A DNA stretch of 64,000 nucleotides from Halomonas cerina (GTDB taxonomy: Bacteria; Pseudomonadota; Gammaproteobacteria; Pseudomonadales; Halomonadaceae): positions 62,001 through 126,000 of the forward strand of contig NZ_JACHXP010000002.1 of assembly GCF_014192215.1 (NCBI RefSeq). The letters run 5' to 3'. The notes under the pieces were generated by a model. The model did no database searches. It saw only the letters and a program-made list of their open reading frames with translations, and was not told the DNA's origin. Below, piece by piece: positions 1-64,000 of the stretch. Every line of letters starts with the position of its first letter. Within the stretch, counting starts at the first letter, position 1. Made by a program: the position numbers and the translations under genes.

Positions 1-414
1 CCCGAGGTGGTCACCTCGCTCCTTGCCGCGCTGCGTGGTGAGCGTGATATCGCTATCGGTAACGTGGTCGGCAGCAACGTGTTCAACATCCTGGGGGTGC
101 TGGGGGTGACCAGCCTGGTGGCCCCCTCGGGGATCGCGGTCGGCTCCGCCATGCTCAGCTTCGATATCCCGGTGATGCTTGCGGTGGCGCTGGCCTGCCT
201 GCCGATCTGTTTCACCGGCGGCGAGATCAGTCGCTGGGAAGGGGCCGTGCTGCTGGGCTACTACGGCGCCTACACCCTCTACCTGATCCTGGCCGTCACA
301 CAACACGACGCGCTGGCGGGTCTGAGCGGGACCATGCTCTATTTCGTGTTACCCATCACCTTACTGACGCTGATCGTGCTAAGCCTCCAGGAGCGCCGCC
401 GCCGGTCGCGTTGA
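1..414 (+). CDS. Calcium/sodium antiporter (CaCA family), C-terminal part
   Basis: This is the 3' end of a gene that starts before the window; the frame is open from base 1. The last 137 residues are visible and are almost wholly membrane segments. They begin PEVVTSLLAAL and carry GNVVGSNVFNILGVLG, which matches the second alpha-repeat (GNxxGSNxFNxL) of YrbG-type K+-independent Na+/Ca2+ or cation/H+ exchangers of the inner membrane. The C-terminus is a short Arg-rich cytoplasmic tail. A second, complete member of the same superfamily lies at 40110-41162. The exact cation cannot be told from this fragment. Confidence 0.85.
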   Translation, partial: PEVVTSLLAALRGERDIAIGNVVGSNVFNILGVLGVTSLVAPSGIAVGSAMLSFDIPVMLAVALACLPICFTGGEISRWEGAVLLGYYGAYTLYLILAVTQHDALAGLSGTMLYFVLPITLLTLIVLSLQERRRRSR

Positions 415-465
415 GCGGTAGAAGGGGACGATAGCACCGCAGGTGCCAGGGGACTGCTCGCGACC

Positions 466-882
466 TCAGGGCGTCTGTCGCGTCTCGGATGCTGCCGGTG
501 ACGGACCATGGGGAAGCTCGGCGACCCAGGCGATCGCTTCCACCTTGTGGCGGGGGGAGAACACGCGGACCTCCATGGGCTTGAAGAGGTGGTTCTCGAG
601 CTTGGCGATGGGGGTCATCCAGTGCTGCTCGGTCAGTATCGCAATCCGATGATAGTGGGAACGCTCGCCGATCTGGGTCAGGCCATAGCCGAGATCGCGC
701 AGCAGGGCGGTGAAAGTCATCCAGCGCATGTCGTCGATCTCGACATACAGGCTGACGCGGGGATGAATCTTCTTGGCGTGCTCGATGGCATCGATGGCCC
801 GCTGCAGGTCATCGGCGGTGACCCGGCCGCTGGCGCGCATCGCCACGACATGATCGGCATCCATGGGCAGCAGTTCCAGCAT
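466..882 (-). CDS. SpoIIAA-like (STAS/SEC14-fold) small protein
   Basis: A 138-aa soluble protein. It looks like the SpoIIAA-like/DUF3478 family, a single-domain STAS or CRAL-TRIO-like fold, with an opening MLELLPMDADHVVAMRASG and a central block with YVEIDDMRWMT. No signal peptide or membrane segment is seen. Members are often annotated as STAS/SEC14 domain proteins of unknown role. The start is supported by a GAGGAG ribosome-binding site about 6 nt upstream. Its upstream region on the minus strand contains a 14-bp direct repeat that embeds a TATAGT hexamer. It is convergent with the antiporter gene and has no evident operon partner. Confidence 0.75.
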   Translation of the reverse strand: MLELLPMDADHVVAMRASGRVTADDLQRAIDAIEHAKKIHPRVSLYVEIDDMRWMTFTALLRDLGYGLTQIGERSHYHRIAILTEQHWMTPIAKLENHLFKPMEVRVFSPRHKVEAIAWVAELPHGPSPAASETRQTP

Positions 883-903
883 CGTCGTCTCCTCGGGGCA
901 TGA

Positions 904-931
904 ATCTTGCTCTTACTATCTTGCTCTTACT
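904..931. repeat. 14-bp tandem direct repeat upstream of the SpoIIAA-like gene
   Basis: The unit ATCTTGCTCTTACT occurs twice in direct succession (904-917 and 918-931). Read on the minus strand, the second copy runs into TATAGT (934-929), a plausible -10 element for the minus-strand gene ending at 466. No good -35 match sits 17 bp upstream, so the promoter reading is tentative. Confidence 0.4.
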
Positions 932-1078
932 ATATAGGCGCCACCCTCAGCATAGTCGTCAGGGGAGCATAGCCGCCCTAGTGGCGATCCCGCATGGCCG
1001 TTCGTGCCCGGACGCGGGAGCCTCTATCCTGCCAGGTAGGATGCCCAGTGCCGCCACCCTGTCTGCCGGAGATACGCC

Positions 1079-1489
1079 ATGAAGCCCAGAATCAGCATGA
1101 TCACCCTCGGGGTCACGGACCTGCCCCGCGCCATCAACTTCTACGAACAGGGGCTGGGCCTGCCCAGGATGGACTCCTCGCCGGAAGTGGCCTTCTTCAC
1201 CCTGCACGGCAGCTGGCTGGGCCTCTTCGGCCGCGAGGCGCTGGCCCGGGATGCCGGCGTGCCGGCCGAGGGGAGCGGTTTCTCCGGCGTGACCCTGGCC
1301 CACAACGTGGCCAGCGAGGCCGAGGTCGAGGCGGTGCTGGCCCAGGCCATCGCCGCCGGGGCACGCCTGGTGAGGCCCGGCCAGCCAACGGCCTGGGGCG
1401 GCTATGCGGGATACTTCGCCGACCCGGACGGCCACCTCTGGGAGGTGGCCTGGAACCCCCATGTGTGGGTCGGCCCCGGGGAGGAATGA
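1079..1489 (+). CDS. VOC (glyoxalase/bleomycin-resistance) family protein
   Basis: A 136-aa protein with the vicinal oxygen chelate fold. The N-terminus reads MKPRISMITLGVTDLPRAINFYEQGLGL, typical of the first beta-alpha-beta-beta-beta repeat. The C-terminal repeat ends with the usual DPDGHLWEVAWNP motif, where the Glu is a probable metal ligand. Stand-alone genomic position, so the substrate cannot be predicted; many such proteins are lactoylglutathione lyase-like or handle small toxic molecules. The ATG start is preceded by a GGAG-like site. Confidence 0.85.
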   Translation: MKPRISMITLGVTDLPRAINFYEQGLGLPRMDSSPEVAFFTLHGSWLGLFGREALARDAGVPAEGSGFSGVTLAHNVASEAEVEAVLAQAIAAGARLVRPGQPTAWGGYAGYFADPDGHLWEVAWNPHVWVGPGEE

Positions 1490-1566
1490 CGCCGGTGCCA
1501 AGGCGTGGCTTACCCAGGGCTATCGTAGTTAGCGTTATCGCTCGGGGCTGATCCGTCGACAGGTCT

Positions 1567-1655
1567 ACGAGGGGGCGCTGTGAACCCCTCCCTGGGCGCT
1601 ACCGACGCCATCCATGGCGTAGGACCCCCTCTTCGACCTGTCCCCGGCGCCCCAT
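1567..1655. repeat. Dispersed palindromic intergenic element, copy 1
   Basis: About 89 bp between the VOC gene and the RND pump gene match a second copy at 37218-37301. Shared blocks are GGCGCTGT, AACCCCTCCCTGGGCGCTAC, GCCATCCATGGC and GGACC. The core at 1602-1623 is an inverted repeat around GCCATCCATGGC. Two of the three base pairs just outside the core differ from copy 2 in a compensating way, which suggests a conserved hairpin. No coding capacity is likely. Confidence 0.75.
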
Positions 1656-1691
1656 ACCAGCCCCAACTGCGATTGCCCTGGTGGCTGCCCC

Positions 1692-4600
1692 TCAGTGGTT
1701 GACGGGGCCATCGCCCATCTCGGCTTCCAGGCGACGGGCGACCGCGCCGGGGGAGCCGGTGCGCCGGGCCAGCAGGTCGTAGGCCACCGGCACCACGAAC
1801 AGGGTGAACAGGGTGGCGGCGGCCACGCCACACAGGATCACCGTGCCGATCACCAGCCGGGTCTCGGCCCCGGCGCCGCTGGAGAGCACCAGCGGCACGG
1901 CGCCGGCCATGGTGGTCACCGCGGTCATCAGGATCGGGCGCAGGCGGGTCACCGCGGCGTCCACCAGGGCATCGTGGAAGGCCACCCCCTGGTCGCGCAG
2001 CTGATTGGCGAACTCCACGATCAGGATGCCGTTCTTGGCGGCCAGGCCCACCAGCATCACCAGCCCCACCTGGCTGTAGAGGTTGAGCGACTGGCCGGTC
2101 AGGTAGAGCCCCAGCAGGGCACCGCAGAGGGCCAGCGGTACGCTGAGCATGATCACGAAGGGGTGCACGAAGCTCTCGAACTGACCGGCCAGCACCAGAA
2201 ACACTACCAGCACCCCCAGGGCCAGCAGGAAGGTGCTGGCGCCGCTGGCCTCCAGGTAGTCCCGCGAGGCGCCCTTGACGTCGGTCTGGGCCTCCGGCGG
2301 CAGCACCTCGTCCACCGCCTGCTCGAGGTAGTCGAGGGCCTCGCCCAGCGAGTAGCCGTCGGCGAGGTCGGCCTGGAGGGTGATCGCCCGCACCCGATTG
2401 AAGCGGTTCAGGGTGCTGGGGCCGGCGAAGTCGGTGAGGCTCACCAGGCTGGCCAGCGGGATCAGCTCGCCGCTGCGCGCCGAGCGCACATAGAGGCTCT
2501 CCAGCGAGCGGGGACTGGGCCGTGCCTCGGGCTCGCCCTCGAGGATGACGTCGTACTCCTGGCCGTCGTCCACGTAGCGGGTCACGGTACGCCCGCCGAG
2601 CAACGTCTCCAGGGTGCGGCCGATCTCGGTCACGGTCACCCCCAGGGCCGCGGCCCGCTCGTAGTCGATATCCACCCGTAGCTGGGGCTGGTTCTCCTCG
2701 TAGTCGCTATCCAGGCCAGTCAGGCGTGGGTTGTCTTCGCGGATATGCGCGAGCAGGGTGTCGCGCCACTCGGCCAGCCGCTCATAAGTGCCGCCGCCCA
2801 GCACGAACTGCACCGGCTTCTCGACGCGCTGGCCAAAGCCCTGGGGCATCACCGGGAAGGCGCGGATGCCGGGCAGGTCGGCCAGGCTTTCGCGGATCTC
2901 GTCCATGATCGCCCAGGCGTCGCGCCGCTCGCCCCAGTCGACCAGGTTGACGATCACGAAGCCGTTGTTGAAGTTCTCGATGTTGCCCCAGCCGCGCGGC
3001 GCCCGCACCAGGATGCGCTCGATCTCGCCACGCTCGACCATGGGCAGCAGGCGCGCCTCGATCTCGTCCATGTAGTCGAGCATGTACTCGTAGGTGGCGC
3101 CCGGGGGGCCGTTGACCAGCACGAAGAAGTTGCCGCGATCCTCCTGGGGGGTGTACTCCTGGGGCAGCTGGGCGTTGAGCCACACCATGCCGCCGAGCAC
3201 ACCCAGGAACAGCGCCAGCACCAGCAGGCGCAGCCTGAGCACCCGCTCGAGCAGGGCCCGATAGACCCGGCGCGAGTGGCCCAGCAGCCAGTGCACGGCG
3301 GCGGCGATACGCCCCTCGTGCATCTCGGTCTTGAGGATCTTGGAGGCCATCATCGGCGTCAGGGTCAGCGCCAGTAGGCTGGAGAGGATCACCGCCGCGG
3401 CCAGGGTCAGGGCGAACTCGGTGAACAGCCGGCCGATATCCCCCTGCAAGAAGCTCAACGGCACGAACACCGCCACCAGCACCAGGGTGGTGGCGATCAC
3501 CGCGAAGGCGATCTGGCGGGTGCCGCGAAAGGCCGCCACCAAGGGCGTCTCGCCGTGCTCCTGCATGCGCCGGTGGATGTTCTCCAGCACCACGATGGCG
3601 TCGTCGACGATCAGCCCGATGGCCAGCACCAGGGCCAGCAGGGTCAGCAGGTTGATGGTGAAGCCCAGCGCGGCCAGGGCGGCGAAGGTGCCGATCAGCG
3701 AGATGGGCACGGTCACCGCCGGGATCAGCGTGGTACGCACATTGCCTAGGAACAAAAAGATCGCCACCACCACCAGGCCCATGGCGATGAACAGCGTCTG
3801 CACCACCTGGGAGATGGCCCCCGAGACGAACACGGCGGTGTCGAAGTTCAGCGTCAGCGCCATGCCCTCGGGCAGGGTGCCCTCCAGGCGCGCCATCTCG
3901 GCCCGCACACCCTCCGAGATCGCCAGCACGTTGGCGGTGGACTGCTTCATCATTCCCAGGCCCACCATGGGCACGCCGTTGCCGCGGAAGATGGTGCGCT
4001 CCTCCACGGCGCCGATCTCCACCCGGGCCACGTCGGCGAGGCGCACCAGATAGCCGTCCCGGCCCTCGTCGAGCACCAGGGAGCGGAAGTCCGCCGGCGT
4101 GGCGAAGTTGCGCGGCAGTCGGACCACGAACTGGCGGGCCTCGGAGACGAGGGCACCCCCCGGCAGCTCGACGTTCTCCTCGCGCAGGGTGTCTTCCACG
4201 TCGCCCACGGTGAGGCCGCGGGCCGCCAGGGCGTCGGCATCCAGCCACACCCGCATGGCGTATTCGCGCCCGCCGCCGACCCGCACCTGGGCCACGCCGG
4301 GCAGCACCGAGAAGCGGTCGGCCAGGTAGCGGTCGGCGTAGTCGGTGAGCTCGGAGACGTCATAGCCCTGGCCGGTGAGCGACAGCCACAGCACCACCTC
4401 GGAGCCGGAGTCGGCCTTCTGTACCTCCGGTGGGTCGGCCTCGTCGGGCAGGTTGTCCAGCGAGCCGGAGATGCGGTCGCGGATGTCATTGGCGGCGGCA
4501 TCGATGTCCTTGTCCAGGCCGAACTCGACGTTGATGCTGGAGCGGCCGTCCTCGCTGGAGGAGGAGATCACCTCGATGCCGGCGACCCCGGAAATGCGGT

Positions 4601-4805
4601 CCTCCAGCACCTGGGTGATGCGACTCTCCACCACGCTGGCCGAGGCGCCCGGGTAGCGGGTATCGATGGACACCACCGGCGGGTCGATGGCGGGGTACTC
4701 CTGCAGCGGCAGGCGTTCGAGCGCCAGCAGGCCGAAGGCGACGATCAAGGCGGCCAGCACCGTGGCCAGCACCGGGCGCTGGACGGAGATATCGGAAAGA
4801 CGCAT
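1692..4805 (-). CDS. RND multidrug efflux pump inner-membrane subunit (HAE1/AcrB-like)
   Basis: A 1037-aa proton-driven transporter of the resistance-nodulation-division superfamily. It opens with the hallmark start of these pumps (VQRPVLATVLAALIVAFG, TM1) and has two large periplasmic loops after TM1 and TM7. Near residue 400 it has GLIVDDAIVVLENIHRRM, whose adjacent Asp residues form the proton relay in TM4; near residue 930 it has LVGLAAKNGILIVEFANQLR, containing the TM10 Lys. The full length and these motifs indicate the HAE1 (hydrophobe/amphiphile) type, not a heavy-metal pump. It lies directly downstream of, and overlaps by one nucleotide (TGATG), the adaptor gene, so the two are co-translated. 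No outer-membrane channel gene is nearby; a TolC-like protein encoded elsewhere is presumably used. Substrates are unknown. Confidence 0.93.
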   Translation of the reverse strand: MRLSDISVQRPVLATVLAALIVAFGLLALERLPLQEYPAIDPPVVSIDTRYPGASASVVESRITQVLEDRISGVAGIEVISSSSEDGRSSINVEFGLDKDIDAAANDIRDRISGSLDNLPDEADPPEVQKADSGSEVVLWLSLTGQGYDVSELTDYADRYLADRFSVLPGVAQVRVGGGREYAMRVWLDADALAARGLTVGDVEDTLREENVELPGGALVSEARQFVVRLPRNFATPADFRSLVLDEGRDGYLVRLADVARVEIGAVEERTIFRGNGVPMVGLGMMKQSTANVLAISEGVRAEMARLEGTLPEGMALTLNFDTAVFVSGAISQVVQTLFIAMGLVVVAIFLFLGNVRTTLIPAVTVPISLIGTFAALAALGFTINLLTLLALVLAIGLIVDDAIVVLENIHRRMQEHGETPLVAAFRGTRQIAFAVIATTLVLVAVFVPLSFLQGDIGRLFTEFALTLAAAVILSSLLALTLTPMMASKILKTEMHEGRIAAAVHWLLGHSRRVYRALLERVLRLRLLVLALFLGVLGGMVWLNAQLPQEYTPQEDRGNFFVLVNGPPGATYEYMLDYMDEIEARLLPMVERGEIERILVRAPRGWGNIENFNNGFVIVNLVDWGERRDAWAIMDEIRESLADLPGIRAFPVMPQGFGQRVEKPVQFVLGGGTYERLAEWRDTLLAHIREDNPRLTGLDSDYEENQPQLRVDIDYERAAALGVTVTEIGRTLETLLGGRTVTRYVDDGQEYDVILEGEPEARPSPRSLESLYVRSARSGELIPLASLVSLTDFAGPSTLNRFNRVRAITLQADLADGYSLGEALDYLEQAVDEVLPPEAQTDVKGASRDYLEASGASTFLLALGVLVVFLVLAGQFESFVHPFVIMLSVPLALCGALLGLYLTGQSLNLYSQVGLVMLVGLAAKNGILIVEFANQLRDQGVAFHDALVDAAVTRLRPILMTAVTTMAGAVPLVLSSGAGAETRLVIGTVILCGVAAATLFTLFVVPVAYDLLARRTGSPGAVARRLEAEMGDGPVNH

Positions 4806-5965
4806 CAGCCGCTGGCCTCCGCGTCGTCACGCCCGCGGCGCAGCAGCTCGGCGATGCTGGTGTCATCATCCAGGATGCCCAGCAGCCGGGCCGACTGGCC
4901 GTCGCGGACCCGCTCGGTGCCGTGGGCCACCACCAGCTCGCCCGCGCTCAGCCCATCGAGCACCTCCACCTCGCCCTCGCGGCGCTCGCCGATGCGCACC
5001 TCGCGCCGCGTGACGCGGTAGTCGTCGGCCTCGTCGAGCACCAGCACGTACTGGCGCTGGCCCACGGCGACCAGCGCCGCCTCCGGGATCACCAGCGCCT
5101 CGCGGGGCGTGGCCTCAAGGGTCACGCGCATCAGCATGCCGGGGCGCAGGCGCTCCCCGGGGTTGTCGAGCTCGGCACGAACCGTCAGGCTGCGGGTGAC
5201 CGGGTCGATCCGCGAGCCGAGGCTTGTGACCTCGCCCTCGAACACCTCGCCGGGGAAGGCCGCGCTGGTGGCGGTCAGCGAAAGGCCCCGGGCCAGCTTC
5301 CCCAGCGCCACCTCGGGCACGCCGAAGTCGAGCTTCATGGTATCCAGCTTGTCCAGGGTGACAAGCTCGGTGCCCGGGGTGACCAGCGCCCCCTCGCTGA
5401 TCTGGCGCAGGCCCACCCGGCCCGCGAAGGGCGCCTTTATCCGGTAGCTGGCCAGCCGCGCCTCCAGGGCCTGGATCTCGGCCTCGACCTGACGCAACTG
5501 GGCGCGGCTGTCCTCTACCTCGGCCCGTGGCGCCAGGTTGCGTGATTGTAGCTGGGCCAGACGGTTGACCGCATTGCGGCGCTCGTCGCGCAACGCCTGG
5601 GCGGCCCGCAGATCCGCCCGGGCCTCGTCATCGGCCAGGCCCACCAGCAGCTGGCCTTTCTCCACGCTGTCGCCATCCTCGAAGTTCAGCTCGCGCACCA
5701 CCTCGGTGACGGTGGCCGAGAGCGTCACGCTCTCGTCGGCGCGCAGCGTGCCCAGCGCCTCGAGGGGATCGGACCAGGGCTCCAGGCTTGCCCGAGCGCC
5801 GATCACCGCGGTGGCCGGCTGGGCGAAGGCCGACGGGGCCGCGCCCGAAAACACCAAAACCAGCAGGACAAGGCCCGGCAGCGTGATCCGCCAGCGCGCC
5901 GACATCGTAAGGCATGCTGGGGAAGGACTGGCAAGGTCGAGGACAGAGGCGGGTATCGAGTTCAT
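4805..5965 (-). CDS. RND efflux periplasmic adaptor (membrane fusion protein)
   Basis: A 386-aa HlyD/AcrA-type adaptor. It has an N-terminal hydrophobic signal (ITLPGLVLLVLVFSGAA, ending near AFA-Q), a first lipoyl half with GDSVEKGQLLVGLAD, an alpha-helical hairpin (about residues 115-185, rich in Arg, Gln and Glu), the second lipoyl half with APFAGRVGLRQISEGALVTPG, and a beta-barrel plus membrane-proximal domain. It links the pump at 1692-4805 to an outer-membrane channel. A start at the internal ATG 20 codons downstream (5905) would place the signal peptide closer to the N-terminus; neither start has a strong ribosome-binding site. Confidence 0.9.
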   Translation of the reverse strand: MNSIPASVLDLASPSPACLTMSARWRITLPGLVLLVLVFSGAAPSAFAQPATAVIGARASLEPWSDPLEALGTLRADESVTLSATVTEVVRELNFEDGDSVEKGQLLVGLADDEARADLRAAQALRDERRNAVNRLAQLQSRNLAPRAEVEDSRAQLRQVEAEIQALEARLASYRIKAPFAGRVGLRQISEGALVTPGTELVTLDKLDTMKLDFGVPEVALGKLARGLSLTATSAAFPGEVFEGEVTSLGSRIDPVTRSLTVRAELDNPGERLRPGMLMRVTLEATPREALVIPEAALVAVGQRQYVLVLDEADDYRVTRREVRIGERREGEVEVLDGLSAGELVVAHGTERVRDGQSARLLGILDDDTSIAELLRRGRDDAEASG

Positions 5966-6374
5966 GGCACGGCTCTTGGTCGTGGGCTCCCGGCAGGGGA
6001 GGGCATGACGGGGTTGGTCGTTTTCCAGCCTACCGCCTCACCCTGGGTAACAATGCGACAACAATCGACAATTTTCTGGACAGCTTTCTATAAGTATACA
6101 GATCTTATGCAGAAAAATAGGTTTACGTGGAAAATCCCCGCTATATTGCGCGAAAAATTGTACAAAACCTAGTTGTGTTCCGCCTGCCCTCGAGGTTGAC
6201 TCCCTTCCCAGCCCTCCTTGCCACACCCCCTGCAAGATTCTCCTAGTGCATTGCAACAGAATCCAAGCGTAACTGCTTTGTAACTGCGAAGCTCAGTCAC
6301 GTGAGCAGTCGGAAAGGCCGACGCTCCAGAAGGAAGCCACCCAGGTGGCAGGTCGCAATCCGAGGAGAACTGTC
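5966..6374. promoter_or_regulatory. Divergent regulatory region between efflux operon and tad locus
   Basis: About 400 bp without a credible gene. The stretch 6040-6170 is clearly A+T-rich against a G+C-rich background and holds several -10-like hexamers (TATAAG at about 6090, TATATT at 6142-6147). It is the only gap before the pilin gene and must carry the tad promoter and, on the other strand, the efflux promoter. No single well-spaced sigma-70 pair could be chosen. An AGGAG-type ribosome-binding site lies just before the pilin ATG at 6375. Confidence 0.5.
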
Positions 6375-6557
6375 ATGAACAAGCTGATGCAAGGAATCGA
6401 GCGTTTCTGGAAGGAAGAGGAAGGCACCGAGACGGTGGAGTGGGCCTTGGTTGCCGGTCTGATTGTGGCAGGTGCTGCCGCAGTCTTTACACTTATAGGT
6501 ACTAACGTTGAAAGGGTTATGACTCTCATTAATGGTGAGCTGGATACTGTTCAATAA
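6375..6557 (+). CDS. flp: Flp-type (type IVb) pilin
   Basis: A 60-aa prepilin that forms the shaft of the Tad/Flp pilus. After a short charged leader it shows the Flp signature EEGTETVEWALVAGLIVAGA: the processed hydrophobic helix with conserved Glu at mature position 5 and a cleavage site for the prepilin peptidase before the ET/VEW segment. The rest is one hydrophobic helix and a short polar tail, the normal size for Flp pilins. The ATG at 6375 is chosen because GAGGAG sits just upstream; a longer upstream start would add ten residues without a ribosome-binding site. It is first in the tad locus and is followed by a hairpin that probably lets it be made in excess of downstream proteins. Confidence 0.93.
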   Translation: MNKLMQGIERFWKEEEGTETVEWALVAGLIVAGAAAVFTLIGTNVERVMTLINGELDTVQ

Positions 6558-6572
6558 CAAAAAGTGAAGAAG

Positions 6573-6596
6573 AGCGCCGATAGGAATATCGGCGCT
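6573..6596 (+). terminator. Hairpin terminator/attenuator after the pilin gene
   Basis: A perfect 10-bp stem (AGCGCCGATA / TATCGGCGCT) with a GGAA loop, followed by TCCTTCTCC rather than a long T run. It starts 16 nt after the pilin stop. It would stabilise the pilin mRNA or partly terminate transcription so that pilin is expressed above the assembly genes. Confidence 0.75.
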
Positions 6597-6641
6597 TCCT
6601 TCTCCCTGAAAGTTAATCGAGCATGAAGGCAAATCAAATCT

Positions 6642-7184
6642 ATGCGTCCTGAATATTTACTGCTTTCTGGATTTGTACAACTGCTGATCTGGAGTGCGGC
6701 GTCCTGGGATCTTCATCAGCGCCGCATCCCCAATCTTCTTGTTATGGCCGGGGCCGCGACGGGAATCCTGCTGCAAGGAGTGCTGGCAGGCCCGAGCGGT
6801 GTCCTGGCCGCCCTTTACGGCCTGGCAGCGGGGCTGGCGGTGCTGCTGCCGGGCTACTTGATGGGCTTTACCGGGGCCGGTGATGCCAAGCTGATGGCGG
6901 CGATCGGTACCTTTTTAGGCCCACAGAACGTATTGATAGCCGCGTTGGCCAGCATCCTGGTGGGTGGTGTCATTGCCCTGGGCTTTGTCGCCAGTGCGCT
7001 GTTTCAACCCAGTGCTGTTTCGCCCTGGAGTCGCTACTCCTTGATGTTTCGGACCCTGGTCACCACCGGAAAGCCGCTCTATCTGGCCCCAAAAGAGGGC
7101 GAGGTGATGGGCCGCAAGTTTCCCTTCGCCGTATCGATTGCCATCGGGACCACGGGGTTATTAGTCTGGCAGTGGGTGGGGTGA
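6642..7184 (+). CDS. tadV: Prepilin peptidase (A24 family, TadV/CpaA)
   Basis: A 180-aa integral membrane aspartic protease that cleaves Flp prepilin and the TadE/TadG pseudopilins at the inner membrane. The two catalytic aspartates are visible: one in the loop after TM1 (WDLHQRRIPN) and one in the GAGDAK motif of the conserved GxGD box. About five or six hydrophobic segments are present and the N-terminal methyltransferase domain of PilD-type enzymes is absent, as expected for the short CpaA/TadV class. It lies just after the pilin hairpin and is followed by a long purine-rich spacer before the next gene. Confidence 0.92.
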   Translation: MRPEYLLLSGFVQLLIWSAASWDLHQRRIPNLLVMAGAATGILLQGVLAGPSGVLAALYGLAAGLAVLLPGYLMGFTGAGDAKLMAAIGTFLGPQNVLIAALASILVGGVIALGFVASALFQPSAVSPWSRYSLMFRTLVTTGKPLYLAPKEGEVMGRKFPFAVSIAIGTTGLLVWQWVG

Positions 7185-7187
7185 GGG

Positions 7188-7355
7188 AAGAGATAAGAGG
7201 GAAGAAGGAAGGACCGAGGAGCAAGGGCCAGGGAGCAAGGGGAAAGGGCCAAGGAGCAAGGGCCGAGGAGTAAGGAAGCAAAGGAGTAGGGCCCAAGGAG
7301 AAGGGGCCAACGAGCAAGGAAGCAGGGAGCAGGAAAGCAGGGAGGCCAAGGGAGT
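7188..7355. repeat. Purine-rich degenerate repeat tract
   Basis: Between tadV and the AAA+ gene the plus strand is nearly all A and G, built from degenerate copies of units such as GGAGCAAGGGCC, GGAGCAAGG and GGCCAAGGAG. It holds no credible coding frame. The tract could form unusual DNA structure (polypurine/triplex-prone) or be an expanded simple sequence. The rest of the gap (7356-7448) contains a GGAGGGGGAGGAG ribosome-binding region just before the ATG at 7449. Confidence 0.7.
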
Positions 7356-7448
7356 GATAACGCATCAAGGATGATGCATCAGGCGAAAGGCAAAGGCACT
7401 CAGGGGTAAGGCACCCGCCAGGCGGGCCGGAGGGGGAGGAGTCATCTT

Positions 7449-8810
7449 ATGACATTCGAGGGAAGACAGCAGGGCGCGGCCCTGGCACGGGGGGACGAGG
7501 CAGACGCGGCCGGCGACGAGTACGCCGCCCGGGCGCCGCGTCCCGGCCAGCTGGCCGACACCGGGCTGAGCGCCCCTTACCTGGCCGACCTGGTGGCCAA
7601 GCACCTCCACCAGAACGGGGTGCTGGCGCTGACCGAGCTCTCTCGGCGCTGTGCCCTGGCCGGCGGAATCATGGAGGAGGTGCTCGCCCTGCTGCGTGAC
7701 GAGGCGCGTATCGAGGTACGTGGCGGCGGCGAGCGCGGCAACCTGTGCTTCGGGCTCACCGATCGCGGTCGCGCCTCGGCCCTGGAGGCCCTGGCTCGGG
7801 ACGGCTATATCGGGCCCGCACCGGTGACGCTGGACAACTACACCCGCCAGGCCGAACTCCAGGGGCTGAGCCGCACAGGCGTCGACCGCGACAGCGTGCA
7901 TGCGATCTTCGCCGATACGGTGATCGCCCCGGAGGTGCTCGATCGCCTGGGCCCAGCGCTGCACTCGGGCCGGGCCACCTTCATCTACGGGGCCGCCGGC
8001 ACCGGCAAGAGCTTTATCGCCCGGCGTCTGGCGCGGCTGCTGCGGGGCCAGGTGCTGGTGCCTCACGCCATCCTGGTGGCGGGCAAGGCGGTCAAGGTCT
8101 TCGATGCCGGGGTGCATCGGCCCGTGGCAGACCCGGCTTCCGGTCCGGAGCGTGGGGTGCTGCTGGCCCAGGGTCATGATCCGCGCTATGTGCGCTGCGA
8201 ACGGCCGCTGGTCAGCGTGGGTGGCGAGCTGACCGCCGAGATGCTCGAGGTGCAGTACGACGACGCCACCCGGGTCCACCAGGCGCCGCTGCAGCTGCGC
8301 GCCAACAACGGCCTGCTGGTAATCGATGACCTGGGGCGCCAGCGCATCGAGCCCATGGCGCTGTTCAATCGCTGGATCGTGCCGCTGGAGGAGCGTCACG
8401 ACTACCTGGGCCTGCGCGACGGCCAGCCGTTCCGCGTGCCCTTCGATGTCTCGCTGGTGTTCTCCACCAATCTTCATCCGCTGGACCTGGCCGATCCCGC
8501 CTTCATGCGTCGCATCGGCTACAAGATCCGCTTCGATGCGCTGAGCCGCGAGGACTACCTGGCCATCTGGGCACAGGAGTGTCGCAGCCGGGGCCTCGAG
8601 GCATCGCCGGCACAGGCGGCCTACGTGATCGACGAGCTGCACGCTCGCTTCGCGGTGCCGCTGCTGCCCTGCCACCCGCGCGACCTGCTCGGCCTGGCCC
8701 TGGACTACCTGGCCTACCGGGGCGAGGTGCAACTGACCGTCGAGGCCCTGCGCTGGGCCTGGCAGAACTACTTCATGGAACTCGGCGATACCGAGGGGGA
8801 GGCAACATGA
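7449..8810 (+). CDS. AAA+ ATPase with winged-helix-like N-terminus, in the tad locus
   Basis: A 453-aa predicted cytoplasmic ATPase. The first ~110 residues include a segment (LADLVAKHLHQNGVLALTELSRR) that looks like a winged-helix or DprA-like DNA/protein-binding fold. The ATPase core has Walker A GAAGTGKS at residues 181-188, Walker B LLVIDDLG at about 289-296 and a sensor-1-like FSTNLHPLDL. The C-terminus resembles the lid region of MoxR/ClpX-like proteins. It is not one of the canonical Tad proteins; the pilus motor is TadA at 12962. Its stop overlaps the cpaB start (ATGA), so it is translationally coupled to the pilus genes. It may act as a remodelling factor or regulator for pilus assembly; this is inference from position. 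Confidence 0.8.
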   Translation: MTFEGRQQGAALARGDEADAAGDEYAARAPRPGQLADTGLSAPYLADLVAKHLHQNGVLALTELSRRCALAGGIMEEVLALLRDEARIEVRGGGERGNLCFGLTDRGRASALEALARDGYIGPAPVTLDNYTRQAELQGLSRTGVDRDSVHAIFADTVIAPEVLDRLGPALHSGRATFIYGAAGTGKSFIARRLARLLRGQVLVPHAILVAGKAVKVFDAGVHRPVADPASGPERGVLLAQGHDPRYVRCERPLVSVGGELTAEMLEVQYDDATRVHQAPLQLRANNGLLVIDDLGRQRIEPMALFNRWIVPLEERHDYLGLRDGQPFRVPFDVSLVFSTNLHPLDLADPAFMRRIGYKIRFDALSREDYLAIWAQECRSRGLEASPAQAAYVIDELHARFAVPLLPCHPRDLLGLALDYLAYRGEVQLTVEALRWAWQNYFMELGDTEGEAT

Positions 8811-9631
8811 ACAAGAAGGGCATCGTATCCATGCTGGGGGTCTCGCTGACCATGGCGGTGGGCGCCGCCATGCTGGCGAGCAACTGGGTCGAGACAAAGA
8901 GCGGCGAGAGCGACGGCGACGCCGCTTCGGTGGTGGTGGCGGCGCTGAAGATCCCCTTCGGCGAGACCGTCCAGGCCTCCGACCTGCGCCTGGTGGACAT
9001 GCCGCGGGAGGTCATTCCCGAGGGCAGCTTCACCGACATCGAGGGGTTGGTGGGCAAGGTCATCAACCAGGACATCTACCCCGGCGAGGTAGTACTCACG
9101 CATCGCCTCGCCGACCACATGGGAGGCAGCGCCCTGGCGGCGGTGCTCGAGAAGGGCAAGCGGGCGATGAGCGTACGCGTCGACGATGTGGTGGGGGTGG
9201 CGGGCTTCCTGCTGCCCGGCAACCGGGTCGACGTGGTCTCCGCCCAGCGCGGTGAGGGCAATCGCCGCCAGGTGACGTCGGAGACCATCCTGCACAACAT
9301 CAAGGTGCTGGCGGTGGACCAGATCGCCTCCCAGGAGCGTGACGGGCCGGTGATCGTGCGGGCCGTGACCCTGGAAGTCGACCCACGCCAGGCCGAGACG
9401 CTGGTCGAGGCCACCCAGGAAGGCAAGGTGCAGCTGACCCTGCGTAACCCCCTGGACAAGGACGACGAGGCCGACGACTTCCTGGCCGCGCAGATTCCCC
9501 AGATCACCCGGCCCGAGCCGCGTGAGGAGAAGGCCGAGCCCCGGCCGGTGAAGTTCCGGCCGGCACCGGTGCAACGCAGCGTCCAGGTGATCCGCGGGAC
9601 CCAGTCCAGCTCGGTCCTGGTGCGTGACTGA
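8807..9631 (+). CDS. cpaB: Flp pilus assembly protein CpaB/RcpC
   Basis: A 274-aa periplasmic or inner-membrane-anchored protein with an N-terminal membrane segment (SMLGVSLTMAVGAAMLASNW). A SAF/antifreeze-like domain follows (VVVAALKIPFGETVQASDL), then the CpaB core (RAMSVRVDDVVGVAGFLLPG and NRVDVVSAQR). The C-terminal 40 residues are rich in Pro, Glu and Arg. CpaB proteins cooperate with the secretin in moving the pilus through the outer membrane. The start is the ATG in the ATGA overlap with the preceding gene. It sits directly before the secretin gene, the usual Tad order. Confidence 0.92.
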   Translation: MNKKGIVSMLGVSLTMAVGAAMLASNWVETKSGESDGDAASVVVAALKIPFGETVQASDLRLVDMPREVIPEGSFTDIEGLVGKVINQDIYPGEVVLTHRLADHMGGSALAAVLEKGKRAMSVRVDDVVGVAGFLLPGNRVDVVSAQRGEGNRRQVTSETILHNIKVLAVDQIASQERDGPVIVRAVTLEVDPRQAETLVEATQEGKVQLTLRNPLDKDDEADDFLAAQIPQITRPEPREEKAEPRPVKFRPAPVQRSVQVIRGTQSSSVLVRD

Positions 9632-9673
9632 GATAGGCAATCAAAAATCCAACGGCGATTCGGGAGCAAGGCA

Positions 9674-11245
9674 ATGGACAAGGTCAGGCAAGGGGCAGTG
9701 ACCAGGCGGTTGGCGGCGGCGGCCCTGCTGCTGGCGGCGGCACTCTGGACGAACATGGCCGAGGCCCAGCAGGCCGGGCGCACGGTGGCAATGCCCTGGT
9801 CGGGAGGCAGCATGGCGGTGAACGTGGCACGCAACAAGTCGCAGGTGCTGGAGTTCCCGCGTCCGGTGAAGGTCGTCTCGGTGGGCAACCCCGAGGTGGC
9901 CGATATCGTGGTGATGGGCTCGCGGCAGATCTACGTGCTGGGCAAGGCCCTGGGGTCGACCAACGTGGTGCTCTGGGACCGAGGCGAACGGGTCCAGGGC
10001 ATGCTCGACGTGACCGTCACCCACGACCTGCAGGGGCTGAAGACCAGCCTGCATGACCTGCTGCCCGGCGAGAGCATCCAGGTGCGTTCCGCCGAGGAGG
10101 GCCTGGTGCTCAGCGGCGAGGTCTCCAGCGCCGAGCGCCTGGATACCGCCCTGCGCCTGGCCAACCGCTACGCCGCCGCCCAGGGCGGCGAGGACGGGGT
10201 GCTCAACCTGATGCAGGTGGGCGGCGCCCAGCAGGTGATGCTCGACGTCAAGGTGGCCGAGGTCTCCCGCTCGCTGATCAAGCGCCTGGAAGCCAACTTC
10301 AATGTCTTCAATGTGGGCTCCAACGCCCTGAGCCTGGGGGCGACCAAGGGTGGCGCCCGCTTCCCCGATGCCGTATTCGACGGGATCGCCGACGGTAGCC
10401 GGATACCGGTCCTGGGCGGTGGGTCGGTGATCGGCCCGGCGGTCGACGAGTTCGCCCCGGCCACGGCGACCATCGAGGATGCCGGCATCTTCGCCAGCTA
10501 CCTGCGTAGCGACTACCTGCTTAACCTGGTGCTGGATGCGGCCAGCAGCGAAGGCGTGGCCAAGATCCTCGCCGAGCCCAACCTGACCACCCTCACCGGT
10601 GAGCAGGCCCAGTTCCTGGCCGGTGGCGAGTTCCCCATCCCGGTGCCCCAGGGCGACGGCCAGGTGGCCATCGAGCACAAGGAGTTCGGGGTCGGCCTGC
10701 GCTTTTTGCCCTATGTGCTCGACTCCGGCAGCGTCAACCTCAAGGTCGATGTCTCGGTCTCCGAGCTGGTATCGGCCAATAGCCTCAGCGTGGGGGTCGG
10801 CAGCGGGGTGGCGGCGCAGTTCTTCGTGCCGGCGCTGACCAAGCGCAGCGCCAGCTCCACGGTGGAGCTGAACAACGGCCAGACCATCGCCATCGCCGGG
10901 ATGCTCAACGAGAGCCTGCGCGAGAACGTCAGCAAGTTCCCGGGGCTAGGCGACCTGCCGGTGCTGGGTACGCTGTTCCGCAGCCAGGAGTTCATCAAGG
11001 AGCAGACCGAGCTGGTGATCTTCGTCACCCCGCGCCTGGCGCGGCCGGTCGACCCCGCGCAGGTGCGCCTGCCCACCGGCTCCTTCGTGGCCCCCACCGA
11101 CGTGGAGTTCTACCTGCTGGGCCGTTACCAGGGCCGCGACGGCGAAGGCCGCTCCCTGCCCCGTCGTGCCGCCTCCCTCGAACCGGACCTGGTATCGGGC
11201 CGCGGCGCGGGTGGCACCGAGGGACAGTTCGGCCATGACCTCTAA
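9674..11245 (+). CDS. cpaC: Tad pilus outer-membrane secretin CpaC/RcpA
   Basis: A 523-aa secretin of the type II/III secretion superfamily, forming the outer-membrane gate for the Flp pilus. It has an N-terminal signal peptide (LAAAALLLAAALWTNMAEA), a BON/pilus-specific N-domain with VNVARNKSQVLEFPRPVKVV, and N-domains ending near residue 200. The conserved secretin core shows VAKILAEPNLTTLTGEQA, GGEFPIPVP, the VGLRFLPYVLDSG strand and the closing FPGLGDLPVLGTLFRSQ with TELVIFVTPRL. A GGGAGCAAGG ribosome-binding region precedes the ATG. It lies between cpaB and a small lipoprotein gene that may serve as its pilotin. Confidence 0.95.
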   Translation: MDKVRQGAVTRRLAAAALLLAAALWTNMAEAQQAGRTVAMPWSGGSMAVNVARNKSQVLEFPRPVKVVSVGNPEVADIVVMGSRQIYVLGKALGSTNVVLWDRGERVQGMLDVTVTHDLQGLKTSLHDLLPGESIQVRSAEEGLVLSGEVSSAERLDTALRLANRYAAAQGGEDGVLNLMQVGGAQQVMLDVKVAEVSRSLIKRLEANFNVFNVGSNALSLGATKGGARFPDAVFDGIADGSRIPVLGGGSVIGPAVDEFAPATATIEDAGIFASYLRSDYLLNLVLDAASSEGVAKILAEPNLTTLTGEQAQFLAGGEFPIPVPQGDGQVAIEHKEFGVGLRFLPYVLDSGSVNLKVDVSVSELVSANSLSVGVGSGVAAQFFVPALTKRSASSTVELNNGQTIAIAGMLNESLRENVSKFPGLGDLPVLGTLFRSQEFIKEQTELVIFVTPRLARPVDPAQVRLPTGSFVAPTDVEFYLLGRYQGRDGEGRSLPRRAASLEPDLVSGRGAGGTEGQFGHDL

Positions 11246-11285
11246 GACCATGACATCTGCAAACTTCAGCCTGGGAGATTCCACC

Positions 11286-11594
11286 ATGCCTCGTACAACC
11301 TTTCTGCCCGGTCATGGCACCCCGCCTGCGGCGACATCCACGCGTCGGCTGGTGCGTGGCCTGACCCTGGCCCTAGGCGCCGCCTTCCTGGTCGGCTGCG
11401 CCGCCAATCCGGGGCAGGGGCTGCCCCCCTATGGCGACAGCGTGCGGCACATGAAGCAGGCCCAGACCTACCAGCCGGGCGACGAGGTGCCGGCCCTCAG
11501 TGGCGACAAGGCGGCGCGGGCCCTGGAGGCCTATCGCCGGCCCACCCAGCCGGGCCAAGGCATGGACCCGGGCACGACCATGATCCTGCCCTGA
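11286..11594 (+). CDS. Small lipoprotein of the tad locus (CpaD/RcpB position)
   Basis: A 102-aa protein with a clear lipoprotein signal: basic start, then a hydrophobic stretch ending in the lipobox LVGC at about residues 33-36, followed by AANPGQG. The mature part is only about 65 residues, polar, and rich in Pro and Gly. Its place between the secretin and TadZ is where other tad loci have cpaD or rcpB, whose products assist secretin assembly. Sequence similarity to either cannot be judged by eye because the mature part is so short. The ATG at 11286 is preceded by a GGGAG site; upstream in-frame starts exist but would lengthen the pre-signal region. Confidence 0.7.
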   Translation: MPRTTFLPGHGTPPAATSTRRLVRGLTLALGAAFLVGCAANPGQGLPPYGDSVRHMKQAQTYQPGDEVPALSGDKAARALEAYRRPTQPGQGMDPGTTMILP

Positions 11595-11698
11595 ACCGGA
11601 AACGCCGGAAAGGGGCGAGGCAGGTGTCGGGCGGGACGATCGTGAATCGAGGACCGGGACAAGAGCTGGGCCCGGTCGCAACAGGTGGATGAAACGCT

Positions 11699-12895
11699 AT
11701 GCGCTATCGAATGGAACTACTGCTGGCGGGGCGAGCGCGGGACGAGCTGGGCTGTCTCGAGGGCCTGTTGAGCACCCAGGGAGATATCCACGTCACGACC
11801 CGGCTGCTCGTCAACGGGGACAGCGATCCGCTTCAGGGTATCTCCGTGCTGCCCGATGCCCTGGTGCTGCTGGTCAGCGACAACTGGGCGGCGGAGCTGG
11901 CGGCCTTCGCTGAGCGTCCCGCCGCCGAGCGCCCGCCGCTGCTGGTGGTGGGGCCCAAGGGGAACGTCGAGTTGATCCGCGAGGCGATGCGGGCCGGGGC
12001 CCGTGATTTCTTCTCGCCACCCATCGACGACGGCGAGATCAGCCAGTTCATCCGCCAGCTGGCTCGCGACCGCCTGGTCAGCGATACCCGCCACACCGCG
12101 CGCCTGATGGCGGTGATCAACGCCAAGGGAGGCTCTGGGGCCAGCATGATCGCCGCCAATCTGGCTCATCGGCTGGTGGTCGAGGGGCGCCGTACCGCCC
12201 TGGTCGACATGGACGTGCAGTTCGGCTCCCTGCCGCTGTACTTCAACATGGCGCCCGGCAATGGGCTGGTAGGCGCCCTGGAAGCGGCGGACAGCCTGGA
12301 TGTCCTGGCCCTGGAAGGCTATGTGCAGGGCCATGCCAGCGGGCTGGATGTGCTGGCATCGAGCCCCGAGTACGCCCTGCCGCTCAGCGAGGTCTCCGAG
12401 ACCCGGGTGGAGCAGCTGCTGCAGGTGCTGGGCCAGGCCTATGACGACGTGGTCGTCGACCTGCCGCGCTGGATCGGCGGCTCCACCGCCGCGGTGCTGG
12501 AGCGCTCCGACCGCATCCTGATGGTGATGCAGCAGAGCGTGGCCCACCTGCGCGACGCCCAGCGCCTGCTGGGCATCCTGCGTCACGAGCTGACACTCGC
12601 CACCGCCATCACCGTGGTGGTCAATCGCCATGACAGGCGCGGCGCCGTGAGCCTGGCGGATATCCGTGAGGCCCTGCCGGGCGTGGACGTGGTGCCCCTG
12701 GCCAATGACTTCAAGCGTGTCAACCAGAGCATCAACGTGGGCAGCCCGTTGCGCGATGTGGCCCGCAAGGCGCCGGTGACCCGGGCGCTCAAGGCGCTGG
12801 CGCTGTCGTTCGACGAGGCCGACGCATCGCCCTCGCGGCCCCCGTCGCGGCACCGGAAAGGCCTGCTGGGCTGGACCCGACTGGGACGGGCATGA
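11699..12895 (+). CDS. tadZ: TadZ/CpaE-like ParA-family ATPase for pilus localisation
   Basis: A 398-aa protein of the MinD/ParA superfamily. Residues 1-130 form a receiver-like pseudo domain (contains LLVVGPKGNVELIREAMRAG and ARDFFSPPID). The ATPase domain starts at INAKGGSGAS (Walker A, residues 140-149), has LVDMDVQFGSLPLY as switch region, and VVDLPRWIGGST as Walker B. The Walker A has Ala where most ParA proteins have the second Lys (KGGxGK), a known feature of some TadZ proteins, so ATP hydrolysis may be weak. TadZ marks the cell site where TadA and the pilus machine assemble. It lies upstream of tadA with a short repeat-containing gap. Confidence 0.9.
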   Translation: MRYRMELLLAGRARDELGCLEGLLSTQGDIHVTTRLLVNGDSDPLQGISVLPDALVLLVSDNWAAELAAFAERPAAERPPLLVVGPKGNVELIREAMRAGARDFFSPPIDDGEISQFIRQLARDRLVSDTRHTARLMAVINAKGGSGASMIAANLAHRLVVEGRRTALVDMDVQFGSLPLYFNMAPGNGLVGALEAADSLDVLALEGYVQGHASGLDVLASSPEYALPLSEVSETRVEQLLQVLGQAYDDVVVDLPRWIGGSTAAVLERSDRILMVMQQSVAHLRDAQRLLGILRHELTLATAITVVVNRHDRRGAVSLADIREALPGVDVVPLANDFKRVNQSINVGSPLRDVARKAPVTRALKALALSFDEADASPSRPPSRHRKGLLGWTRLGRA

Positions 12896-12896
12896 G

Positions 12897-12942
12897 GCAA
12901 GACAAGACGGAACAAGACTGGGTAAGACGGGACAAGACTGGA
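12897..12942. repeat. Short imperfect direct repeats between tadZ and tadA
   Basis: The gap of 66 bp carries two imperfect copies of an ~21-bp unit built from AAGACGG-ACAAGACTGG (for example GACGGAACAAGACTGG and GACGGGACAAGACTGG). No gene fits. The tadA ribosome-binding site GAGGAG follows the repeats directly. Confidence 0.6.
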
Positions 12943-12961
12943 GAGTCGAGGAGACACCACC

Positions 12962-14322
<1,361 letters not shown>

Positions 14323-14332
<10 letters not shown>

Positions 14333-15300
14333 ACCTGTCCGACGAGGCGATCTTCATCGGCATGGTGGCCATCGCCGCCTTCCTGCTGATGCAGAGCTTC
14401 ATGGTGCCGACCTTCGGCGAGAACCGTCAGGCCAAGAAGCGCCTCAAGAAGCGCCTGAGCTCGATCCACGCCAACACGGCCTCGCCGGTGTCGCTGGTGC
14501 GACGTAAGTACCTGCGCGAGCTGTCGCCTCTCGAGCGACTGCTGGAGTCGCTGCCCGGCATGGCACGCATCGAGCACCTGGTGGAGCAGGCCGGCCGCGA
14601 GACCCCGGCCTACCGGATCGTACTGTTCGCTACCTGCCTGGGGGGGATCACCGGCTTGGTCGCGATGCAGCTGCTGCCGCATCCGCTGATAGGCGTGGCG
14701 ATCGGCTTGCTGGTGGGGGCCTTCCCCTTCCTGCGGCTGTTGCGGGCCCGCGCTCTGCGTCTGGCGCGGTTCGAGGAGCAGCTGCCCGATGCCCTGATCA
14801 TCATGGCTCGGGCGCTGCGGGCCGGTCATCCCTTCGCCGATGCCATGCACCTGGTGGCCGAGGAGATGCCCGAGCCGATCGCCGGGGAATTTCGCATCGT
14901 GTTCATGGAGATCAACTACGGCGGCGACGTGCGTACCGCCATGAGCGGTCTTCTCCATCGGGTACAGAGCGTGACGGTGATGGTGTTCGTCACCTCGGTG
15001 CTGATCCAAAAGGAGACCGGCGGCAACCTGGCCGAGCTGCTCGACGGCCTGGCCGCGGTGGTGCGCGATCGTTTCCGCTTCCAGCGCAAGGTCCGCACCC
15101 TGTCCGCCCAGGGGCGCATGGCGGCCTGGATACTCTCGCTGCTGCCCTTCGTGCTGGCCGCGGTGCTCACGGTGGTCAGCCCCAACTTCATTCCCATGCT
15201 TACCGGCGACCCCACCGGCCGCCAGCTGGTGATGGTGGCCTTCGTGATGATCGTCTGCGGCATTCTCTGGATGCGCCGGATCGTGCGCATCGACGCCTGA
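14323..15300 (+). CDS. tadB: TadB inner-membrane platform protein
   Basis: A 325-aa membrane protein of the type II secretion F (GspF) domain family. Hydrophobic segments lie near the N-terminus ([19 protein letters not shown]), around residues 105-145 and at the C-terminal end. The T2SF domain has [19 protein letters not shown] and the typical [16 protein letters not shown] motif. TadB and TadC form the inner-membrane base that transmits TadA's work to the growing pilus. The start lies within the end of tadA and has a GAGGGAGGCGGG site upstream. Only 13 nt separate it from tadC. Confidence 0.94.
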
Positions 15301-15313
15301 AGGAGGGCGCGTC

Positions 15314-16321
15314 ATGGATATCCTGAACCAATTGATGAATAACCTGGTGAGTCTCGCCGCCGACCCTGAGGCCATCCAGCTCGGCTTCGCGGCACTGCTG
15401 GGCCTGACCGTCTTCGCCCTGATGATCGCCCTGCTGCTGCTGATCATGGGCTTTACCGACCCCCTGCGGCATCGCCTGCGTGGCCTGGAGCCATCGACCA
15501 CCGAGGTAGCCGTCGGGGGAGCCTCTGCCCATTCTCCTTCAACCAGCACGCCTTCCGCCTGGCAGCAGGTGCTGGGGCCGGTAGGGGAGCGCCTGCTTCC
15601 CGACGAACAGGCAAAACGCCAGCGCGCCGCCGAGCGCCTGCGTCATGCGGGCATCCGGCGCAGCGGGGCGCTGAACACCTTCTATGGGGCACGCCTGGCC
15701 CTGACCGTGCTGCCGCCTCTGCTGATCCTGTCCCTGGTGGTGCCCTTCGTGCGTATTGCGCCCCAGCTGAGCCTGCTGATGGTGGTGGCCTCGGCCATGA
15801 TCGGTTACTTGCTGCCGGGCCTGTGGCTGGATCGAAAGATTCGCCAGCGCACGCAGCAGCTGCGCCGCGCCCTGCCGGATGCCCTGGACCTTCTGGTGGT
15901 GTGCAGCGAGGCGGGCCTGGGCCTGACCATGGCCATCCAGCGCGTCGCCCGCGACCTGGAGGTCAGCCATCCCGAACTCGCCGACGAACTCAAGCTGTTC
16001 GGCATGCAGATCCGCGCCGGCATGGACCAGCGCGGCGCGCTGCGCGACCTGGAAGAGCGCACCGGCGTCGACGATATCCGCGGTCTTGTGACCACCCTGC
16101 TGCAGAGCATGCGCTTCGGCACCAGCATCGCCGCCACATTGCGCCTGTTCGCCGTGGAACTGCGCGACAAGCGCACCCAGGAGGCCGAGGAGAAGGCCGC
16201 CAAGGTGAGCACCAAGATGCTCTTCCCGCTGATCTTCTGCGTGTTCCCCAGCTTCTTCGTGGTGGCCCTGGGGCCGCCGCTGCTGGGGGCCATGGCCGCC
16301 CTGGCCGGAACCGGACGCTGA
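15314..16321 (+). CDS. tadC: TadC inner-membrane platform protein
   Basis: A 335-aa paralogue of TadB with the GspF-like T2SF domain. An N-terminal membrane segment (LGLTVFALMIALLLLIMGF) is followed by a cytoplasmic linker and two central transmembrane helices. The conserved core has LRRALPDALDLLVVCSEAG with GLGLTMAIQRVA, and the C-terminal hydrophobic pair includes FPLIFCVFPSFFVVALGPP. It pairs with TadB as the pilus base. An AGGAGGG ribosome-binding site lies just before the ATG. Confidence 0.94.
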   Translation: MDILNQLMNNLVSLAADPEAIQLGFAALLGLTVFALMIALLLLIMGFTDPLRHRLRGLEPSTTEVAVGGASAHSPSTSTPSAWQQVLGPVGERLLPDEQAKRQRAAERLRHAGIRRSGALNTFYGARLALTVLPPLLILSLVVPFVRIAPQLSLLMVVASAMIGYLLPGLWLDRKIRQRTQQLRRALPDALDLLVVCSEAGLGLTMAIQRVARDLEVSHPELADELKLFGMQIRAGMDQRGALRDLEERTGVDDIRGLVTTLLQSMRFGTSIAATLRLFAVELRDKRTQEAEEKAAKVSTKMLFPLIFCVFPSFFVVALGPPLLGAMAALAGTGR

Positions 16322-16384
16322 ACGAGCGCATCACGAGATGACTCGCGACTTCGAGCTCGCGACGTCGAACAAGGAGTACAAGAC

Positions 16385-17329
16385 ATGATCAACAAGGTTC
16401 GCCTTTCCGCTATCGCTGCCGCCCTGGGGCTTGGCCTGTTCATGACCGGGTGTGCCTCGACTCCCCAAGGCGGGAACGAGGCCTACAGCGCCCTCTACGA
16501 TGGTGGATCCACCACCGCCTACGGCACGGCCTTTCCCGTCGCCACGCCCGAGGAGGCCTATCGCAACGGCGATGCCGCGGCGTCGGCCGGCGACCTGGAT
16601 CGGGCCCTGTTCGAGTACATCCGGGGGCTCAAGCTGGACGACAGGCCGCGGCCGGATGCCCTGTTCCGGATCGGTGCCATCCATCATGACCGCGGCAACT
16701 ACCGCCTCGCCGACCTGGCCTATCGTTGGGCCCTGCGTGTCGACCCGAAGCATATCGCCGCCGGTACCCGGCTCGGCGAGGTGCTGCTGCATCGCCGCCA
16801 GTACGCCCAGGCCGAGGAGCAGCTGCGTCCGATCCTGGCGAGTGGCAAGGCGCCGTGGCGGACCTACAACGCCATGGGCATCCTCGCCGACCTGGAGGGA
16901 GACTATCCGCAGGCCCAGCAGTACTACCAGCAGGCGCTGGCAAAGAATCCCGGCTCGCCGCTGGTGCTCAACAACCTGGGCTATTCACGCTATCTGAACG
17001 GCGACCTGGCCAGTGCCCGCCAGGCCCTGCGCGAGGCGCTGAGCAGTAATCCCAACTACGAGCTGGCCTGGCGCAACCTGGGGCTGGTGCATGCCCGCCA
17101 GGGCGATTACGAGTACGCGGTCGAGGCGGTGGGACGTGACGGCGAGCGGGCCGAGGCCTACAACGACGTGGGCTATATCGCCATGCTCGACGGTCGCTAC
17201 GACGAGGCGTTGAGCTTCTTCGAGCAGGCCATGCATCTCTCGCCGACCTATTACGCCACCGCCAGCGAGAACGCCCGCAACCTGCACAGCATGCGGCGCC
17301 GTTTCCCCAGCGCCGTGAATGACGAGTGA
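16385..17329 (+). CDS. tadD: TadD tetratricopeptide-repeat lipoprotein
   Basis: A 314-aa lipoprotein with signal and lipobox (LFMTGC, Cys at residue 23). From about residue 60 to 300 it is made of TPR helices, for example DAAASAGDLDRALFEYIRGL, NAMGILADLEGDYPQAQQYY and DVGYIAMLDGRYDEALSFFE. TadD-type TPR proteins help insert or stabilise the secretin, like PilF/PilW pilotins. An AAGGAG site lies before the ATG, and it is followed after 15 nt by the TadE-like gene. Confidence 0.93.
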   Translation: MINKVRLSAIAAALGLGLFMTGCASTPQGGNEAYSALYDGGSTTAYGTAFPVATPEEAYRNGDAAASAGDLDRALFEYIRGLKLDDRPRPDALFRIGAIHHDRGNYRLADLAYRWALRVDPKHIAAGTRLGEVLLHRRQYAQAEEQLRPILASGKAPWRTYNAMGILADLEGDYPQAQQYYQQALAKNPGSPLVLNNLGYSRYLNGDLASARQALREALSSNPNYELAWRNLGLVHARQGDYEYAVEAVGRDGERAEAYNDVGYIAMLDGRYDEALSFFEQAMHLSPTYYATASENARNLHSMRRRFPSAVNDE

Positions 17330-17344
17330 CAAGGGAGGTCGACC

Positions 17345-17797
17345 ATGAAGATCGGATCGCGTCGCCATCAGGAAGGCTCCGAGACGGTGGAGTTCGCCAT
17401 CTCGGCGACCCTGCTGTTTTTGCTGCTGTTCGGCATCATCGAGTTCAGCGTCGCCCTGTTCGACAAGGCGACCCTGACCAACGCCAGCCGCGAGGGGGCA
17501 AGAACCGGGATCCTGTTCCGGCCAGCCCCTCGTGACACTACCGTAGGTGGGGCTGAGGACGCCGCCATCGAGCAGGCGGTCCGCGACTATGCGGAGCAGT
17601 ATCTGATTTCCCTGGGAGGGGAGCCGCCGGACGGTATGGAGGTCAGCATATCGCGTTCCGATGCCAGCATGTCACCCGGCAGCAGTGTCACCGTGACGGT
17701 CGATTATGCTTATCAGTTCCTGTTGCTACCGGGCTTCGTCGCCGGTCTGGGCGATTTCATCGACCTCTCGGCCACTACCGTGATGAGGGCGGAATGA
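17345..17797 (+). CDS. tadE: TadE-like pseudopilin
   Basis: A 150-aa minor pilin. The N-terminus has the TadE/TadG prepilin-like hydrophobic helix (GSETVEFAISATLLFLLLFG, then IIEFSVALFDKATL and ASREGAR), with the conserved Glu five residues into the processed helix. The rest is a small periplasmic beta-rich domain. It is presumably processed by TadV and is needed for pilus initiation. Its stop overlaps the start of tadG (ATGA), so the two are co-translated. Confidence 0.9.
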   Translation: MKIGSRRHQEGSETVEFAISATLLFLLLFGIIEFSVALFDKATLTNASREGARTGILFRPAPRDTTVGGAEDAAIEQAVRDYAEQYLISLGGEPPDGMEVSISRSDASMSPGSSVTVTVDYAYQFLLLPGFVAGLGDFIDLSATTVMRAE

Positions 17798-19089
17798 TCA
17801 TGAAGACACGGACTCGTTACTGGGCTTGTCATCCTCCTGTAGTGCCGCGACGCCAGCGCGGGGTGACCATGGTGCTGATGGCGGTGGCACTGTTCATGCT
17901 GCTGGCCTTTACCGCCCTGGCGGTGGATGGTGGCAACCTCTATGTGGCGCGCAACGAACTTCACAACGCCGCCGATGCCGGCGCCTTGGCCGGGGCTCGC
18001 TTCCTGTATGTGGAAGATGGGTCACAGGTCAATGACGGCACTCAGCCCTATGACGGTGTCAATTACAAGAGTGCCGATGCCTGGGCAACGGAAGCGGCCC
18101 AGTCCAACGACAGCCAGAATGAAACCGTCGAAGTGGTGCGCGTCCGGCGTGGCCACTGGAGCTTCACCGATCGCACCTTTACCTACAACCCCTCGGTGGA
18201 CCCTGTGGATCTGGCCGGCAAGACCACCCAGGAACTGGACCTCGACCCCAACTTCATCAATGCGGTGGAGGTGGTGACCGCTCGGGATCAGACACCGGTG
18301 GAGGCCTTCTTCGGTCGGGTCCTGGGGTTCGACGGCTATGAGGCCTCGGCGCGTGCCGTCGCCTATATCGGCTTTGCGGGTAAATTACGCCCGGAGGATG
18401 TCGACCAGCCCATCGCCATGTGCCGGCAGGCCCTCTTGGATGGCGATGAGTATGCCTGCGATGTGGGGCGTTTTATCCCCGAAGGCGATCAGACCGGTGG
18501 CTGGACCAACTTCGAACATGACCAGAACGGTGCCAGTAATGCAGATGAATTGCGCGATCTTGTCAATGGTGATGGAAATCCCAATGAAATGCGCTTCGGC
18601 GAGGATATCTCCACCAACAACGGTCAGGTACAGTCGGCCTTCAAGGCATTCTATGATCGGTGGGAAGCGGAAACCGGCAAGCAAACCCTTTGGAACATGA
18701 CACTACCGGTGGTGGACTGTACCGGTGGTATCGCGCCCAGTAACCCGCTGGTGGGAGCAGTGAATCTCAATGTTGTCTGGGTCGTCGACAAGGACAACAA
18801 GATCAACGATGACGCACCGCGGCAGATGGAGCTGCCACCCGATGACAGCGATGGTGTCTCCCCGGGAACATGGACCAATAATGATCCCGACGGTGTGACG
18901 CGCTGGGACGACTTCGTCAACACGATGAACATCAGTGGTCCGAACCTGGGTCTGGCTACCTACGCCAATGATGGTTGGCGGCAGAAGAGCATCTACTTCC
19001 TGCCCAGTTGTTCCTACCATGAGCCCAAGGGCAACACCGGCGGCGAGAACTTCGGCATCCTGGCACAGATTCCGGTGCTGGTGGATTGA
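17794..19089 (+). CDS. tadG: TadG-like pilus assembly protein
   Basis: A 431-aa protein with an N-terminal TadE/TadG helix (GVTMVLMAVALFMLLAFTAL, then AVDGGNLYVARNELHNAADA), the usual pseudopilin-like membrane anchor. No clear von Willebrand MIDAS (DxSxS) is visible, unlike longer TadG proteins. The C-terminal ~300 residues are acidic and Asn/Asp-rich (for example NGDGNPNEMRFGEDI and DPDGVTRWDDF), suggesting a surface or periplasmic, perhaps Ca2+-binding, domain. A second ATG two codons in (17800) is an equally possible start. Local G+C is a little lower than in tadA-tadD. It is the last gene of the tad locus and is followed by a strong hairpin. Confidence 0.85.
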   Translation: MIMKTRTRYWACHPPVVPRRQRGVTMVLMAVALFMLLAFTALAVDGGNLYVARNELHNAADAGALAGARFLYVEDGSQVNDGTQPYDGVNYKSADAWATEAAQSNDSQNETVEVVRVRRGHWSFTDRTFTYNPSVDPVDLAGKTTQELDLDPNFINAVEVVTARDQTPVEAFFGRVLGFDGYEASARAVAYIGFAGKLRPEDVDQPIAMCRQALLDGDEYACDVGRFIPEGDQTGGWTNFEHDQNGASNADELRDLVNGDGNPNEMRFGEDISTNNGQVQSAFKAFYDRWEAETGKQTLWNMTLPVVDCTGGIAPSNPLVGAVNLNVVWVVDKDNKINDDAPRQMELPPDDSDGVSPGTWTNNDPDGVTRWDDFVNTMNISGPNLGLATYANDGWRQKSIYFLPSCSYHEPKGNTGGENFGILAQIPVLVD

Positions 19090-19119
19090 AGGACCCTGCC
19101 CGGCAGATGTCCAGAACAG

Positions 19120-19145
19120 GCCGCCGCCCTCGATAGGGCGGCGGC
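19120..19145 (+). terminator. Hairpin terminator at the end of the tad locus
   Basis: A perfect 11-bp stem (GCCGCCGCCCT / AGGGCGGCGGC) with loop CGAT begins 31 nt after the tadG stop. Only TT follows the stem before TGCCTCG, so it is a very stable hairpin with a poor U tract. It separates tadG from the convergent regulator gene. Confidence 0.75.
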
Positions 19146-19241
19146 TTGCCTCGTGCGGATGGCATGACGGATGGCGAAGTCGTCTCGGATTGACGTTGTG
19201 TCGGACAGTGAAAGGAACAAGTGAAAGGAGCGGTCAGCCGC

Positions 19242-20159
19242 TCAGCGTTCGGGACCCGCGGCCCACAGCGGCCGCATCAACGCTGCCGTATCAACCTTCG
19301 GCGTCGAAGGGGGCACGAAGTCGAAGGGCTCGTCATGCCGGAAGAGGGGCGTCTCCCGCGGCTTGTCGAGGCTCAGGCGGTAGCGGGAGGGGGGGAGCCC
19401 CACGTAGCGCTGGAAGATTCGGGTGAAATACGAGAGGTCGCGGAAGCCCACGGTGAAGCACACGTCGGTCACAGAGGCCTTGGGGTTGGCCAGCAGGCGC
19501 ATGGCCTCGGCGATGCGGCGATGCTGGAGATACTCCTGGAAGGTCACGCCGGTCAGCTTCTTGAACAGCCGGCTGAACTGGAAGGTATTGAGTTCGCACA
19601 GTTCGGCGACCTCGGCCTGGGCGATCTTGCGGTGCAGGTTCTGGTCGATATACGCCAGGGCCCGGTCGAGAAGAGGTTGCTGGCCCCCGCTGCGCTGACA
19701 GCGCAGGCGCGCCTCGGGTGGCATGGCATTGTCGATCGCCGGCATCCGGCGGGGGGCCGGTGCGCCGGCCCCGGGAATCCGCACGCTGCGCAGGCTGGCG
19801 ATGACCTCCAGCAGCCTCGAGGTGTCCACCGGCTGCACGAAGTAGTCCCACACGCGGGCGCGGAAGGCCCAGACGGCCAGGCGCTCCGAATGGGCCTGGG
19901 TGATCATCAGCAGCGGCACCGAGGTCACCTCCTGCTTGATGCGGCGCAGATCGGTCAGGCCCTGCCAGTCCGGGTAGTCGAAATGCAGGCAGCAGACCAC
20001 CGGGGGCCGATGCTGCATCCTGGGAATCGGGTCCTCTCCCGGCTGCACGAATTCGACAGGATAGCCCTGTCGCTTCAGCACCTCGACATAGTCGCTATCG
20101 AGGCTCTCCTGAAGGTTCCTCAGCACGATCAGTACATAATCCTGTACCTGCATCACCAT
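19242..20159 (-). CDS. AraC-family regulator with receiver-like N-terminal domain
   Basis: A 305-aa transcription factor. Residues 5-125 look like a response-regulator receiver fold but with key residues changed: the position expected for the phospho-acceptor Asp (four before the Pro in HFDYPDWQG) is His59, and the usual Lys-Pro near the end is Gln109-Pro110. Residues ~200-300 form the AraC double helix-turn-helix, with AQAEVAELCELNTFQFSRLF and SVTDVCFTVGFRDLSYFTRI. It is convergent with the tad locus and its own upstream region is a long A+T-rich stretch. It is a good candidate for control of tad expression, but that rests only on position. It could also answer to a signal unrelated to phosphorylation. 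Confidence 0.85.
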   Translation of the reverse strand: MVMQVQDYVLIVLRNLQESLDSDYVEVLKRQGYPVEFVQPGEDPIPRMQHRPPVVCCLHFDYPDWQGLTDLRRIKQEVTSVPLLMITQAHSERLAVWAFRARVWDYFVQPVDTSRLLEVIASLRSVRIPGAGAPAPRRMPAIDNAMPPEARLRCQRSGGQQPLLDRALAYIDQNLHRKIAQAEVAELCELNTFQFSRLFKKLTGVTFQEYLQHRRIAEAMRLLANPKASVTDVCFTVGFRDLSYFTRIFQRYVGLPPSRYRLSLDKPRETPLFRHDEPFDFVPPSTPKVDTAALMRPLWAAGPER

Positions 20160-20714
20160 GTCCCCCTGGTGTCCCGGCCGGTATTACGATTCTAATATCA
20201 GTAAATTTTTATTTAGATATCTTTTGTTTATATCGCTCGATGGATGTCGCATTGTCTGTATGTGCAGGACGTCTGAGAGTGTGCCATCCAATATAGTATG
20301 AATTTCATGATAAATTTTTGGTTTTTTCTAATGCAGATATCATACCTTTGTACTGTTCTTGGCACTTTTCCTGTTACAATAACAGTGGTTTAGGCGCACA
20401 AAGATACATAAAGCACTGTTCTTTTATATATAGTTACATTACTTACATAAAATTACATATATGCTTCGACAAGCTTAGCCGCAATGCAGGCGTTTGCAAA
20501 GCACTGAGCATGAAAAGATGGCTGATACCTTCCCCTGAGCCGCCACGCTTTTCAAAGCAGACGCGAGCATGAGATGAAAGGCGACCCGAGGTCGTCGAAT
20601 CGCCCATTGGTAGGTGCCCCGACAGGAACCACTGGCCAGGCCATCCCCCCGCTACTAGGGGTCTGCTAGAATGCGCGCCTTCGACGCCAAGACAACGACC
20701 GACGGCGAGGTGAC
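20160..20714. promoter_or_regulatory. A+T-rich divergent intergenic region
   Basis: About 555 bp between the AraC-type gene and the flavoprotein gene. From about 20185 to 20500 the sequence is strikingly A+T-rich (for example TAAATTTTTATTTAGATATC) and contains many TATA-like hexamers. The short frames in it have atypical codon use and no recognisable product, so no gene is called. It probably holds the regulator's promoter and binding sites for nucleoid proteins that prefer A+T-rich DNA. The last 100 bp return to normal composition. Confidence 0.6.
20663..20672 (+). promoter_or_regulatory. Extended -10 promoter element for the flavoprotein gene
   Basis: TCTGCTAGAAT carries an extended -10 (TGC followed by TAGAAT, 20667-20672) about 43 nt before the ATG at 20715. 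No good -35 is seen at the right distance, which is usual for extended -10 promoters. The same GCTAGAATG sequence occurs before dnaX. Confidence 0.5.
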
Positions 20715-21896
20715 ATGCAGTCCAACCCTGACCTGGTAGTGATCGGCGCCGGTGCCGCGGGCCTGATGTGCGCGTTGACCGCCGGCTACGCCGGCAAGCG
20801 GGTGCTGGTGCTCGACCATGCCAGCAAGGCCGGCAAGAAGATCCTGATGTCGGGTGGAGGCCGTTGCAATTTCACCCACCTGGCGTCCACTCCGGCGCAT
20901 TTCTTCTCCCGCAACCCCGCCTTCTGCATCTCGGCGCTCAAGCGCTATCGCCCCGAGCACTTCGTCGAGCTGGTCGAGCGTCACGGCGTCGAGTACGTGG
21001 AGAAGGCCCCGGGGCAGTTGTTCTGCGCCGACTCGTCGAAGGAGATCCTGCGGGTACTGCTGACCGAGTGTGACTGGGCCGGCGTGGAGCTGCACCTCAA
21101 GACCCGGGTCGAGGCCATCGAAAGGGTGGGGGAGGGCATGCGCTTGACCACTTCCCTGGGCATCCTCGATACCGGCGCCGTGGTGGTGGCCACCGGCGGG
21201 TTGTCCATTCCTACCCTGGGCGCGAGCGGCTTCGGTTACGATATCGCCCGCCAGTTCGGCCTCGAGGTCACCGCGACGCGGGCGGCGCTGGTGCCCTTCA
21301 CGCTGACTTCGCAGTGGAAAGCCCGTGCCGAGGCGCTGGCGGGGGTCAGCACCGAAGTCGCCGTGCGCTGTCGCAACGGCCACTATCGCGAACCGATGCT
21401 GTTCACCCATCGCGGGCTCTCCGGGCCTGCCATGCTGCAGATCTCCAGCCACTGGCAGCCCGGCGACAGCCTGGCCATCGATCTGCTGCCGGCGACCGAT
21501 AGTGTCGCGGCCTTGGCCGCCGCCCGTGGTGAGACCCCGAAGCGGCGTCTTTCCTCCTGGCTCGGCGAGCGGCTGCCTCGGCGCCTGGCGCAGGCGCTGG
21601 TCGAGTGGCACGGCGGTGACGGGGTGCTGGCCGAGCGCTCCAATGCCGATCTCGAGACCTGGGCCGCACGACTCCACGACTGGCGGATCAAGCCGGCCGG
21701 TACCGAGGGCTGGCGGACCGCCGAGGTGACCCTGGGCGGGATCGATACCCGGGCCCTGTCATCGAAGACCTTCGAGGTCCAGGGCCTGCCGCAGCTGCGC
21801 TTCATCGGCGAGGTGCTGGACGTGACCGGCGAGCTCGGTGGCCACAATTTCCAGTGGGCCTGGGCCTCCGGCGTGGCCTGCGGCCTGGCGCTCTAG
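20715..21896 (+). CDS. BaiN/HI0933-type FAD-dependent oxidoreductase
   Basis: A 393-aa flavoprotein with an N-terminal Rossmann FAD site (VVIGAGAAGLMCALTAGYAG), the family-specific SGGGRCNFTH, a central VVVATGGLSIPTLGASG and a C-terminal GGHNFQWAWASGVACG. These mark the HI0933/YhiN family (predicted flavin-dependent reductases; BaiN is a relative acting on bile-acid intermediates). The substrate in this organism is unknown. It has its own extended -10 promoter and is convergent with the ParA-like gene. Confidence 0.92.
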   Translation: MQSNPDLVVIGAGAAGLMCALTAGYAGKRVLVLDHASKAGKKILMSGGGRCNFTHLASTPAHFFSRNPAFCISALKRYRPEHFVELVERHGVEYVEKAPGQLFCADSSKEILRVLLTECDWAGVELHLKTRVEAIERVGEGMRLTTSLGILDTGAVVVATGGLSIPTLGASGFGYDIARQFGLEVTATRAALVPFTLTSQWKARAEALAGVSTEVAVRCRNGHYREPMLFTHRGLSGPAMLQISSHWQPGDSLAIDLLPATDSVAALAAARGETPKRRLSSWLGERLPRRLAQALVEWHGGDGVLAERSNADLETWAARLHDWRIKPAGTEGWRTAEVTLGGIDTRALSSKTFEVQGLPQLRFIGEVLDVTGELGGHNFQWAWASGVACGLAL

Positions 21897-21910
21897 CGTA
21901 TTCTTTCGCC

Positions 21911-22645
21911 TCAACGCAGGCGCTGAGCCAGCTCCTGCCACAGGGCCGCATAGGCACGGGCGGCGGCGGTGCGAGGGGCGAAGCAGGGCAGGGGGGCTCG
22001 CTCGAGCCCCATCCGTTCGACGACGCTCGCCGAGGGGATCACGGTGGAAAGCATCAGTGGCCACTGCTCATGCATGTTCGCCATCACCTCTCGATGCAGT
22101 ACCCGCCGCCGATCGGCGAGGGTGATGAATGGCCAGAGGAGGCAGGCGATGTCGTGGTCGTCGAGGAAGACCTGCAACTGCTGGAGGGTGCGCAGTGACA
22201 GCACCGTGGGGACCACCGGCACCAGCAGGGCATCGACGCTGGAGAAGATGCTCTCGGACAGGTGCGAAAGGCTCGGCGGGCAGTCGAGGATCACCAGATC
22301 GTAGTCATCGCGCACCGGCTTGAGGATCTTGCGCAGGTGGCTGTTGCCGCGCTTGGCCAGCAGCTGATCCATCTCCCTCGATGCCAGGGCGGCGGGCAGC
22401 AGGTCGAGGTGGTCGACGTCGGTGGCACGGATCACCTTGTCGAACGAGGACTTGCCCTTGACCAGCTTCTCCACGCCACCGCGGATGCGCGGCTTGGCCT
22501 TAAGATAGAAGCTGGTAGCCGCCTGCGGGTCCAGGTCCCAGAGCAGCACACGCTGACCGGCCCCTGCCGCCTCCGCCGCCAGGTTGACGGCCGAGGCGGT
22601 CTTGCCGACGCCCCCCTTGATGCTGTAGAGCGCCAGCATGCGCAT
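21911..22645 (-). CDS. ParA/MinD-family ATPase
   Basis: A 244-aa cytoplasmic ATPase with a complete deviant Walker A (YSIKGGVGKTASAVNLAAEA), switch LLWDLDPQAATSF and Walker B LVILDCPPSLSHLSE. There is no ParB partner and no parS-like site nearby, so it is not the chromosomal parA. Similar stand-alone ATPases position cellular structures or chemosensory arrays. The ATG at 22645 could be replaced by the ATG two codons later. No operon partner is evident; the amidase gene starts 50 nt further upstream on the same strand. Confidence 0.85.
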   Translation of the reverse strand: MRMLALYSIKGGVGKTASAVNLAAEAAGAGQRVLLWDLDPQAATSFYLKAKPRIRGGVEKLVKGKSSFDKVIRATDVDHLDLLPAALASREMDQLLAKRGNSHLRKILKPVRDDYDLVILDCPPSLSHLSESIFSSVDALLVPVVPTVLSLRTLQQLQVFLDDHDIACLLWPFITLADRRRVLHREVMANMHEQWPLMLSTVIPSASVVERMGLERAPLPCFAPRTAAARAYAALWQELAQRLR

Positions 22646-22695
22646 CGAGCCCCCTTTCGTGACGATGTCATCGAGTCGTTGATGCCGGTTGCCGT

Positions 22696-24114
22696 TCAGC
22701 CTTCCCGGGAGGGGGTAGGAATGGCGGGAAAACGCGGCGGGTGCGCTTCCATGAAGGCATGGCAGGCGCGCAGGATGCGCACGTCATCATGCTTGCCTCC
22801 GGCGAGTTGGAAGCCGACCGGCAGTCCCGTGTCGGTGAAACCACAGGGTACCGAGGCCGCGGGTTGCTGGCTCAGGTTGAAGGGGTAGGAGAAGGGCGCC
22901 CATTCCTCCCAGTCCCGCATGCCGCTGCCCGGTGGCACCTGATGGTTGATCTCGAAGGGAGAGATCGCCACCGAGGGGGTCATCAACAGGTGATAGCGCT
23001 GGTTGAAGTGCTCCAGCTGTTCGGTGAGGCGAGCGCGGCTGGCCAAGGCACGGAAATACTCCACGGCGGAGAATGCCTCGGCACGCTTGGCGTTGTCGAC
23101 GAGTCCCGGGTCGAGCTGCTGGCGCTGGGTCTCGTTGCACTGTAACCAGAGCTCCAGCGAGACGGTGAACCATAGCGTGAGGAAGGTATCGATGGGCGAT
23201 TCGAAGCCGGGATGGATCTCGGTCACCTCGGCCCCCAGGGCCTCGAGCTTCTCGGCGGCCTCACGCACCCGCAGGGCGACCTGCGGGTCGACCTCGGCAT
23301 AGCCGAGATCCGGCGAGTAGGCGATCTTCAGTCCTTTCAGGCCACCGTCCAACTCGACGCCCCAGTCGTCGGGCTGGCCGCGAATGGCGTAGGGGTCGCG
23401 ATAGTCGTAGCGGCCGATGGCGTTGAGCATGCGCACGGCATCTTTCACATGGCGCGTGAGCGGGCCGATGTGTGACAGGGTCGGCTCCTTGGCCGGTGGC
23501 CATTGGGGTGTCCAGCCGAAGGTGGGCTTGAAGCCGAAGGTGCCGGTGAAGGCGGCCGGAATACGGATGGAGCCGCCCGAGTCCCCGCCTTGATGCAGCA
23601 CGCCCATGTTGAGCGCCGCGGCCACCGCCGCCCCTCCGGAGGAGCCCCCGGGGGTGAGGCGGGTGTTCCAGGGATTGCAGGTGGCACCATGGAGTCGGTT
23701 GTCGGTGACGGCTTTCCAGCCGAATTCGGAGGTGTTGGTCTTGCCCAGCAGGACCGCGCCGGCCTCGCGCAGACGCGCCGCCGGCGGCGCATCCTGCTCG
23801 CAGGGGGCGTCGGAGGTGGTCAGCGATCCTTGCCGGGCCGGCATGCCGGCCACCTCGGTCAGGTCCTTGAGGGTCACGGGCACGCCATCGAGCTCGCTCA
23901 GTGGCTGGCCCTGTCCCCAGCGTCGCGCCGAGGCCTTGGCGGCCTGCTCGGCGCCTTCGGCATCCACATAGGTGAAGGCATTGACCGCGCCATCGAAGCG
24001 CTCGATGCGTGCCAGGGCGGCCCGGGTGGCTTCCAGGGGGGAGGCCTTGCCAGAACGGTAGAGTTCGGCCAGCTGGCCGGCATCCATGAGACCGAGATCC
24101 GTATCGCTCATCAT
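22696..24114 (-). CDS. Amidase (amidase signature family)
   Basis: A 472-aa amide hydrolase. The Ser-cisSer-Lys triad is visible: Lys83 in VPVTLKDLTEV, Ser158 in PGGSSGGAA and the nucleophile Ser182 in GGDSGGSIRIPA. The length and layout fit GatA-like amidases of the non-GatCAB type; no gatB or gatC is adjacent. It may act on small amides or acyl-amino compounds; the substrate cannot be told. It is on the same strand as the ParA-like gene and could be read together with it. Confidence 0.92.
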   Translation of the reverse strand: MMSDTDLGLMDAGQLAELYRSGKASPLEATRAALARIERFDGAVNAFTYVDAEGAEQAAKASARRWGQGQPLSELDGVPVTLKDLTEVAGMPARQGSLTTSDAPCEQDAPPAARLREAGAVLLGKTNTSEFGWKAVTDNRLHGATCNPWNTRLTPGGSSGGAAVAAALNMGVLHQGGDSGGSIRIPAAFTGTFGFKPTFGWTPQWPPAKEPTLSHIGPLTRHVKDAVRMLNAIGRYDYRDPYAIRGQPDDWGVELDGGLKGLKIAYSPDLGYAEVDPQVALRVREAAEKLEALGAEVTEIHPGFESPIDTFLTLWFTVSLELWLQCNETQRQQLDPGLVDNAKRAEAFSAVEYFRALASRARLTEQLEHFNQRYHLLMTPSVAISPFEINHQVPPGSGMRDWEEWAPFSYPFNLSQQPAASVPCGFTDTGLPVGFQLAGGKHDDVRILRACHAFMEAHPPRFPAIPTPSREG

Positions 24115-24155
24115 GCCTCCATGGGCACTCCTTCGAGGCGGCTGGTGGGGGCTCG

Positions 24156-24434
24156 TCAGTCAAGCAGGCGCTTGACCGCCTTGTAGGCCACGGCCACCGT
24201 GCTCAGGTGCTGTACCAGCTGGCGAATATTGCGCGGGCGCCTCACGCCGCGGTAGAGCAGCACCCCACCGGCGGTCAGCAAGGGGACCTTGTAACGCATC
24301 AGCTTGTGCCAGCCCGCGTCGATGGCCCCCCCGGCCATCTGCCACTGGTCGGCCGCCACTAGCAGGTCCACGCGCTGTTGCTCGATGAGGTGCTCGAGTT
24401 CGGCCTTGTGGCGCTGACGGTCACGGCGAGTCAC
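24156..24434 (-). CDS. yqjK: YqjK-like small protein
   Basis: A 92-aa protein with a basic, helical N-terminal half (RRDRQRHKAELEHLIEQQR) and one hydrophobic segment (YKVPLLTAGGVLLYRGV). It lies last in a yqjD-yqjE-yqjK order and overlaps the holin-like gene by 14 nt, as in enterobacteria. These proteins are linked with membrane attachment and stationary-phase or stress physiology, but their exact role is not known. Weak sequence conservation; the call leans on gene order. Confidence 0.7.
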   Translation of the reverse strand: MTRRDRQRHKAELEHLIEQQRVDLLVAADQWQMAGGAIDAGWHKLMRYKVPLLTAGGVLLYRGVRRPRNIRQLVQHLSTVAVAYKAVKRLLD

Positions 24435-24816
24435 GGCGGGTCTCCACCAGTTCGCGGTCGGTGGCCAAGTGCTTCAGGGTGCTGACCAGCAGGGTGCGTC
24501 GCCGAGCCAGGTGCATCACCCGCAGGGCGAGCAGCAGGCCGCTGCCCAACAGCACCAGGGCGCTTGCGCCGATGGCGGTGAGGCGGTGGGTCTCCCAGAA
24601 GGCGACGATCACCAGCGTGGTGAGCGTGCCGATCCCCAGCAACAGCAGCACCAGGCTCAGGCCTGCCAGCAGTAGCAGCCCCACCAACCGCGCACGCTCC
24701 TCCTCGAGCTCCAGCACGGCGAGACGCAATCGCGTCTCGCCGGTGGCCAGCAGGCTGTGGAGAAGCCGCTTGCCGGCACTGAACAGCCGCTGAGCCGGTC
24801 CCTGGCTCGCCGACAT
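24421..24816 (-). CDS. yqjE: YqjE/phage-holin-like inner-membrane protein
   Basis: A 131-aa protein with two strong hydrophobic segments (LVGLLLLAGLSLVLLLLGIG and IGASALVLLGSGLLLALRV) between charged helices, matching the YqjE/holin_3 family (PF07332). The start is one nucleotide from the stop of the upstream yqjD-like gene (ATGA-type overlap). It probably interacts with the DUF883 protein in the membrane. Confidence 0.82.
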   Translation of the reverse strand: MSASQGPAQRLFSAGKRLLHSLLATGETRLRLAVLELEEERARLVGLLLLAGLSLVLLLLGIGTLTTLVIVAFWETHRLTAIGASALVLLGSGLLLALRVMHLARRRTLLVSTLKHLATDRELVETRRDSP

Positions 24817-25175
24817 CAGCGACGCCCGATCAGCATGCCGATCACTACCCCGACGCCGGCGCCGATGCCGATGCTGGTCCAGGGGTGATCATGGACATAG
24901 CGATCGCAGGCATCGGCCTGTTGGGTCACGGTCTCGCGGGCATCACCGTAGAAGCGTTCACCGCGGGCCTCGAGCCGGGCGCGGGTGTCGCGCAGGCGCT
25001 GTTCGGCGCGTTGGCGCAGCTCCTTGATGTTGCTGCGCGAGTCATCGGCGGTGGCACTGACCAGCTCCTCGATGGTCTGGGTCAGATTATGCAGGTCCTC
25101 CCTGAGCTGCTGCGTGGACTCACTGGTGCGGGAACGCGGGCCGGATTCATTGCCCGGGATGGGGTGCATGGCCAT
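24816..25175 (-). CDS. yqjD: DUF883 family protein (YqjD/ElaB-like)
   Basis: A 119-aa protein. Residues 20-85 form an amphipathic, highly charged helix or coiled coil, and the C-terminus is the DUF883 hallmark: a membrane segment with HPWTSIGIGAGVGVVIGMLI and a final GRR. E. coli YqjD and ElaB are tail-anchored membrane proteins that bind ribosomes in stationary phase. First gene of the trio. Confidence 0.9.
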   Translation of the reverse strand: MAMHPIPGNESGPRSRTSESTQQLREDLHNLTQTIEELVSATADDSRSNIKELRQRAEQRLRDTRARLEARGERFYGDARETVTQQADACDRYVHDHPWTSIGIGAGVGVVIGMLIGRR

Positions 25176-25276
25176 CGGGTCTTCCTCTGACGGTGAATGA
25201 CAGGATCAGCATAGCAGCCGCCCGAGTGACTTCAATCCATCCCCCTACCGATACGTCATGGTCCTGGGTACCGTCG

Positions 25277-26305
25277 TCAATGTTCGAGGGTGCCCGGGGA
25301 AAACAGGGGGTTGAGGCTGAAGCCCAGGCTCAGGCGTTGGCTGTTCTGGTCGTAGTCGATCAGGCTCTCGCCATAGCCGTGATAATACTGCACATGGCCG
25401 CGGACGGTGCCGAAGATGGGCCAGGAGTAGTCGAGCTGAGCGCCGAGGTGGCCTTCTTCGGGGTTGCCGCGCATCAGCAGGCTCAGCTCGTTGTCGCCGT
25501 TGATCTGTCGGGCCACGGTGATATCGCCGTAGCCCAGGTAGTTGTGGATATCGGGATTGTCGTCCTCGTCCTCGGACTCCGGGATACGCCAGTGGGGAGC
25601 CAGGACAACGGCCCAGTCGTCCTTGACGAAGATGGACTCCAGGATCAGGCGATTCCAGCTGCGTGACAGGGGATCGGAGCGGCCATTGGACTGGTGGTTG
25701 AAGCCCAGACGATTGTTGATGTTGGTCCAGCCGAACAGCGACCAATCGGTGTCGAAGTCGAGGAAGGCCTCCGGTTCGTAGTTGGTCTCGCGGAAGGGGG
25801 AAGAGGCATCGGCATTGTAGGCCTGCCACCAGCTGCGCTGGGTGTAGGCGAAATAGAGGTCGCCGCCGAAGTCGCCCAGCAGGTCCTCGACCAGGTTGAA
25901 CTTGGCACTGAACTGGAACTTCATCTCGGCCCGGTCCAGCGAGCCGTCGCTGATGTCGCGGAACGCCTGGTTGTTGGGGCTGGCGTTGTAGCTGATCGGA
26001 AGCCAGTAGTTGCGGCGATGGGTGGTGATGGCGAAAGGATTGCGCTGGGATTCGCGTTCCAGCTGGCGACGTTCCGCCACGCCATCCTCCAGCTCCTGGC
26101 CGTCGTCATCCATGGAGAGCCCCGTGGCCTGGCGCTCGCTATCTTCGTCGGCGGCCAGTTGGCGCTTGAGCTCGCCCAGTTCCGCCTGCAGGACCTGGAT
26201 GCGTGACTCGATGGCCTCGCGCTCTGTCTCGCTCAGTGCGTCTGCCGCCAGTGGAGCCGCCATCAGCAGGCAGCCGGCCAACAGAGGAAGTGGGAAGGGC
26301 TTCAT
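25277..26305 (-). CDS. pldA: Outer-membrane phospholipase A1 (OMPLA)
   Basis: A 342-aa outer-membrane beta-barrel enzyme that hydrolyses phospholipids misplaced in the outer leaflet. There is a signal peptide (LPLLAGCLLMAAPLAADA) and a short coiled-coil linker (residues 25-55), then the barrel. The catalytic triad is clear: His204 and Ser206 in FNHQSNG and Asn218 in SRSWNRL, with the same 12-residue Ser-Asn spacing as E. coli OMPLA (Ser144/Asn156). The N-terminal extension (~60 residues, acidic) is longer than in E. coli. Divergent from the MscK-like gene. Functionally it complements MlaA encoded at 57751. Confidence 0.94.
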   Translation of the reverse strand: MKPFPLPLLAGCLLMAAPLAADALSETEREAIESRIQVLQAELGELKRQLAADEDSERQATGLSMDDDGQELEDGVAERRQLERESQRNPFAITTHRRNYWLPISYNASPNNQAFRDISDGSLDRAEMKFQFSAKFNLVEDLLGDFGGDLYFAYTQRSWWQAYNADASSPFRETNYEPEAFLDFDTDWSLFGWTNINNRLGFNHQSNGRSDPLSRSWNRLILESIFVKDDWAVVLAPHWRIPESEDEDDNPDIHNYLGYGDITVARQINGDNELSLLMRGNPEEGHLGAQLDYSWPIFGTVRGHVQYYHGYGESLIDYDQNSQRLSLGFSLNPLFSPGTLEH

Positions 26306-26464
26306 GATCGCGCACCGTGTGGAGGGAAAGGGGTAGGGGTGAAAAGGCCGTTTCTAGCATGCCGCGGTGACAAGTCAACCGTGGCACCGTGGAGATAAGG
26401 GGCATTGCCTTGGCCCCGAGGCGGACCGACAATCGCCGCTGACCATCATAACCGAGACCATCAT

Positions 26465-29400
26465 GTGAGTGTTCTCCATCGCCCAGGCCGCCCTCGAGTT
26501 CCTCGTTATTTGCTGAGTTACCTCCCGGTGCTGGGCCTGATCGGTTGGCTTCTCATCGTCGGGGTGGCCTCGGCTCAGGTGCCCGCATTGCGCGAGGAGG
26601 CGATCTCGGCGCTGTCCACCCGGGAATCCATCGAAACCCGGCTGGAGGAGCGCCGCGCGGCAGCGGGCGAGACACCCGGTACCGCCGCGCAGCAGGACAT
26701 CGAGGCTCTCCAGGCCACCCTGGATGGACTCGATAGGCTGCAGGCGGTGGAGGAGCAGCTGGACGCGCTGGAGGCCCGTGTCGCGCAGGTACCCGAGGAG
26801 GTCGAGCGGCTGGAGCGTAACCTGGATAAGGAACAGCAGCAGGGTACCGGAATCGATGTCGAGACGCTGGAAGGGCTCTCCCTGGAGGAACTCGAACATC
26901 GACAGCGAGAGGCCAGTGACGAGCTGTCGCGGCTGCAGGACAGGCTGGCCCGGGTCGAGACCCGGCTGCTCGGGGCCCAGACCCTGCCCGAGCGCGCCCA
27001 GCAGGCCATCGGCGAGGCGATGCAGGCCGCCGAGGCGCATCGTCGTCGCCTGGAGGAGCTGGAGAGTCAAGGACTGGCGGAAGACGCGCCGCAACGCCTT
27101 CGGCTCGAGGTCGAGAAGCGGCTGGCCGAGGCGAAGATCCGCCTGCACCGACGCGAGCTCGCCACCAATACGCGATTGCGTGAGCTGGATCAGCAGCATC
27201 ACGACCTGCTCGAGCGCCGGATCGCCCGTCAGGAGGCACGGCTCAGCCTGCTCCAGAGGGTGATCGATCATAAGCGTCGGACCCAGTCGGAACAGGCCGT
27301 CGCCGAGGTCACAAGAGAAACGCCTCAGCAGGACAGCGGGCATCCGGTGGTCAGTCAGGCCCGCCAGATCAACCGCGAGATGAGCCTCGAGCTGCTGCGG
27401 GCCACCAATCGTGCCACCGATCTGGAGCGGGAAGGACGCGACGTGCGTCGCCAGCTCGACCGGGTCCACCAGTTGCAGCGCAGCCTCAACGAGCAGATCG
27501 AGGCGGTACGCGGCAGCACCCTGCTCTCTCGGATCCTGCGTGAGCAGCGCCAGTCGTTGCCCCAGGTGGAGGCCAGGCGCGACCTCCAGGACGAGATTGC
27601 CGACCTGCGCCTCAAGCAGTTCGAGCTGTGGCGCCGCCGCGAGGCGCTGCGCGACGGCGAGGCCCTGGCGCGGCAGCGCCTAGAGGAAGCCGATGCCGTG
27701 ACGACACCCGCGGTGATCGAGACGCTGCAGGAGATCTACCAGGCTCGTCGCGGGCTGGTCGAGCGACTGGAGGAGACCTACGGCGAGCTGCTCAGCGCCG
27801 GCATCGAGCTGCAGCTCAACCAGCAGCAGTTGCTGGACCTGGCCCGTGAGCTGCGTTCCACCATCGACGAGCAGCTATTCTGGGTCGCCAACGCGCGGCC
27901 GCTGGACCTGGCGTGGCTTCGGCATCTGCCGGAAAACCTGGTCGTGGAGTGGCAGGAAGGGGAGTGGCGTCAGGCACTGCCCGTGCATTGGCGCCTGCCG
28001 GATGCCGGAGCACTGCTGGGGGGACCGGTACTGTTGATGGCCCTGGGGCTGCTGGGGTGTCGACGGCGCCTCAAGCGCTACCTGACGCGACTGCATGACG
28101 AGATCGGCCGCCTGCGACAGGATACCCAGGGCCACACCCCCCTGGCCGTGGCGATCAACGCCCTGCTGGGGCTTCCTGGACCGCTCGCCTTGCTGGCCGT
28201 CGGGATCGCGCTGCGGGCAGGCGGCACTGGCCTGGCCATCGATGTGGGCCAGGCGCTGCTCCATCTGGCCCTGACCTGGGGCGTCATCGCCTGGGCGCGA
28301 CGCCTGCTGGTGCCCGATGGCGTCGCTACCCGTCACTTCTACTGGCCCTCGGCCTATGTCGCACGGCTGCGCTGGTGGCTGCTGTGGCTCGGTGTGGCGC
28401 TGATTCCGGTGCTGTTGATCGCGCCGCTGGCCCGCGGGACGGCCATCACGCTCAGCCAGCGGCCACTGGCCCTGGCCATCCTGCTGGCCGGGTTGTTGTC
28501 GCTGAGCCTGGTCCTCGTCCGGCTCATCCTGGCGCACACTCCCTTCTTCGGGATCAGACTGTTCCGGCTGATGCTGGGGCTGGTCCTGGCGATGGTGCCG
28601 CTGGTGCTGGCAGGCTTGATCGTCTATGGCTTCGAGTACACGGCGCTGAGCCTGGTGGGCCGCTTCGTGATCACCCTCTACCTGCTGGGGCTGTGGATCC
28701 TGGTGGAGGCGACGGTGGTGCGTGGCCTGGCCGTGGCGGCACGTCGCCTGGCCTATCGTCGCGCCCTGGCGCGCCGACGTGCCCAGCAGCAGGAGGAAGC
28801 GGAGGCGGGGCCCGAGGTGATCGAGGAGCCGCCGCTGGACATGGAGCAGGTCAATCAGCAGTCGCTGCGGCTCTCCAAGCTGGTGCTGATGGGGGGCCTT
28901 TTCCTGCTGCTCTACCTGGTGTGGTCGGACCTGCTCGCGGTGCTGGGCTATCTCGAGCGGGTGGCCCTGGTCGATTCGCCTTCCGGCCAGGAGAACGCGC
29001 TGGTCGGCAGCATGGTCTCGGTGGCTGATCTGTTCACCGCCCTGCTGATCGTCGTCCTGACCCTATTCATGGCCCGCAACCTGCCGGGCCTGCTGGAGGT
29101 GATGGTGCTTTCGCGCCTGGAGCTGAAACAGGGCAGTGCCTACGCCATCACCTCGCTGCTCTCCTATGTCATCGTCGGGTCCGGCGTGGTGGCGGCCCTG
29201 GCCACCCTGGGGGTGTCATGGAACAAGCTGCAGTGGCTGGTCGCCGCCCTGGGGGTGGGGCTCGGCTTCGGGCTGCAGGAGATCTTCGCCAACTTCGTCT
29301 CGGGTCTGATCATCCTCTTCGAGCGGCCGGTGCGCATCGGTGACACCATCACCCTGGGCAACCTGACCGGCACGGTGAACCGTATCCGCATTCGGGCCAC

Positions 29401-29908
29401 CACCGTGACCGACTTCGATCGCAAGGAGATCATCATCCCCAACAAGACCTTCGTCACCGACCAGCTGATCAACTGGTCGTTGTCGGATACCGTGACCCGG
29501 GTGGTGCTCACCTACGGTGTGGCCTACGGCTCGGACCACCACCTGGTGCATCGTCTGCTGCACCAGGCGGCCGAGGAGAATCCGCGAGTGCTGGCCGACC
29601 CCGAGCCCCAGGTGTTCTTCATGGCCTACGGCAGCAGTACGCTGGACTTCGAGCTGCGTATCTTCGTCAATGGCCTCGTAGACCGGCTCTTCGCCACCGA
29701 CGAGATCAACGGGCGGGTCGGGGAGCTGTTCGCCGCCCACGGCGTCGAAATCGCCTTCAATCAGCTCGATGTGCGACTGCATCGCGCCGATGGTGCCCGC
29801 GCCCATGTCTCGACTCCGGCACGTGCGGGGGCGGAGCCACCCCTCCACTCGCCACCGGGAGACCCCGGCGATCTCGATACGGGCGATGGGGGAGAGCCTG
29901 GACGCTGA
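26465..29908 (+). CDS. Large MscK/MscM-like mechanosensitive channel
   Basis: About 1147 aa. A signal peptide (LSYLPVLGLIGWLLIVGVASA) precedes a ~470-residue periplasmic coiled-coil region rich in Glu, Arg and Gln. Some eleven membrane segments follow, and the C-terminal MscS domain has the pore-lining and beta-domain motifs (VAALGVGLGFGLQEIFANF, RPVRIGDTITLGNLTGTV and IIIPNKTFVTDQLINWS). This is the layout of KefA/MscK and YjeP/MscM, which release solutes on hypo-osmotic shock, a useful trait in a halophile. GTG at 26465 is chosen: the frame is open to a TTG at 26405, but GTG gives a normal signal peptide. No strong ribosome-binding site is visible for either. Confidence 0.92.
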   Translation: MSVLHRPGRPRVPRYLLSYLPVLGLIGWLLIVGVASAQVPALREEAISALSTRESIETRLEERRAAAGETPGTAAQQDIEALQATLDGLDRLQAVEEQLDALEARVAQVPEEVERLERNLDKEQQQGTGIDVETLEGLSLEELEHRQREASDELSRLQDRLARVETRLLGAQTLPERAQQAIGEAMQAAEAHRRRLEELESQGLAEDAPQRLRLEVEKRLAEAKIRLHRRELATNTRLRELDQQHHDLLERRIARQEARLSLLQRVIDHKRRTQSEQAVAEVTRETPQQDSGHPVVSQARQINREMSLELLRATNRATDLEREGRDVRRQLDRVHQLQRSLNEQIEAVRGSTLLSRILREQRQSLPQVEARRDLQDEIADLRLKQFELWRRREALRDGEALARQRLEEADAVTTPAVIETLQEIYQARRGLVERLEETYGELLSAGIELQLNQQQLLDLARELRSTIDEQLFWVANARPLDLAWLRHLPENLVVEWQEGEWRQALPVHWRLPDAGALLGGPVLLMALGLLGCRRRLKRYLTRLHDEIGRLRQDTQGHTPLAVAINALLGLPGPLALLAVGIALRAGGTGLAIDVGQALLHLALTWGVIAWARRLLVPDGVATRHFYWPSAYVARLRWWLLWLGVALIPVLLIAPLARGTAITLSQRPLALAILLAGLLSLSLVLVRLILAHTPFFGIRLFRLMLGLVLAMVPLVLAGLIVYGFEYTALSLVGRFVITLYLLGLWILVEATVVRGLAVAARRLAYRRALARRRAQQQEEAEAGPEVIEEPPLDMEQVNQQSLRLSKLVLMGGLFLLLYLVWSDLLAVLGYLERVALVDSPSGQENALVGSMVSVADLFTALLIVVLTLFMARNLPGLLEVMVLSRLELKQGSAYAITSLLSYVIVGSGVVAALATLGVSWNKLQWLVAALGVGLGFGLQEIFANFVSGLIILFERPVRIGDTITLGNLTGTVNRIRIRATTVTDFDRKEIIIPNKTFVTDQLINWSLSDTVTRVVLTYGVAYGSDHHLVHRLLHQAAEENPRVLADPEPQVFFMAYGSSTLDFELRIFVNGLVDRLFATDEINGRVGELFAAHGVEIAFNQLDVRLHRADGARAHVSTPARAGAEPPLHSPPGDPGDLDTGDGGEPGR

Positions 29909-29940
29909 GGCGCGTTCGACCGGGTTCGGCACGACTGGGT

Positions 29941-30705
29941 TCAGCGGCGCCGGGCGTGGAGCAGGAACTCCCGGTTGCCGTCGCCGCCGAGCAGGGGGCT
30001 GGTCTGCCAGTGCAGTACCTCGAACCCACAGCACTCACAGCAGGCGCGGATATGCGCTTCTACCTCGGCGTAGCGGGCGGGGTCGCTGACCAGGCCGCGG
30101 GCATTGACGCCTTGCGGGCCGACCTCGAACTGGGGCTTGACCAGGCTGAGCAATTCGCCTTCCGGCGGCAGTAGCGCCGCCAGCTCGGGCAGGATCAGGG
30201 TCTGGGAAATGAACGAGACGTCCATCACCGCCACGTCAGGCCCGGGGGCACCTTGGGCAGCCAGGGCCTCCCGCAGGCGCGGGGCCTTGGCCATGGCGCG
30301 GGCATTGAGGCCTTCCAGGCAGGTGACCCTGGGGTCATCACGCAGCAGAGGATCGAGCTGGTCGTGCCCCACCTCCACCCCTATCACGTGGCGGGCACCA
30401 AAGCGCAGCGCGCAGTCGGTGAAGCCACCGGTGGACTGACCGACATCCAGTAGCACCCGGCCGTCGAGCGACAGGTCCCGGGTCTCGAGCAGGGCCTCGA
30501 GCTTGAGACCGGCCCGGGAGACGTAGCGCTCTTCCGGGTCTTCCTCCACCGCCAGCGGAGTATCCTCGGCGAGCTTTTCCCCGGGGCGGGTCAGCGCCCG
30601 GCCATCGTCGCTGCGTCGTACCCGGCCGTGATGGATTAGCCGCTGGGCCCGGGTGCGCGAGCGGGCGAGTCCTTGGGTGACGAGCAGTTGGTCGAGGCGC
30701 GGCAT
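29941..30705 (-). CDS. tlyA: TlyA-family rRNA 2'-O-methyltransferase
   Basis: A 254-aa protein with an N-terminal S4 RNA-binding domain (MPRLDQLLVTQGLARSRTRA) and an FtsJ-like Rossmann methyltransferase domain. The SAM site is LLDVGQSTGGFTD. A K-D-K-E catalytic tetrad is visible: Lys68 in SRAGLKLE, Asp in VAVMDVSF, Lys in LSLVKPQFE and Glu in DGNREFLL. Family members methylate 16S and/or 23S rRNA; the short type without the N-terminal extension usually acts on 23S. It starts 4 nt after the stop of the papain-like paralogue A, so the two genes form an operon. Confidence 0.9.
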   Translation of the reverse strand: MPRLDQLLVTQGLARSRTRAQRLIHHGRVRRSDDGRALTRPGEKLAEDTPLAVEEDPEERYVSRAGLKLEALLETRDLSLDGRVLLDVGQSTGGFTDCALRFGARHVIGVEVGHDQLDPLLRDDPRVTCLEGLNARAMAKAPRLREALAAQGAPGPDVAVMDVSFISQTLILPELAALLPPEGELLSLVKPQFEVGPQGVNARGLVSDPARYAEVEAHIRACCECCGFEVLHWQTSPLLGGDGNREFLLHARRR

Positions 30706-30709
30706 GGAC

Positions 30710-32731
30710 TCAGGGACCCTCGTCGGCCTGCAGGCCGGTCGGTGGGATGCGGTCGGCTCCCCAGCTGCGATGGATATAGCCGATCACCCGGTCGAGTTCC
30801 TCCTGGGTGATCTCGGCAAGTTCCCCGCGCTCCAGCGGATCGTAGTGGAAGATATATAGCCGCGAGGCGAGCTGTTCGAAGGGCAGCGAAGATTCGCCGA
30901 AACGCTCACCGTGATCGGCCGTGCTGACCTTGATGCCGTCCCCCCAGTCCTGGCCGCTGTCGTTGTTGGGGTTGAAGAAGTAGACCCGCATCACGTCATT
31001 GGGGTCGAGGTTGACCCGCAACAACGTGATCGCATGCCAGCCGATGAAGCGGGCCGCGCTGTCGGTGACGGCGATACCGGCGGGTTGGGGATGGATCAGC
31101 GGCTGATTGCCGTTGTAGAAGGGGTGGTAGCTGGCATAGAAGTGACGCAGGAAGTCGTCCACGTCATGGAGGTGGCCGGTGGTCACGTCGACGTTGATGC
31201 GAAAGCCGCGTCCGGCCCACCAGCCATGGAATTCCGGGTTGACCCAGCGATGAGGGTCACCCTCGCGACCGGCGCAGCGTCGCCCCATCTCGGCATAGAT
31301 GCGGTCCAGATGCGGCACCACGATCAGCGAGACCGGATCGAGGTCCATGGGCAGGGTCTGGGCCACGCCGGAGAGGCTCGCCATGGAGGACAGGGGCATG
31401 CCCTCGAAGTGCATGATGATCTCGTCATCCCGCGCGGCCCACGTCACCATCTGCAGCAGATAGTCCGGATCGTTGTAGGCCCACATGGAGAGCGCCCGGG
31501 CCGACTGGCAGGTGGGGTTGTTGCCCTGTCCCACGCCCAGTGGCAGGCCAAGCATGCACAGTACCCCTTCCAGCAAGCGTGCCCGGGGCGAGATGCTCTC
31601 GCCGAAGGCCAGGTTGAGGCGTGCCTGGGACCACTGGGAGAGGGTCAGGCTCAGCTGGCGCCAGAGCGCCGGTGCCACCGGGGGCTGGTAGAGGATGCCG
31701 CGCTCGAGCGTCAGCGCCAGTCCGTAGGCCGCCTGAGCCGTGGCGGGGTAAACCCCGCCACGGATCAGGGCGTGGACCAGCTCGCGATAGCACATCAGGC
31801 AGTCGCGCCCGGTCGAGGAGAGACCCAGGGCCTCGGCCAGCAGGTGGTCGCTGTGGTCCAGCAGGTGGCGCAGCAGCACCGGGTGGTAGGCCGAGACCAG
31901 CCCCGTATCGTGCATGGCCCGGGCGAAACCCGTGGCCTCACCCTGCAGGGCGGCGGTATCCATGCTCGACAGTCGGTCCCGGTAGACCTCGAGCCCCGGG
32001 TCCTCGCGGCAGGCCCGGGTGGTGCCGAACAGCGAGCTGACCAGCCGATCGGCCCCCTGGCCGCTGATCCCCAGGTCGATCTCGGGGTTGGTCTGGCAGA
32101 TAGCGATCTGGGTGATCATCTGTTTGACCGGATCCGTCTGGATCGGGCGCTGCTCGAGGATGCGCCAGATCTCCTCGATCAGCTTGTCGATGATATGTTC
32201 ATAGCCGATACGCTCGGCGAGGTGTCGAAACAGGTTCCTCGGCAGCTGCGCCAAGCGGCCCTGGGTCTCGCGTTCGGCCTCGGTGGGTGCCCCGAAGAGC
32301 AGCCACAGGTTGATGGCCATCACCTGGGTCAGATAGTGATGAGCCTGCTCCTGCGAGACCTGAGGATGCAGGTAGTCTCCCTTGGCCACGGCCAACAGCC
32401 GCAGCTCGCTGAGGGCCTCGATCACGACCGAGTTGGGGTCGGCGCTCTTCAGGGCATGGGTCGTCAACGAGGGGACCAGGTACTGGGGCGTCGCCCAGTC
32501 GGAGCCCTGGAAGACCCCGGCTTGCTCCATTGCCTGGGCACGGGCTTCCAGAGCGGCAGCGCCGTCAGGCTGAAGCAGTACCTGGCGTGCGGTTTCCAGC
32601 ACCTTGGGTAACGCGCCGGGCTTGAAAAAGGTCGGCGCCTGCGAAAGCAGGCGCACGTCATCATCGAGCTTGGCCAGCAGGCCGTCGAGCTTGTCATCCC
32701 CGGGGGGGAATGCGCGATTGTCAGTCGTCAC
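30710..32731 (-). CDS. Uncharacterised ~673-aa protein with papain-like signature (paralogue A)
   Basis: I do not recognise this family. The product is soluble, with no signal peptide or membrane segment. It is a full-length paralogue of the protein at 33206-35188, sharing blocks such as LLAVAKGDYLHP, ACREDPGLEVY, LGVGQGNNPTCQS-ALSMWAY, WAARDDEIIM and FFNPNNDSGQDWG. The C-terminal half has a papain-like order: Gln402, six residues later Cys408 (the papain Gln19-Cys25 spacing), His566 in GWHAIT, and Asn587 in NPNNDSGQDWG, after a strand as in the papain NSWGxxWG block. The N-terminal ~390 residues are mostly helical. GTG at 32731 is preferred because AGGGAG lies 5 nt upstream and it gives residue numbers matching the paralogue; GTG at 32746 is the alternative. 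It lies upstream of tlyA (4-nt gap) and is divergent from ffs. Cysteine-hydrolase or transpeptidase activity is inference. Confidence 0.7.
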   Translation of the reverse strand: MTTDNRAFPPGDDKLDGLLAKLDDDVRLLSQAPTFFKPGALPKVLETARQVLLQPDGAAALEARAQAMEQAGVFQGSDWATPQYLVPSLTTHALKSADPNSVVIEALSELRLLAVAKGDYLHPQVSQEQAHHYLTQVMAINLWLLFGAPTEAERETQGRLAQLPRNLFRHLAERIGYEHIIDKLIEEIWRILEQRPIQTDPVKQMITQIAICQTNPEIDLGISGQGADRLVSSLFGTTRACREDPGLEVYRDRLSSMDTAALQGEATGFARAMHDTGLVSAYHPVLLRHLLDHSDHLLAEALGLSSTGRDCLMCYRELVHALIRGGVYPATAQAAYGLALTLERGILYQPPVAPALWRQLSLTLSQWSQARLNLAFGESISPRARLLEGVLCMLGLPLGVGQGNNPTCQSARALSMWAYNDPDYLLQMVTWAARDDEIIMHFEGMPLSSMASLSGVAQTLPMDLDPVSLIVVPHLDRIYAEMGRRCAGREGDPHRWVNPEFHGWWAGRGFRINVDVTTGHLHDVDDFLRHFYASYHPFYNGNQPLIHPQPAGIAVTDSAARFIGWHAITLLRVNLDPNDVMRVYFFNPNNDSGQDWGDGIKVSTADHGERFGESSLPFEQLASRLYIFHYDPLERGELAEITQEELDRVIGYIHRSWGADRIPPTGLQADEGP

Positions 32732-32907
32732 GAGGACTCCCTTCACCTGGAGGTATGCTCAGAGATTATACATGGAAGTCGAGCTCTTCCTGGTGCTTCA
32801 GCAGATCACGGAGACCTTGATTAGGGCATCGCGGCGATATCTGACGCGTACCGAGCTCACTTGCTTGGCTTCAAATGAGAATCAGTCCCTATGTGCGATT
32901 GCCCTGC

Positions 32908-32936
32908 TTGTCGCCGACCCCGGCGGCTGTTATAGT
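32908..32936 (+). promoter_or_regulatory. ffs: Probable ffs promoter (extended -10)
   Basis: TTGTCG (32908-32913), a 17-bp spacer and TATAGT (32931-32936), with TG one base before the -10. Transcription would begin near 32943, giving a ~68-nt leader to be trimmed from the 4.5S precursor. It could also drive the papain-like gene B by read-through, because no clear terminator separates ffs from B. Confidence 0.55.
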
Positions 32937-33010
32937 GCGTGTCACTCGACAAGTGCCTGATGCAGCATCGAGTTTTGATGTGATGCCGAACAATGGCAGG
33001 CATCTTTTAT

Positions 33011-33120
33011 GGTGGCCCCGTCGGTCCTCCCGCAACGCTAAACCGCAAACCCCGCCAGGCCCGGAAGGGAGCAACGGTAGTGGTGGATGCGTGTGCCGGG
33101 ATGTGGCTGTCGGGGCCGCC
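33011..33120 (+). ncRNA. ffs: 4.5S (SRP) RNA, small bacterial form
   Basis: About 110 nt. The 5' GGTGGCCCCG pairs with the 3' CGGGGCCGCC. The sequence follows the gammaproteobacterial 4.5S RNA closely: TCCTCCCGCAACGCTA near the 5' side, the domain IV core CAGGCCCGGAAGGGAGCAACGG with its GGAA tetraloop and asymmetric loop for Ffh binding, and GTGTGCCGGGATGTGGCTGTCG on the 3' side. It is the RNA component of the signal recognition particle. It lies between two divergent paralogues, and its 3' part recurs in degraded form at 36871-36943. Confidence 0.96.
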
Positions 33121-33205
33121 TCCATTCGTACTGTTCCATTCGTACTGTTCCATGGTCTGTCGGCGCGAGATTGACATGTTTCGGGATAGGATGGAAAGTG
33201 AATGA

Positions 33206-35188
33206 ATGAGCATATACGATCCCGACCCCCATGATGACAGCGCGCCAGGCGAGTTGGTAGAACGGCTCGACGCCGCCATCGAAGGGCTTGCCGCTGCCAA
33301 TGCGAATGGGGGGGTCTCGCCCGTTTTCGAGGTTCTCGATCCGGCTCGGGACTTGATGTTCGATGCCAAGGGGCTAGACGTGCTCTACGCACGCGTTCCG
33401 GCACTCGAAGCTGCCGGTTTCTTCCGTGGCAGCGACTGGGATCATCCCCAGACGCTGGTGCCTTCCTTGGCCTTCCGTACAGTGCGCTATGGCGACCCGG
33501 TAGCCACCGTGGTTGAGAGCCTGAGCCAGATTCGCCTGCTGGCTGTCGCCAGGGGCGATTATCTGCATCCCTCGGTCTCTGCGGAGCACGCTCATCACTT
33601 CCTTGCTCAGGTGATGGCCATGAATCTCGATCTCGTGGTCAGCGACCTGCAGGAGGGCGACCGTCTGCGACCGGACGGGCTGGGATACGCCGTACAGAAT
33701 CTTTATCACTACCTGCTTGAGCACCTGGGCTACGAAAATCTTCTCGAGCATCTGGTGGCCGAGGTGTGGCGAGTTCTGGCGCAACGCCCGGTGCAGGTCG
33801 ATGGCGTCAAGCACATGGTGACCCAGATCGCCGCCTGTCTGCACAAGCCAGATGCGGTGGTAGGCGAGGTCGGGGAGGATGCGTCGCAACTCATCGATGC
33901 CGTGTTCAGCCCCACGCAGGGCTGCCGTGAAGACCCCGGGTTGGATGTCTACGCCGAGCGGATTGCGGCCATGGACGACGCGACGCTGCTGCAGGAAGCC
34001 ATCGCCTTCGCACAGGCCATGCACAACACCGGTCTGGTATCGCCTTATATGCCAGGCTTCATACGTTACCTGCGCACCCGCTGGAACGCCTTGATCCCGA
34101 CCGCCCTGGGTCTCAGCTACACAGGCGCAGACGCCTTTCACTGTTACCCGGCATTGATTCACAAGCTGATCGATGAAGCCCTGTTTGCCGAAACCAGCCA
34201 GGCTACCTATGGTCTCGCCATGATGCTCGAGCGGGGCATCCTTTACTCACCGCCAGTCGCGCCGTCACTATGGCGCCAGGTGAGATTGACCCTGTGCGAC
34301 GCCGCCGCACAGAAGATCGTTGAGGTCTTCGGCACCCGACACTCTCCGGAATGTTTTTTGCTTGCCGACGTCCTCAACGTGCTCGGCCGTCCGCTGGGTG
34401 TGGGACAGGGCAATTATCCCACCTGTCAATCGACACGTGCCTTGTCAATGTGGGCCTACAATGCGCCAGATGTACTGCTTCGTAACGTGGCCTGGGCGGC
34501 ACGCGACGACGAGGTCATCATGCGTTTCGAAGGCGATAACATTTCCTCACGGGAGCTCGGGGCCGGTCTGGCAAGCGAGCCGCCCGTGGATGTGGACGCC
34601 GTCTCGCTGCTGACCGTCCCCCATCTCGATCGCATCTACTTCGAGATGGGGCGCCGCAGCGCCGGGCGCGGAGAAGATCCGCACAAGTGGGTCAATGCTG
34701 AGTTCCATGGGGATCAGGTCGGTCATGGGTTTCGTATCGCCGTCGATGTTTTCACGGGCGGGCTGAAGGATTTCGAGGGCTTCATCCGTGACTTCTATGC
34801 GGCCTACCATCCTTTCTACAATGGCAACCTCCCGGTCATCAATCCGCAACCTGCAGGTATCGCCGTGACCGACAGCGCCACACGCTTCCTCGGCTGGCAT
34901 GCGATCACGATCCAACGCCTTGCCCTTGATCCGAGCCGGGACATGCGCGTGTATTTCTTCAATCCCAATAACGACAGTGGGCAAGACTGGGGACAAGGAA
35001 TCGTCACCTCGACCCAAGGCCATGGCGAGCTTTACGGGGAGGCTTCACTGCCCGTTGCCGAGTTCGCCGCGCGGCTTTACGTCTTCCACTATGATCCTCT
35101 CGAGAAGGGCGACCCGGCCGAGGTCCCTGCCGATGAGGTATACAGAGCCATGCGCCTGGCTCAAGAGAGCTGGGCGATGGGGCGATAG
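33206..35188 (+). CDS. Uncharacterised 660-aa protein with papain-like signature (paralogue B)
   Basis: A 660-aa soluble protein, paralogue of the gene at 30710-32731 and colinear with it over nearly the whole length. Function unknown. The papain-like residues are Gln401 and Cys407 (VGQGNYPTCQSTRALSMW), His565 (GWHAITIQ) and Asn586 (FFNPNNDSGQDWG). Identical stretches in the two paralogues cluster round these positions, which supports an active site. An acidic, disordered-looking N-terminus (residues 1-20) differs from paralogue A. It lies 85 nt after ffs. A perfect TTGACA at 33171-33176 is present, but a -10 at normal spacing would put the start of transcription at or next to the ATG. The G+C content is somewhat lower than in flanking genes. 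It is followed by a 262-bp gap and an ATP-grasp gene, probably its functional partner. Confidence 0.72.
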   Translation: MSIYDPDPHDDSAPGELVERLDAAIEGLAAANANGGVSPVFEVLDPARDLMFDAKGLDVLYARVPALEAAGFFRGSDWDHPQTLVPSLAFRTVRYGDPVATVVESLSQIRLLAVARGDYLHPSVSAEHAHHFLAQVMAMNLDLVVSDLQEGDRLRPDGLGYAVQNLYHYLLEHLGYENLLEHLVAEVWRVLAQRPVQVDGVKHMVTQIAACLHKPDAVVGEVGEDASQLIDAVFSPTQGCREDPGLDVYAERIAAMDDATLLQEAIAFAQAMHNTGLVSPYMPGFIRYLRTRWNALIPTALGLSYTGADAFHCYPALIHKLIDEALFAETSQATYGLAMMLERGILYSPPVAPSLWRQVRLTLCDAAAQKIVEVFGTRHSPECFLLADVLNVLGRPLGVGQGNYPTCQSTRALSMWAYNAPDVLLRNVAWAARDDEVIMRFEGDNISSRELGAGLASEPPVDVDAVSLLTVPHLDRIYFEMGRRSAGRGEDPHKWVNAEFHGDQVGHGFRIAVDVFTGGLKDFEGFIRDFYAAYHPFYNGNLPVINPQPAGIAVTDSATRFLGWHAITIQRLALDPSRDMRVYFFNPNNDSGQDWGQGIVTSTQGHGELYGEASLPVAEFAARLYVFHYDPLEKGDPAEVPADEVYRAMRLAQESWAMGR

Positions 35189-35450
35189 CCAAGATCTTCT
35201 CGGTTGTTTGGAAGCCAGCGGCTCCGGGGCTGTCGTTTTCCATTCTTTGGTAGGTAAGCTATATTGGTTTGAGTGGCTGGGTCATGTCGGTTGAGCGTAT
35301 CGGCCCTTCGTGAGCTTTCACGTGGCGTTGTGTATTGCTTGCGCTGGGCCATGGGAGCCATCTGAAACGACGATGTCTGGCGGTTCAGTCCATCGAATAC
35401 GCCCCGACCTGAGTGCCAATTTTCCGCACAGACCGTAAGGAGCACATCGA

Positions 35451-36758
35451 ATGTCGATAACATCAGAAACTCCCTTGTCTTCGGAGCTTGCAGCCTGGGT
35501 CGATCAGACACTGGACTCGGTTCGCGGAACGGAAGCTCCCAAGGATCCAAAAAAAGGCTATATCGCCCTGCTTGGCTGGAGCCTCAATGCCGTCAAGGCG
35601 GCGCAGAAGTTTGACCGTCGCTACGTGGTCGTTGCGCCCGAATGGGCGACGGATTTCTGCAAGGCAAACAAGATTCCCTTCATTGCCTGGGATTTCATAC
35701 GTCTGAACGATCGATCCATGGAGATCGCCGAAAGACTTAAAGAAGAGGGCGTCGATGTCGCCATCCCCCTGTTCGAGGAAACCGTCGAATGGTCAGGCGC
35801 GATCAACTCCGTGCTGATGGACAGCCCTCGCATGTACGGGCAATCCATCCTGTTTCGCGACAAGGCGCTGATGAAGCGCCGCGCCCAGCTGGGTGGCATT
35901 CGCGTGGGGATCTTCGAGGAGGCACACGAGAAGGAAGACGTCGTTCGCTTCATGAAGCGCGTCAACCAGACGCTGCTCAAGCTTGACGGCGACCCCGATG
36001 ACCCGATTCACGTCAAGGCATTCGACAAGGCCGGCTGCCTCGGTCATCGCATGATCCGCAAGATGGAAGAGATCGAAAATATACCGGATGAAGAGTATCC
36101 ATTGTTGATGGAAAGTCACCTGGACGGCTGGGAGTTTGCCGTCGAGGCCTGGATCCACAATGGCAAGATAAAGTTCTTGAATATTTCCGAATACGTGACA
36201 TTGGGCTATTCGGTATTCGTTCCCGCCACCAAGGAACTCGAGAGCTGGCGCGATGCCATTACCAAGCAGATCGAGAAGTTGATCAAGACGTTCGATATCC
36301 AGTTCGGCCTGATTCATCCCGAGTACTTCGTGACGGCAGACGGCGAGATGTATTTCGGCGAGGTCGCCTATCGTCCACCCGGGTTCAAGGCCTTTGAGCT
36401 CATCGAGCGCGCCTACGGATTCAGTGCCTATCAGGCATCGATGCTGGTTTTCGATCCCAAGAGCACCAAGAAGGAAGTCGATGAGTTCTTCCCCCGTGAA
36501 GTGGTCGATGCGAAGGGCTATGCCGGTTGCTTTGGCGTATACCCGAGACGCCGTGTCGTCAGCAAACTGGAGATGCCCAAGGAAACCATTGAGCACCCGT
36601 ATTTCGACTATCACGAGCTGGTCGCGCCAGTCGAGGAGACGGTTCCGGATCGTTCGGCCTTCGGTACGCACTGGGGCCTTGTGTTCTTCTTTGGTGACGA
36701 TCCAATCAGGATGCGGGATCTGCTCAAGGCCCAGGAGGAGCTGGACTTCTATGTCTAG
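35451..36758 (+). CDS. ATP-grasp family carboxylate-amine ligase
   Basis: A 435-aa enzyme of the ATP-grasp superfamily. An N-terminal Rossmann-like domain (GYIALLGWSLNAVKAAQKF, then YVVVAPEW) is typical of pre-ATP-grasp domains. The grasp core follows: the Lys-containing TLLKLDGDPDDPIHVKAFDK, LMESHLDGWEFAVEAWIHNG (the E..LxGxExxVE strand pair) and the metal-binding end MYFGEVAYRPPGFKAFELIE (E-x-A/N-x-R). The layout is that of enzymes joining a carboxylate to an amine, such as L-amino-acid ligases; substrates are unknown. TAAGGAG lies 9 nt before the ATG. The base composition is unlike its surroundings: the 60 bases from 36061 contain only 24 G or C. It probably arrived together with gene B and is followed by an SRP RNA remnant and a terminator. 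Confidence 0.82.
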   Translation: MSITSETPLSSELAAWVDQTLDSVRGTEAPKDPKKGYIALLGWSLNAVKAAQKFDRRYVVVAPEWATDFCKANKIPFIAWDFIRLNDRSMEIAERLKEEGVDVAIPLFEETVEWSGAINSVLMDSPRMYGQSILFRDKALMKRRAQLGGIRVGIFEEAHEKEDVVRFMKRVNQTLLKLDGDPDDPIHVKAFDKAGCLGHRMIRKMEEIENIPDEEYPLLMESHLDGWEFAVEAWIHNGKIKFLNISEYVTLGYSVFVPATKELESWRDAITKQIEKLIKTFDIQFGLIHPEYFVTADGEMYFGEVAYRPPGFKAFELIERAYGFSAYQASMLVFDPKSTKKEVDEFFPREVVDAKGYAGCFGVYPRRRVVSKLEMPKETIEHPYFDYHELVAPVEETVPDRSAFGTHWGLVFFFGDDPIRMRDLLKAQEELDFYV

Positions 36759-36852
36759 TGATTCGGTTCATACCGTCTCTATCCTAGGTTGCATCCAGGT
36801 TAAATGTTGACTGCTGGCAGGGCTTGAGCCCTGCCTATGTATGAAGTATGAA

Positions 36853-36943
36853 CTGCCGTCCTGGACAGCAACCCCCGCCAGGCCCGGAGGGGGAGCAACG
36901 GTAGCGGCAAAGACGTGTGCTAGATGCGGCTGTCGGAGCCGCT
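36853..36943 (+). pseudogene. Degenerate partial copy of the 4.5S RNA gene
   Basis: The segment from 36871 aligns with the last ~72 nt of ffs. CCCCGCCAGGCCCGGA is identical, then GAGCAACGGTAG, CGTGTGC and GCGGCTGTCGGAGCCGCT with changes and small gaps. The tetraloop region is altered (GGAA has become GGAG with an extra G) and the matching 5' closing strand is missing, so it cannot fold as SRP RNA. It sits 3' of the ATP-grasp gene in the same orientation as ffs. It is probably the other end of an insertion or duplication at ffs. Confidence 0.8.
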
Positions 36944-37007
36944 TCCCTTCCGGATCCATCCCCCTGGTTTTCCTTGACCTACCTCGGCGATTTCCAAGGG
37001 AATTGCT

Positions 37008-37030
37008 GCCGTGGATTCACGGCGTTTTTT
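37008..37030 (+). terminator. Rho-independent terminator after the SRP remnant
   Basis: A 6-bp G+C-rich stem (GCCGTG / CACGGC) with loop GATT is followed by GTTTTTTCTCTT. This is the best classical terminator in the window and lies on the plus strand. It would end transcription of ffs, gene B and the ATP-grasp gene together. It may be the original ffs terminator, displaced by the insertion. The rest of the gap 36759-37365 holds only the SRP remnant and a palindromic element. Confidence 0.8.
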
Positions 37031-37217
37031 CTCTTGTCCAAGCACTTGGATAGGATCGTTGGGTCAGCGTTGACGGAGTGCCGCCCTGCGTTGCTCCAGG
37101 CAAAGGTGGCAGCAGATCTTCCGATCTGCCAGTACAGGCTCCTCGCCTAAGAACTTCTTTCACAACCCATTGGGCATAAGGCTTTTCCGTCGACAAGACC
37201 CGAAGTGTCGGACCATC

Positions 37218-37301
37218 ACGAGGGCGCTGTAAACCCCTCCCTGGGCGCTACCTTTGCCATCCATGGCAAAGGACCCTCGCTTCGTCTTGCCCCCGGTGCC
37301 C
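37218..37301. repeat. Dispersed palindromic intergenic element, copy 2
   Basis: Matches copy 1 at 1567-1655 in the same orientation. The core 37251-37272 is a perfect 22-bp inverted repeat centred on GCCATCCATGGC. The pairs next to the core (T-A, T-A, T-A) replace G.A mismatch, A-T and C-G of copy 1, so pairing is kept while sequence changes. Downstream both share a GCCCC/GGTGCC-type block. Confidence 0.75.
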
Positions 37302-37365
37302 ACCATTGCTGGGGGTTTGGAAATGAGCTCTAAACGATTGGGCAACACAGCTGGGCCGTCGGTGA

Positions 37366-38118
37366 TCATTGCGGACTGGGAGCGCCAGGCATGCCCTGAC
37401 GGAGCCGCTTGCGCTGTTCATCGGTCAGCAACTCCTGCATGGCGTTATGCAGGCGAACCCTGTCGGCCATCATCGTACCTTGAAGTTCGGCCAGTCGCGT
37501 GTGGATACGCTGCACTTCCTTGGGGTCGGGACGTTCTTGCTGCATAAGCTGTGTCAGCTCCTCGCGCAGCTTATGCACTTCCTCCATGCGGCCTTGCTGG
37601 ACGGCATGGTATTGCTGACGCAGTTCCTGCATGGTACTGCGCTGCTCGTCATCCAGCAGTTGCCAGAGTCCACTACCGGCACCACCTCCCATTGCACCGG
37701 GGCCCATCTGGCCGTAGCCCGGCCCCATCATGCCGGGGCCCATCTGGCCGTAACCCGGCCCCATCATGCCGGGGCCCATCTGGCCGTAACCCGGTCCCAT
37801 CATGCCGGGGCCCATCTGGCCGTAACCCGGTCCCATCATGCCGGGGCCCATCTGGCCGTAACCCGGCCCCATCATGCCGGGGCCCATCTGGCCGTAGCCC
37901 GGCCCCATCATGCCGGGGCCCATCTGGCCGTAGCCCGGCCCCATCATGCCGGGGCCCATCTGGCCGTAACCCGGTCCCATCATGCCAGGCCCCATCATGC
38001 CGGGGCCCATCTGGCCATGGCCCGGCCCCATCATGCCGTGGGCATGGGCGATCCCGGTGCCGGCGATCCCGAGGGTGAGCGCTAGGCCCAGGGCAAGCGT
38101 CTGTCGGCGAGTGCTCAT
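37366..38118 (-). CDS. Spy/CpxP-like periplasmic protein with Met-Gly-Pro repeats
   Basis: A 250-aa exported protein. The signal peptide (TLALGLALTLGIAGTGIAHA) is followed at once by nine copies of a 12-residue unit, Met-Met-Gly-Pro-Gly-Tyr/His-Gly-Gln-Met-Gly-Pro-Gly: eight with Tyr and the first with His. The C-terminal ~115 residues are helical and end with the LTxxQ-type motif LLTDEQRKRLRQ; an earlier DDEQRSTMQELRQQY is a second such motif. Spy/CpxP proteins are periplasmic chaperones or stress sensors, and relatives bind metals. The Met-rich repeat may bind copper or other soft metals; this is inference. ATG at 38118 is chosen for its AGGAG site; an ATG seven codons upstream is less likely. 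Confidence 0.8.
   Translation of the reverse strand: MSTRRQTLALGLALTLGIAGTGIAHAHGMMGPGHGQMGPGMMGPGMMGPGYGQMGPGMMGPGYGQMGPGMMGPGYGQMGPGMMGPGYGQMGPGMMGPGYGQMGPGMMGPGYGQMGPGMMGPGYGQMGPGMMGPGYGQMGPGAMGGGAGSGLWQLLDDEQRSTMQELRQQYHAVQQGRMEEVHKLREELTQLMQQERPDPKEVQRIHTRLAELQGTMMADRVRLHNAMQELLTDEQRKRLRQGMPGAPSPQ
37698..38035. repeat. 36-bp in-frame tandem repeat array (about nine units)
   Basis: Nine near-identical 36-bp units, each containing CCCATCTGGCC on the plus strand, encode the Met/Gly/Pro repeats of the Spy-like protein. Units differ mainly by third-position changes (GTAGCCCGGCC or GTAACCCGGTC), so the array has expanded recently and may vary in number between strains. Confidence 0.9.
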
Positions 38119-38386
38119 GATCCAACTCCTCTCTGGCATAGGGAAGCGTGTGGCGGTGATGGTCGTCAGGTGATGACAGGGCTGCCGGTGCAGGGGATGC
38201 GCGGGCAGCGATCCTCAGCATAGTTCAGCCTGGTGGGATACGGTTTGATGAGCGTCAAGGGCTGGCTACTGTCGCAACATCATGCAGGTCGCCGATGCCA
38301 TATGCAGGTATGCTCCCTATCAGAAGCCCTTGGCGACAAGGCCGGGGCTGGGCCCGGGATAGAGGACGCGTCACGAGGAGGGCGAC

Positions 38387-39109
38387 ATGAACGCCAGGAG
38401 CATTTTCGAGCAGTTGATGAAACAAGCCGCGGGCGGCGGCCGCCAGGGCGGAGGGCTGGATGTCCAGAAGTTGATGGGCAGTGTCTCCTCGAGCCTGGGC
38501 GGTGGTTCGACCTCTTCCGGCCGCAAGGGCCAGGAGAGCGGTGTCGACATGAAGAGCTTGTTGGGTGGCGGTGCCCTGGGAATGCTGGTCGGCTCCAAGC
38601 GGGGCCGCAAGCTCGGTGGCAAGGCCCTCAAGTACGGCGCCATCGCCGGCGTCGGCATGCTGGCCTGGAAGGCCTGGCAGAATGCGCGCGACGGCCAGTC
38701 CGCCGATGAGGCCCGGGAAGGCCGGCCCATGGAGCGGCTTGCGGGCCAGTCCCAGGAGGAGCGGAGCCTGGAGCTGTTGCAGGCGGTCATCATGGCGGCG
38801 CGGGCCGACGGTCACATCGACGATCAGGAACGCGCCCTGATCACCGAGCAGATCGATGCCCTGGGGGCCGATGCCGAACTCCACGACTGGGTGGAGCGCC
38901 AGCTGCAGGCGCCGCTGGACGCCGAGGCCCTGGCCCGCCAGGCCGACTCGCCCCAGGCGGCTCGGGAGATGTATCTGGTCAGCGTGGCGGTGATCGATGA
39001 CCAGAACCCCATGGAGCGCGCCTGGCTCGACCAGTTGGCCGATGCCCTGGGGCTCGAGGCTGCGCTCAAGGCGGAGTTGGAACGCCAGGCCGTGGAAGCC
39101 GAGGGATAA
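38387..39109 (+). CDS. DUF533/YebE-like TerB-domain membrane-associated protein
   Basis: A 240-aa protein. The N-terminal ~75 residues are Gly/Ser-rich and disordered. A Gly-rich hydrophobic stretch follows ([12 protein letters not shown], then [17 protein letters not shown]), probably a membrane segment. Residues ~125-235 are a TerB-like helical domain ([19 protein letters not shown] and [16 protein letters not shown]). This is the YebE/DUF533 arrangement; E. coli YebE is induced by envelope stress. It is 11 nt before cysK and may be read with it. The 268-bp gap before it shows no gene. Confidence 0.85.
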
Positions 39110-39120
39110 AGGAGACCGTC

Positions 39121-40092
39121 ATGGCACGTATCTATGAAGACAATTCACGTTCGATCGGCCGCACTCCCCTGGTGCGGCTCAACCGAGTCAACGAGGGGGC
39201 GACGATCTGGGCCAAGATCGAGGGTCGCAACCCCGCCTATTCGGTGAAGTGTCGCATCGGGGCGGCGATGATCTGGGACGCCGAGGAGCGCGGCACCCTC
39301 AAGCCAGGCATGACCATCATCGAGCCCACCAGCGGCAACACCGGCATCGCGCTGGCCTTCGTGGCCGCGGCCCGGGGCTACCCACTGGTGCTGACCATGC
39401 CCGCCTCGATGAGCCTGGAGCGGCGCAAGGTGCTTAAGGCTCTGGGGGCGGCGCTGGTCCTCACCGAGCCGGCCAAGGGCATGGCCGGGGCCATCGCCCG
39501 CGCCAAGGAGATCGTGGCGGAAGCGCCGGACCAGTACTTCCTGCCCCAGCAGTTCGAAAACCCGTCCAATCCGGCCATCCATGAGACCACGACCGGCCCG
39601 GAGATCTGGGAGGACACCGATGGCGAGGTCGATCTCTTCGTGGCCGGCGTGGGGACCGGCGGGACCCTGACCGGCGTCTGCCGGTATATCAAGCAGACCC
39701 AGGGCAAGGCGATCACCAGCGTGGCGGTAGAACCCACCGACTCACCGGTGATCACCCAGACGCGCGATGGCCAGGCGCCGACGCCGGCGCCCCACAAGAT
39801 CCAGGGCATCGGGGCCGGGTTCGTGCCGGCCAACCTGGACATGTCGCTGGTGGACCGGGTCGAGACCGTGTCCAACGAGGATGCCATGGCCATGGCCCAC
39901 CGCCTGATGCTTGAGGAAGGCATCCTCTGCGGCATCTCCTGCGGCGCGGCCGTGGTGGCCGCGGTGCGTATCGCCCGGTTGCCGGAGTACCAGGGCAAGA
40001 ATATCGTGGTGGTGCTGCCTGACAGCGCCGAGCGCTATCTCAGCTCGACGCTCTTCGAGGGCCGCTTCGGAGAGCAGGAAACCGTGCCGTGA
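39121..40092 (+). CDS. cysK: Cysteine synthase A (O-acetylserine sulfhydrylase)
   Basis: A 323-aa PLP enzyme making cysteine from O-acetylserine and sulfide. It has the same length as E. coli CysK and matches it closely along its length: the PLP Lys43 in [14 protein letters not shown], the Asn loop [18 protein letters not shown], the PLP phosphate site [11 protein letters not shown] and [13 protein letters not shown]. These features favour CysK over CysM. An AAGGAG site precedes the ATG. Convergent with the antiporter gene at 40110. Confidence 0.95.
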
Positions 40093-40109
40093 TGGTCTCG
40101 GTCCTCGCC

Positions 40110-41162
40110 TCAGGCGGGGGCCGGCGGCAGGTTGGGCACCCAGTCGATGACCCCGAAGGTCTCCACGCCGATCCAGACCAGGAAGACCAGGTAGAGCGCA
40201 AGCAGGGCCACGCTCTCGACGCGCGAAAGGATCATCCGGGTGCGCATCATCAAAAACAGCACCACCGTGGCCGCGGTGAGGGCGGCCATCATCGGGGCGG
40301 CAACGGAGAAGTTCACCACCGCAGTGCCGGCGATCAGCACCCCGGCGGGGATGCACACCAGCAGGTCGAAGGTGTTGCTGCCCAGCACGTTGGCGATGCT
40401 GGTCACCCCGCGGCCCTGACGCGCGGCACGGATCGACACGAAGGCGTCGGGGATCGAGGTGCCGGCGGCCACCACGGTGATCCCCCACAGGAAGCTGGGG
40501 GTCTCGAAGATCTCGCCGAAGTGGAGGGCGGCCTGCACCAGTCCCTCGACGCCGATCACGATCACCACCAGCGATAGCGCCAGCCGGCCCCATTCGCGGC
40601 CGGGGCGGATATCGCCCTTGTCGACCTCCGTCTCGTGCTCCAGGGTGTCCTGGTACTGCACGAACAGGTAGAGCCCGTAGAGGGCCACTGGCATCAGGGC
40701 CAGGGCGCGTGTCATCTCGCCCTGGATCGTCCGGCTCTCGGATGCCAGGGGCTCGGGGGCCACAGGATGGTAGATGGCGGCGAAGGCAAAGGTCAGGGTC
40801 AGCACCGCCACCGCGATCATGTAGAACTGGGCTTCCTTGTAGACCAGGTCGCGATTGGCTTGCAGGGGAGTGGGGCTGGCCAGTCCCGAGAGGGCCGGGA
40901 TCACCAGGATGTTGAACAGCGCCGAACCGACGATGGCGGCCACCCCGAGCTCGAACTCGCCGTGCAACAGGGTCGAGATCACCGTGGTGGAGAGCTCGGG
41001 AAAGCTCGACCCGATTGCCACCACGATGGCCCCTTGCACGATGTCCGGTAGCTCGTAGTAGGCCGAGAGCCGCTCGCTGGCGCGTTCTAGCAACCCGCTG
41101 CCCCGCCAGATGATCGCCGTGGCCACCACGGCCACCAGGGTCCAGGTCAGGATATCGACCAT
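40110..41162 (-). CDS. CaCA-family sodium:calcium (cation) antiporter
   Basis: A 350-aa inner-membrane exchanger with about ten helices in two homologous halves. The alpha-repeats are visible: AIVVAIGSSFPELSTTVIST with VGSALFNILVIPAL in the first half, and VVAAGTSIPDAFVSIRAA with NVLGSNTFDLLVCIPA in the second. An acidic loop (~residues 180-190) lies between halves. ATG at 41162 is chosen for its AAGGAGG site; the frame stays open far upstream opposite dnaX, but that part has no protein-like character. It is divergent from dnaX. A relative's end is at 1-414. Confidence 0.9.
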   Translation of the reverse strand: MVDILTWTLVAVVATAIIWRGSGLLERASERLSAYYELPDIVQGAIVVAIGSSFPELSTTVISTLLHGEFELGVAAIVGSALFNILVIPALSGLASPTPLQANRDLVYKEAQFYMIAVAVLTLTFAFAAIYHPVAPEPLASESRTIQGEMTRALALMPVALYGLYLFVQYQDTLEHETEVDKGDIRPGREWGRLALSLVVIVIGVEGLVQAALHFGEIFETPSFLWGITVVAAGTSIPDAFVSIRAARQGRGVTSIANVLGSNTFDLLVCIPAGVLIAGTAVVNFSVAAPMMAALTAATVVLFLMMRTRMILSRVESVALLALYLVFLVWIGVETFGVIDWVPNLPPAPA

Positions 41163-41257
41163 GGTGCCTCCTTGCACGTGGGAAACCCTGGCCGACGGTA
41201 ACAGAAACAGGGCACCGCTTCCCGGCGGCGTCGCTTTCCGCGACCCGCCCCAGTCGC

Positions 41258-41263
41258 TAGAAT
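41258..41263 (+). promoter_or_regulatory. Probable -10 element of the dnaX operon
   Basis: TAGAAT within CGCTAGAATGG, about 88 nt before the dnaX ATG. It matches the GCTAGAATG found before the flavoprotein gene at 20667. The -35 is not clear. Confidence 0.45.
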
Positions 41264-41351
41264 GGTGGGTCCAGTCCTCGAGCCTCACCCGGCCCAAGAC
41301 GCCGCGACTCCCCCGAGGCCGCCGTTTCCAACCGCAAGGATCCCGCGCTGC

Positions 41352-43232
41352 ATGAGCTATCAGGTTCTGGCCCGCAAGTGGCGACCGCGTACCTTCCATG
41401 AACTGGTCGGTCAGGAACACGTCCAGCGGGCGCTGGTCAACGCCCTGGACCAAGGGCGGCTGCACCACGCCTACCTGTTCACCGGCACCCGCGGCGTGGG
41501 CAAGACGACGCTGGCGCGGATCCTGGCCAAGTGCCTGAACTGCACCGCCAAGGGTCGCGGCGACGAGGGCGTGACCTCGACCCCTTGCGGTGCCTGCGAC
41601 AGCTGCCAGGCCATCGACGAGGGACGCTTCGTCGACCTGATCGAGGTGGACGCGGCCTCGCGTACCAAGGTGGAGGATACCCGCGAGCTGCTCGACAATG
41701 TGCAGTACGCGCCGACCCAGGGGCGCTACAAGGTGTACCTGATCGACGAGGTGCACATGCTCTCCACCAGCAGCTTCAACGCGCTGCTCAAGACCCTGGA
41801 AGAGCCGCCGCCCCACGTGAAGTTCCTGCTGGCGACCACCGACCCGCAGAAGCTGCCGCCCACGGTGCTGTCGCGTTGTCTGCAGTTCACCCTCAAGCAC
41901 ATGCCGCCGGAGCGTATCGTCGGCCACCTCGCCACGGTGCTCGAGGCCGAGGCGGTGCCCTTCGAAGAGAGCGCCCTGTGGCTGCTGGGCAAGGCCGCCG
42001 AGGGCTCCATGCGTGACGCCATGAGCCTCACCGACCAGGCCATCGCCTTCGGCCAGGGGGTGGTGCACCATGCCGATGTGGCGGCCATGCTGGGCACCCT
42101 CGACCATCGCCACGTGCTGGCGCTGCTCGAGGCCCTGGCCGAGGTGGACGCCGCCCGGGTGCTCGCCGAAGTGGCCGCCCTGGCCGAACAGGGACCGGAC
42201 TTCGCCGCCGTGCTCGATGACGTGACCGGTGTACTGCATCGCCTGGCCATCGCCCAGATGGTGCCCGAGGCCCTGGACAACGGCCACGGCGACCGCGACG
42301 AACTGCTGGCCCTGGCCGGCCGCTTCACCGCCGAGGACATCCAGCTCTACTACCAGATCGGCATCCAGGGGCGGGGTGACATGACCCATGCCCCGGACCT
42401 GCGCACGGCCCTGGAGATGACCCTGCTGCGCATGCTGGCCTTCCGGCCCCAGGGCGTGCCCAAGCCGCCGCAGACCCCGCTGCCGATGCGTGGCCAGACG
42501 GCCCCCGGACAGGGCGAAAGCGGTGCCATGCCCGAGACGCGTCCGGCCCCCCAGGCCGCGCCCGATACCCCCCAAGACGCGGCACCACCGCCCTGGGTCG
42601 ACCCGCTGCCAGAGACCGTACCCGAGCCCGAGGCGACACCGACAGCCTCGGCCACCGCCCGCACGGCGCCTGTGACGCCGGCCATGCCCGAGCCGGTCCC
42701 GGAGAGCCGCCAGCAGGACGGGACACCGGGGACGTCCAGCCCGCCGGTTTCTGCAGCGGTGTCGGCGCCTGTGGCCGAGGCGGCCATGGCGGCCGAACCG
42801 GCCGGCGAGGGGTCTGCCCCGGGGGCGCTGACCCACGCCGCCTGGCTCGAGCGCTTCGAAACCCTGGGCCTGGGCGGCCTAACCCGCAACCTGGCGGCCC
42901 ATTGCGTGGTCGACAGTGATGACGGCGAGCGGTTGACCCTGCGCCTGGATCCTTCCCAGGCGGTGATGAATGCCGAGGTCCACGAGACCCGTATCCGCGA
43001 GGCGCTGGCGGCATCCGGCATCGAGCGTCGGCTGACGCTCGAGCCCGGTGACCTGCCCGAGGGGGTCGAGACACCCAGGCAACGCGCCGATCGGCTGACG
43101 GCGGAGCGTCACGCCCTGGCGGTTGAAGCCTTGCATCGCGACCCGCATGTACAGAAACTTCAGCAGGCCTTCGGCGCGCGGCTGATCGAAGCCACGGTCA
43201 AGCCCGCCGAACCCGAGGCGCGCGGCTGCTGA
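41352..43232 (+). CDS. dnaX: DNA polymerase III subunits gamma/tau
   Basis: A 626-aa clamp-loader ATPase. It begins MSYQVLARKWRPRTFHELVG as most DnaX proteins do. Walker A is FTGTRGVGKTT (Lys51), the zinc module uses Cys64, Cys79, Cys82 and Cys85, Walker B is YLIDEVHML and sensor 1 is LLATTDPQKLP. Domain III ends near residue 370; then comes a ~140-residue Pro/Ala-rich linker and the C-terminal tau domain that binds DnaB and the polymerase. I saw no A-rich slippery site like the one E. coli uses to make gamma, so only tau may be made. ATG at 41352 is chosen by homology. It leads the dnaX-ybaB-recR cluster. Confidence 0.95.
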   Translation: MSYQVLARKWRPRTFHELVGQEHVQRALVNALDQGRLHHAYLFTGTRGVGKTTLARILAKCLNCTAKGRGDEGVTSTPCGACDSCQAIDEGRFVDLIEVDAASRTKVEDTRELLDNVQYAPTQGRYKVYLIDEVHMLSTSSFNALLKTLEEPPPHVKFLLATTDPQKLPPTVLSRCLQFTLKHMPPERIVGHLATVLEAEAVPFEESALWLLGKAAEGSMRDAMSLTDQAIAFGQGVVHHADVAAMLGTLDHRHVLALLEALAEVDAARVLAEVAALAEQGPDFAAVLDDVTGVLHRLAIAQMVPEALDNGHGDRDELLALAGRFTAEDIQLYYQIGIQGRGDMTHAPDLRTALEMTLLRMLAFRPQGVPKPPQTPLPMRGQTAPGQGESGAMPETRPAPQAAPDTPQDAAPPPWVDPLPETVPEPEATPTASATARTAPVTPAMPEPVPESRQQDGTPGTSSPPVSAAVSAPVAEAAMAAEPAGEGSAPGALTHAAWLERFETLGLGGLTRNLAAHCVVDSDDGERLTLRLDPSQAVMNAEVHETRIREALAASGIERRLTLEPGDLPEGVETPRQRADRLTAERHALAVEALHRDPHVQKLQQAFGARLIEATVKPAEPEARGC

Positions 43233-43292
43233 GCGCCGCCTGCGAACCACGACACCAGTCAACGACCACACCAATCGCGAGAGGTAATTCCC

Positions 43293-43619
43293 ATGATGAA
43301 GGGTGGAATGGGCAACATCATGAAGCAGGCCCAGGAGATGCAGGAGAAGATGCAGCGCGCCCAGGAGGAGGTCGCCCGTGCCGAGGTGACCGGCGAGGCC
43401 GGGGCCGGCATGATCAAGGTGACCATGAACGGTCGCCATGACGTCAGCAAGGTCGATATCGACCCCAGCGTCATGGAGGAGGACAAGGAGTTGCTCGAGG
43501 ACCTGCTGGCCGCCGCGGTCAACGATGCCGTGCGCAAGGTGGAGACCAACACCAAGGCCAAGATGGAGGAAGCCACCGCGGGCCTGAATCTGCCGCCCGG
43601 TTTCAAGATGCCGTTCTGA
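43293..43619 (+). CDS. ybaB: YbaB/EbfC nucleoid-associated protein
   Basis: A 108-aa DNA-binding protein with the usual helix rich in Met, Gln and Glu ([20 protein letters not shown]), then the conserved [20 protein letters not shown] and [15 protein letters not shown]. It sits between dnaX and recR as in most gammaproteobacteria. An AGAGGTAA region precedes the ATG. Confidence 0.95.
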
Positions 43620-43641
43620 GCGACGCCGAGACGGATTGCCG

Positions 43642-44247
43642 ATGAGCTTCTCTCCGCTGGTCGAGCGGCTGATGGAGACGCTGCGCGTGCTGCCGGGGGT
43701 GGGCCCCAAGACCGCTCAGCGCATGGCCATGCACCTGCTCGAGCGTGATCGCGATGGTGGCCGGCGGCTGGCCGAAGTGCTGGGCGTGGCGCTGGAGCGG
43801 GTCGGCTACTGTCGGCGCTGTCGTACCCTCACCGAGGAGGAGATCTGCACGCTGTGCCAGAGCGCGCGGCGTGACGATGCGGTGCTCTGCGTGGTGGAGT
43901 CCCCGGCGGATCAGCTGGCCATCGAGGAGGCCGGCGGCTACCGGGGCCGCTACTTCGTGCTGCATGGGCACCTCTCGCCGCTGGACGGTATCGGCCCCGA
44001 GGACATCGGCCTCGACCAGCTCGAGGGACGCCTCGCCGAGGGCGGTGTCGAGGAGGTGATCCTGGCCACTAACCCGACGGTGGAAGGCGAGGCCACCGCC
44101 CACTACATCGCCACCCAGCTCGCCCCGCTGGGTATCAAGCTCTCGCGGCTGGCCTATGGTGTGCCCATGGGCGGCGAACTCGAGTATGTCGATGGCGGCA
44201 CCCTGAGCCGCGCCTTCAACGGCCGCCTGCCCTTCCGGGGCGAGTGA
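43642..44247 (+). CDS. recR: Recombination mediator RecR
   Basis: A 201-aa RecFOR-pathway protein. Helix-hairpin-helix at the start ([19 protein letters not shown]), zinc finger Cys57, Cys60, Cys69 and Cys72, then a Toprim domain with [17 protein letters not shown] and [17 protein letters not shown], and the C-terminal [22 protein letters not shown] at 43642 is chosen by family alignment over a TTG two codons upstream. Confidence 0.96.
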
Positions 44248-44280
44248 GCCCCGATACCCCTTTGCTTGCCGGACCCCCGC

Positions 44281-45411
44281 ATGCCCCTGACCCCCGAAAT
44301 ACGCTGGATCGACACGCCCGACGCCCTGGATGCCGCCTGCGCCGAGGTGGCCAAGGCCGACGTGATTGCCCTGGATACCGAATTCTTCCGCGAGAAGACC
44401 TTCCATCCCGTGCCGGCGCTGATCCAGTTCACCGCCGGCGGTCCCGCCTACCTGGTGGACCCCCTCGAGGTCGCCTGTACCGAGGCCTTCCGTCGCCTGC
44501 TCGCCCAAGGGCCGCTCAAGCTGCTGCATGCTTCCAGTGAAGATCTGGAGGTCTTCGCCCACTGGGCCGGGGTAGCGGTGGCGCCGCTGGTGGATACTCA
44601 AATCGCCCAGTCGCTGCTCGGCGAGGTGCCCGCCATGGGCTACCAGAAGCTGGTCGAGTTCTGGGTCGGCGAGACCCTGCCCAAGGACGAGACCCGTTCC
44701 GACTGGCTCAAGCGCCCGCTCAGCGAGACCCAGCAGCGCTACGCCGCCCTCGACGTGGTCTACCTGCTGAAGGTGTGGCAGCACCAGCGTGAGGCATTGG
44801 AGCGTCGTGGCCGCCTGGCCTGGGTCGAGGCGGACTGTGCCGACCTGGTGGCCCAGGCCGCGCGCAGCCATGAGGCCGATGGCCAGTGGTACCGGCGCCA
44901 TCGTCAGCTGTGGCGGCTCGCGCCCCGCCAGGTGGAAACCTACCGGCGCCTGACCCGCTGGCGTGAGGGGGAAGCCCGGCGCCGCGACCTGCCGCGGGGC
45001 TGGCTGGCGAAGGATGGCGTCCTCTATGCCATCGCCGAGGCGCTGCCGGAGAATCGCCACGAGCTAGCCCGTGTGGAGGGGGTCACCCCGCCCATGATCA
45101 AGCGCGAGGGTGATGCCCTGCTGCAGCGGGTGCGTGAGGTCCGCCATCTCGACGAGGCCGAACTGCCTCCGGCGCCGCTCTCGCCCATGGAGCCGGCGTT
45201 CAAGCAGCGTCTCAAGGCACTGAAGCGAGTGGTGAACGACGAGGCCGAGGAACTGGGTATCGCCCCGGAGGTGCTGCTGCGACGCCGCAGCCTGGAGGCC
45301 CTGGTGAGTGCCCACCTGCTGGATGAGCCGCTGCCGCTGCCCGATGGCTGGCGTGGCGAACGATTGAATGCGGGCCTCGAGGCGGCCCTGGACGAGGTGG
45401 CCAACTCATGA
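44281..45411 (+). CDS. rnd: Ribonuclease D
   Basis: A 376-aa 3'-5' exoribonuclease acting on tRNA precursors and small RNAs. DEDDy residues are visible: Asp32 and Glu34 in IALDTEFFREKTF, Asp in LLHASSEDLEVF and the Tyr-Asp pair in RYAALDVVYLLKVW. An HRDC domain follows near residues 205-285 and a second helical domain ends the protein. ATG at 44281 is chosen over an upstream TTG. It overlaps ycgL by four nucleotides. Confidence 0.94.
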   Translation: MPLTPEIRWIDTPDALDAACAEVAKADVIALDTEFFREKTFHPVPALIQFTAGGPAYLVDPLEVACTEAFRRLLAQGPLKLLHASSEDLEVFAHWAGVAVAPLVDTQIAQSLLGEVPAMGYQKLVEFWVGETLPKDETRSDWLKRPLSETQQRYAALDVVYLLKVWQHQREALERRGRLAWVEADCADLVAQAARSHEADGQWYRRHRQLWRLAPRQVETYRRLTRWREGEARRRDLPRGWLAKDGVLYAIAEALPENRHELARVEGVTPPMIKREGDALLQRVREVRHLDEAELPPAPLSPMEPAFKQRLKALKRVVNDEAEELGIAPEVLLRRRSLEALVSAHLLDEPLPLPDGWRGERLNAGLEAALDEVANS

Positions 45412-45719
45412 GTGACGACCGGATGCGCGGCGACAAGCTGCTCTGCGAGGTGTTCAAGAGCCCCCGCAAGGAGGAGATGTATCTCTACGTGGACAAACGC
45501 CAGGGGCTTGCCGAGGTCCCCGAGGCGCTGCTCGAGCGCTTCGGCCGGCCGCTGCCGGCGATGACCCTGATCCTCTCCCCGGAGCGGCGCCTCGGCCGGG
45601 CGACGGCCGCGGACGTGATGGCGGCCATCCGCGACAAGGGCTACTATCTGCAGTTGCCGCCCGCCAAGGAGGAGTACCTGCTGGATCTGTACAAGACCCC
45701 CAGCGAGGCGAAATACTAG
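45408..45719 (+). CDS. ycgL: YcgL domain protein
   Basis: A 103-aa protein of the YcgL family (CEVFKSPRKEEMYLYVDKR near the start, then RDKGYYLQLPPAKEEYLLD). In gammaproteobacteria ycgL commonly accompanies rnd and ycgN, as here. Its biochemical role is not settled. It starts inside the rnd stop (ATGA). Confidence 0.92.
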   Translation: MSDDRMRGDKLLCEVFKSPRKEEMYLYVDKRQGLAEVPEALLERFGRPLPAMTLILSPERRLGRATAADVMAAIRDKGYYLQLPPAKEEYLLDLYKTPSEAKY

Positions 45720-45720
45720 G

Positions 45721-45762
45721 CTACGGGCTACGGGCTACGGGCTACGGGCTACGGGCTACGGG
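45721..45762. repeat. Six tandem copies of a 7-bp unit
   Basis: The unit CTACGGG is repeated six times without change directly after the ycgL stop codon. Seven-base units are prone to slip during replication, so copy number may vary. It lies in a non-coding gap of ~125 bp, so a change would not shift a frame. Confidence 0.9.
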
Positions 45763-45847
45763 CGAGACAACTTTGCGATGAATCGCTCGCTGCCCGGGGC
45801 CCGCTGCTCGTGGCTTGTTTGCCACTGAACGACCGGCGACGGTGATG

Positions 45848-46297
45848 ATGAGAGAACGATTCTGGGAGCGCTTCGATCTCGAGGAGCTCACCACCGAGGA
45901 GTGGGAGGCGCTGTGCGATGGCTGTGGCCAGTGCTGCCTGCTCAAGTTCCAGGACGAGGACACCGGCGACCTGGCGGTGCTCAACGTGGCCTGCGAGTTG
46001 CTGGACATCGGCTCCTGTCGCTGCGGCGATTATGCGAACCGCTTCGCGCGGGTGCCGGACTGCACGCAGCTAACCCCCGAGCGCATCGACGACTTTCGCT
46101 GGTTGCCCAAGTCCTGTGCCTACCGGCGGGTGGCGGAGGGGCGCAAGCTCGCCGCCTGGCACCCGCTGATCGCCGGCGGGCCCGAACGCATGCATCGCAA
46201 GGGCATCAGCGTGCGCAGCTTCGCGGTGTCGCAACGCGAGGTCCCCGAGGAAGAACTCGAGGACCATATCATCGCCATCCTGCCCATCGACGGGTGA
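45848..46297 (+). CDS. ycgN: YcgN family cysteine-cluster protein
   Basis: A 149-aa protein of the UPF0153/YkgJ-YcgN type with cysteines likely to bind metal or an iron-sulfur cluster: LCDGCGQCCLLKF, IGSCRCGDY, and single Cys in PDCTQL and KSCAYR. It aligns well with E. coli YcgN, which begins at the same place relative to the FW-RF segment. ATG at 45848 or the adjacent ATG at 45845 could be used. Function is unknown. Confidence 0.9.
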   Translation: MRERFWERFDLEELTTEEWEALCDGCGQCCLLKFQDEDTGDLAVLNVACELLDIGSCRCGDYANRFARVPDCTQLTPERIDDFRWLPKSCAYRRVAEGRKLAAWHPLIAGGPERMHRKGISVRSFAVSQREVPEEELEDHIIAILPIDG

Positions 46298-46317
46298 GCG
46301 GCGGGGCCGGGCGGGCC

Positions 46318-48429
46318 TCAACTCTCGCGATTCTCCATGCCCAGCGCCCAGAGCAGGAAGGCGTCCTGGCGGGCGTTGTCGTGCCAGGCCTTGAAGCGGC
46401 CCGAGGCGCCACCATGGCCGGCGTCCATGTCGGTTCTGAGCAGCACCGGGCCACGCGCTGTGCCCAGTTCGGTAAGCCGGGCGTAGAGTTTGGCCGGCTC
46501 CCAGTAGGGCACCCGGGTGTCGTGCCAGCTGCCCTGCAGGAAGACCGCCGGCCAGGGCTGAGCGGTGAGGTTGTCTAGCGGCGAGTAGTCGCGAATGCGG
46601 CGACGGGTCTCGGGCTCGCGGGGGTCGCCCCATTCGGTGTACTCGGCGGTGGTCAGCGGCAGGTCGGGGTTTTCCATGGTGCGCAGCACGTCGACGAAGG
46701 GCACGTCGAGCACGGCGGCGCAGAAGGCCTCCGGGGCCAGGTTGAGGCTGGCGCTGACCAGCAGACCGCCGGCGCTGGCGCCATAAGCGGCGATCCGTTC
46801 GCCGTCGCTAAAGCCCTTGGCCACCAGGGCATCCCGGACAGCGAGGAAGTCGCGGAAGCTGTTCTGCTTGTGTTCCAGCTTGCCGGCCAGGTACCAAGGC
46901 TCACCGCGATCGCCGCCGCCGCGCACATGGGCCACGGCGAAGGCCACGCCACGGGCCAGGAGCTCCAGGCGCGCCACCGAGAACCAGGGATCGAGGACCT
47001 CGCCGTAGGCCCCGTAGCCATACAGCAGGGTGGGTAGGGGGTGACCGACCAGGTCGGCCCGCATGACCACCGAGACAGGAATGCGCTCGCCATCGTGGGC
47101 GCGGGCCCAGAGTCGCTCGCAGGCGAGCTGGTCGGGCCTCAGGTCGCCGTGGACGGGCTGCTGCTTGAGCCGACGGCGTTCGCCGCTATCGAGGTCGTGC
47201 TCGATCCAGGTCACCGGCAGCGTGAAGGACTCCTCACGCAACCGCAGGTGTCGTTCATCGAAATGGGGCGTATCGCCAAGCGCCACACTGCAGGGTGTTT
47301 CCGGCAATGGCAGGCGCTCGTCGCGAGTCAGGGCGTGGCCGGTATCGAGCTCGATGACCCGCAGGCGGACCTGCGCCTGGTGGTGGTCGCGCTCGGTGAC
47401 CACCAGCCCCCAGGCAAAGGCATCGGCCCCTTCCAGGGTGGTGTCGTCCCGATGGGGAATCAGCGGCTGCCAGGTCTCGGCGTCGCCAGCCTGATCCAGT
47501 CGGGCCTCATCGGCCATGTCGAGCCGGAAGTGGGTGGCCTGGCGATTGTGCAGCACATAGAAATGGCCGGGACGATGATCGAGGGCGTACTCCACGCCGC
47601 TCTCGCGTCGCCGGAAACAGCGCGGGGGAGCCGCCGGGGTGCGCGCCGGGATCAGGTGACACTCGCTGGTGTCCTTGGAGGCGCTCTCCAGCACCAGCCA
47701 CTCCCGGGAGCGGGTCTTGCCCAGTCCCACCCAGAACTCGGGGTCCTCCTCGCGAATCACCTGGACCGGTGTCCCGGCGGTCGGGGCCTCGCCCGACAGC
47801 TCTAGCGGCAGGCACCAGACGCTGTCGGGGCGCTGGGTCGCGTCGAAGCGGGTGAACAGCAGCGTGCGGTTGTCCTCGGCCCAGGTCAGCTCGGGACCGA
47901 TCTCCTCCAGCAGCCGGACCGGGGTGCCGTCGGGCAGGCGCTTGAGCAGCAGCGCATAGGTCTCGCCGCCGCGGGTATCCTCGGTCCAAGCCAGCCACGC
48001 CTCGTCGGGAGAGAGGGCCATGTCGCCGATCTCGAGAAAGGGCGACTCGCTGGCTCGGGCCTGCAGGTCGAGGAAGCACTCGGCGGCCTCGGCATCGTCA
48101 TTGGGGTGGCGCCACCAGACCGGGTAGTCGGCGTCGGCGGCCGTCTCGCTCCACACCGTGTAGTGGTCCAGGGGAGTCTTGAGCCCGTGGACGGCCAGCT
48201 CGCGACGCGCCAGGTGGCCATGGTAGAGCCGCTCGACGAGATCCTCGAAGGGGGCGAACCAGCGGCGCGACGCCGCGTTGGCGGCCTCGAGGAAGGCCGT
48301 CACCTCGGGGTCGTCACGCTGCTCTAGCCAGTGCCATTCGGGGTCGTCGGGACGCCGGAATCGGCTCACGGGGCTCGGTGCCGGAGTAGCGGTGGACTGG
48401 CTGGGGTCACGTGGTGGCTGTGCTTTCAT
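46318..48429 (-). CDS. ptrB: Oligopeptidase B (S9 prolyl oligopeptidase family)
   Basis: A 703-aa serine peptidase cutting small peptides after Arg or Lys. An N-terminal beta-propeller (~residues 80-400) precedes an alpha/beta hydrolase domain with LLYGYGAYGEVLDPWFS and GGGDRGEPWY. The nucleophile motif is AAYGASAGGLLV. Asp lies in a loop near QGSWHDTRVPYWEP and His in TDMDAGHGGASGR. The C-terminal motifs match PtrB. There is no signal peptide, so it acts in the cytoplasm. It is divergent from the small membrane protein gene. Confidence 0.93.
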   Translation of the reverse strand: MKAQPPRDPSQSTATPAPSPVSRFRRPDDPEWHWLEQRDDPEVTAFLEAANAASRRWFAPFEDLVERLYHGHLARRELAVHGLKTPLDHYTVWSETAADADYPVWWRHPNDDAEAAECFLDLQARASESPFLEIGDMALSPDEAWLAWTEDTRGGETYALLLKRLPDGTPVRLLEEIGPELTWAEDNRTLLFTRFDATQRPDSVWCLPLELSGEAPTAGTPVQVIREEDPEFWVGLGKTRSREWLVLESASKDTSECHLIPARTPAAPPRCFRRRESGVEYALDHRPGHFYVLHNRQATHFRLDMADEARLDQAGDAETWQPLIPHRDDTTLEGADAFAWGLVVTERDHHQAQVRLRVIELDTGHALTRDERLPLPETPCSVALGDTPHFDERHLRLREESFTLPVTWIEHDLDSGERRRLKQQPVHGDLRPDQLACERLWARAHDGERIPVSVVMRADLVGHPLPTLLYGYGAYGEVLDPWFSVARLELLARGVAFAVAHVRGGGDRGEPWYLAGKLEHKQNSFRDFLAVRDALVAKGFSDGERIAAYGASAGGLLVSASLNLAPEAFCAAVLDVPFVDVLRTMENPDLPLTTAEYTEWGDPREPETRRRIRDYSPLDNLTAQPWPAVFLQGSWHDTRVPYWEPAKLYARLTELGTARGPVLLRTDMDAGHGGASGRFKAWHDNARQDAFLLWALGMENRES

Positions 48430-48500
48430 GTGGCGGGATGTACCATACTCGATGTGATTTCAACAACGTGCGGCGTGGACGCACAGACGACGAGGTATTG

Positions 48501-48932
48501 ATGCTGATCTCGGATTCGATGTCCCTACTATGGCTGGTCTATGCGGTATTGTCGCTGGTGGTCCTGCTGACCGGCTACCTGGGGCTGGCCTTCCTGCCCC
48601 GTCTGCCGCGCCTGGTGGTGACTTGGGCGGTAGCCGGGGTGATGTGGGTACCGGCAAGCTTCCGACTCCCCCTGTTGGAAGAGGGCGAGTTCTATACGGG
48701 GCTGGCGCCAGCCGTGGTGGTGGCCGCGATCACGTTCCTGGAGAACGATGCCGCGGCCATGCTGCCCGCCACGCTGTTGGTCGCGGCGGGGGCCCTGGTC
48801 GGTGCCTTGCTGGGTGGTCTGCTGGGCTGGCAAAGGCAACGCCGGGCCGAGGGGAAGACGCCTCATCGTCCGCGTGGCGCGACACCCAGCCAAAAGGACG
48901 AGGCCAGGCGTCGTGAGCCGGTGATCGGCTGA
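48501..48932 (+). CDS. Small hydrophobic membrane protein, unknown
   Basis: A 143-aa protein not recognised as a known family. Three membrane segments are visible: LWLVYAVLSLVVLLTGYLGL, VVTWAVAGVMWVPASF and a long AAAMLPATLLVAAGALVGAL region. A basic, Arg-rich cytoplasmic tail of ~35 residues follows. ATG at 48501 is chosen, where the membrane-protein character begins; the frame is open further upstream. It precedes the vWA gene by 29 nt and may be co-expressed with it. Confidence 0.7.
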   Translation: MLISDSMSLLWLVYAVLSLVVLLTGYLGLAFLPRLPRLVVTWAVAGVMWVPASFRLPLLEEGEFYTGLAPAVVVAAITFLENDAAAMLPATLLVAAGALVGALLGGLLGWQRQRRAEGKTPHRPRGATPSQKDEARRREPVIG

Positions 48933-48961
48933 AGCACGGCGCGGGCCAAAGCGAGGGCGAG

Positions 48962-50791
48962 ATGATAACGACGCGTGACATCTTCAGGCTGGTCGTTGGA
49001 GCCCTGACGCTGTGGGTCGGGCTCTGGGGAGGCGCTCTGGCGCCGGCCTGGGGGCAGGCCCTCGACGAGCAACCCGATGTCCGGGTGATGGTGGATGTCT
49101 CGGGAAGCATGAAGGAGCACGACCCGGAGCGGCTGGCCGTGAGTGCCATCGAACTGCTGGTGGCGCTGCTGCCCAGTGGCGTGAGCGCCGGTGTCTGGAC
49201 CTTCGGCGAGGAGGTCGCCAACCCCTTGCCGCTGGGCGAGGTGGGGGAGGAGTGGCGTGACCAGGCCCTGGCCCTGCCCCCGGCCCTGCAGGCCTATCAG
49301 CAGTACACCGACATCGAGACGGCCCTGCGCCGGGCCGCCGCCCCCGAGGCCAGCGGCTGGCGACACCTGATCCTGCTGACCGATGGGGTCATCGACCTGC
49401 CGCCGGGGCGTGGCGACAAGCCGGCCATCGATGTTGCCTCCCGTCGCCGTCTGGTCGAGGAGCTGGCCCCCGAGCTGGCCCGTCAGGGCGTGGCGGTGCA
49501 CGCCATCGCCTTCTCCGACGAGGCGGACCTGGCGCTCGTCGAGCGCCTGGCCCAGGTCAGCGGCGGCCTGGCCGCCGTGGTGGCGTCTCCCGAGGCGTTG
49601 CTGGGCGCCTTCCTGGATATCATCGAACGGATCTTTCCCGCCGACCAGGTGCCCCTGGAGAATGGTCGCTTCGTCATCGACGATGAGGTGGGCAGTTTCT
49701 CGGCCCTGGTGTTCCACGCGCCCGGTGACGCGCCGCTCTCCCTGGTGGCCCCGGACGGGACGCGCTATCGCGCCGAGGATGCCTCCGAGGCGCTGCGTTG
49801 GCAGGTGGAGCCGCGCTTCGATCTGATCCGCCGGACCGACCCGGCCGCCGGCGAGTGGCGTCTGGAGGGGCCGGTGGGCGATAAGAGCCGCATCAATGTC
49901 TCCTCGCCGGTGCATTTGCGGACATCGCCCCTGCCCGCCACCCTCTACCGCGGCTTCGAGGTGCCGGTGGAGGCCTGGGTGGAGAAGGACGACGGCCCCA
50001 CCAGTGCCTTGCCGGAGGCGCTGTCGCTGTCGGTCTCCCTGCGCGATCAGGACGGCGAGGTGCAGTCCTCGATGGAGCTCACCGCGACGCAAGACGGGCG
50101 CTTCCGTGGCCGCCTGCCGGCCCCGGCGCTGACCGGCAATGCCAGTCTGGTGATCCGGGCCCGGGGGGAAGGGTTCGATCGGCAGCGGGTCCAGGCGGTG
50201 AACGTACTGCCGGCGATCGAGGTGGCCCACGATGCCCGCCTCGGCCGGGTCGAGCTGGTCGCCGAGCATCCCGGGCTCGATGCCGACAACACCGAGATCC
50301 GCGCCGAGCTACTGGGCGAGCCCCTGACGGCCGAGGTGGCCGGCCGGGCACGCTGGCATATCGTCCTGCCCGAACTCGACCCCGACGTTCGCCAGCCGTT
50401 GCGGCTGACCGCCAGGGTGACCCTGGGAGGCGAGACCCGTGAGCTGAGCTTCCCCCCGCTAATGCTGAACCCCGAGGGCCGCATCGGTATCGCCCAGACG
50501 GACCTTGCTGACCCCACCCTGACCGCCGAATCTCTGGCGGGAGACGCCGAGGACAGCCACCGTCGACCGGCCGTGCCCAATGCGGCGGACCGCTTCGTCG
50601 AGCTGGTCAATGCGGCGCCGCGTCAGGTGCTGGCCTGGTGGGAAGCGGGGCTGCCCGGGCTGACGCGCCTGTTGCGCGATCCTCGCCTGTGGGCGGTGGT
50701 GGCCCTGTGCCTGTTGCCGTTGCTGGTCCTGCCATGGGTGCGCCGTCGTCGCTCTTCCCCCACGCACAAGCGGGAGGAGCCCCATGTGTGA
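48962..50791 (+). CDS. vWA-domain membrane protein (TIGR03503-like)
   Basis: A 609-aa protein with an N-terminal signal (VVGALTLWVGLWGGALAPAW), then a von Willebrand A domain with the MIDAS start VMVDVSGSMKEHD (residues 43-55), a TYDIET-like QQYTDIETAL and LILLTDGVIDLPPG. Two or three beta-sandwich regions follow (~residues 240-520), then a C-terminal membrane anchor (LWAVVALCLLPLLVLPWV) with a basic tail. Most of the protein is therefore periplasmic. It resembles the TIGR03503 family of uncharacterised proteins. Its end overlaps the glutamine amidotransferase gene by 8 nt. Confidence 0.82.
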   Translation: MITTRDIFRLVVGALTLWVGLWGGALAPAWGQALDEQPDVRVMVDVSGSMKEHDPERLAVSAIELLVALLPSGVSAGVWTFGEEVANPLPLGEVGEEWRDQALALPPALQAYQQYTDIETALRRAAAPEASGWRHLILLTDGVIDLPPGRGDKPAIDVASRRRLVEELAPELARQGVAVHAIAFSDEADLALVERLAQVSGGLAAVVASPEALLGAFLDIIERIFPADQVPLENGRFVIDDEVGSFSALVFHAPGDAPLSLVAPDGTRYRAEDASEALRWQVEPRFDLIRRTDPAAGEWRLEGPVGDKSRINVSSPVHLRTSPLPATLYRGFEVPVEAWVEKDDGPTSALPEALSLSVSLRDQDGEVQSSMELTATQDGRFRGRLPAPALTGNASLVIRARGEGFDRQRVQAVNVLPAIEVAHDARLGRVELVAEHPGLDADNTEIRAELLGEPLTAEVAGRARWHIVLPELDPDVRQPLRLTARVTLGGETRELSFPPLMLNPEGRIGIAQTDLADPTLTAESLAGDAEDSHRRPAVPNAADRFVELVNAAPRQVLAWWEAGLPGLTRLLRDPRLWAVVALCLLPLLVLPWVRRRRSSPTHKREEPHV

Positions 50792-51569
50792 GCTGCTCGG
50801 GATGAGCGCCAACGTGCCGACCGACATCTGTTTCAGCTTCACCGGCTTCCTGCATCGGGGCGGTGGCACAGGACCGCACCGTGATGGCTGGGGCATCGCC
50901 TTCTATGAGCAGGGGGGCTATCGCGACTTCCGTGATCCTCATCCTTCGCTCCATTCGCCGATCGCCCGGCTGATCGGCGAGTATCCGATCAAGTCCCGTA
51001 TCGTGATCAGCCATATCCGCCAGGCCAATGTGGGCCAGATCTGCCTGGCCAATACCCATCCCTTCACCCGCGAGATGTGGGGGCAACCCTGGTGCTATGC
51101 CCACAATGGCCAGTTGAGCAACTGGTCCGCCTTGCCCTTGACCTTCTATCGGCCGGTGGGCGGCACCGACAGTGAGCATGCCTTCTGCTGGCTGATGGGG
51201 GAGCTGCGTCGGGAGTTCCCCGAGCCTCCGGTTGACTGCCAGGCCCTCTGGCAGCGGCTCCATCGGCTATGCGAGCGGCTGCGCGGCCTGGGGGTCTTCA
51301 ACCTGCTGCTGGCCGACGGCGACTACCTCTATACCTATTGCTCGACCAAGCTTGCCCATATCACCCGCCGGGCGCCCTTCGGACGGGCGAGCCTCTCGGA
51401 CGCCGAGCTTACGGTGAACTTCGCCGAGCACACCACCCCCGACGATGTGGTATCGGTGATCGCTACCGAACCCCTTACCGACAATGAGGATTGGGTGCGT
51501 ATGCGGCCGGGGGAGCTGCTGGTGTGGCGCGATGGCGTGATCGAGGCGCGCCTTGACGCCGCGCCTTGA
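50784..51569 (+). CDS. Class II glutamine amidotransferase (YafJ-like)
   Basis: A 261-aa Ntn-type enzyme. The N-terminus MCELLGMSANVPTD places the nucleophile Cys directly after the start Met. HRGGGTGPHRDGWGIAFYE and ISHIRQANVG are the typical substrate loops, and AHNGQLSNW is the oxyanion site. It is a single glutaminase domain without a synthase domain, as in YafJ. The acceptor is unknown. Translational overlap with the vWA gene suggests a functional link that is not understood. Confidence 0.88.
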   Translation: MCELLGMSANVPTDICFSFTGFLHRGGGTGPHRDGWGIAFYEQGGYRDFRDPHPSLHSPIARLIGEYPIKSRIVISHIRQANVGQICLANTHPFTREMWGQPWCYAHNGQLSNWSALPLTFYRPVGGTDSEHAFCWLMGELRREFPEPPVDCQALWQRLHRLCERLRGLGVFNLLLADGDYLYTYCSTKLAHITRRAPFGRASLSDAELTVNFAEHTTPDDVVSVIATEPLTDNEDWVRMRPGELLVWRDGVIEARLDAAP

Positions 51570-51616
51570 AACACCGGTTGCAATCATTCGCTTTACGCCG
51601 GGCCAGCCAGCCGGAT

Positions 51617-51639
51617 CCGCCAGGCCCGGACAGCAACGG
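51617..51639 (+). other. Short SRP-RNA-like sequence upstream of fadD
   Basis: CCGCCAGGCCCGGA (51617-51630) is identical to the ffs domain IV strand. After a 3-nt deletion relative to ffs, AGCAACGG (51632-51639) continues the match. The flanks do not align well with ffs. It may be a very decayed SRP RNA copy or a chance match favoured by G+C content. Confidence 0.4.
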
Positions 51640-51685
51640 ACAACAAGGTCGACCCCGGATTCGACCGCACGTGGAGAGAGCCTTG

Positions 51686-53359
51686 ATGAGCGAACATGCC
51701 ACCCCTGCCATCCTGACCGGCCCGGCCCTGGAAGGCCTCGAGCAGTACGCCTCGGTAATGGATATCTTTCACGCCTCCGTCGAACGCTTCGCCGACAAGC
51801 CGGCCTTCAGTTGCATGGGGCGCATCCTGACCTATGCCGAACTCGATCGCCTCTCGGCCCATTTCGCGGCCTGGCTGCAGCACGCGACCGACCTTGAGCC
51901 GGGGGACCGCATCGCCATCCAGCTGCCCAACGTGCTGCAGTTCCCGGTGGCGGTGTTCGGCGCGCTGCGCGCCGGCCTGGTGGTGGTGAACACCAATCCG
52001 CTCTACACGGAGCGGGAGATGACCCACCAGTTCAAGGACTCGGGGGCCAAGGCCATCGTGATCCTGGCCAACATGGCCGACAAGCTCGAGAGGATCCTCG
52101 AGCGTACCGACATCCGCCACACGGTGGTGACCGAACTCGCCGACCTGCACGCCTTCCCCAGGCGACAACTGATCAATGCGGCGGTGAAATATGTCAAGAA
52201 GATGGTCCCCGCCTTCCGGTTGCCGGAGGCGGTGGCCTTCCGGGCGGCCCTGAAGCAGGGGGCGGGGCACGCGCATCGTGAAACCCGTCGCCAGGCCGAC
52301 GATCTTGCCGCCCTGCAGTACACCGGCGGCACCACAGGGCTGCCCAAAGGGACCATGCTGACCCATCGCAACCTGGTGGCCAACATGCTTCAGGCGCGCC
52401 AGGCGATCGGCCCGGAACTCTCCGAGGGTGCCGAGACCATCATCGCACCGCTGCCGGTCTACCATATCTACACCTTCACGGTGAACTGCCTGTTCATGAT
52501 GGAGACCGGCAACCATTCGGTGCTGATCCCCAATCCCCGAGACCTCGCCGGGTTCGTCAAGACACTGAAGGGGGTGTCCTTCACCGGCTTTATCGGCCTC
52601 AACACCCTGTTCAATGCCCTGTGCAACCGCGAGGACTTCCGCCGGCTCGACTTCTCGCGGCTGCACCTGACCATCTCCGGCGGCATGGCGCTGACCCGGG
52701 CCGTGGCCCAGCGCTGGGAGGAGGTCACCGGTTGTCCGGTCGCCGAGGGCTACGGGCTCACCGAGACCTCGCCCATCGTCAGTTTCAACCCCACCGATGC
52801 CATTCAGCTCGGCACCATCGGCAAGCCGGTGGCCGATACCTCGGTAAAGGTCGTGGACATGGACGGGCATGACCTGCCGGTCGACGAGGCCGGCGAGCTC
52901 TGCGTGAAGGGCCCCCAGGTGATGAAGGGCTACTGGCAGCGCGATAAGGAAACGGCAGAGACCCTCGATGCCGAGGGCTGGTTGCGCACCGGCGACATCG
53001 CCGTGTTGCAGGCGGATGGCTACATCCGCATCGTCGACCGCAAGAAGGACATGATTCTCGTTTCCGGCTTCAACGTCTATCCCAACGAGATCGAGGACGT
53101 CGTGACCATGCATCCTGACGTGGTGGAGGCGGCGGCGGTGGGCGTGCCGGACGAGGCCAGCGGCGAGGCGATCACGCTCTTCGTCGTGAGCCGGAATCCC
53201 GACCTCGACGCCAAGACACTGCGCACCTGGTGCAAAAAGGAACTCAGCGCCTACAAGGTGCCGAAGACCGTGGAGTTTCGCGAGGAGCTACCCAAGACCA
53301 ATGTGGGCAAGGTCCTGCGCCGCCAGCTTCGCGAGGAACAGATGGAAAAGTCCGGATAA
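51686..53359 (+). CDS. fadD: Long-chain fatty acid-CoA ligase
   Basis: A 557-aa adenylate-forming enzyme that activates fatty acids with ATP and CoA. The P-loop is QYTGGTTGLPKGTMLTHRN (preceded by Leu), the adenine motif VAEGYGLTETSP, the hinge GWLRTGDIAVLQADGYIRIV with DRKKDMILVSGFNVYPNEIE, and the C-terminal Lys lies in LPKTNVGKVLRR. ATG at 51686 has a GGAGAG site; upstream frame extensions have no family support. Stand-alone gene between the vWA group and hrpA. Confidence 0.94.
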   Translation: MSEHATPAILTGPALEGLEQYASVMDIFHASVERFADKPAFSCMGRILTYAELDRLSAHFAAWLQHATDLEPGDRIAIQLPNVLQFPVAVFGALRAGLVVVNTNPLYTEREMTHQFKDSGAKAIVILANMADKLERILERTDIRHTVVTELADLHAFPRRQLINAAVKYVKKMVPAFRLPEAVAFRAALKQGAGHAHRETRRQADDLAALQYTGGTTGLPKGTMLTHRNLVANMLQARQAIGPELSEGAETIIAPLPVYHIYTFTVNCLFMMETGNHSVLIPNPRDLAGFVKTLKGVSFTGFIGLNTLFNALCNREDFRRLDFSRLHLTISGGMALTRAVAQRWEEVTGCPVAEGYGLTETSPIVSFNPTDAIQLGTIGKPVADTSVKVVDMDGHDLPVDEAGELCVKGPQVMKGYWQRDKETAETLDAEGWLRTGDIAVLQADGYIRIVDRKKDMILVSGFNVYPNEIEDVVTMHPDVVEAAAVGVPDEASGEAITLFVVSRNPDLDAKTLRTWCKKELSAYKVPKTVEFREELPKTNVGKVLRRQLREEQMEKSG

Positions 53360-53570
53360 CGGTGGCGACAGCGCGTGCGGCCCAGGACGCTGTCGTGTGT
53401 GGGAAAGGAGCCCATAGTCCCGATGTCGCCATGCCATAGTCAGTCTCAATGGTGGCGAGTAGGCGTGGCCGGCGTTGCGGCGTTACAATGCTCTGCCCGT
53501 TTCGCTACCGAAGCGGCCTATCGTTGTGACCTGGCCCTTCACCGCCTTCTCTGGAGTTCTCGAGCCCGAC

Positions 53571-56500
53571 GTGACCACCGCCTCCCTCGATACCGCGACC
53601 CTTTCCGATGCCGACCGGCTCCGTGCCCTGCGCCGTGAGCTCGATGACGCCATGCGGCGTGACGTGCCGATCCTGGAGAAGCGCCTGAATGGCCTCGCCC
53701 GGCGCCTCAAGGAAGGTAAGCCCGTGGATCGTGGACTGGGTCAGGTCGAGGAAGCGCTGGCGCGCTCCCGGGGGCTGGTCGAGCGGCGCCGGGAGCGGCC
53801 GGTCACCCTGGATTACCCGCCCGAGCTGCCGGTGGCCGAGCGCCGCGCCGAGATCCTCGAGACCCTGCGCGACCACCAGGTGGTGGTGGTGGCGGGGGAG
53901 ACCGGATCGGGCAAGACCACTCAGCTGCCCAAGCTCTGCCTGGAGCTCGGCCTGGGGCGACGCGGCCTGATCGGCCATACCCAGCCGCGGCGGCTGGCGG
54001 CCCGCTCGGTGGCCGCTCGCCTGGCCGAGGAGTTGGCCGTGCCCCTGGGCGAGCAGGTGGGCTACCAGGTGCGCTTCACCGACCAGAGCCGTGACGACAC
54101 CCTGGTCAAGCTGATGACCGATGGCATCCTGTTGGCCGAGACCCGCCACGACCCGGACCTGCGCCGCTATGACGCCATCATCATCGATGAGGCCCACGAG
54201 CGCAGCCTCAACATCGACTTCCTGCTTGGCTACCTCAAGCGGCTGACCGTGCGACGCCCCGACCTCAAGGTGATCATCACCTCGGCGACCATCGACGTCG
54301 AGCGCTTCGCCGCGCACTTCGGCACTACCGATGCCACAGGCCACCATCGGCCGGCACCGGTGGTGGAGGTCACGGGCCGTACCTACCCGGTGGAGGTCCG
54401 CTACCGGCCCCTGGTACGCGAGGCCGAGGACGAGGAGGACCGCACCCTGCAGGAGGGCATCCTGCATGCGGTGGAGGAGATCGAGGCGATCGAGCGCGAG
54501 AAGCGCTGGTTCCAAGGCCCGCGGGACATTCTGGTGTTCCTCCCCGGCGAGCGCGAGATCCGCGAGACGGCCGACACCCTGCGCCGGGCCGACTTCAAGG
54601 GCACCGAGATCCTACCGCTCTACGCACGGCTCTCCAATGCCGAGCAGAATCGGGTCTTCGCATCCCATGCGGGGCGGCGTATCGTGCTCGCCACCAACGT
54701 GGCCGAGACCTCGCTGACCGTGCCGGGTATCCGCTATGTCATCGACCCGGGCCTGGTGCGCCTCAGCCGTTACAGCTACAAGGCCAAGATCCAGCGCCTG
54801 CCGGTGGAGCCGGTCAGCCAGGCCAGCGCCGACCAGCGCAAGGGGCGCTGCGGCCGGGTGGCCGAGGGGGTGTGCATCCGTCTCTATGACGAGGTGGACT
54901 ATCTCGCCCGGCCGGCCTTCACCGACCCCGAGATCCGGCGCACCAACCTGGCCTCGGTGATCCTGTCGATGCTGTCACTGAAGCTTGGTGAGATCGAGGC
55001 CTTCCCCTTCGTCGACCCGCCCGATTCACGTTTCGTCACCGACGGTTTCCGGCTGCTCTTCGAGCTGGGCGCGGTGGACGCGGGCAACCGTTTGACGCCG
55101 CTGGGGCGCAAGCTGGCGTGGCTGCCCATCGATCCACGTCTGGCGCGCATGCTGCTGGCCGGGGCCGAGCAGGGCGGCTTGCGTGAGGTGTTGATCGTGG
55201 TCTCGGCGCTGGCGGTGCAAGACCCCCGCGATCGGCCGGCCGACAAACGCCAGGCCGCCGACCAGGCCCATCGCCGCTGGCAGGATCCCGACTCCGACTT
55301 CGTGGCGTTGCTCAACCTCTGGCACGGCTTCGAGGCCGCCCGCGAGGAGCTGTCGGGCAATCGCCTGCGGCGCTGGTGCAAGGATCACTACCTCAACTAT
55401 CTGCGCCTGCGCGAGTGGCACGATACCTTTCGTCAGCTGCGTCAGTTGCTGCGTGACATGGAGATCGAGGTGCCGCCACCGTCGCCTCGCCCCGAGACCG
55501 GCGAGGAGAGTGAGCAGGCGTCGGCCGAGACCCGTCGCCGGAATGCCCAGCCACTGCACCAGGCGCTGCTGACGGGGCTGCTGTCCCACCTGGGCCTCGC
55601 CACCGAGAATCGCGAGTATCTGGGGGCGCGCAACCGCAAGTTCGTCATCCACCCGGGGTCGGGGCTGGCCAAGAAGTCCCCCAAGTGGGTGATGGCCTTC
55701 GAACTGGTGGAGACGTCGCGGCTCTTCGCCCGTACGGTGGCCAGGATCGAACCCCAGTGGATCGAGCCGCTGGCCGGCCACCTGGTCAAGCGCAGCTACG
55801 CGGAGCCGCATTGGGAAATGAAGCGCGCCCAGGTGGTGGCCTTCGAGCAGGTCACGCTGTTCGGGCTGCCGATCGTCAGCCGGCGCCGCGTCCACTATGG
55901 GCCCATCGCGCCTCGGGAATCCCGGGAGCTGTTTATCCGCCGCGCCCTGGTGGAGGGGGAGTTCAGGACCCGCGGTGCGTTCTTCGCCCACAACCGGGCG
56001 CTGATCGAGGAGGTCGAGGATCTCGAGGACCGGGCCCGTAAGCGTGATATTCTGGTCGATGAGGAGACCCTGTTCGCCTTCTATGACGAGCGCCTTCCCG
56101 AGGACATCCATACCGGCAAGGGCTTCGAGGCGTGGCGCAAGAAGGCCGAGGCCGAGAACCCCGATATCCTCAAGTTCGACCGTTCGGCCCTGCTGGCGCG
56201 GCACGCCGAGGAGGTCACCCGGGACGACTATCCGGATGAGCTCGTGCTGGGAGGCGTGCGCTACCCCCTCAGCTACCGTTTCGAGCCGGGCGCGGTCGAC
56301 GACGGCGTGACCCTGACGGTGCCGGCGGCCATGCTGCCCCAGCTGCCGGTGGCGCGACTGGAGTGGCTGGTGCCGGGCCTGCGGCGCGAGAAGTGCATCG
56401 CGCTGATGAAGTCGCTGCCCAAGGCGATCCGCCGCCAGGTGGTGCCGATTCCCGACTGGGTGGATGCGGCGCTCGACGCCATGACACCGGACGATGTCCC

Positions 56501-57590
56501 GCTTACCGAGGCCCTGGGCGAGTTCCTGCGCCGCAAGACCGGGGTGCGCGTGCACCCGGATGACTGGCGCCTCGACCAGCTCGACCCCCACCTGGTGATG
56601 AACCTGCGGGTGGTGGATCATGAAGGCCGGGTGCTGGGACAGGGGCGCGATGCCCGCGAGTTGGAGCGCCGGTTCGAGGACGCCGCAGGGGAGGGGGCAA
56701 GGGCCCTGGCCATGCAGGCCAGTGGCGAAGGCGAGCTCACGGCGCTGCCCGAGACGCCACTGCCCGAATCGCGGGTCACCACCCAGGCCGGCATCCGGGT
56801 GGAGGCCTTCCCGGCCCTGGTGCCCGAGGATGGCGCCTTCCGGGTCGAGCTCTTCGACCATCCCGACAAGGCGCGTGAGGCACACCGGCAGGGCGTGGTG
56901 CGTGCGGCCATGGACCGCGTGCCGGACCAGGTGCGGGCCATCGAGCGGCTCAAGGGGCTCGAGACCTGCGCGCTGCTGTTTGCCAAGGTGGGCAGCAAGC
57001 GGCAGCTGATCGACGACGTGGTCTCCGCCGTCTTCCGGCAGGTGGTGGCCACGGACCCCCTCCCGCGCTCGAGAAGCGAGCTGGAGGCGCGTCTCGAGTC
57101 GACGCGGGCCGATCTGCTGCCCCGGGCCGAGGCGCTGGTCGACACGCTCAGGCAGGCGCTGGAAGGGCATCTGGGGGTGACCAAGGCGTTGAAGGGGAAC
57201 CTCAACCTGTCATTGGCGCTGGTATACAGTGATTTGAAGGCCCAGATGCAGCGTCTGGTACATCCCGGCTTCGTCAGTGAGGCGGGGGCGTGGCTGGCGG
57301 AATATCCCCGCTACATGGAGGCCGCGATGATCCGCCTGGAGAAGGCGCCCCGGGAGCGCATGCGTGACCAAATGCACATGCAGCAGGTGCAGGAGTTCGA
57401 GGCCCGCCTGGCGGCTCGCCGCGAGAGCGAGCGTCGGGGGGGCGTAGAGGATCCGGCACTGCGCGAGTTTGGCTGGTGGATCGAGGAGTTGCGTGTCTCG
57501 CTCTTCGCCCAGCAGCTGGGGACCTGCATGCCGGTATCGGTGAAACGCCTGGAGCGTCGCTGGACCGAGCTCACGGGGGGACGGTCATGA
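53571..57590 (+). CDS. hrpA: ATP-dependent RNA helicase HrpA (DEAH box)
   Basis: About 1339 aa, near the ~1300 aa of E. coli HrpA. Motif I is VVAGETGSGKTTQLPK (near residue 110), motif II IIIDEAHERSLN (DEAH, near 206), motif III ITSATIDVERF, then VFLPGEREIRET, IVLATNVAETSLTVPGI and the motif VI QRKGRCGRVAEGVCIRLY. HA2, OB-fold and the long HrpA C-terminal domain follow. GTG at 53571 is chosen: the frame is open to 53475, but a TACAAT -10-like hexamer (53484-53489) lies inside that extension. Roles in bacteria include ribosome rescue and mRNA processing. Confidence 0.94.
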   Translation: MTTASLDTATLSDADRLRALRRELDDAMRRDVPILEKRLNGLARRLKEGKPVDRGLGQVEEALARSRGLVERRRERPVTLDYPPELPVAERRAEILETLRDHQVVVVAGETGSGKTTQLPKLCLELGLGRRGLIGHTQPRRLAARSVAARLAEELAVPLGEQVGYQVRFTDQSRDDTLVKLMTDGILLAETRHDPDLRRYDAIIIDEAHERSLNIDFLLGYLKRLTVRRPDLKVIITSATIDVERFAAHFGTTDATGHHRPAPVVEVTGRTYPVEVRYRPLVREAEDEEDRTLQEGILHAVEEIEAIEREKRWFQGPRDILVFLPGEREIRETADTLRRADFKGTEILPLYARLSNAEQNRVFASHAGRRIVLATNVAETSLTVPGIRYVIDPGLVRLSRYSYKAKIQRLPVEPVSQASADQRKGRCGRVAEGVCIRLYDEVDYLARPAFTDPEIRRTNLASVILSMLSLKLGEIEAFPFVDPPDSRFVTDGFRLLFELGAVDAGNRLTPLGRKLAWLPIDPRLARMLLAGAEQGGLREVLIVVSALAVQDPRDRPADKRQAADQAHRRWQDPDSDFVALLNLWHGFEAAREELSGNRLRRWCKDHYLNYLRLREWHDTFRQLRQLLRDMEIEVPPPSPRPETGEESEQASAETRRRNAQPLHQALLTGLLSHLGLATENREYLGARNRKFVIHPGSGLAKKSPKWVMAFELVETSRLFARTVARIEPQWIEPLAGHLVKRSYAEPHWEMKRAQVVAFEQVTLFGLPIVSRRRVHYGPIAPRESRELFIRRALVEGEFRTRGAFFAHNRALIEEVEDLEDRARKRDILVDEETLFAFYDERLPEDIHTGKGFEAWRKKAEAENPDILKFDRSALLARHAEEVTRDDYPDELVLGGVRYPLSYRFEPGAVDDGVTLTVPAAMLPQLPVARLEWLVPGLRREKCIALMKSLPKAIRRQVVPIPDWVDAALDAMTPDDVPLTEALGEFLRRKTGVRVHPDDWRLDQLDPHLVMNLRVVDHEGRVLGQGRDARELERRFEDAAGEGARALAMQASGEGELTALPETPLPESRVTTQAGIRVEAFPALVPEDGAFRVELFDHPDKAREAHRQGVVRAAMDRVPDQVRAIERLKGLETCALLFAKVGSKRQLIDDVVSAVFRQVVATDPLPRSRSELEARLESTRADLLPRAEALVDTLRQALEGHLGVTKALKGNLNLSLALVYSDLKAQMQRLVHPGFVSEAGAWLAEYPRYMEAAMIRLEKAPRERMRDQMHMQQVQEFEARLAARRESERRGGVEDPALREFGWWIEELRVSLFAQQLGTCMPVSVKRLERRWTELTGGRS

Positions 57591-57750
57591 AGTGGCCCGC
57601 CATCATTCCCGACCCTGGTCCTCGTCCCCGGGCAGCAGGGTCGCTCATCGCTGTCTGTCTCGATCGCGACGATCCGGTTGCCGGTCGTGTCATGGTGTGT
57701 CGCCGATGACAACAGGGACAATGAACATGCGCAAGGAGGCCCTCGAGCCC

Positions 57751-58506
57751 ATGAAACGATGCTCTTTCGCCGGCTGCCGTGGCCTGCTGGCCACCCTGGC
57801 GCTGGTCGCCCTGACCGGCTGTGCGACGACCGGAGGCGCTGAACCGCGCAATCCCGACGACCCCTGGGAAGGCTTCAATCGCCGGGTCTTCGCCTTCAAC
57901 GAGGTCGTCGATCGCTATGCGCTCAAGCCCGCGGCTCAAGGGTACCGCTTCGTGACGCCCGATCCGGTCGAGACCAGCGTGGGCAACTTCTTCACCAACC
58001 TCGGTGAGTTGCGCACCGCGCTCAACAGCCTGCTGCAGGGCAAGGGAAGCAATGCCAGCATCGCGACCGGCCGTTTTTTGATCAATTCCACCGTCGGGGT
58101 GGCGGGGGTCTTCGACGTGGCCTCTCGCCTGGACATCACCGGCCGGGAAGAGGACTTCGGCCAGACCCTGGCGGTGTGGGGGCTGGACCGGGGGCCCTAT
58201 CTGGTGCTTCCCTTTCTGGGGCCGAGCACGGTGCGCGATACGGCCGGCCTGCCAGTGGACGCCTATACCTATCCCCTCACCTATGTGGAGGAGGACAAGG
58301 TGCGCATCGGGCTGACGGCACTGCGGGTCATCGATACCCGGGCCGGGCTGCTCGACCAGGAGAAGCTGATCCGCGGGGATCGCTACAGCTTCATTCGCGA
58401 CAGCTGGCTCCAGCAGCGTCGCTTCGAGGTCAAGGACGGCGAACTCGGCGAGGATCCCTTCGCCAGCGATGATTTCGACTTCAACGAGTCGGATTTCGCC
58501 GACTGA
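57751..58506 (+). CDS. mlaA: MlaA (VacJ) phospholipid-asymmetry lipoprotein
   Basis: A 251-aa outer-membrane lipoprotein that removes phospholipids from the outer leaflet and passes them to the Mla pathway. Signal and lipobox are ALVALTGC (Cys near residue 22). The family core is visible in DPWEGFNRRVFAFNEVVDRY, NFFTNLGELRTALNSLLQGK, RFLINSTVGVAGVFDVASRL and GPYLVLPFLGPSTVRD. ATG at 57751 is chosen for signal-peptide length and an AGGAGG site 11 nt upstream; ATGs at 57706, 57721 and 57727 are possible. An acidic C-terminal tail follows. Other mla genes are not in the window. Confidence 0.93.
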   Translation: MKRCSFAGCRGLLATLALVALTGCATTGGAEPRNPDDPWEGFNRRVFAFNEVVDRYALKPAAQGYRFVTPDPVETSVGNFFTNLGELRTALNSLLQGKGSNASIATGRFLINSTVGVAGVFDVASRLDITGREEDFGQTLAVWGLDRGPYLVLPFLGPSTVRDTAGLPVDAYTYPLTYVEEDKVRIGLTALRVIDTRAGLLDQEKLIRGDRYSFIRDSWLQQRRFEVKDGELGEDPFASDDFDFNESDFAD

Positions 58507-58517
58507 GGCAGAGACAC

Positions 58518-59714
58518 ATGCAGGGTGCCAAGCTACTGATCGGTGTGATCGACGAACCCGGCGAGGCGCGTGATGCGCTCACCGAGACCATCGCTCGGGA
58601 TGGCCTGGCGGTATACGCCGCGGAGAGTGCCGAAGCCTTGCCGCCGGAGACCGTGATGATCGTGGCCCATTCGCGGGCGGTACCCCCCAACGAATGGCCG
58701 CGGCTCGCCGAACGCTTGCCCACCCTGGTGGTCAGCGAGGACCGTCAGGATGCGGATCTGTTTCAGGCCGTGGATGCCGGTATGGTCGACTATGTGGTCG
58801 AACCGCTACGACACGGTCACCTGCTGCGCCGGATGATCCGTCGTGTCATCGAGGTGCGTCGACTGGCGGCAGAGCGTGAGCGGGATCGCGCGCGCCTGAC
58901 CGAGCTTAATGAGAGCCTGGAGACGCATCTCGCCATGTTGCGCCTGGATCAGCAGGCGGGGGGACAGATCCAGCGCAAGCTGCTGCCGGCACATCCCCAG
59001 ACGGTCAATGGCGTGACCTGTGATTACTGGCTGGCGCCGTCGCTCTACCTATCCGGGGATTTCCTGGACTTCCAGCGCTTCGATGACCGCTATACGTTAT
59101 TTTATTTCGCCGATGTTTCCGGGCACGGCGCCTCATCGGCCTTCGTGACCGTGCTGCTCAAGTATCTCTTCAATCGCTGGCAGACCGAGTGGGACGGCAA
59201 CGACCCGGAGGCCCTGCCGGGACGCTGGCTGGCGGCCCTGAATCGCGAGTTGCTGGATACGGGGATCGGCAAGCATGCGACCCTGTTCCTCGGGGTGATT
59301 GACCGCCGGCACCGCTACCTCCACTATTCACTCGGCGCGCCGCTGCCCAAGCCCCTCCTGGATGTCGAAGGCAAGGTTTACTCGCTGACCGGTGAAGGGA
59401 TGCCGGTGGGCCTGTTTCCGGGAGTGGAATACCCTCAGCTGGGCTGCGAGCTGCCGACGAACTTCCGGCTATGGCTGTGTTCGGATGGGATACTGGAGTG
59501 CCTGCCGGGTGAGACACTCGACAGGCGGCTCAGGGAACTCGAGCGACGGGTACAGGTCAGCAACACCCTGGCCGATTTCAAGAACAGTCTTGAACTGGGG
59601 CGAGTGGCAGATGATGATGAGGTAGATAGCGTCGAGGACGCCTCCGGTCATGAAGAACTGCCCGATGACCTGACGATCATGATGTTGAGCGGATTTAGTA
59701 ATGATCAACCCTGA
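58518..59714 (+). CDS. rssB: RssB-like regulator: receiver-like domain fused to PP2C phosphatase
   Basis: A 398-aa cytoplasmic protein. Residues 1-120 have a receiver fold (KLLIGVIDEPGEARDALTET, ending with DYVVEPLRHGHLL), but the phospho-acceptor position after TVMIVA is His51/Ser52 and the conserved Lys is Glu95. A helical linker follows, then a SpoIIE/PP2C phosphatase domain (~150-390) with YLSGDFLDFQRF and FADVSGHGASSAF, which keep the metal-binding Asp residues. It overlaps the STAS gene by 14 nt. The order mlaA-rssB-rssC-tal matches Pseudomonas, supporting RssB as an adaptor or phosphatase for a sigma-factor partner switch. Loss of phosphorylation residues is noteworthy. Confidence 0.85.
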   Translation: MQGAKLLIGVIDEPGEARDALTETIARDGLAVYAAESAEALPPETVMIVAHSRAVPPNEWPRLAERLPTLVVSEDRQDADLFQAVDAGMVDYVVEPLRHGHLLRRMIRRVIEVRRLAAERERDRARLTELNESLETHLAMLRLDQQAGGQIQRKLLPAHPQTVNGVTCDYWLAPSLYLSGDFLDFQRFDDRYTLFYFADVSGHGASSAFVTVLLKYLFNRWQTEWDGNDPEALPGRWLAALNRELLDTGIGKHATLFLGVIDRRHRYLHYSLGAPLPKPLLDVEGKVYSLTGEGMPVGLFPGVEYPQLGCELPTNFRLWLCSDGILECLPGETLDRRLRELERRVQVSNTLADFKNSLELGRVADDDEVDSVEDASGHEELPDDLTIMMLSGFSNDQP

Positions 59715-60216
59715 AGGCGGCCGCATCAAGGCGGCATTCGATTCCGGAGTTTTCGTGCTCAAGCTGTGTGGTGACGTGCGCCTGACGCTCTGTGCCACCC
59801 TGGACACCCAGGCCCAGCGGCTGGCGAATACCCCCGGTCTCGAGACGGTAATGATCGACCTGCGTGAGGCCACCAATGTGGACTCCACGGCCCTGGGCTT
59901 TTTGGCCAAGGTGGCGATGGCCCTCAAGGGACGCCTCGAGCAGCCTCCGACCATCATTGCCGACAATCCGGATGTGCGACGCATGCTCGATGTCATGGGC
60001 TTTTCCAGTTTCTTCACCTTGGTCGATGCCCCGGTCACCGAGGTCAGCGAGCTGCACGACCTGCCCGCCGTGCCGGCCGACGAGCACGAGATGCACCAGC
60101 GCATCCTCGAGGCACACCGTATCCTGATGCACATGAACGAGCATAATCGCGAGGAGTTCCAGCCTCTGGTGGAGATGCTCGAGGCCCAGAAAGCCGCCTC
60201 CTCGAACCACCATTGA
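59701..60216 (+). CDS. rssC: STAS-domain anti-sigma factor antagonist (RssC-like)
   Basis: A 171-aa protein. The first ~105 residues are a STAS domain (GVFVLKLCGDVRLTLCATLD, then METVMIDLREATNVDSTALG-like sequence in which the Ser of NVDSTALGFLAK is the predicted phosphorylation site). A 60-residue helical tail ends in EFQPLVEMLEAQKAASS. It is the likely substrate of the overlapping PP2C protein: dephosphorylated RssC would free a sigma factor or adaptor. Confidence 0.87.
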   Translation: MINPEGGRIKAAFDSGVFVLKLCGDVRLTLCATLDTQAQRLANTPGLETVMIDLREATNVDSTALGFLAKVAMALKGRLEQPPTIIADNPDVRRMLDVMGFSSFFTLVDAPVTEVSELHDLPAVPADEHEMHQRILEAHRILMHMNEHNREEFQPLVEMLEAQKAASSNHH

Positions 60217-60221
60217 CGCCA

Positions 60222-60242
60222 TGCCGAGGGGGACCCTCGGCA
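60222..60242. terminator. Hairpin between convergent rssC and transaldolase genes
   Basis: A perfect 9-bp stem (TGCCGAGGG / CCCTCGGCA) with a 3-nt GGA loop lies in the 61-bp gap between the two converging genes. Neither side has a clear U tract, so termination efficiency is uncertain, but the position suits a bidirectional terminator. Confidence 0.6.
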
Positions 60243-60277
60243 ACCACCAACCTTCCGCTGGACCAGCCCATCTCATC

Positions 60278-61216
60278 TCAGCCCTGGCGTAGCTCGCCCA
60301 GCAGTGCCTCCAGCTTGCGCTGATCCGCCATGAACTTGCGGATGCCCTCGGCCAGCTTCTCGGTGGCCATGGCATCCTCGTTGAGCGCCCAGCGGAACTC
60401 CGCTTCGTCCTGGGGCTCGGGGGCTCGCGTCTCGGCGTCGAGCGGGGTCAGCCGTCGTGCCAGCGTGCCCCGGCTCTCGGCCAACTCCCCGAGCAGAGCC
60501 GGAGAGATGGTCAGGCGATCGCAGCCGGCCAGCGCCTTGATCTCGCCGCTGTTGCGGAAACTGGCCCCCATGACGATGGTGTGATAGCCGTGTCCCTTGA
60601 GGTGCTCGTAGATACGCTTCACCGACTGCACGCCGGGGTCGTTGTCACCGCTGAAGTCGGCTTCGGGGTCATGGGCCCGATGCCAGTCCAGAATCCGGCC
60701 GACGAAGGGCGAGACCAGCGTCGCCCCGGCATCGGCGCAGGCCCGGGCCTGGGTGAAGCTGAACAGCAGCGTCAGGTTGGTATGGATGCCTTCGCGCTCC
60801 AGGACACGGGCCGCGCGGATGCCTTCCCAGGTCGAGGCCACCTTGATCAGGATACGTTCCGGGCTGACGCCGTGGCGGCCATAGCGCTCGACGAGCGAAC
60901 GCGCCCGCGCCAGGGTGCCGTCGGTATCGAAGGAGAGCCGGGCGCTGACCTCGGTGGACACGTAGCCGGGCACCAGCTCGCAGATCTCGCTGCCGATCTC
61001 CACCGCCACCGCGTCCAGGGCGTCGTCGATATCGGTGGCATGGCGGGCGAGCTCGGTCAGGCGCTGATGCCGTCCTGCCTGCTGGGCCGCCTGAAGAATC
61101 AGCGAGGGGTTAGTCGTGGCATCGGTGGGCTGGAAACGGCGGATCGTCTCCAGGTCGCCGGTATCGGCTACCACCGTGGTCATGGATTTCAGCTGGGAAA
61201 GCAGGTCGTCTGCCAT
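60278..61216 (-). CDS. tal: Transaldolase
   Basis: A 312-aa enzyme of the pentose phosphate pathway exchanging dihydroxyacetone units between sugar phosphates. The Schiff-base Lys is in [20 protein letters not shown]-terminal [18 protein letters not shown] with [12 protein letters not shown] and the phosphate-site [20 protein letters not shown] identify the TalB class. AAGGAC lies upstream of the ATG. Neighbouring rssB-rssC is the same arrangement as in Pseudomonas. Confidence 0.96.
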
Positions 61217-61348
61217 GGGCGAAGGTCCTTCGTTAGGATCTGGCTGTCACTCTAGCAAGGCCAAATGAGCGAATATAGGCAGGGCCGGCATCGGCGCTCG
61301 ATTCGGGTTACCATTAGCCGCCTATCTGCTGTCCCGTCAGGAGGCCCC

Positions 61349-62533
61349 TTGACCCTCGATGCACGCCGCGTGGCCCTGCTGGTCGCCGCCAACACGGCCC
61401 TCGCCCCCTTCGCCATCGATGCCTACCTGCCGGCCATGGCGGCCTTGGCCGAGGCGGTCGAGGCGAGCATCCATCATACCGAGCTGTCGCTCTCCACCTT
61501 CCTGGCCGGCTTCGCTCTGGGGCAGCTGCTGTTCGGGCCGCTCTCCGATCGCCTGGGGCGCAAGCCGGTGCTGCTCGGGGGGCTGGTGGCCTTCCTGCTG
61601 GCCAGCCTGGTGATCACCACGGTGGACACCCTGCCCGAGCTGCTGGGCTGGCGCTTCCTGCAGGCCCTGGGAGGCGGGGCCAGTGTGGTCAATTCCGCCG
61701 CCATCGTGCGCGACTGCTTCAGCGGGCGCGAGGCGGCCCGGGTGATGTCGACCATGGCGATGATCATGATGCTGGCGCCACTGGCGGCGCCGGCGGTGGG
61801 CAGCGGGCTGCTCTACCTGGCCGACTGGTGGCTGATCTTCGTCTTCCTGGCGGTCTATGCGGCCTTCCTGCTGTGGCTGATGGGCACCCGGCTGCCCGAG
61901 ACCCGGGCGCCGAACCAGCAGGTAGCGTCGCCGCGCCAGGTGCTCGCCAACTATGCCAGTGTGCTGCGCCACCGGGAGGCGATGGGCTATATCTGTGCGG
62001 CCTCGATGTCGTTTGCCGGCCTGTTTGCCTTCATCACCGCCTCGCCCTTTCTCTATCTGGAGCACTTCAGCCTCACGCCGGCGTACTACCCGCTGGTCTT
62101 CGGGGCCAACGTGGTGACCATGGCCGCGTCCAACCGGCTCAACATCCGCTTGCTGGGGCGGCGCTCCCCCCAGCAGAACCTGCGCCTGGGGCTCGGCATC
62201 CAGCTCGCCGCCGCTGGCGGGCTGGTGGTCATGGTGGCCACCGGCCTGGAGTCGCTGTGGACGGTGGTACCGCTGATCATGCTGTTCGCCGGGACCATCG
62301 GCCTGGTGGCGCCCAATGCGATCTCGTCGCTGCTGGACCACTTCCATCACATGAGCGCCACCGCCGCGGCCCTCCAGGGCACCATCCAGTTCTCCTGCGG
62401 GGCGCTGGCCGGGGTACTGGTGGGGGCCTTCGAGGTGGACAGCGCCTGGCCCATGGTGCTGACCATGCTGGGGGCGGCGCTGGTGGGCAACCTCGGGCTG
62501 CGTGTCCTGGCGGGCCGTGCCGGGCATGAGTGA
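61349..62533 (+). CDS. Bcr/CflA-family multidrug exporter (MFS)
   Basis: A 394-aa, twelve-helix major facilitator transporter of the DHA1 Bcr/CflA group. Motif A is GFALGQLLFGPLSDRLGRKP, TM1 contains APFAIDAYLPAMAALAE, and TM5 has MLAPLAAPAVGSGLLYL. Drug or metabolite export coupled to protons is expected; substrates are unknown. TTG at 61349 is chosen because AGGAGG lies 4 nt upstream and the N-terminus then matches the family; ATG at 61265 would add 28 basic residues. Confidence 0.9.
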   Translation: MTLDARRVALLVAANTALAPFAIDAYLPAMAALAEAVEASIHHTELSLSTFLAGFALGQLLFGPLSDRLGRKPVLLGGLVAFLLASLVITTVDTLPELLGWRFLQALGGGASVVNSAAIVRDCFSGREAARVMSTMAMIMMLAPLAAPAVGSGLLYLADWWLIFVFLAVYAAFLLWLMGTRLPETRAPNQQVASPRQVLANYASVLRHREAMGYICAASMSFAGLFAFITASPFLYLEHFSLTPAYYPLVFGANVVTMAASNRLNIRLLGRRSPQQNLRLGLGIQLAAAGGLVVMVATGLESLWTVVPLIMLFAGTIGLVAPNAISSLLDHFHHMSATAAALQGTIQFSCGALAGVLVGAFEVDSAWPMVLTMLGAALVGNLGLRVLAGRAGHE

Positions 62534-62576
62534 CCTCGGTGCAGGCCAGGGCGTACAGGCGTCAGCGATCTCCCGG

Positions 62577-62594
62577 TTGTCATGAGGCTGTCAC
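62577..62594 (+). promoter_or_regulatory. Pho box (PhoB binding site) upstream of pstS
   Basis: TTGTCATGAGGCTGTCAC is an 18-bp site made of two 7-bp repeats (TTGTCAT and CTGTCAC) spaced by 4 bp, as in the E. coli consensus CTGTCATAWAWCTGTCAY. It lies 62 nt before the pstS ATG. PhoB would activate the pst operon when phosphate is low. Confidence 0.88.
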
Positions 62595-62655
62595 TTTCGT
62601 GGGGCATCGTGAGTCTCGCGAAGGACGAACACTTCTCTCAACAGGAGCTCTCTCC

Positions 62656-63681
62656 ATGAACCGCATCCTCAAGCACCGTGCTTTCAAGACCACGGTCATC
62701 GCTGCCACCGTCATGGGGGTGGTCGGTGTCGCGCAGGCCCGTGATCAGATCCGTATCGTCGGCTCCAGTACCGTCTATCCGTTCGCCAGCTATGTCACCG
62801 AGGAGTTCGGTGCGGTGACCGACTACCCGACCCCGGTCATCGAGTCCACCGGGTCGGGCGGCGGCATCCGCCTGTTCTGCAACGGTGTGGGGGAAGGGAC
62901 GCCGGACATCTCCAACGCCTCACGGCGCATCAAGCTCACCGAGCTGGAGCGCTGCCAGGAGAACGGCGTGACCGATGTCACCGAGGTCAAGATCGGCTCC
63001 GACGGGATCGTCTTCGCCCAGTCCAGCCAGAACGAGGCCCTGGACCTGACCCTCGAGCAGCTGTTCCTGGCCGTGGCCGCCCAGGTGCCGGTGGACGGCG
63101 AACTGGTCGACAACCCCTACGAGGAGTGGAGCGATATCGATTCCGCCCTGCCGGATCGCGAGATCTCCATCTACGGCCCGCCCAGCACCTCGGGTACCCG
63201 TGACGCCTTCGAGGAGCTGGTGATGGAGTCAGTCTCCGAGGAGATGGAGGCTTACGGCGGTGAAGGCTACACCGAGATCCGTGCCGATGGCGCCTACATC
63301 GATGCCGGCGAGAACGACAACCTGATCGTCCAGCGCCTCACCGAGGACACCGATGCCTTCGGCATCTTCGGCTACTCTTTCCTGGTCGAGAACCCCAATG
63401 CGCTGGTCGCCTCCAGCATCGATGGCGTCGAGCCCGAAGCCGAGGCCATCAGCGCCGGCGACTACCCGATCGCCCGTTCGCTGTTCTTCTACGTCAAGAA
63501 CCAGCATGCCGAGGACGTGCCGCCGCTCTATGACTATGTCGACATGTTCGTGTCCGAGACCATGATCGGCGAGGGGGGTTACCTGACCGACCTCGGCCTG
63601 ATTCCGCTGCCGGAGGCCGAGCGCGAGCAGACCCGCGAGAAGGTCGCCGAGCGCGCCCAGCTGCAGGTGTCCGACCTGTAA
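62656..63681 (+). CDS. pstS: Phosphate ABC transporter substrate-binding protein PstS
   Basis: A 341-aa periplasmic phosphate-binding protein. Signal peptide VIAATVMGVVGVAQA is followed by the binding core: IRIVGSSTVYPFASYVTEEF, ESTGSGGGIRLFCNGVGEGT with PDISNASRRIK, and IYGPPSTSGTRDAFEELVM. The Ser/Thr-rich loops bind phosphate. AGGAGCTCTCTCC precedes the ATG at 62656. It belongs to the long PstS type found in marine and halophilic gammaproteobacteria. A Pho box lies upstream and pstC downstream. Confidence 0.94.
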   Translation: MNRILKHRAFKTTVIAATVMGVVGVAQARDQIRIVGSSTVYPFASYVTEEFGAVTDYPTPVIESTGSGGGIRLFCNGVGEGTPDISNASRRIKLTELERCQENGVTDVTEVKIGSDGIVFAQSSQNEALDLTLEQLFLAVAAQVPVDGELVDNPYEEWSDIDSALPDREISIYGPPSTSGTRDAFEELVMESVSEEMEAYGGEGYTEIRADGAYIDAGENDNLIVQRLTEDTDAFGIFGYSFLVENPNALVASSIDGVEPEAEAISAGDYPIARSLFFYVKNQHAEDVPPLYDYVDMFVSETMIGEGGYLTDLGLIPLPEAEREQTREKVAERAQLQVSDL

Positions 63682-63709
63682 GCTAGCTTTCGGGCAGGGA
63701 TGCCTGACC

Positions 63710-63736
63710 CGGCCGGCAGCCCTTGGCTGCCGGCCG
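63710..63736 (+). terminator. Strong hairpin between pstS and pstC
   Basis: A perfect 12-bp stem (CGGCCGGCAGCC / GGCTGCCGGCCG) with a 3-nt CTT loop starts 29 nt after the pstS stop. No U tract follows. It could protect pstS mRNA from 3' decay or weaken read-through, so that PstS is made in excess of the membrane subunits. Confidence 0.7.
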
Positions 63737-63751
63737 TCTCACGTTCCGAGA

Positions 63752-63800
63752 GGCGCGGCCGGCGAGGCGCAGCCGGCGAGGCACGGCCGGCCAGGCGCGA
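63752..63800. repeat. 14-bp tandem repeat between pstS and pstC
   Basis: Three full units of GGCGCRGCCGGCGA-type sequence (63752-63765, 63766-63779, 63780-63793, the last with two changes) plus a partial fourth. It lies after the hairpin and before the pstC start, in non-coding DNA. Confidence 0.75.
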
Positions 63801-63830
63801 CCTGTGGATGAATTCCTTCGAGAGACACCT

Positions 63831-64000
63831 ATGCAGACCGACCAACTTCTTGCCCTGTTCTGCGGCACCTTGCTGGTGCTGGGTCTGATCGCCTTCTTCC
63901 TGGGGCGGGCCAAGGCCATGAAGGTACGTAACAGCGGCACGCCCATGACGGCTCAGCCCGACCAGTACGCCTGGTTCAGCGTGCTCTCCACCGCCGGTCC
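63831..64000 (+). CDS. pstC: Phosphate ABC transporter permease PstC, N-terminal part
   Basis: The first 56 codons of a gene that runs off the window. It begins MQTDQLLALFCGTLLVLGLI, a membrane helix, then FFLGRAKAMKV. This N-terminus matches the long PstC type seen in halophilic and marine gammaproteobacteria. Position after pstS supports the call. A GAGAGA site lies just upstream of the ATG. Confidence 0.8.
   Translation, partial: MQTDQLLALFCGTLLVLGLIAFFLGRAKAMKVRNSGTPMTAQPDQYAWFSVLSTAG

Follow-up and report, generated by a model that had tools for sequence, protein, structure and literature searches.

The gene for the small RNA of the signal recognition particle (SRP), ffs, is followed in Halomonas cerina by a two-gene block, at the far end of which lies a damaged piece of the same RNA gene. 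How did the block come to stand there, and was ffs the point of entry, as an earlier note on this DNA had proposed? The locus was analysed within a stretch of 64,000 nucleotides (hereafter, the window, whose genome has the code G000) and compared with loci of the same genus and of the family Halomonadaceae.

The block and its two boundaries

The left, attL-like boundary of the block is the intact ffs gene (33,011–33,120, plus strand), which matched the RF00169 profile over 33,019–33,115 at 72.9 bits (gathering score, 40) and showed an SRP-like fold (−61.3 kcal/mol). Five further features follow on the plus strand: the left junction (33,121–33,170), where the short sequence CATTCGTACTGTTC occurs twice in tandem and which, of 352 loci, matched only the window's own DNA; a motif (TTGACATGT...TAGGA; 33,171–33,205) that is conserved in alignments with relatives and travels with the block; pap2 (33,206–35,188), encoding a 660-aa protein without a Pfam or NCBIfam match that we call papain-like, a name with a weak basis; ATPg2 (35,451–36,758), encoding a 435-aa ATP-grasp ligase-like protein; and a hairpin (GGCAGGGC..GCCCTGCC; 36,816–36,835) that follows ATPg2 and that relatives conserve along with the block. 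Behind the ffs copy described below, the earlier note had recognized a terminator (37,008–37,030, plus strand); this hairpin with its T run indeed folds well (z −4.9 for 36,990–37,036) and is not conserved in relatives. It is followed by an LTXXQ-family gene (37,366–38,139, minus strand), within which a 36-nt repeat array at 37,676–38,035 encodes MGPGYGQMGPGM units, and by a DUF533 gene (38,387–39,109, plus strand; PF04391), which by synteny normally stands downstream of ffs in many relatives. Immediately upstream of ffs lies pap1 (30,710–32,746, minus strand), a native paralogue of pap2 (54% identical), whose usual partner, ATPg1, is missing in this genome.

The right, attR-like boundary (36,865–36,950, plus strand) is a decayed copy of ffs nt 32–117, that is, of nt 32–110 and 7 nt beyond. 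Aligned with 33,042–33,127, it is 80% identical over 86 nt with two 1-nt indels, in the same orientation. The alignment score was 50, against a maximum of 17 among 1000 dinucleotide shuffles, and blastn gave an E value of 2.5e-15; the copy, its place and its orientation are direct observations. The earlier note had placed it at 36,871–36,943, slightly short of its actual span, and had named a structure-based alignment as a check, which the copy passed weakly at best: RF00169 did not detect it at the gathering score, and under permissive Rfam settings the SRP model for archaea matched best, at 20.5 bits (E 0.008). The case for the copy is one of sequence rather than structure. It lacks the 5' arm, its fold is unlike that of ffs (z −1.3), and no homology to the 5' part of ffs was found ahead of it (49 of 1000 shuffles scored equally well). 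Since 10 of its 15 differences over the 79 positions of ffs nt 32–110 fall at positions (62 in all) that are invariant across 80 other genomes of the genus, the copy is a relic that does not work as an SRP RNA.

The surroundings of ffs could be read in 80 of the 89 other genus genomes, with 0.4–15.9 kb covered on the 3' side; the nine outside this survey included genomes that were fragmented or had no ffs match. The presence of both genes behind ffs in all relatives had been named in the earlier note as evidence against an insertion, and neither pap2 nor ATPg2 was found downstream of ffs in any of the 80 loci within the stretches covered. Four relatives (G193, G165, G218, and G139) have ffs followed by DUF533, CysM, Cax, and DnaX, an order that the window shows after the copy; the LTXXQ gene between copy and DUF533 occurs in the window only, among the loci mapped. 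When 36,759–37,040 was searched against all 90 genus genomes, 87 gave at least one match and G000 alone gave two, while shorter second copies of ffs occur in G216, G212, G020, and G197. The prediction that strains lacking the block would have ffs directly followed by the terminator at 37,008 failed: 36,951–37,100 matched nothing in the 352 loci except the window's own DNA and one chance-level hit. The native flank agreed at 8 of 10 positions after the copy and at 6 of 10 after the intact ffs, a weak by-eye count on a consensus in which one deletion would narrow the gap.

ffs as an integration site in Halomonadaceae

A recombinase of one family was found immediately 3' of ffs in 10 of 275 genomes of the family (G041, G001, G197, G048, G020, G146, G152, and G158, and partially in G195 and G157). 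These genes were found by reading and tblastn and confirmed by Pfam, in which the two tested both contained PF00589 and PF20172 (DUF6538). In G158, the recombinase contains a stop codon and is separated from ffs by another ORF, which looks like an IS30 transposase. All eight long matches in the recombinase search with at least 53% identity lay at ffs, and matches elsewhere had at most 47%. Recombinase remnants after ffs were confirmed by tblastn only in G157, G171, G099, and G175; by eye, the sequence 3' of ffs in G222, G199, and G240 also resembles decayed recombinase starts.

Two ffs matches at E 1e-5 were present in 11 of the 275 genomes (G000, G212, G216, G001, G041, G059, G152, G264, G146, G148, and G158). 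Six of the ten other than G000 look like integration, with copies of 33–64 nt that are 95–100% identical and end at ffs nt 114–122. The remaining cases do not fit it: G264 has two near-complete ffs genes on two contigs, the 3' fragments in G059 and G212 (44 and 30 nt; L348 and L351) lie on other contigs, in surroundings common to both, and the second match in G216 belongs to a 412-nt repeat, for which a duplication and an artefact of assembly are both conceivable. The G216 copy (G216:C45:205874-205932, L322) runs from ffs nt 58 on and lies inside this repeat near a contig end. Altogether, far-end copies of the ffs 3' end were seen in eight genomes: G146 (64 nt), G152 (59 nt), G158 and G148 (56 nt each), G001 (34 nt, on another contig than its ffs), G041 (33 nt), G020 (22 nt), and G197 (19 nt). 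An exact-repeat screen of the 80 genus loci (at least 14 identical bases within the covered stretch) caught only G020. The far-end copies end at ffs nt 112–122, and that of the window ends at nt 117. Seven of the eight genomes have the recombinase at ffs; in G148, none was found there. The copies stand on the native downstream side of ffs, with DUF533 258 nt later in G197 and dnaX directly after in G041 and G001. Other cargo between ffs and a 3' ffs fragment, which the earlier note had suggested looking for, does exist: the G152 element, for example, spans 7.4 kb and holds the recombinase, a resolvase-like gene, and further genes. The 3' end of ffs is a working integration site in this family, as observed directly in these relatives.

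The earlier note had also considered ffs not to be a commonly described attachment site, whereas published accounts exist for Pseudomonas and pneumococcus. In P. aeruginosa, a genomic island is described as flanked by identical SRP RNAs, with the SRP RNA as its preferred site (Botelho et al. 2018, PMC6299553); as described, it has copies at both ends like the window block, but with 19.8 kb, identical copies, and resistance cargo it differs otherwise. In pneumococcus, a prophage group (PPH015) is reported to attach at ffs, its attL and attR cores being near-identical (PMC8637289); unlike the window block, it is described as a prophage of approximately 39 kb with a 21-nt core, in an unrelated host. 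Our literature searches on integration at ffs or at SRP RNA genes listed no Halomonas paper.

The window block shares with the DUF6538 elements (G041, G001, G020, G146, G152, G197, and others) the left boundary at the 3' end of an ffs kept intact, the direct 3' copy of ffs in the same orientation at the far end, here scoring above all 1000 shuffles, and the native ffs neighbours beyond it, in the window DUF533, CysM, Cax, and DnaX. In those elements, the recombinase directly follows ffs, whereas the window has none: a search of 32,961–37,400, including the left junction, gave nothing better than E 0.1, and the whole genome had no match to the DUF6538-type recombinase at E 1e-10 and no close relative of this recombinase family. 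The absence of an integrase, observed in the earlier note, is borne out for the block and, for this type of recombinase, for the genome. An AT-rich motif (AATTGATTTTAAAGG) that follows the ffs next to the recombinase in G195, G197, and G020 at 19–21 of 21 positions is likewise absent after the window ffs (best, 11 of 21). Furthermore, the copies in those elements are near-identical and 19–64 nt long, whereas the window copy is older and longer (80% over 86 nt). The block therefore resembles an ffs-integrated element in its working, but because the recombinase is missing we do not file it as one; it is a decayed, integrase-less case and not a proven member of the group. The proposal of an entry at ffs with displacement of the old 3' end is upheld as far as the decayed copy next to the usual neighbours and the family-wide site are concerned.

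The pap2-ATPg2 operon and its usual locus

The idea that the cargo was foreign to the genus did not hold, because 18 other genomes of the genus have a pap2 match of 83% or more that spans most of the gene, usually at another locus; ATPg2 was present in 25 others. The cargo is a genus operon and not exotic DNA, and close homologues occur in Marinobacter and other families. The lower G+C content reported for the two genes was confirmed, with GC3 values of 0.71 and 0.72 for the pair versus 0.83–0.88 in six nearby genes. As GC3 was also lower in pap2 than in pap1 in 13 of 14 other genomes (the exception being G177), the low G+C content is a property of the operon and gives no date for the insertion.

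The usual locus is recognized by an upstream neighbourhood common to 13 relatives (12 with full blocks, and G235) and lies 48–104 kb downstream of ffs in nine genomes with block and ffs on one contig. In the window's genome, this locus, 73 kb downstream of ffs, is empty by direct observation: 39 nt separate a hydrolase gene from the next gene, the one that stands behind ATPg2 in G221. Four genomes of one clade (G181, G183, G195, and G197; L122–L125) carry the operon approximately 11 kb upstream of ffs, between YhiN and DUF883, which is a second relocation. The spacer between the two genes is 290–315 nt in this clade, 265 nt in the window, and 85–90 nt in most others; the long spacer showed no homology to the region upstream of ATPg1. 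In the pap2 tree, the window falls with the G181 clade (96/61), which it does not in the ATPg2 tree, both trees being only partly resolved. A second ATPg2 copy (87%) lies away from the block in G181 (G181:C1:1467930-1469234).

Among 79 genus genomes with full-length pap1, nine lack ATPg1, and all nine have ATPg2, versus 16 of the 70 that have ATPg1 (Fisher p 1e-5, which overstates the association since the genomes are related). The nine fall in about five places on the genome tree. The ATPg2 cargo may have replaced the native ATPg1 beside ffs.

Origin of the block and predicted roles of its genes

The reading that we prefer, with a probability of roughly 0.55, is that the block is what is left of an old integration event at the ffs 3' end, which brought in a relocated genus operon. 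An element would have integrated at this end, restoring an intact ffs on its left and displacing the original 3' part (nt 32–117) to its right, where it would have decayed to 80% identity. All mobile parts would subsequently have been lost, leaving the upstream motif, pap2, ATPg2, and the operon's own terminator. The cargo probably arrived as a second copy of the genus operon; this lineage would then have lost the one at the usual locus, as well as the native ATP-grasp gene beside ffs. That a recombinase made the insertion is our inference, as is the sequence in which these losses occurred. Several findings speak against this reading: the recombinase and the AT-rich motif are missing, the native flank after the copy is only weakly visible, four of the ten other genomes with a second ffs match do not fit, the cargo contains nothing typical of a mobile element, and the 86-nt copy exceeds every att-like copy seen (19–64 nt).

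In an account without a recombinase, DNA with the operon, either incoming or chromosomal, entered a break in ffs by illegitimate or homology-assisted capture, and a long duplication of the target arose on repair. Apart from 43 and 29 nt of other DNA at its two ends, the block reaches no further than its own upstream motif and the terminator of the operon, and 32,961–37,400 holds no recombinase trace, both as such a capture would have it; it leaves unexplained, however, why one boundary lies no more than 10 nt from the 3' end of ffs, the very spot of recombinase-bearing elements in relatives, and we consider it rather unlikely. A 5'-truncated ffs copy such as the one seen would also be left by a tandem duplication from pap2 to ffs, followed by deletion of the first pap2-ATPg2 and of the second gene run up to a point inside ffs, giving ffs, pap2, ATPg2, and truncated ffs. 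The G181 clade offers a starting point, with a co-oriented operon approximately 11 kb ahead of ffs and a similarly long spacer. This duplication from the YhiN site was attractive at first and was downgraded by the species tree, in which the window's genome is an outgroup to the G181 clade as well as to seven genomes whose block lies elsewhere, and by the adjacency of YhiN and ParA, which it shares with G052 and which bears no scar of a block. That the break hit precisely the 3' end of ffs would moreover be coincidence, and such a duplication appears improbable.

That the ffs copy is kept as a functional small RNA or a regulatory 3' UTR of the operon is highly improbable. Its apical sequence (CCCCGCCAGGCCCGG) is preserved, but none of 29 other ATPg2 loci has such a copy beside the gene in blast searches, and the changes at 10 of 62 genus-invariant positions and the lack of an SRP-like fold (z −1.3) also argue against a function. 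An extension of the integration reading, which we regard as doubtful, treats pap2-ATPg2 as a compact travelling operon that left its usual locus for the YhiN site in one clade and, in the window's genome, for ffs. The latter move would be due to an ffs-specific recombinase that either worked in trans or has since disappeared, and the operon would then have replaced the ATP-grasp partner of pap1, with the host now dependent on it. If so, the scar of an attachment site would have turned into the seat of an operon that the host needs.

With the family-wide findings, the SRP RNA gene emerges as a recurrent landing site across a whole bacterial family, of which the window block would be a worn-out and datable example, and the relocated operon is linked to the disappearance of the native ATP-grasp gene next to it. 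Whether the two ATP-grasp genes are redundant thereby becomes testable, as does the pathway of a widely kept gene pair that has no name.

The predicted products may have a peptide-related role. ATPg2 had a borderline Pfam match (PF13535, 27.2 bits; cut-off, 27) and resembles the L-amino acid ligase 4wd3 (E 4.2e-4), its own predicted model being poor (pLDDT 50.9). The predicted model of pap2 (pLDDT 70.2) had papain-like proteases as 14 of the 50 Foldseek matches listed, with none of 254 matches at E < 0.001. Cys407, His565, and Asn586 of pap2 are invariant in 24 sequences and are putative catalytic residues. The pair suggests a ligase and a hydrolase that would make and trim a peptide-like bond. 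A third class of papain-like paralogues, approximately 58–61% identical to pap2, was observed at L044–L055 and similar loci.
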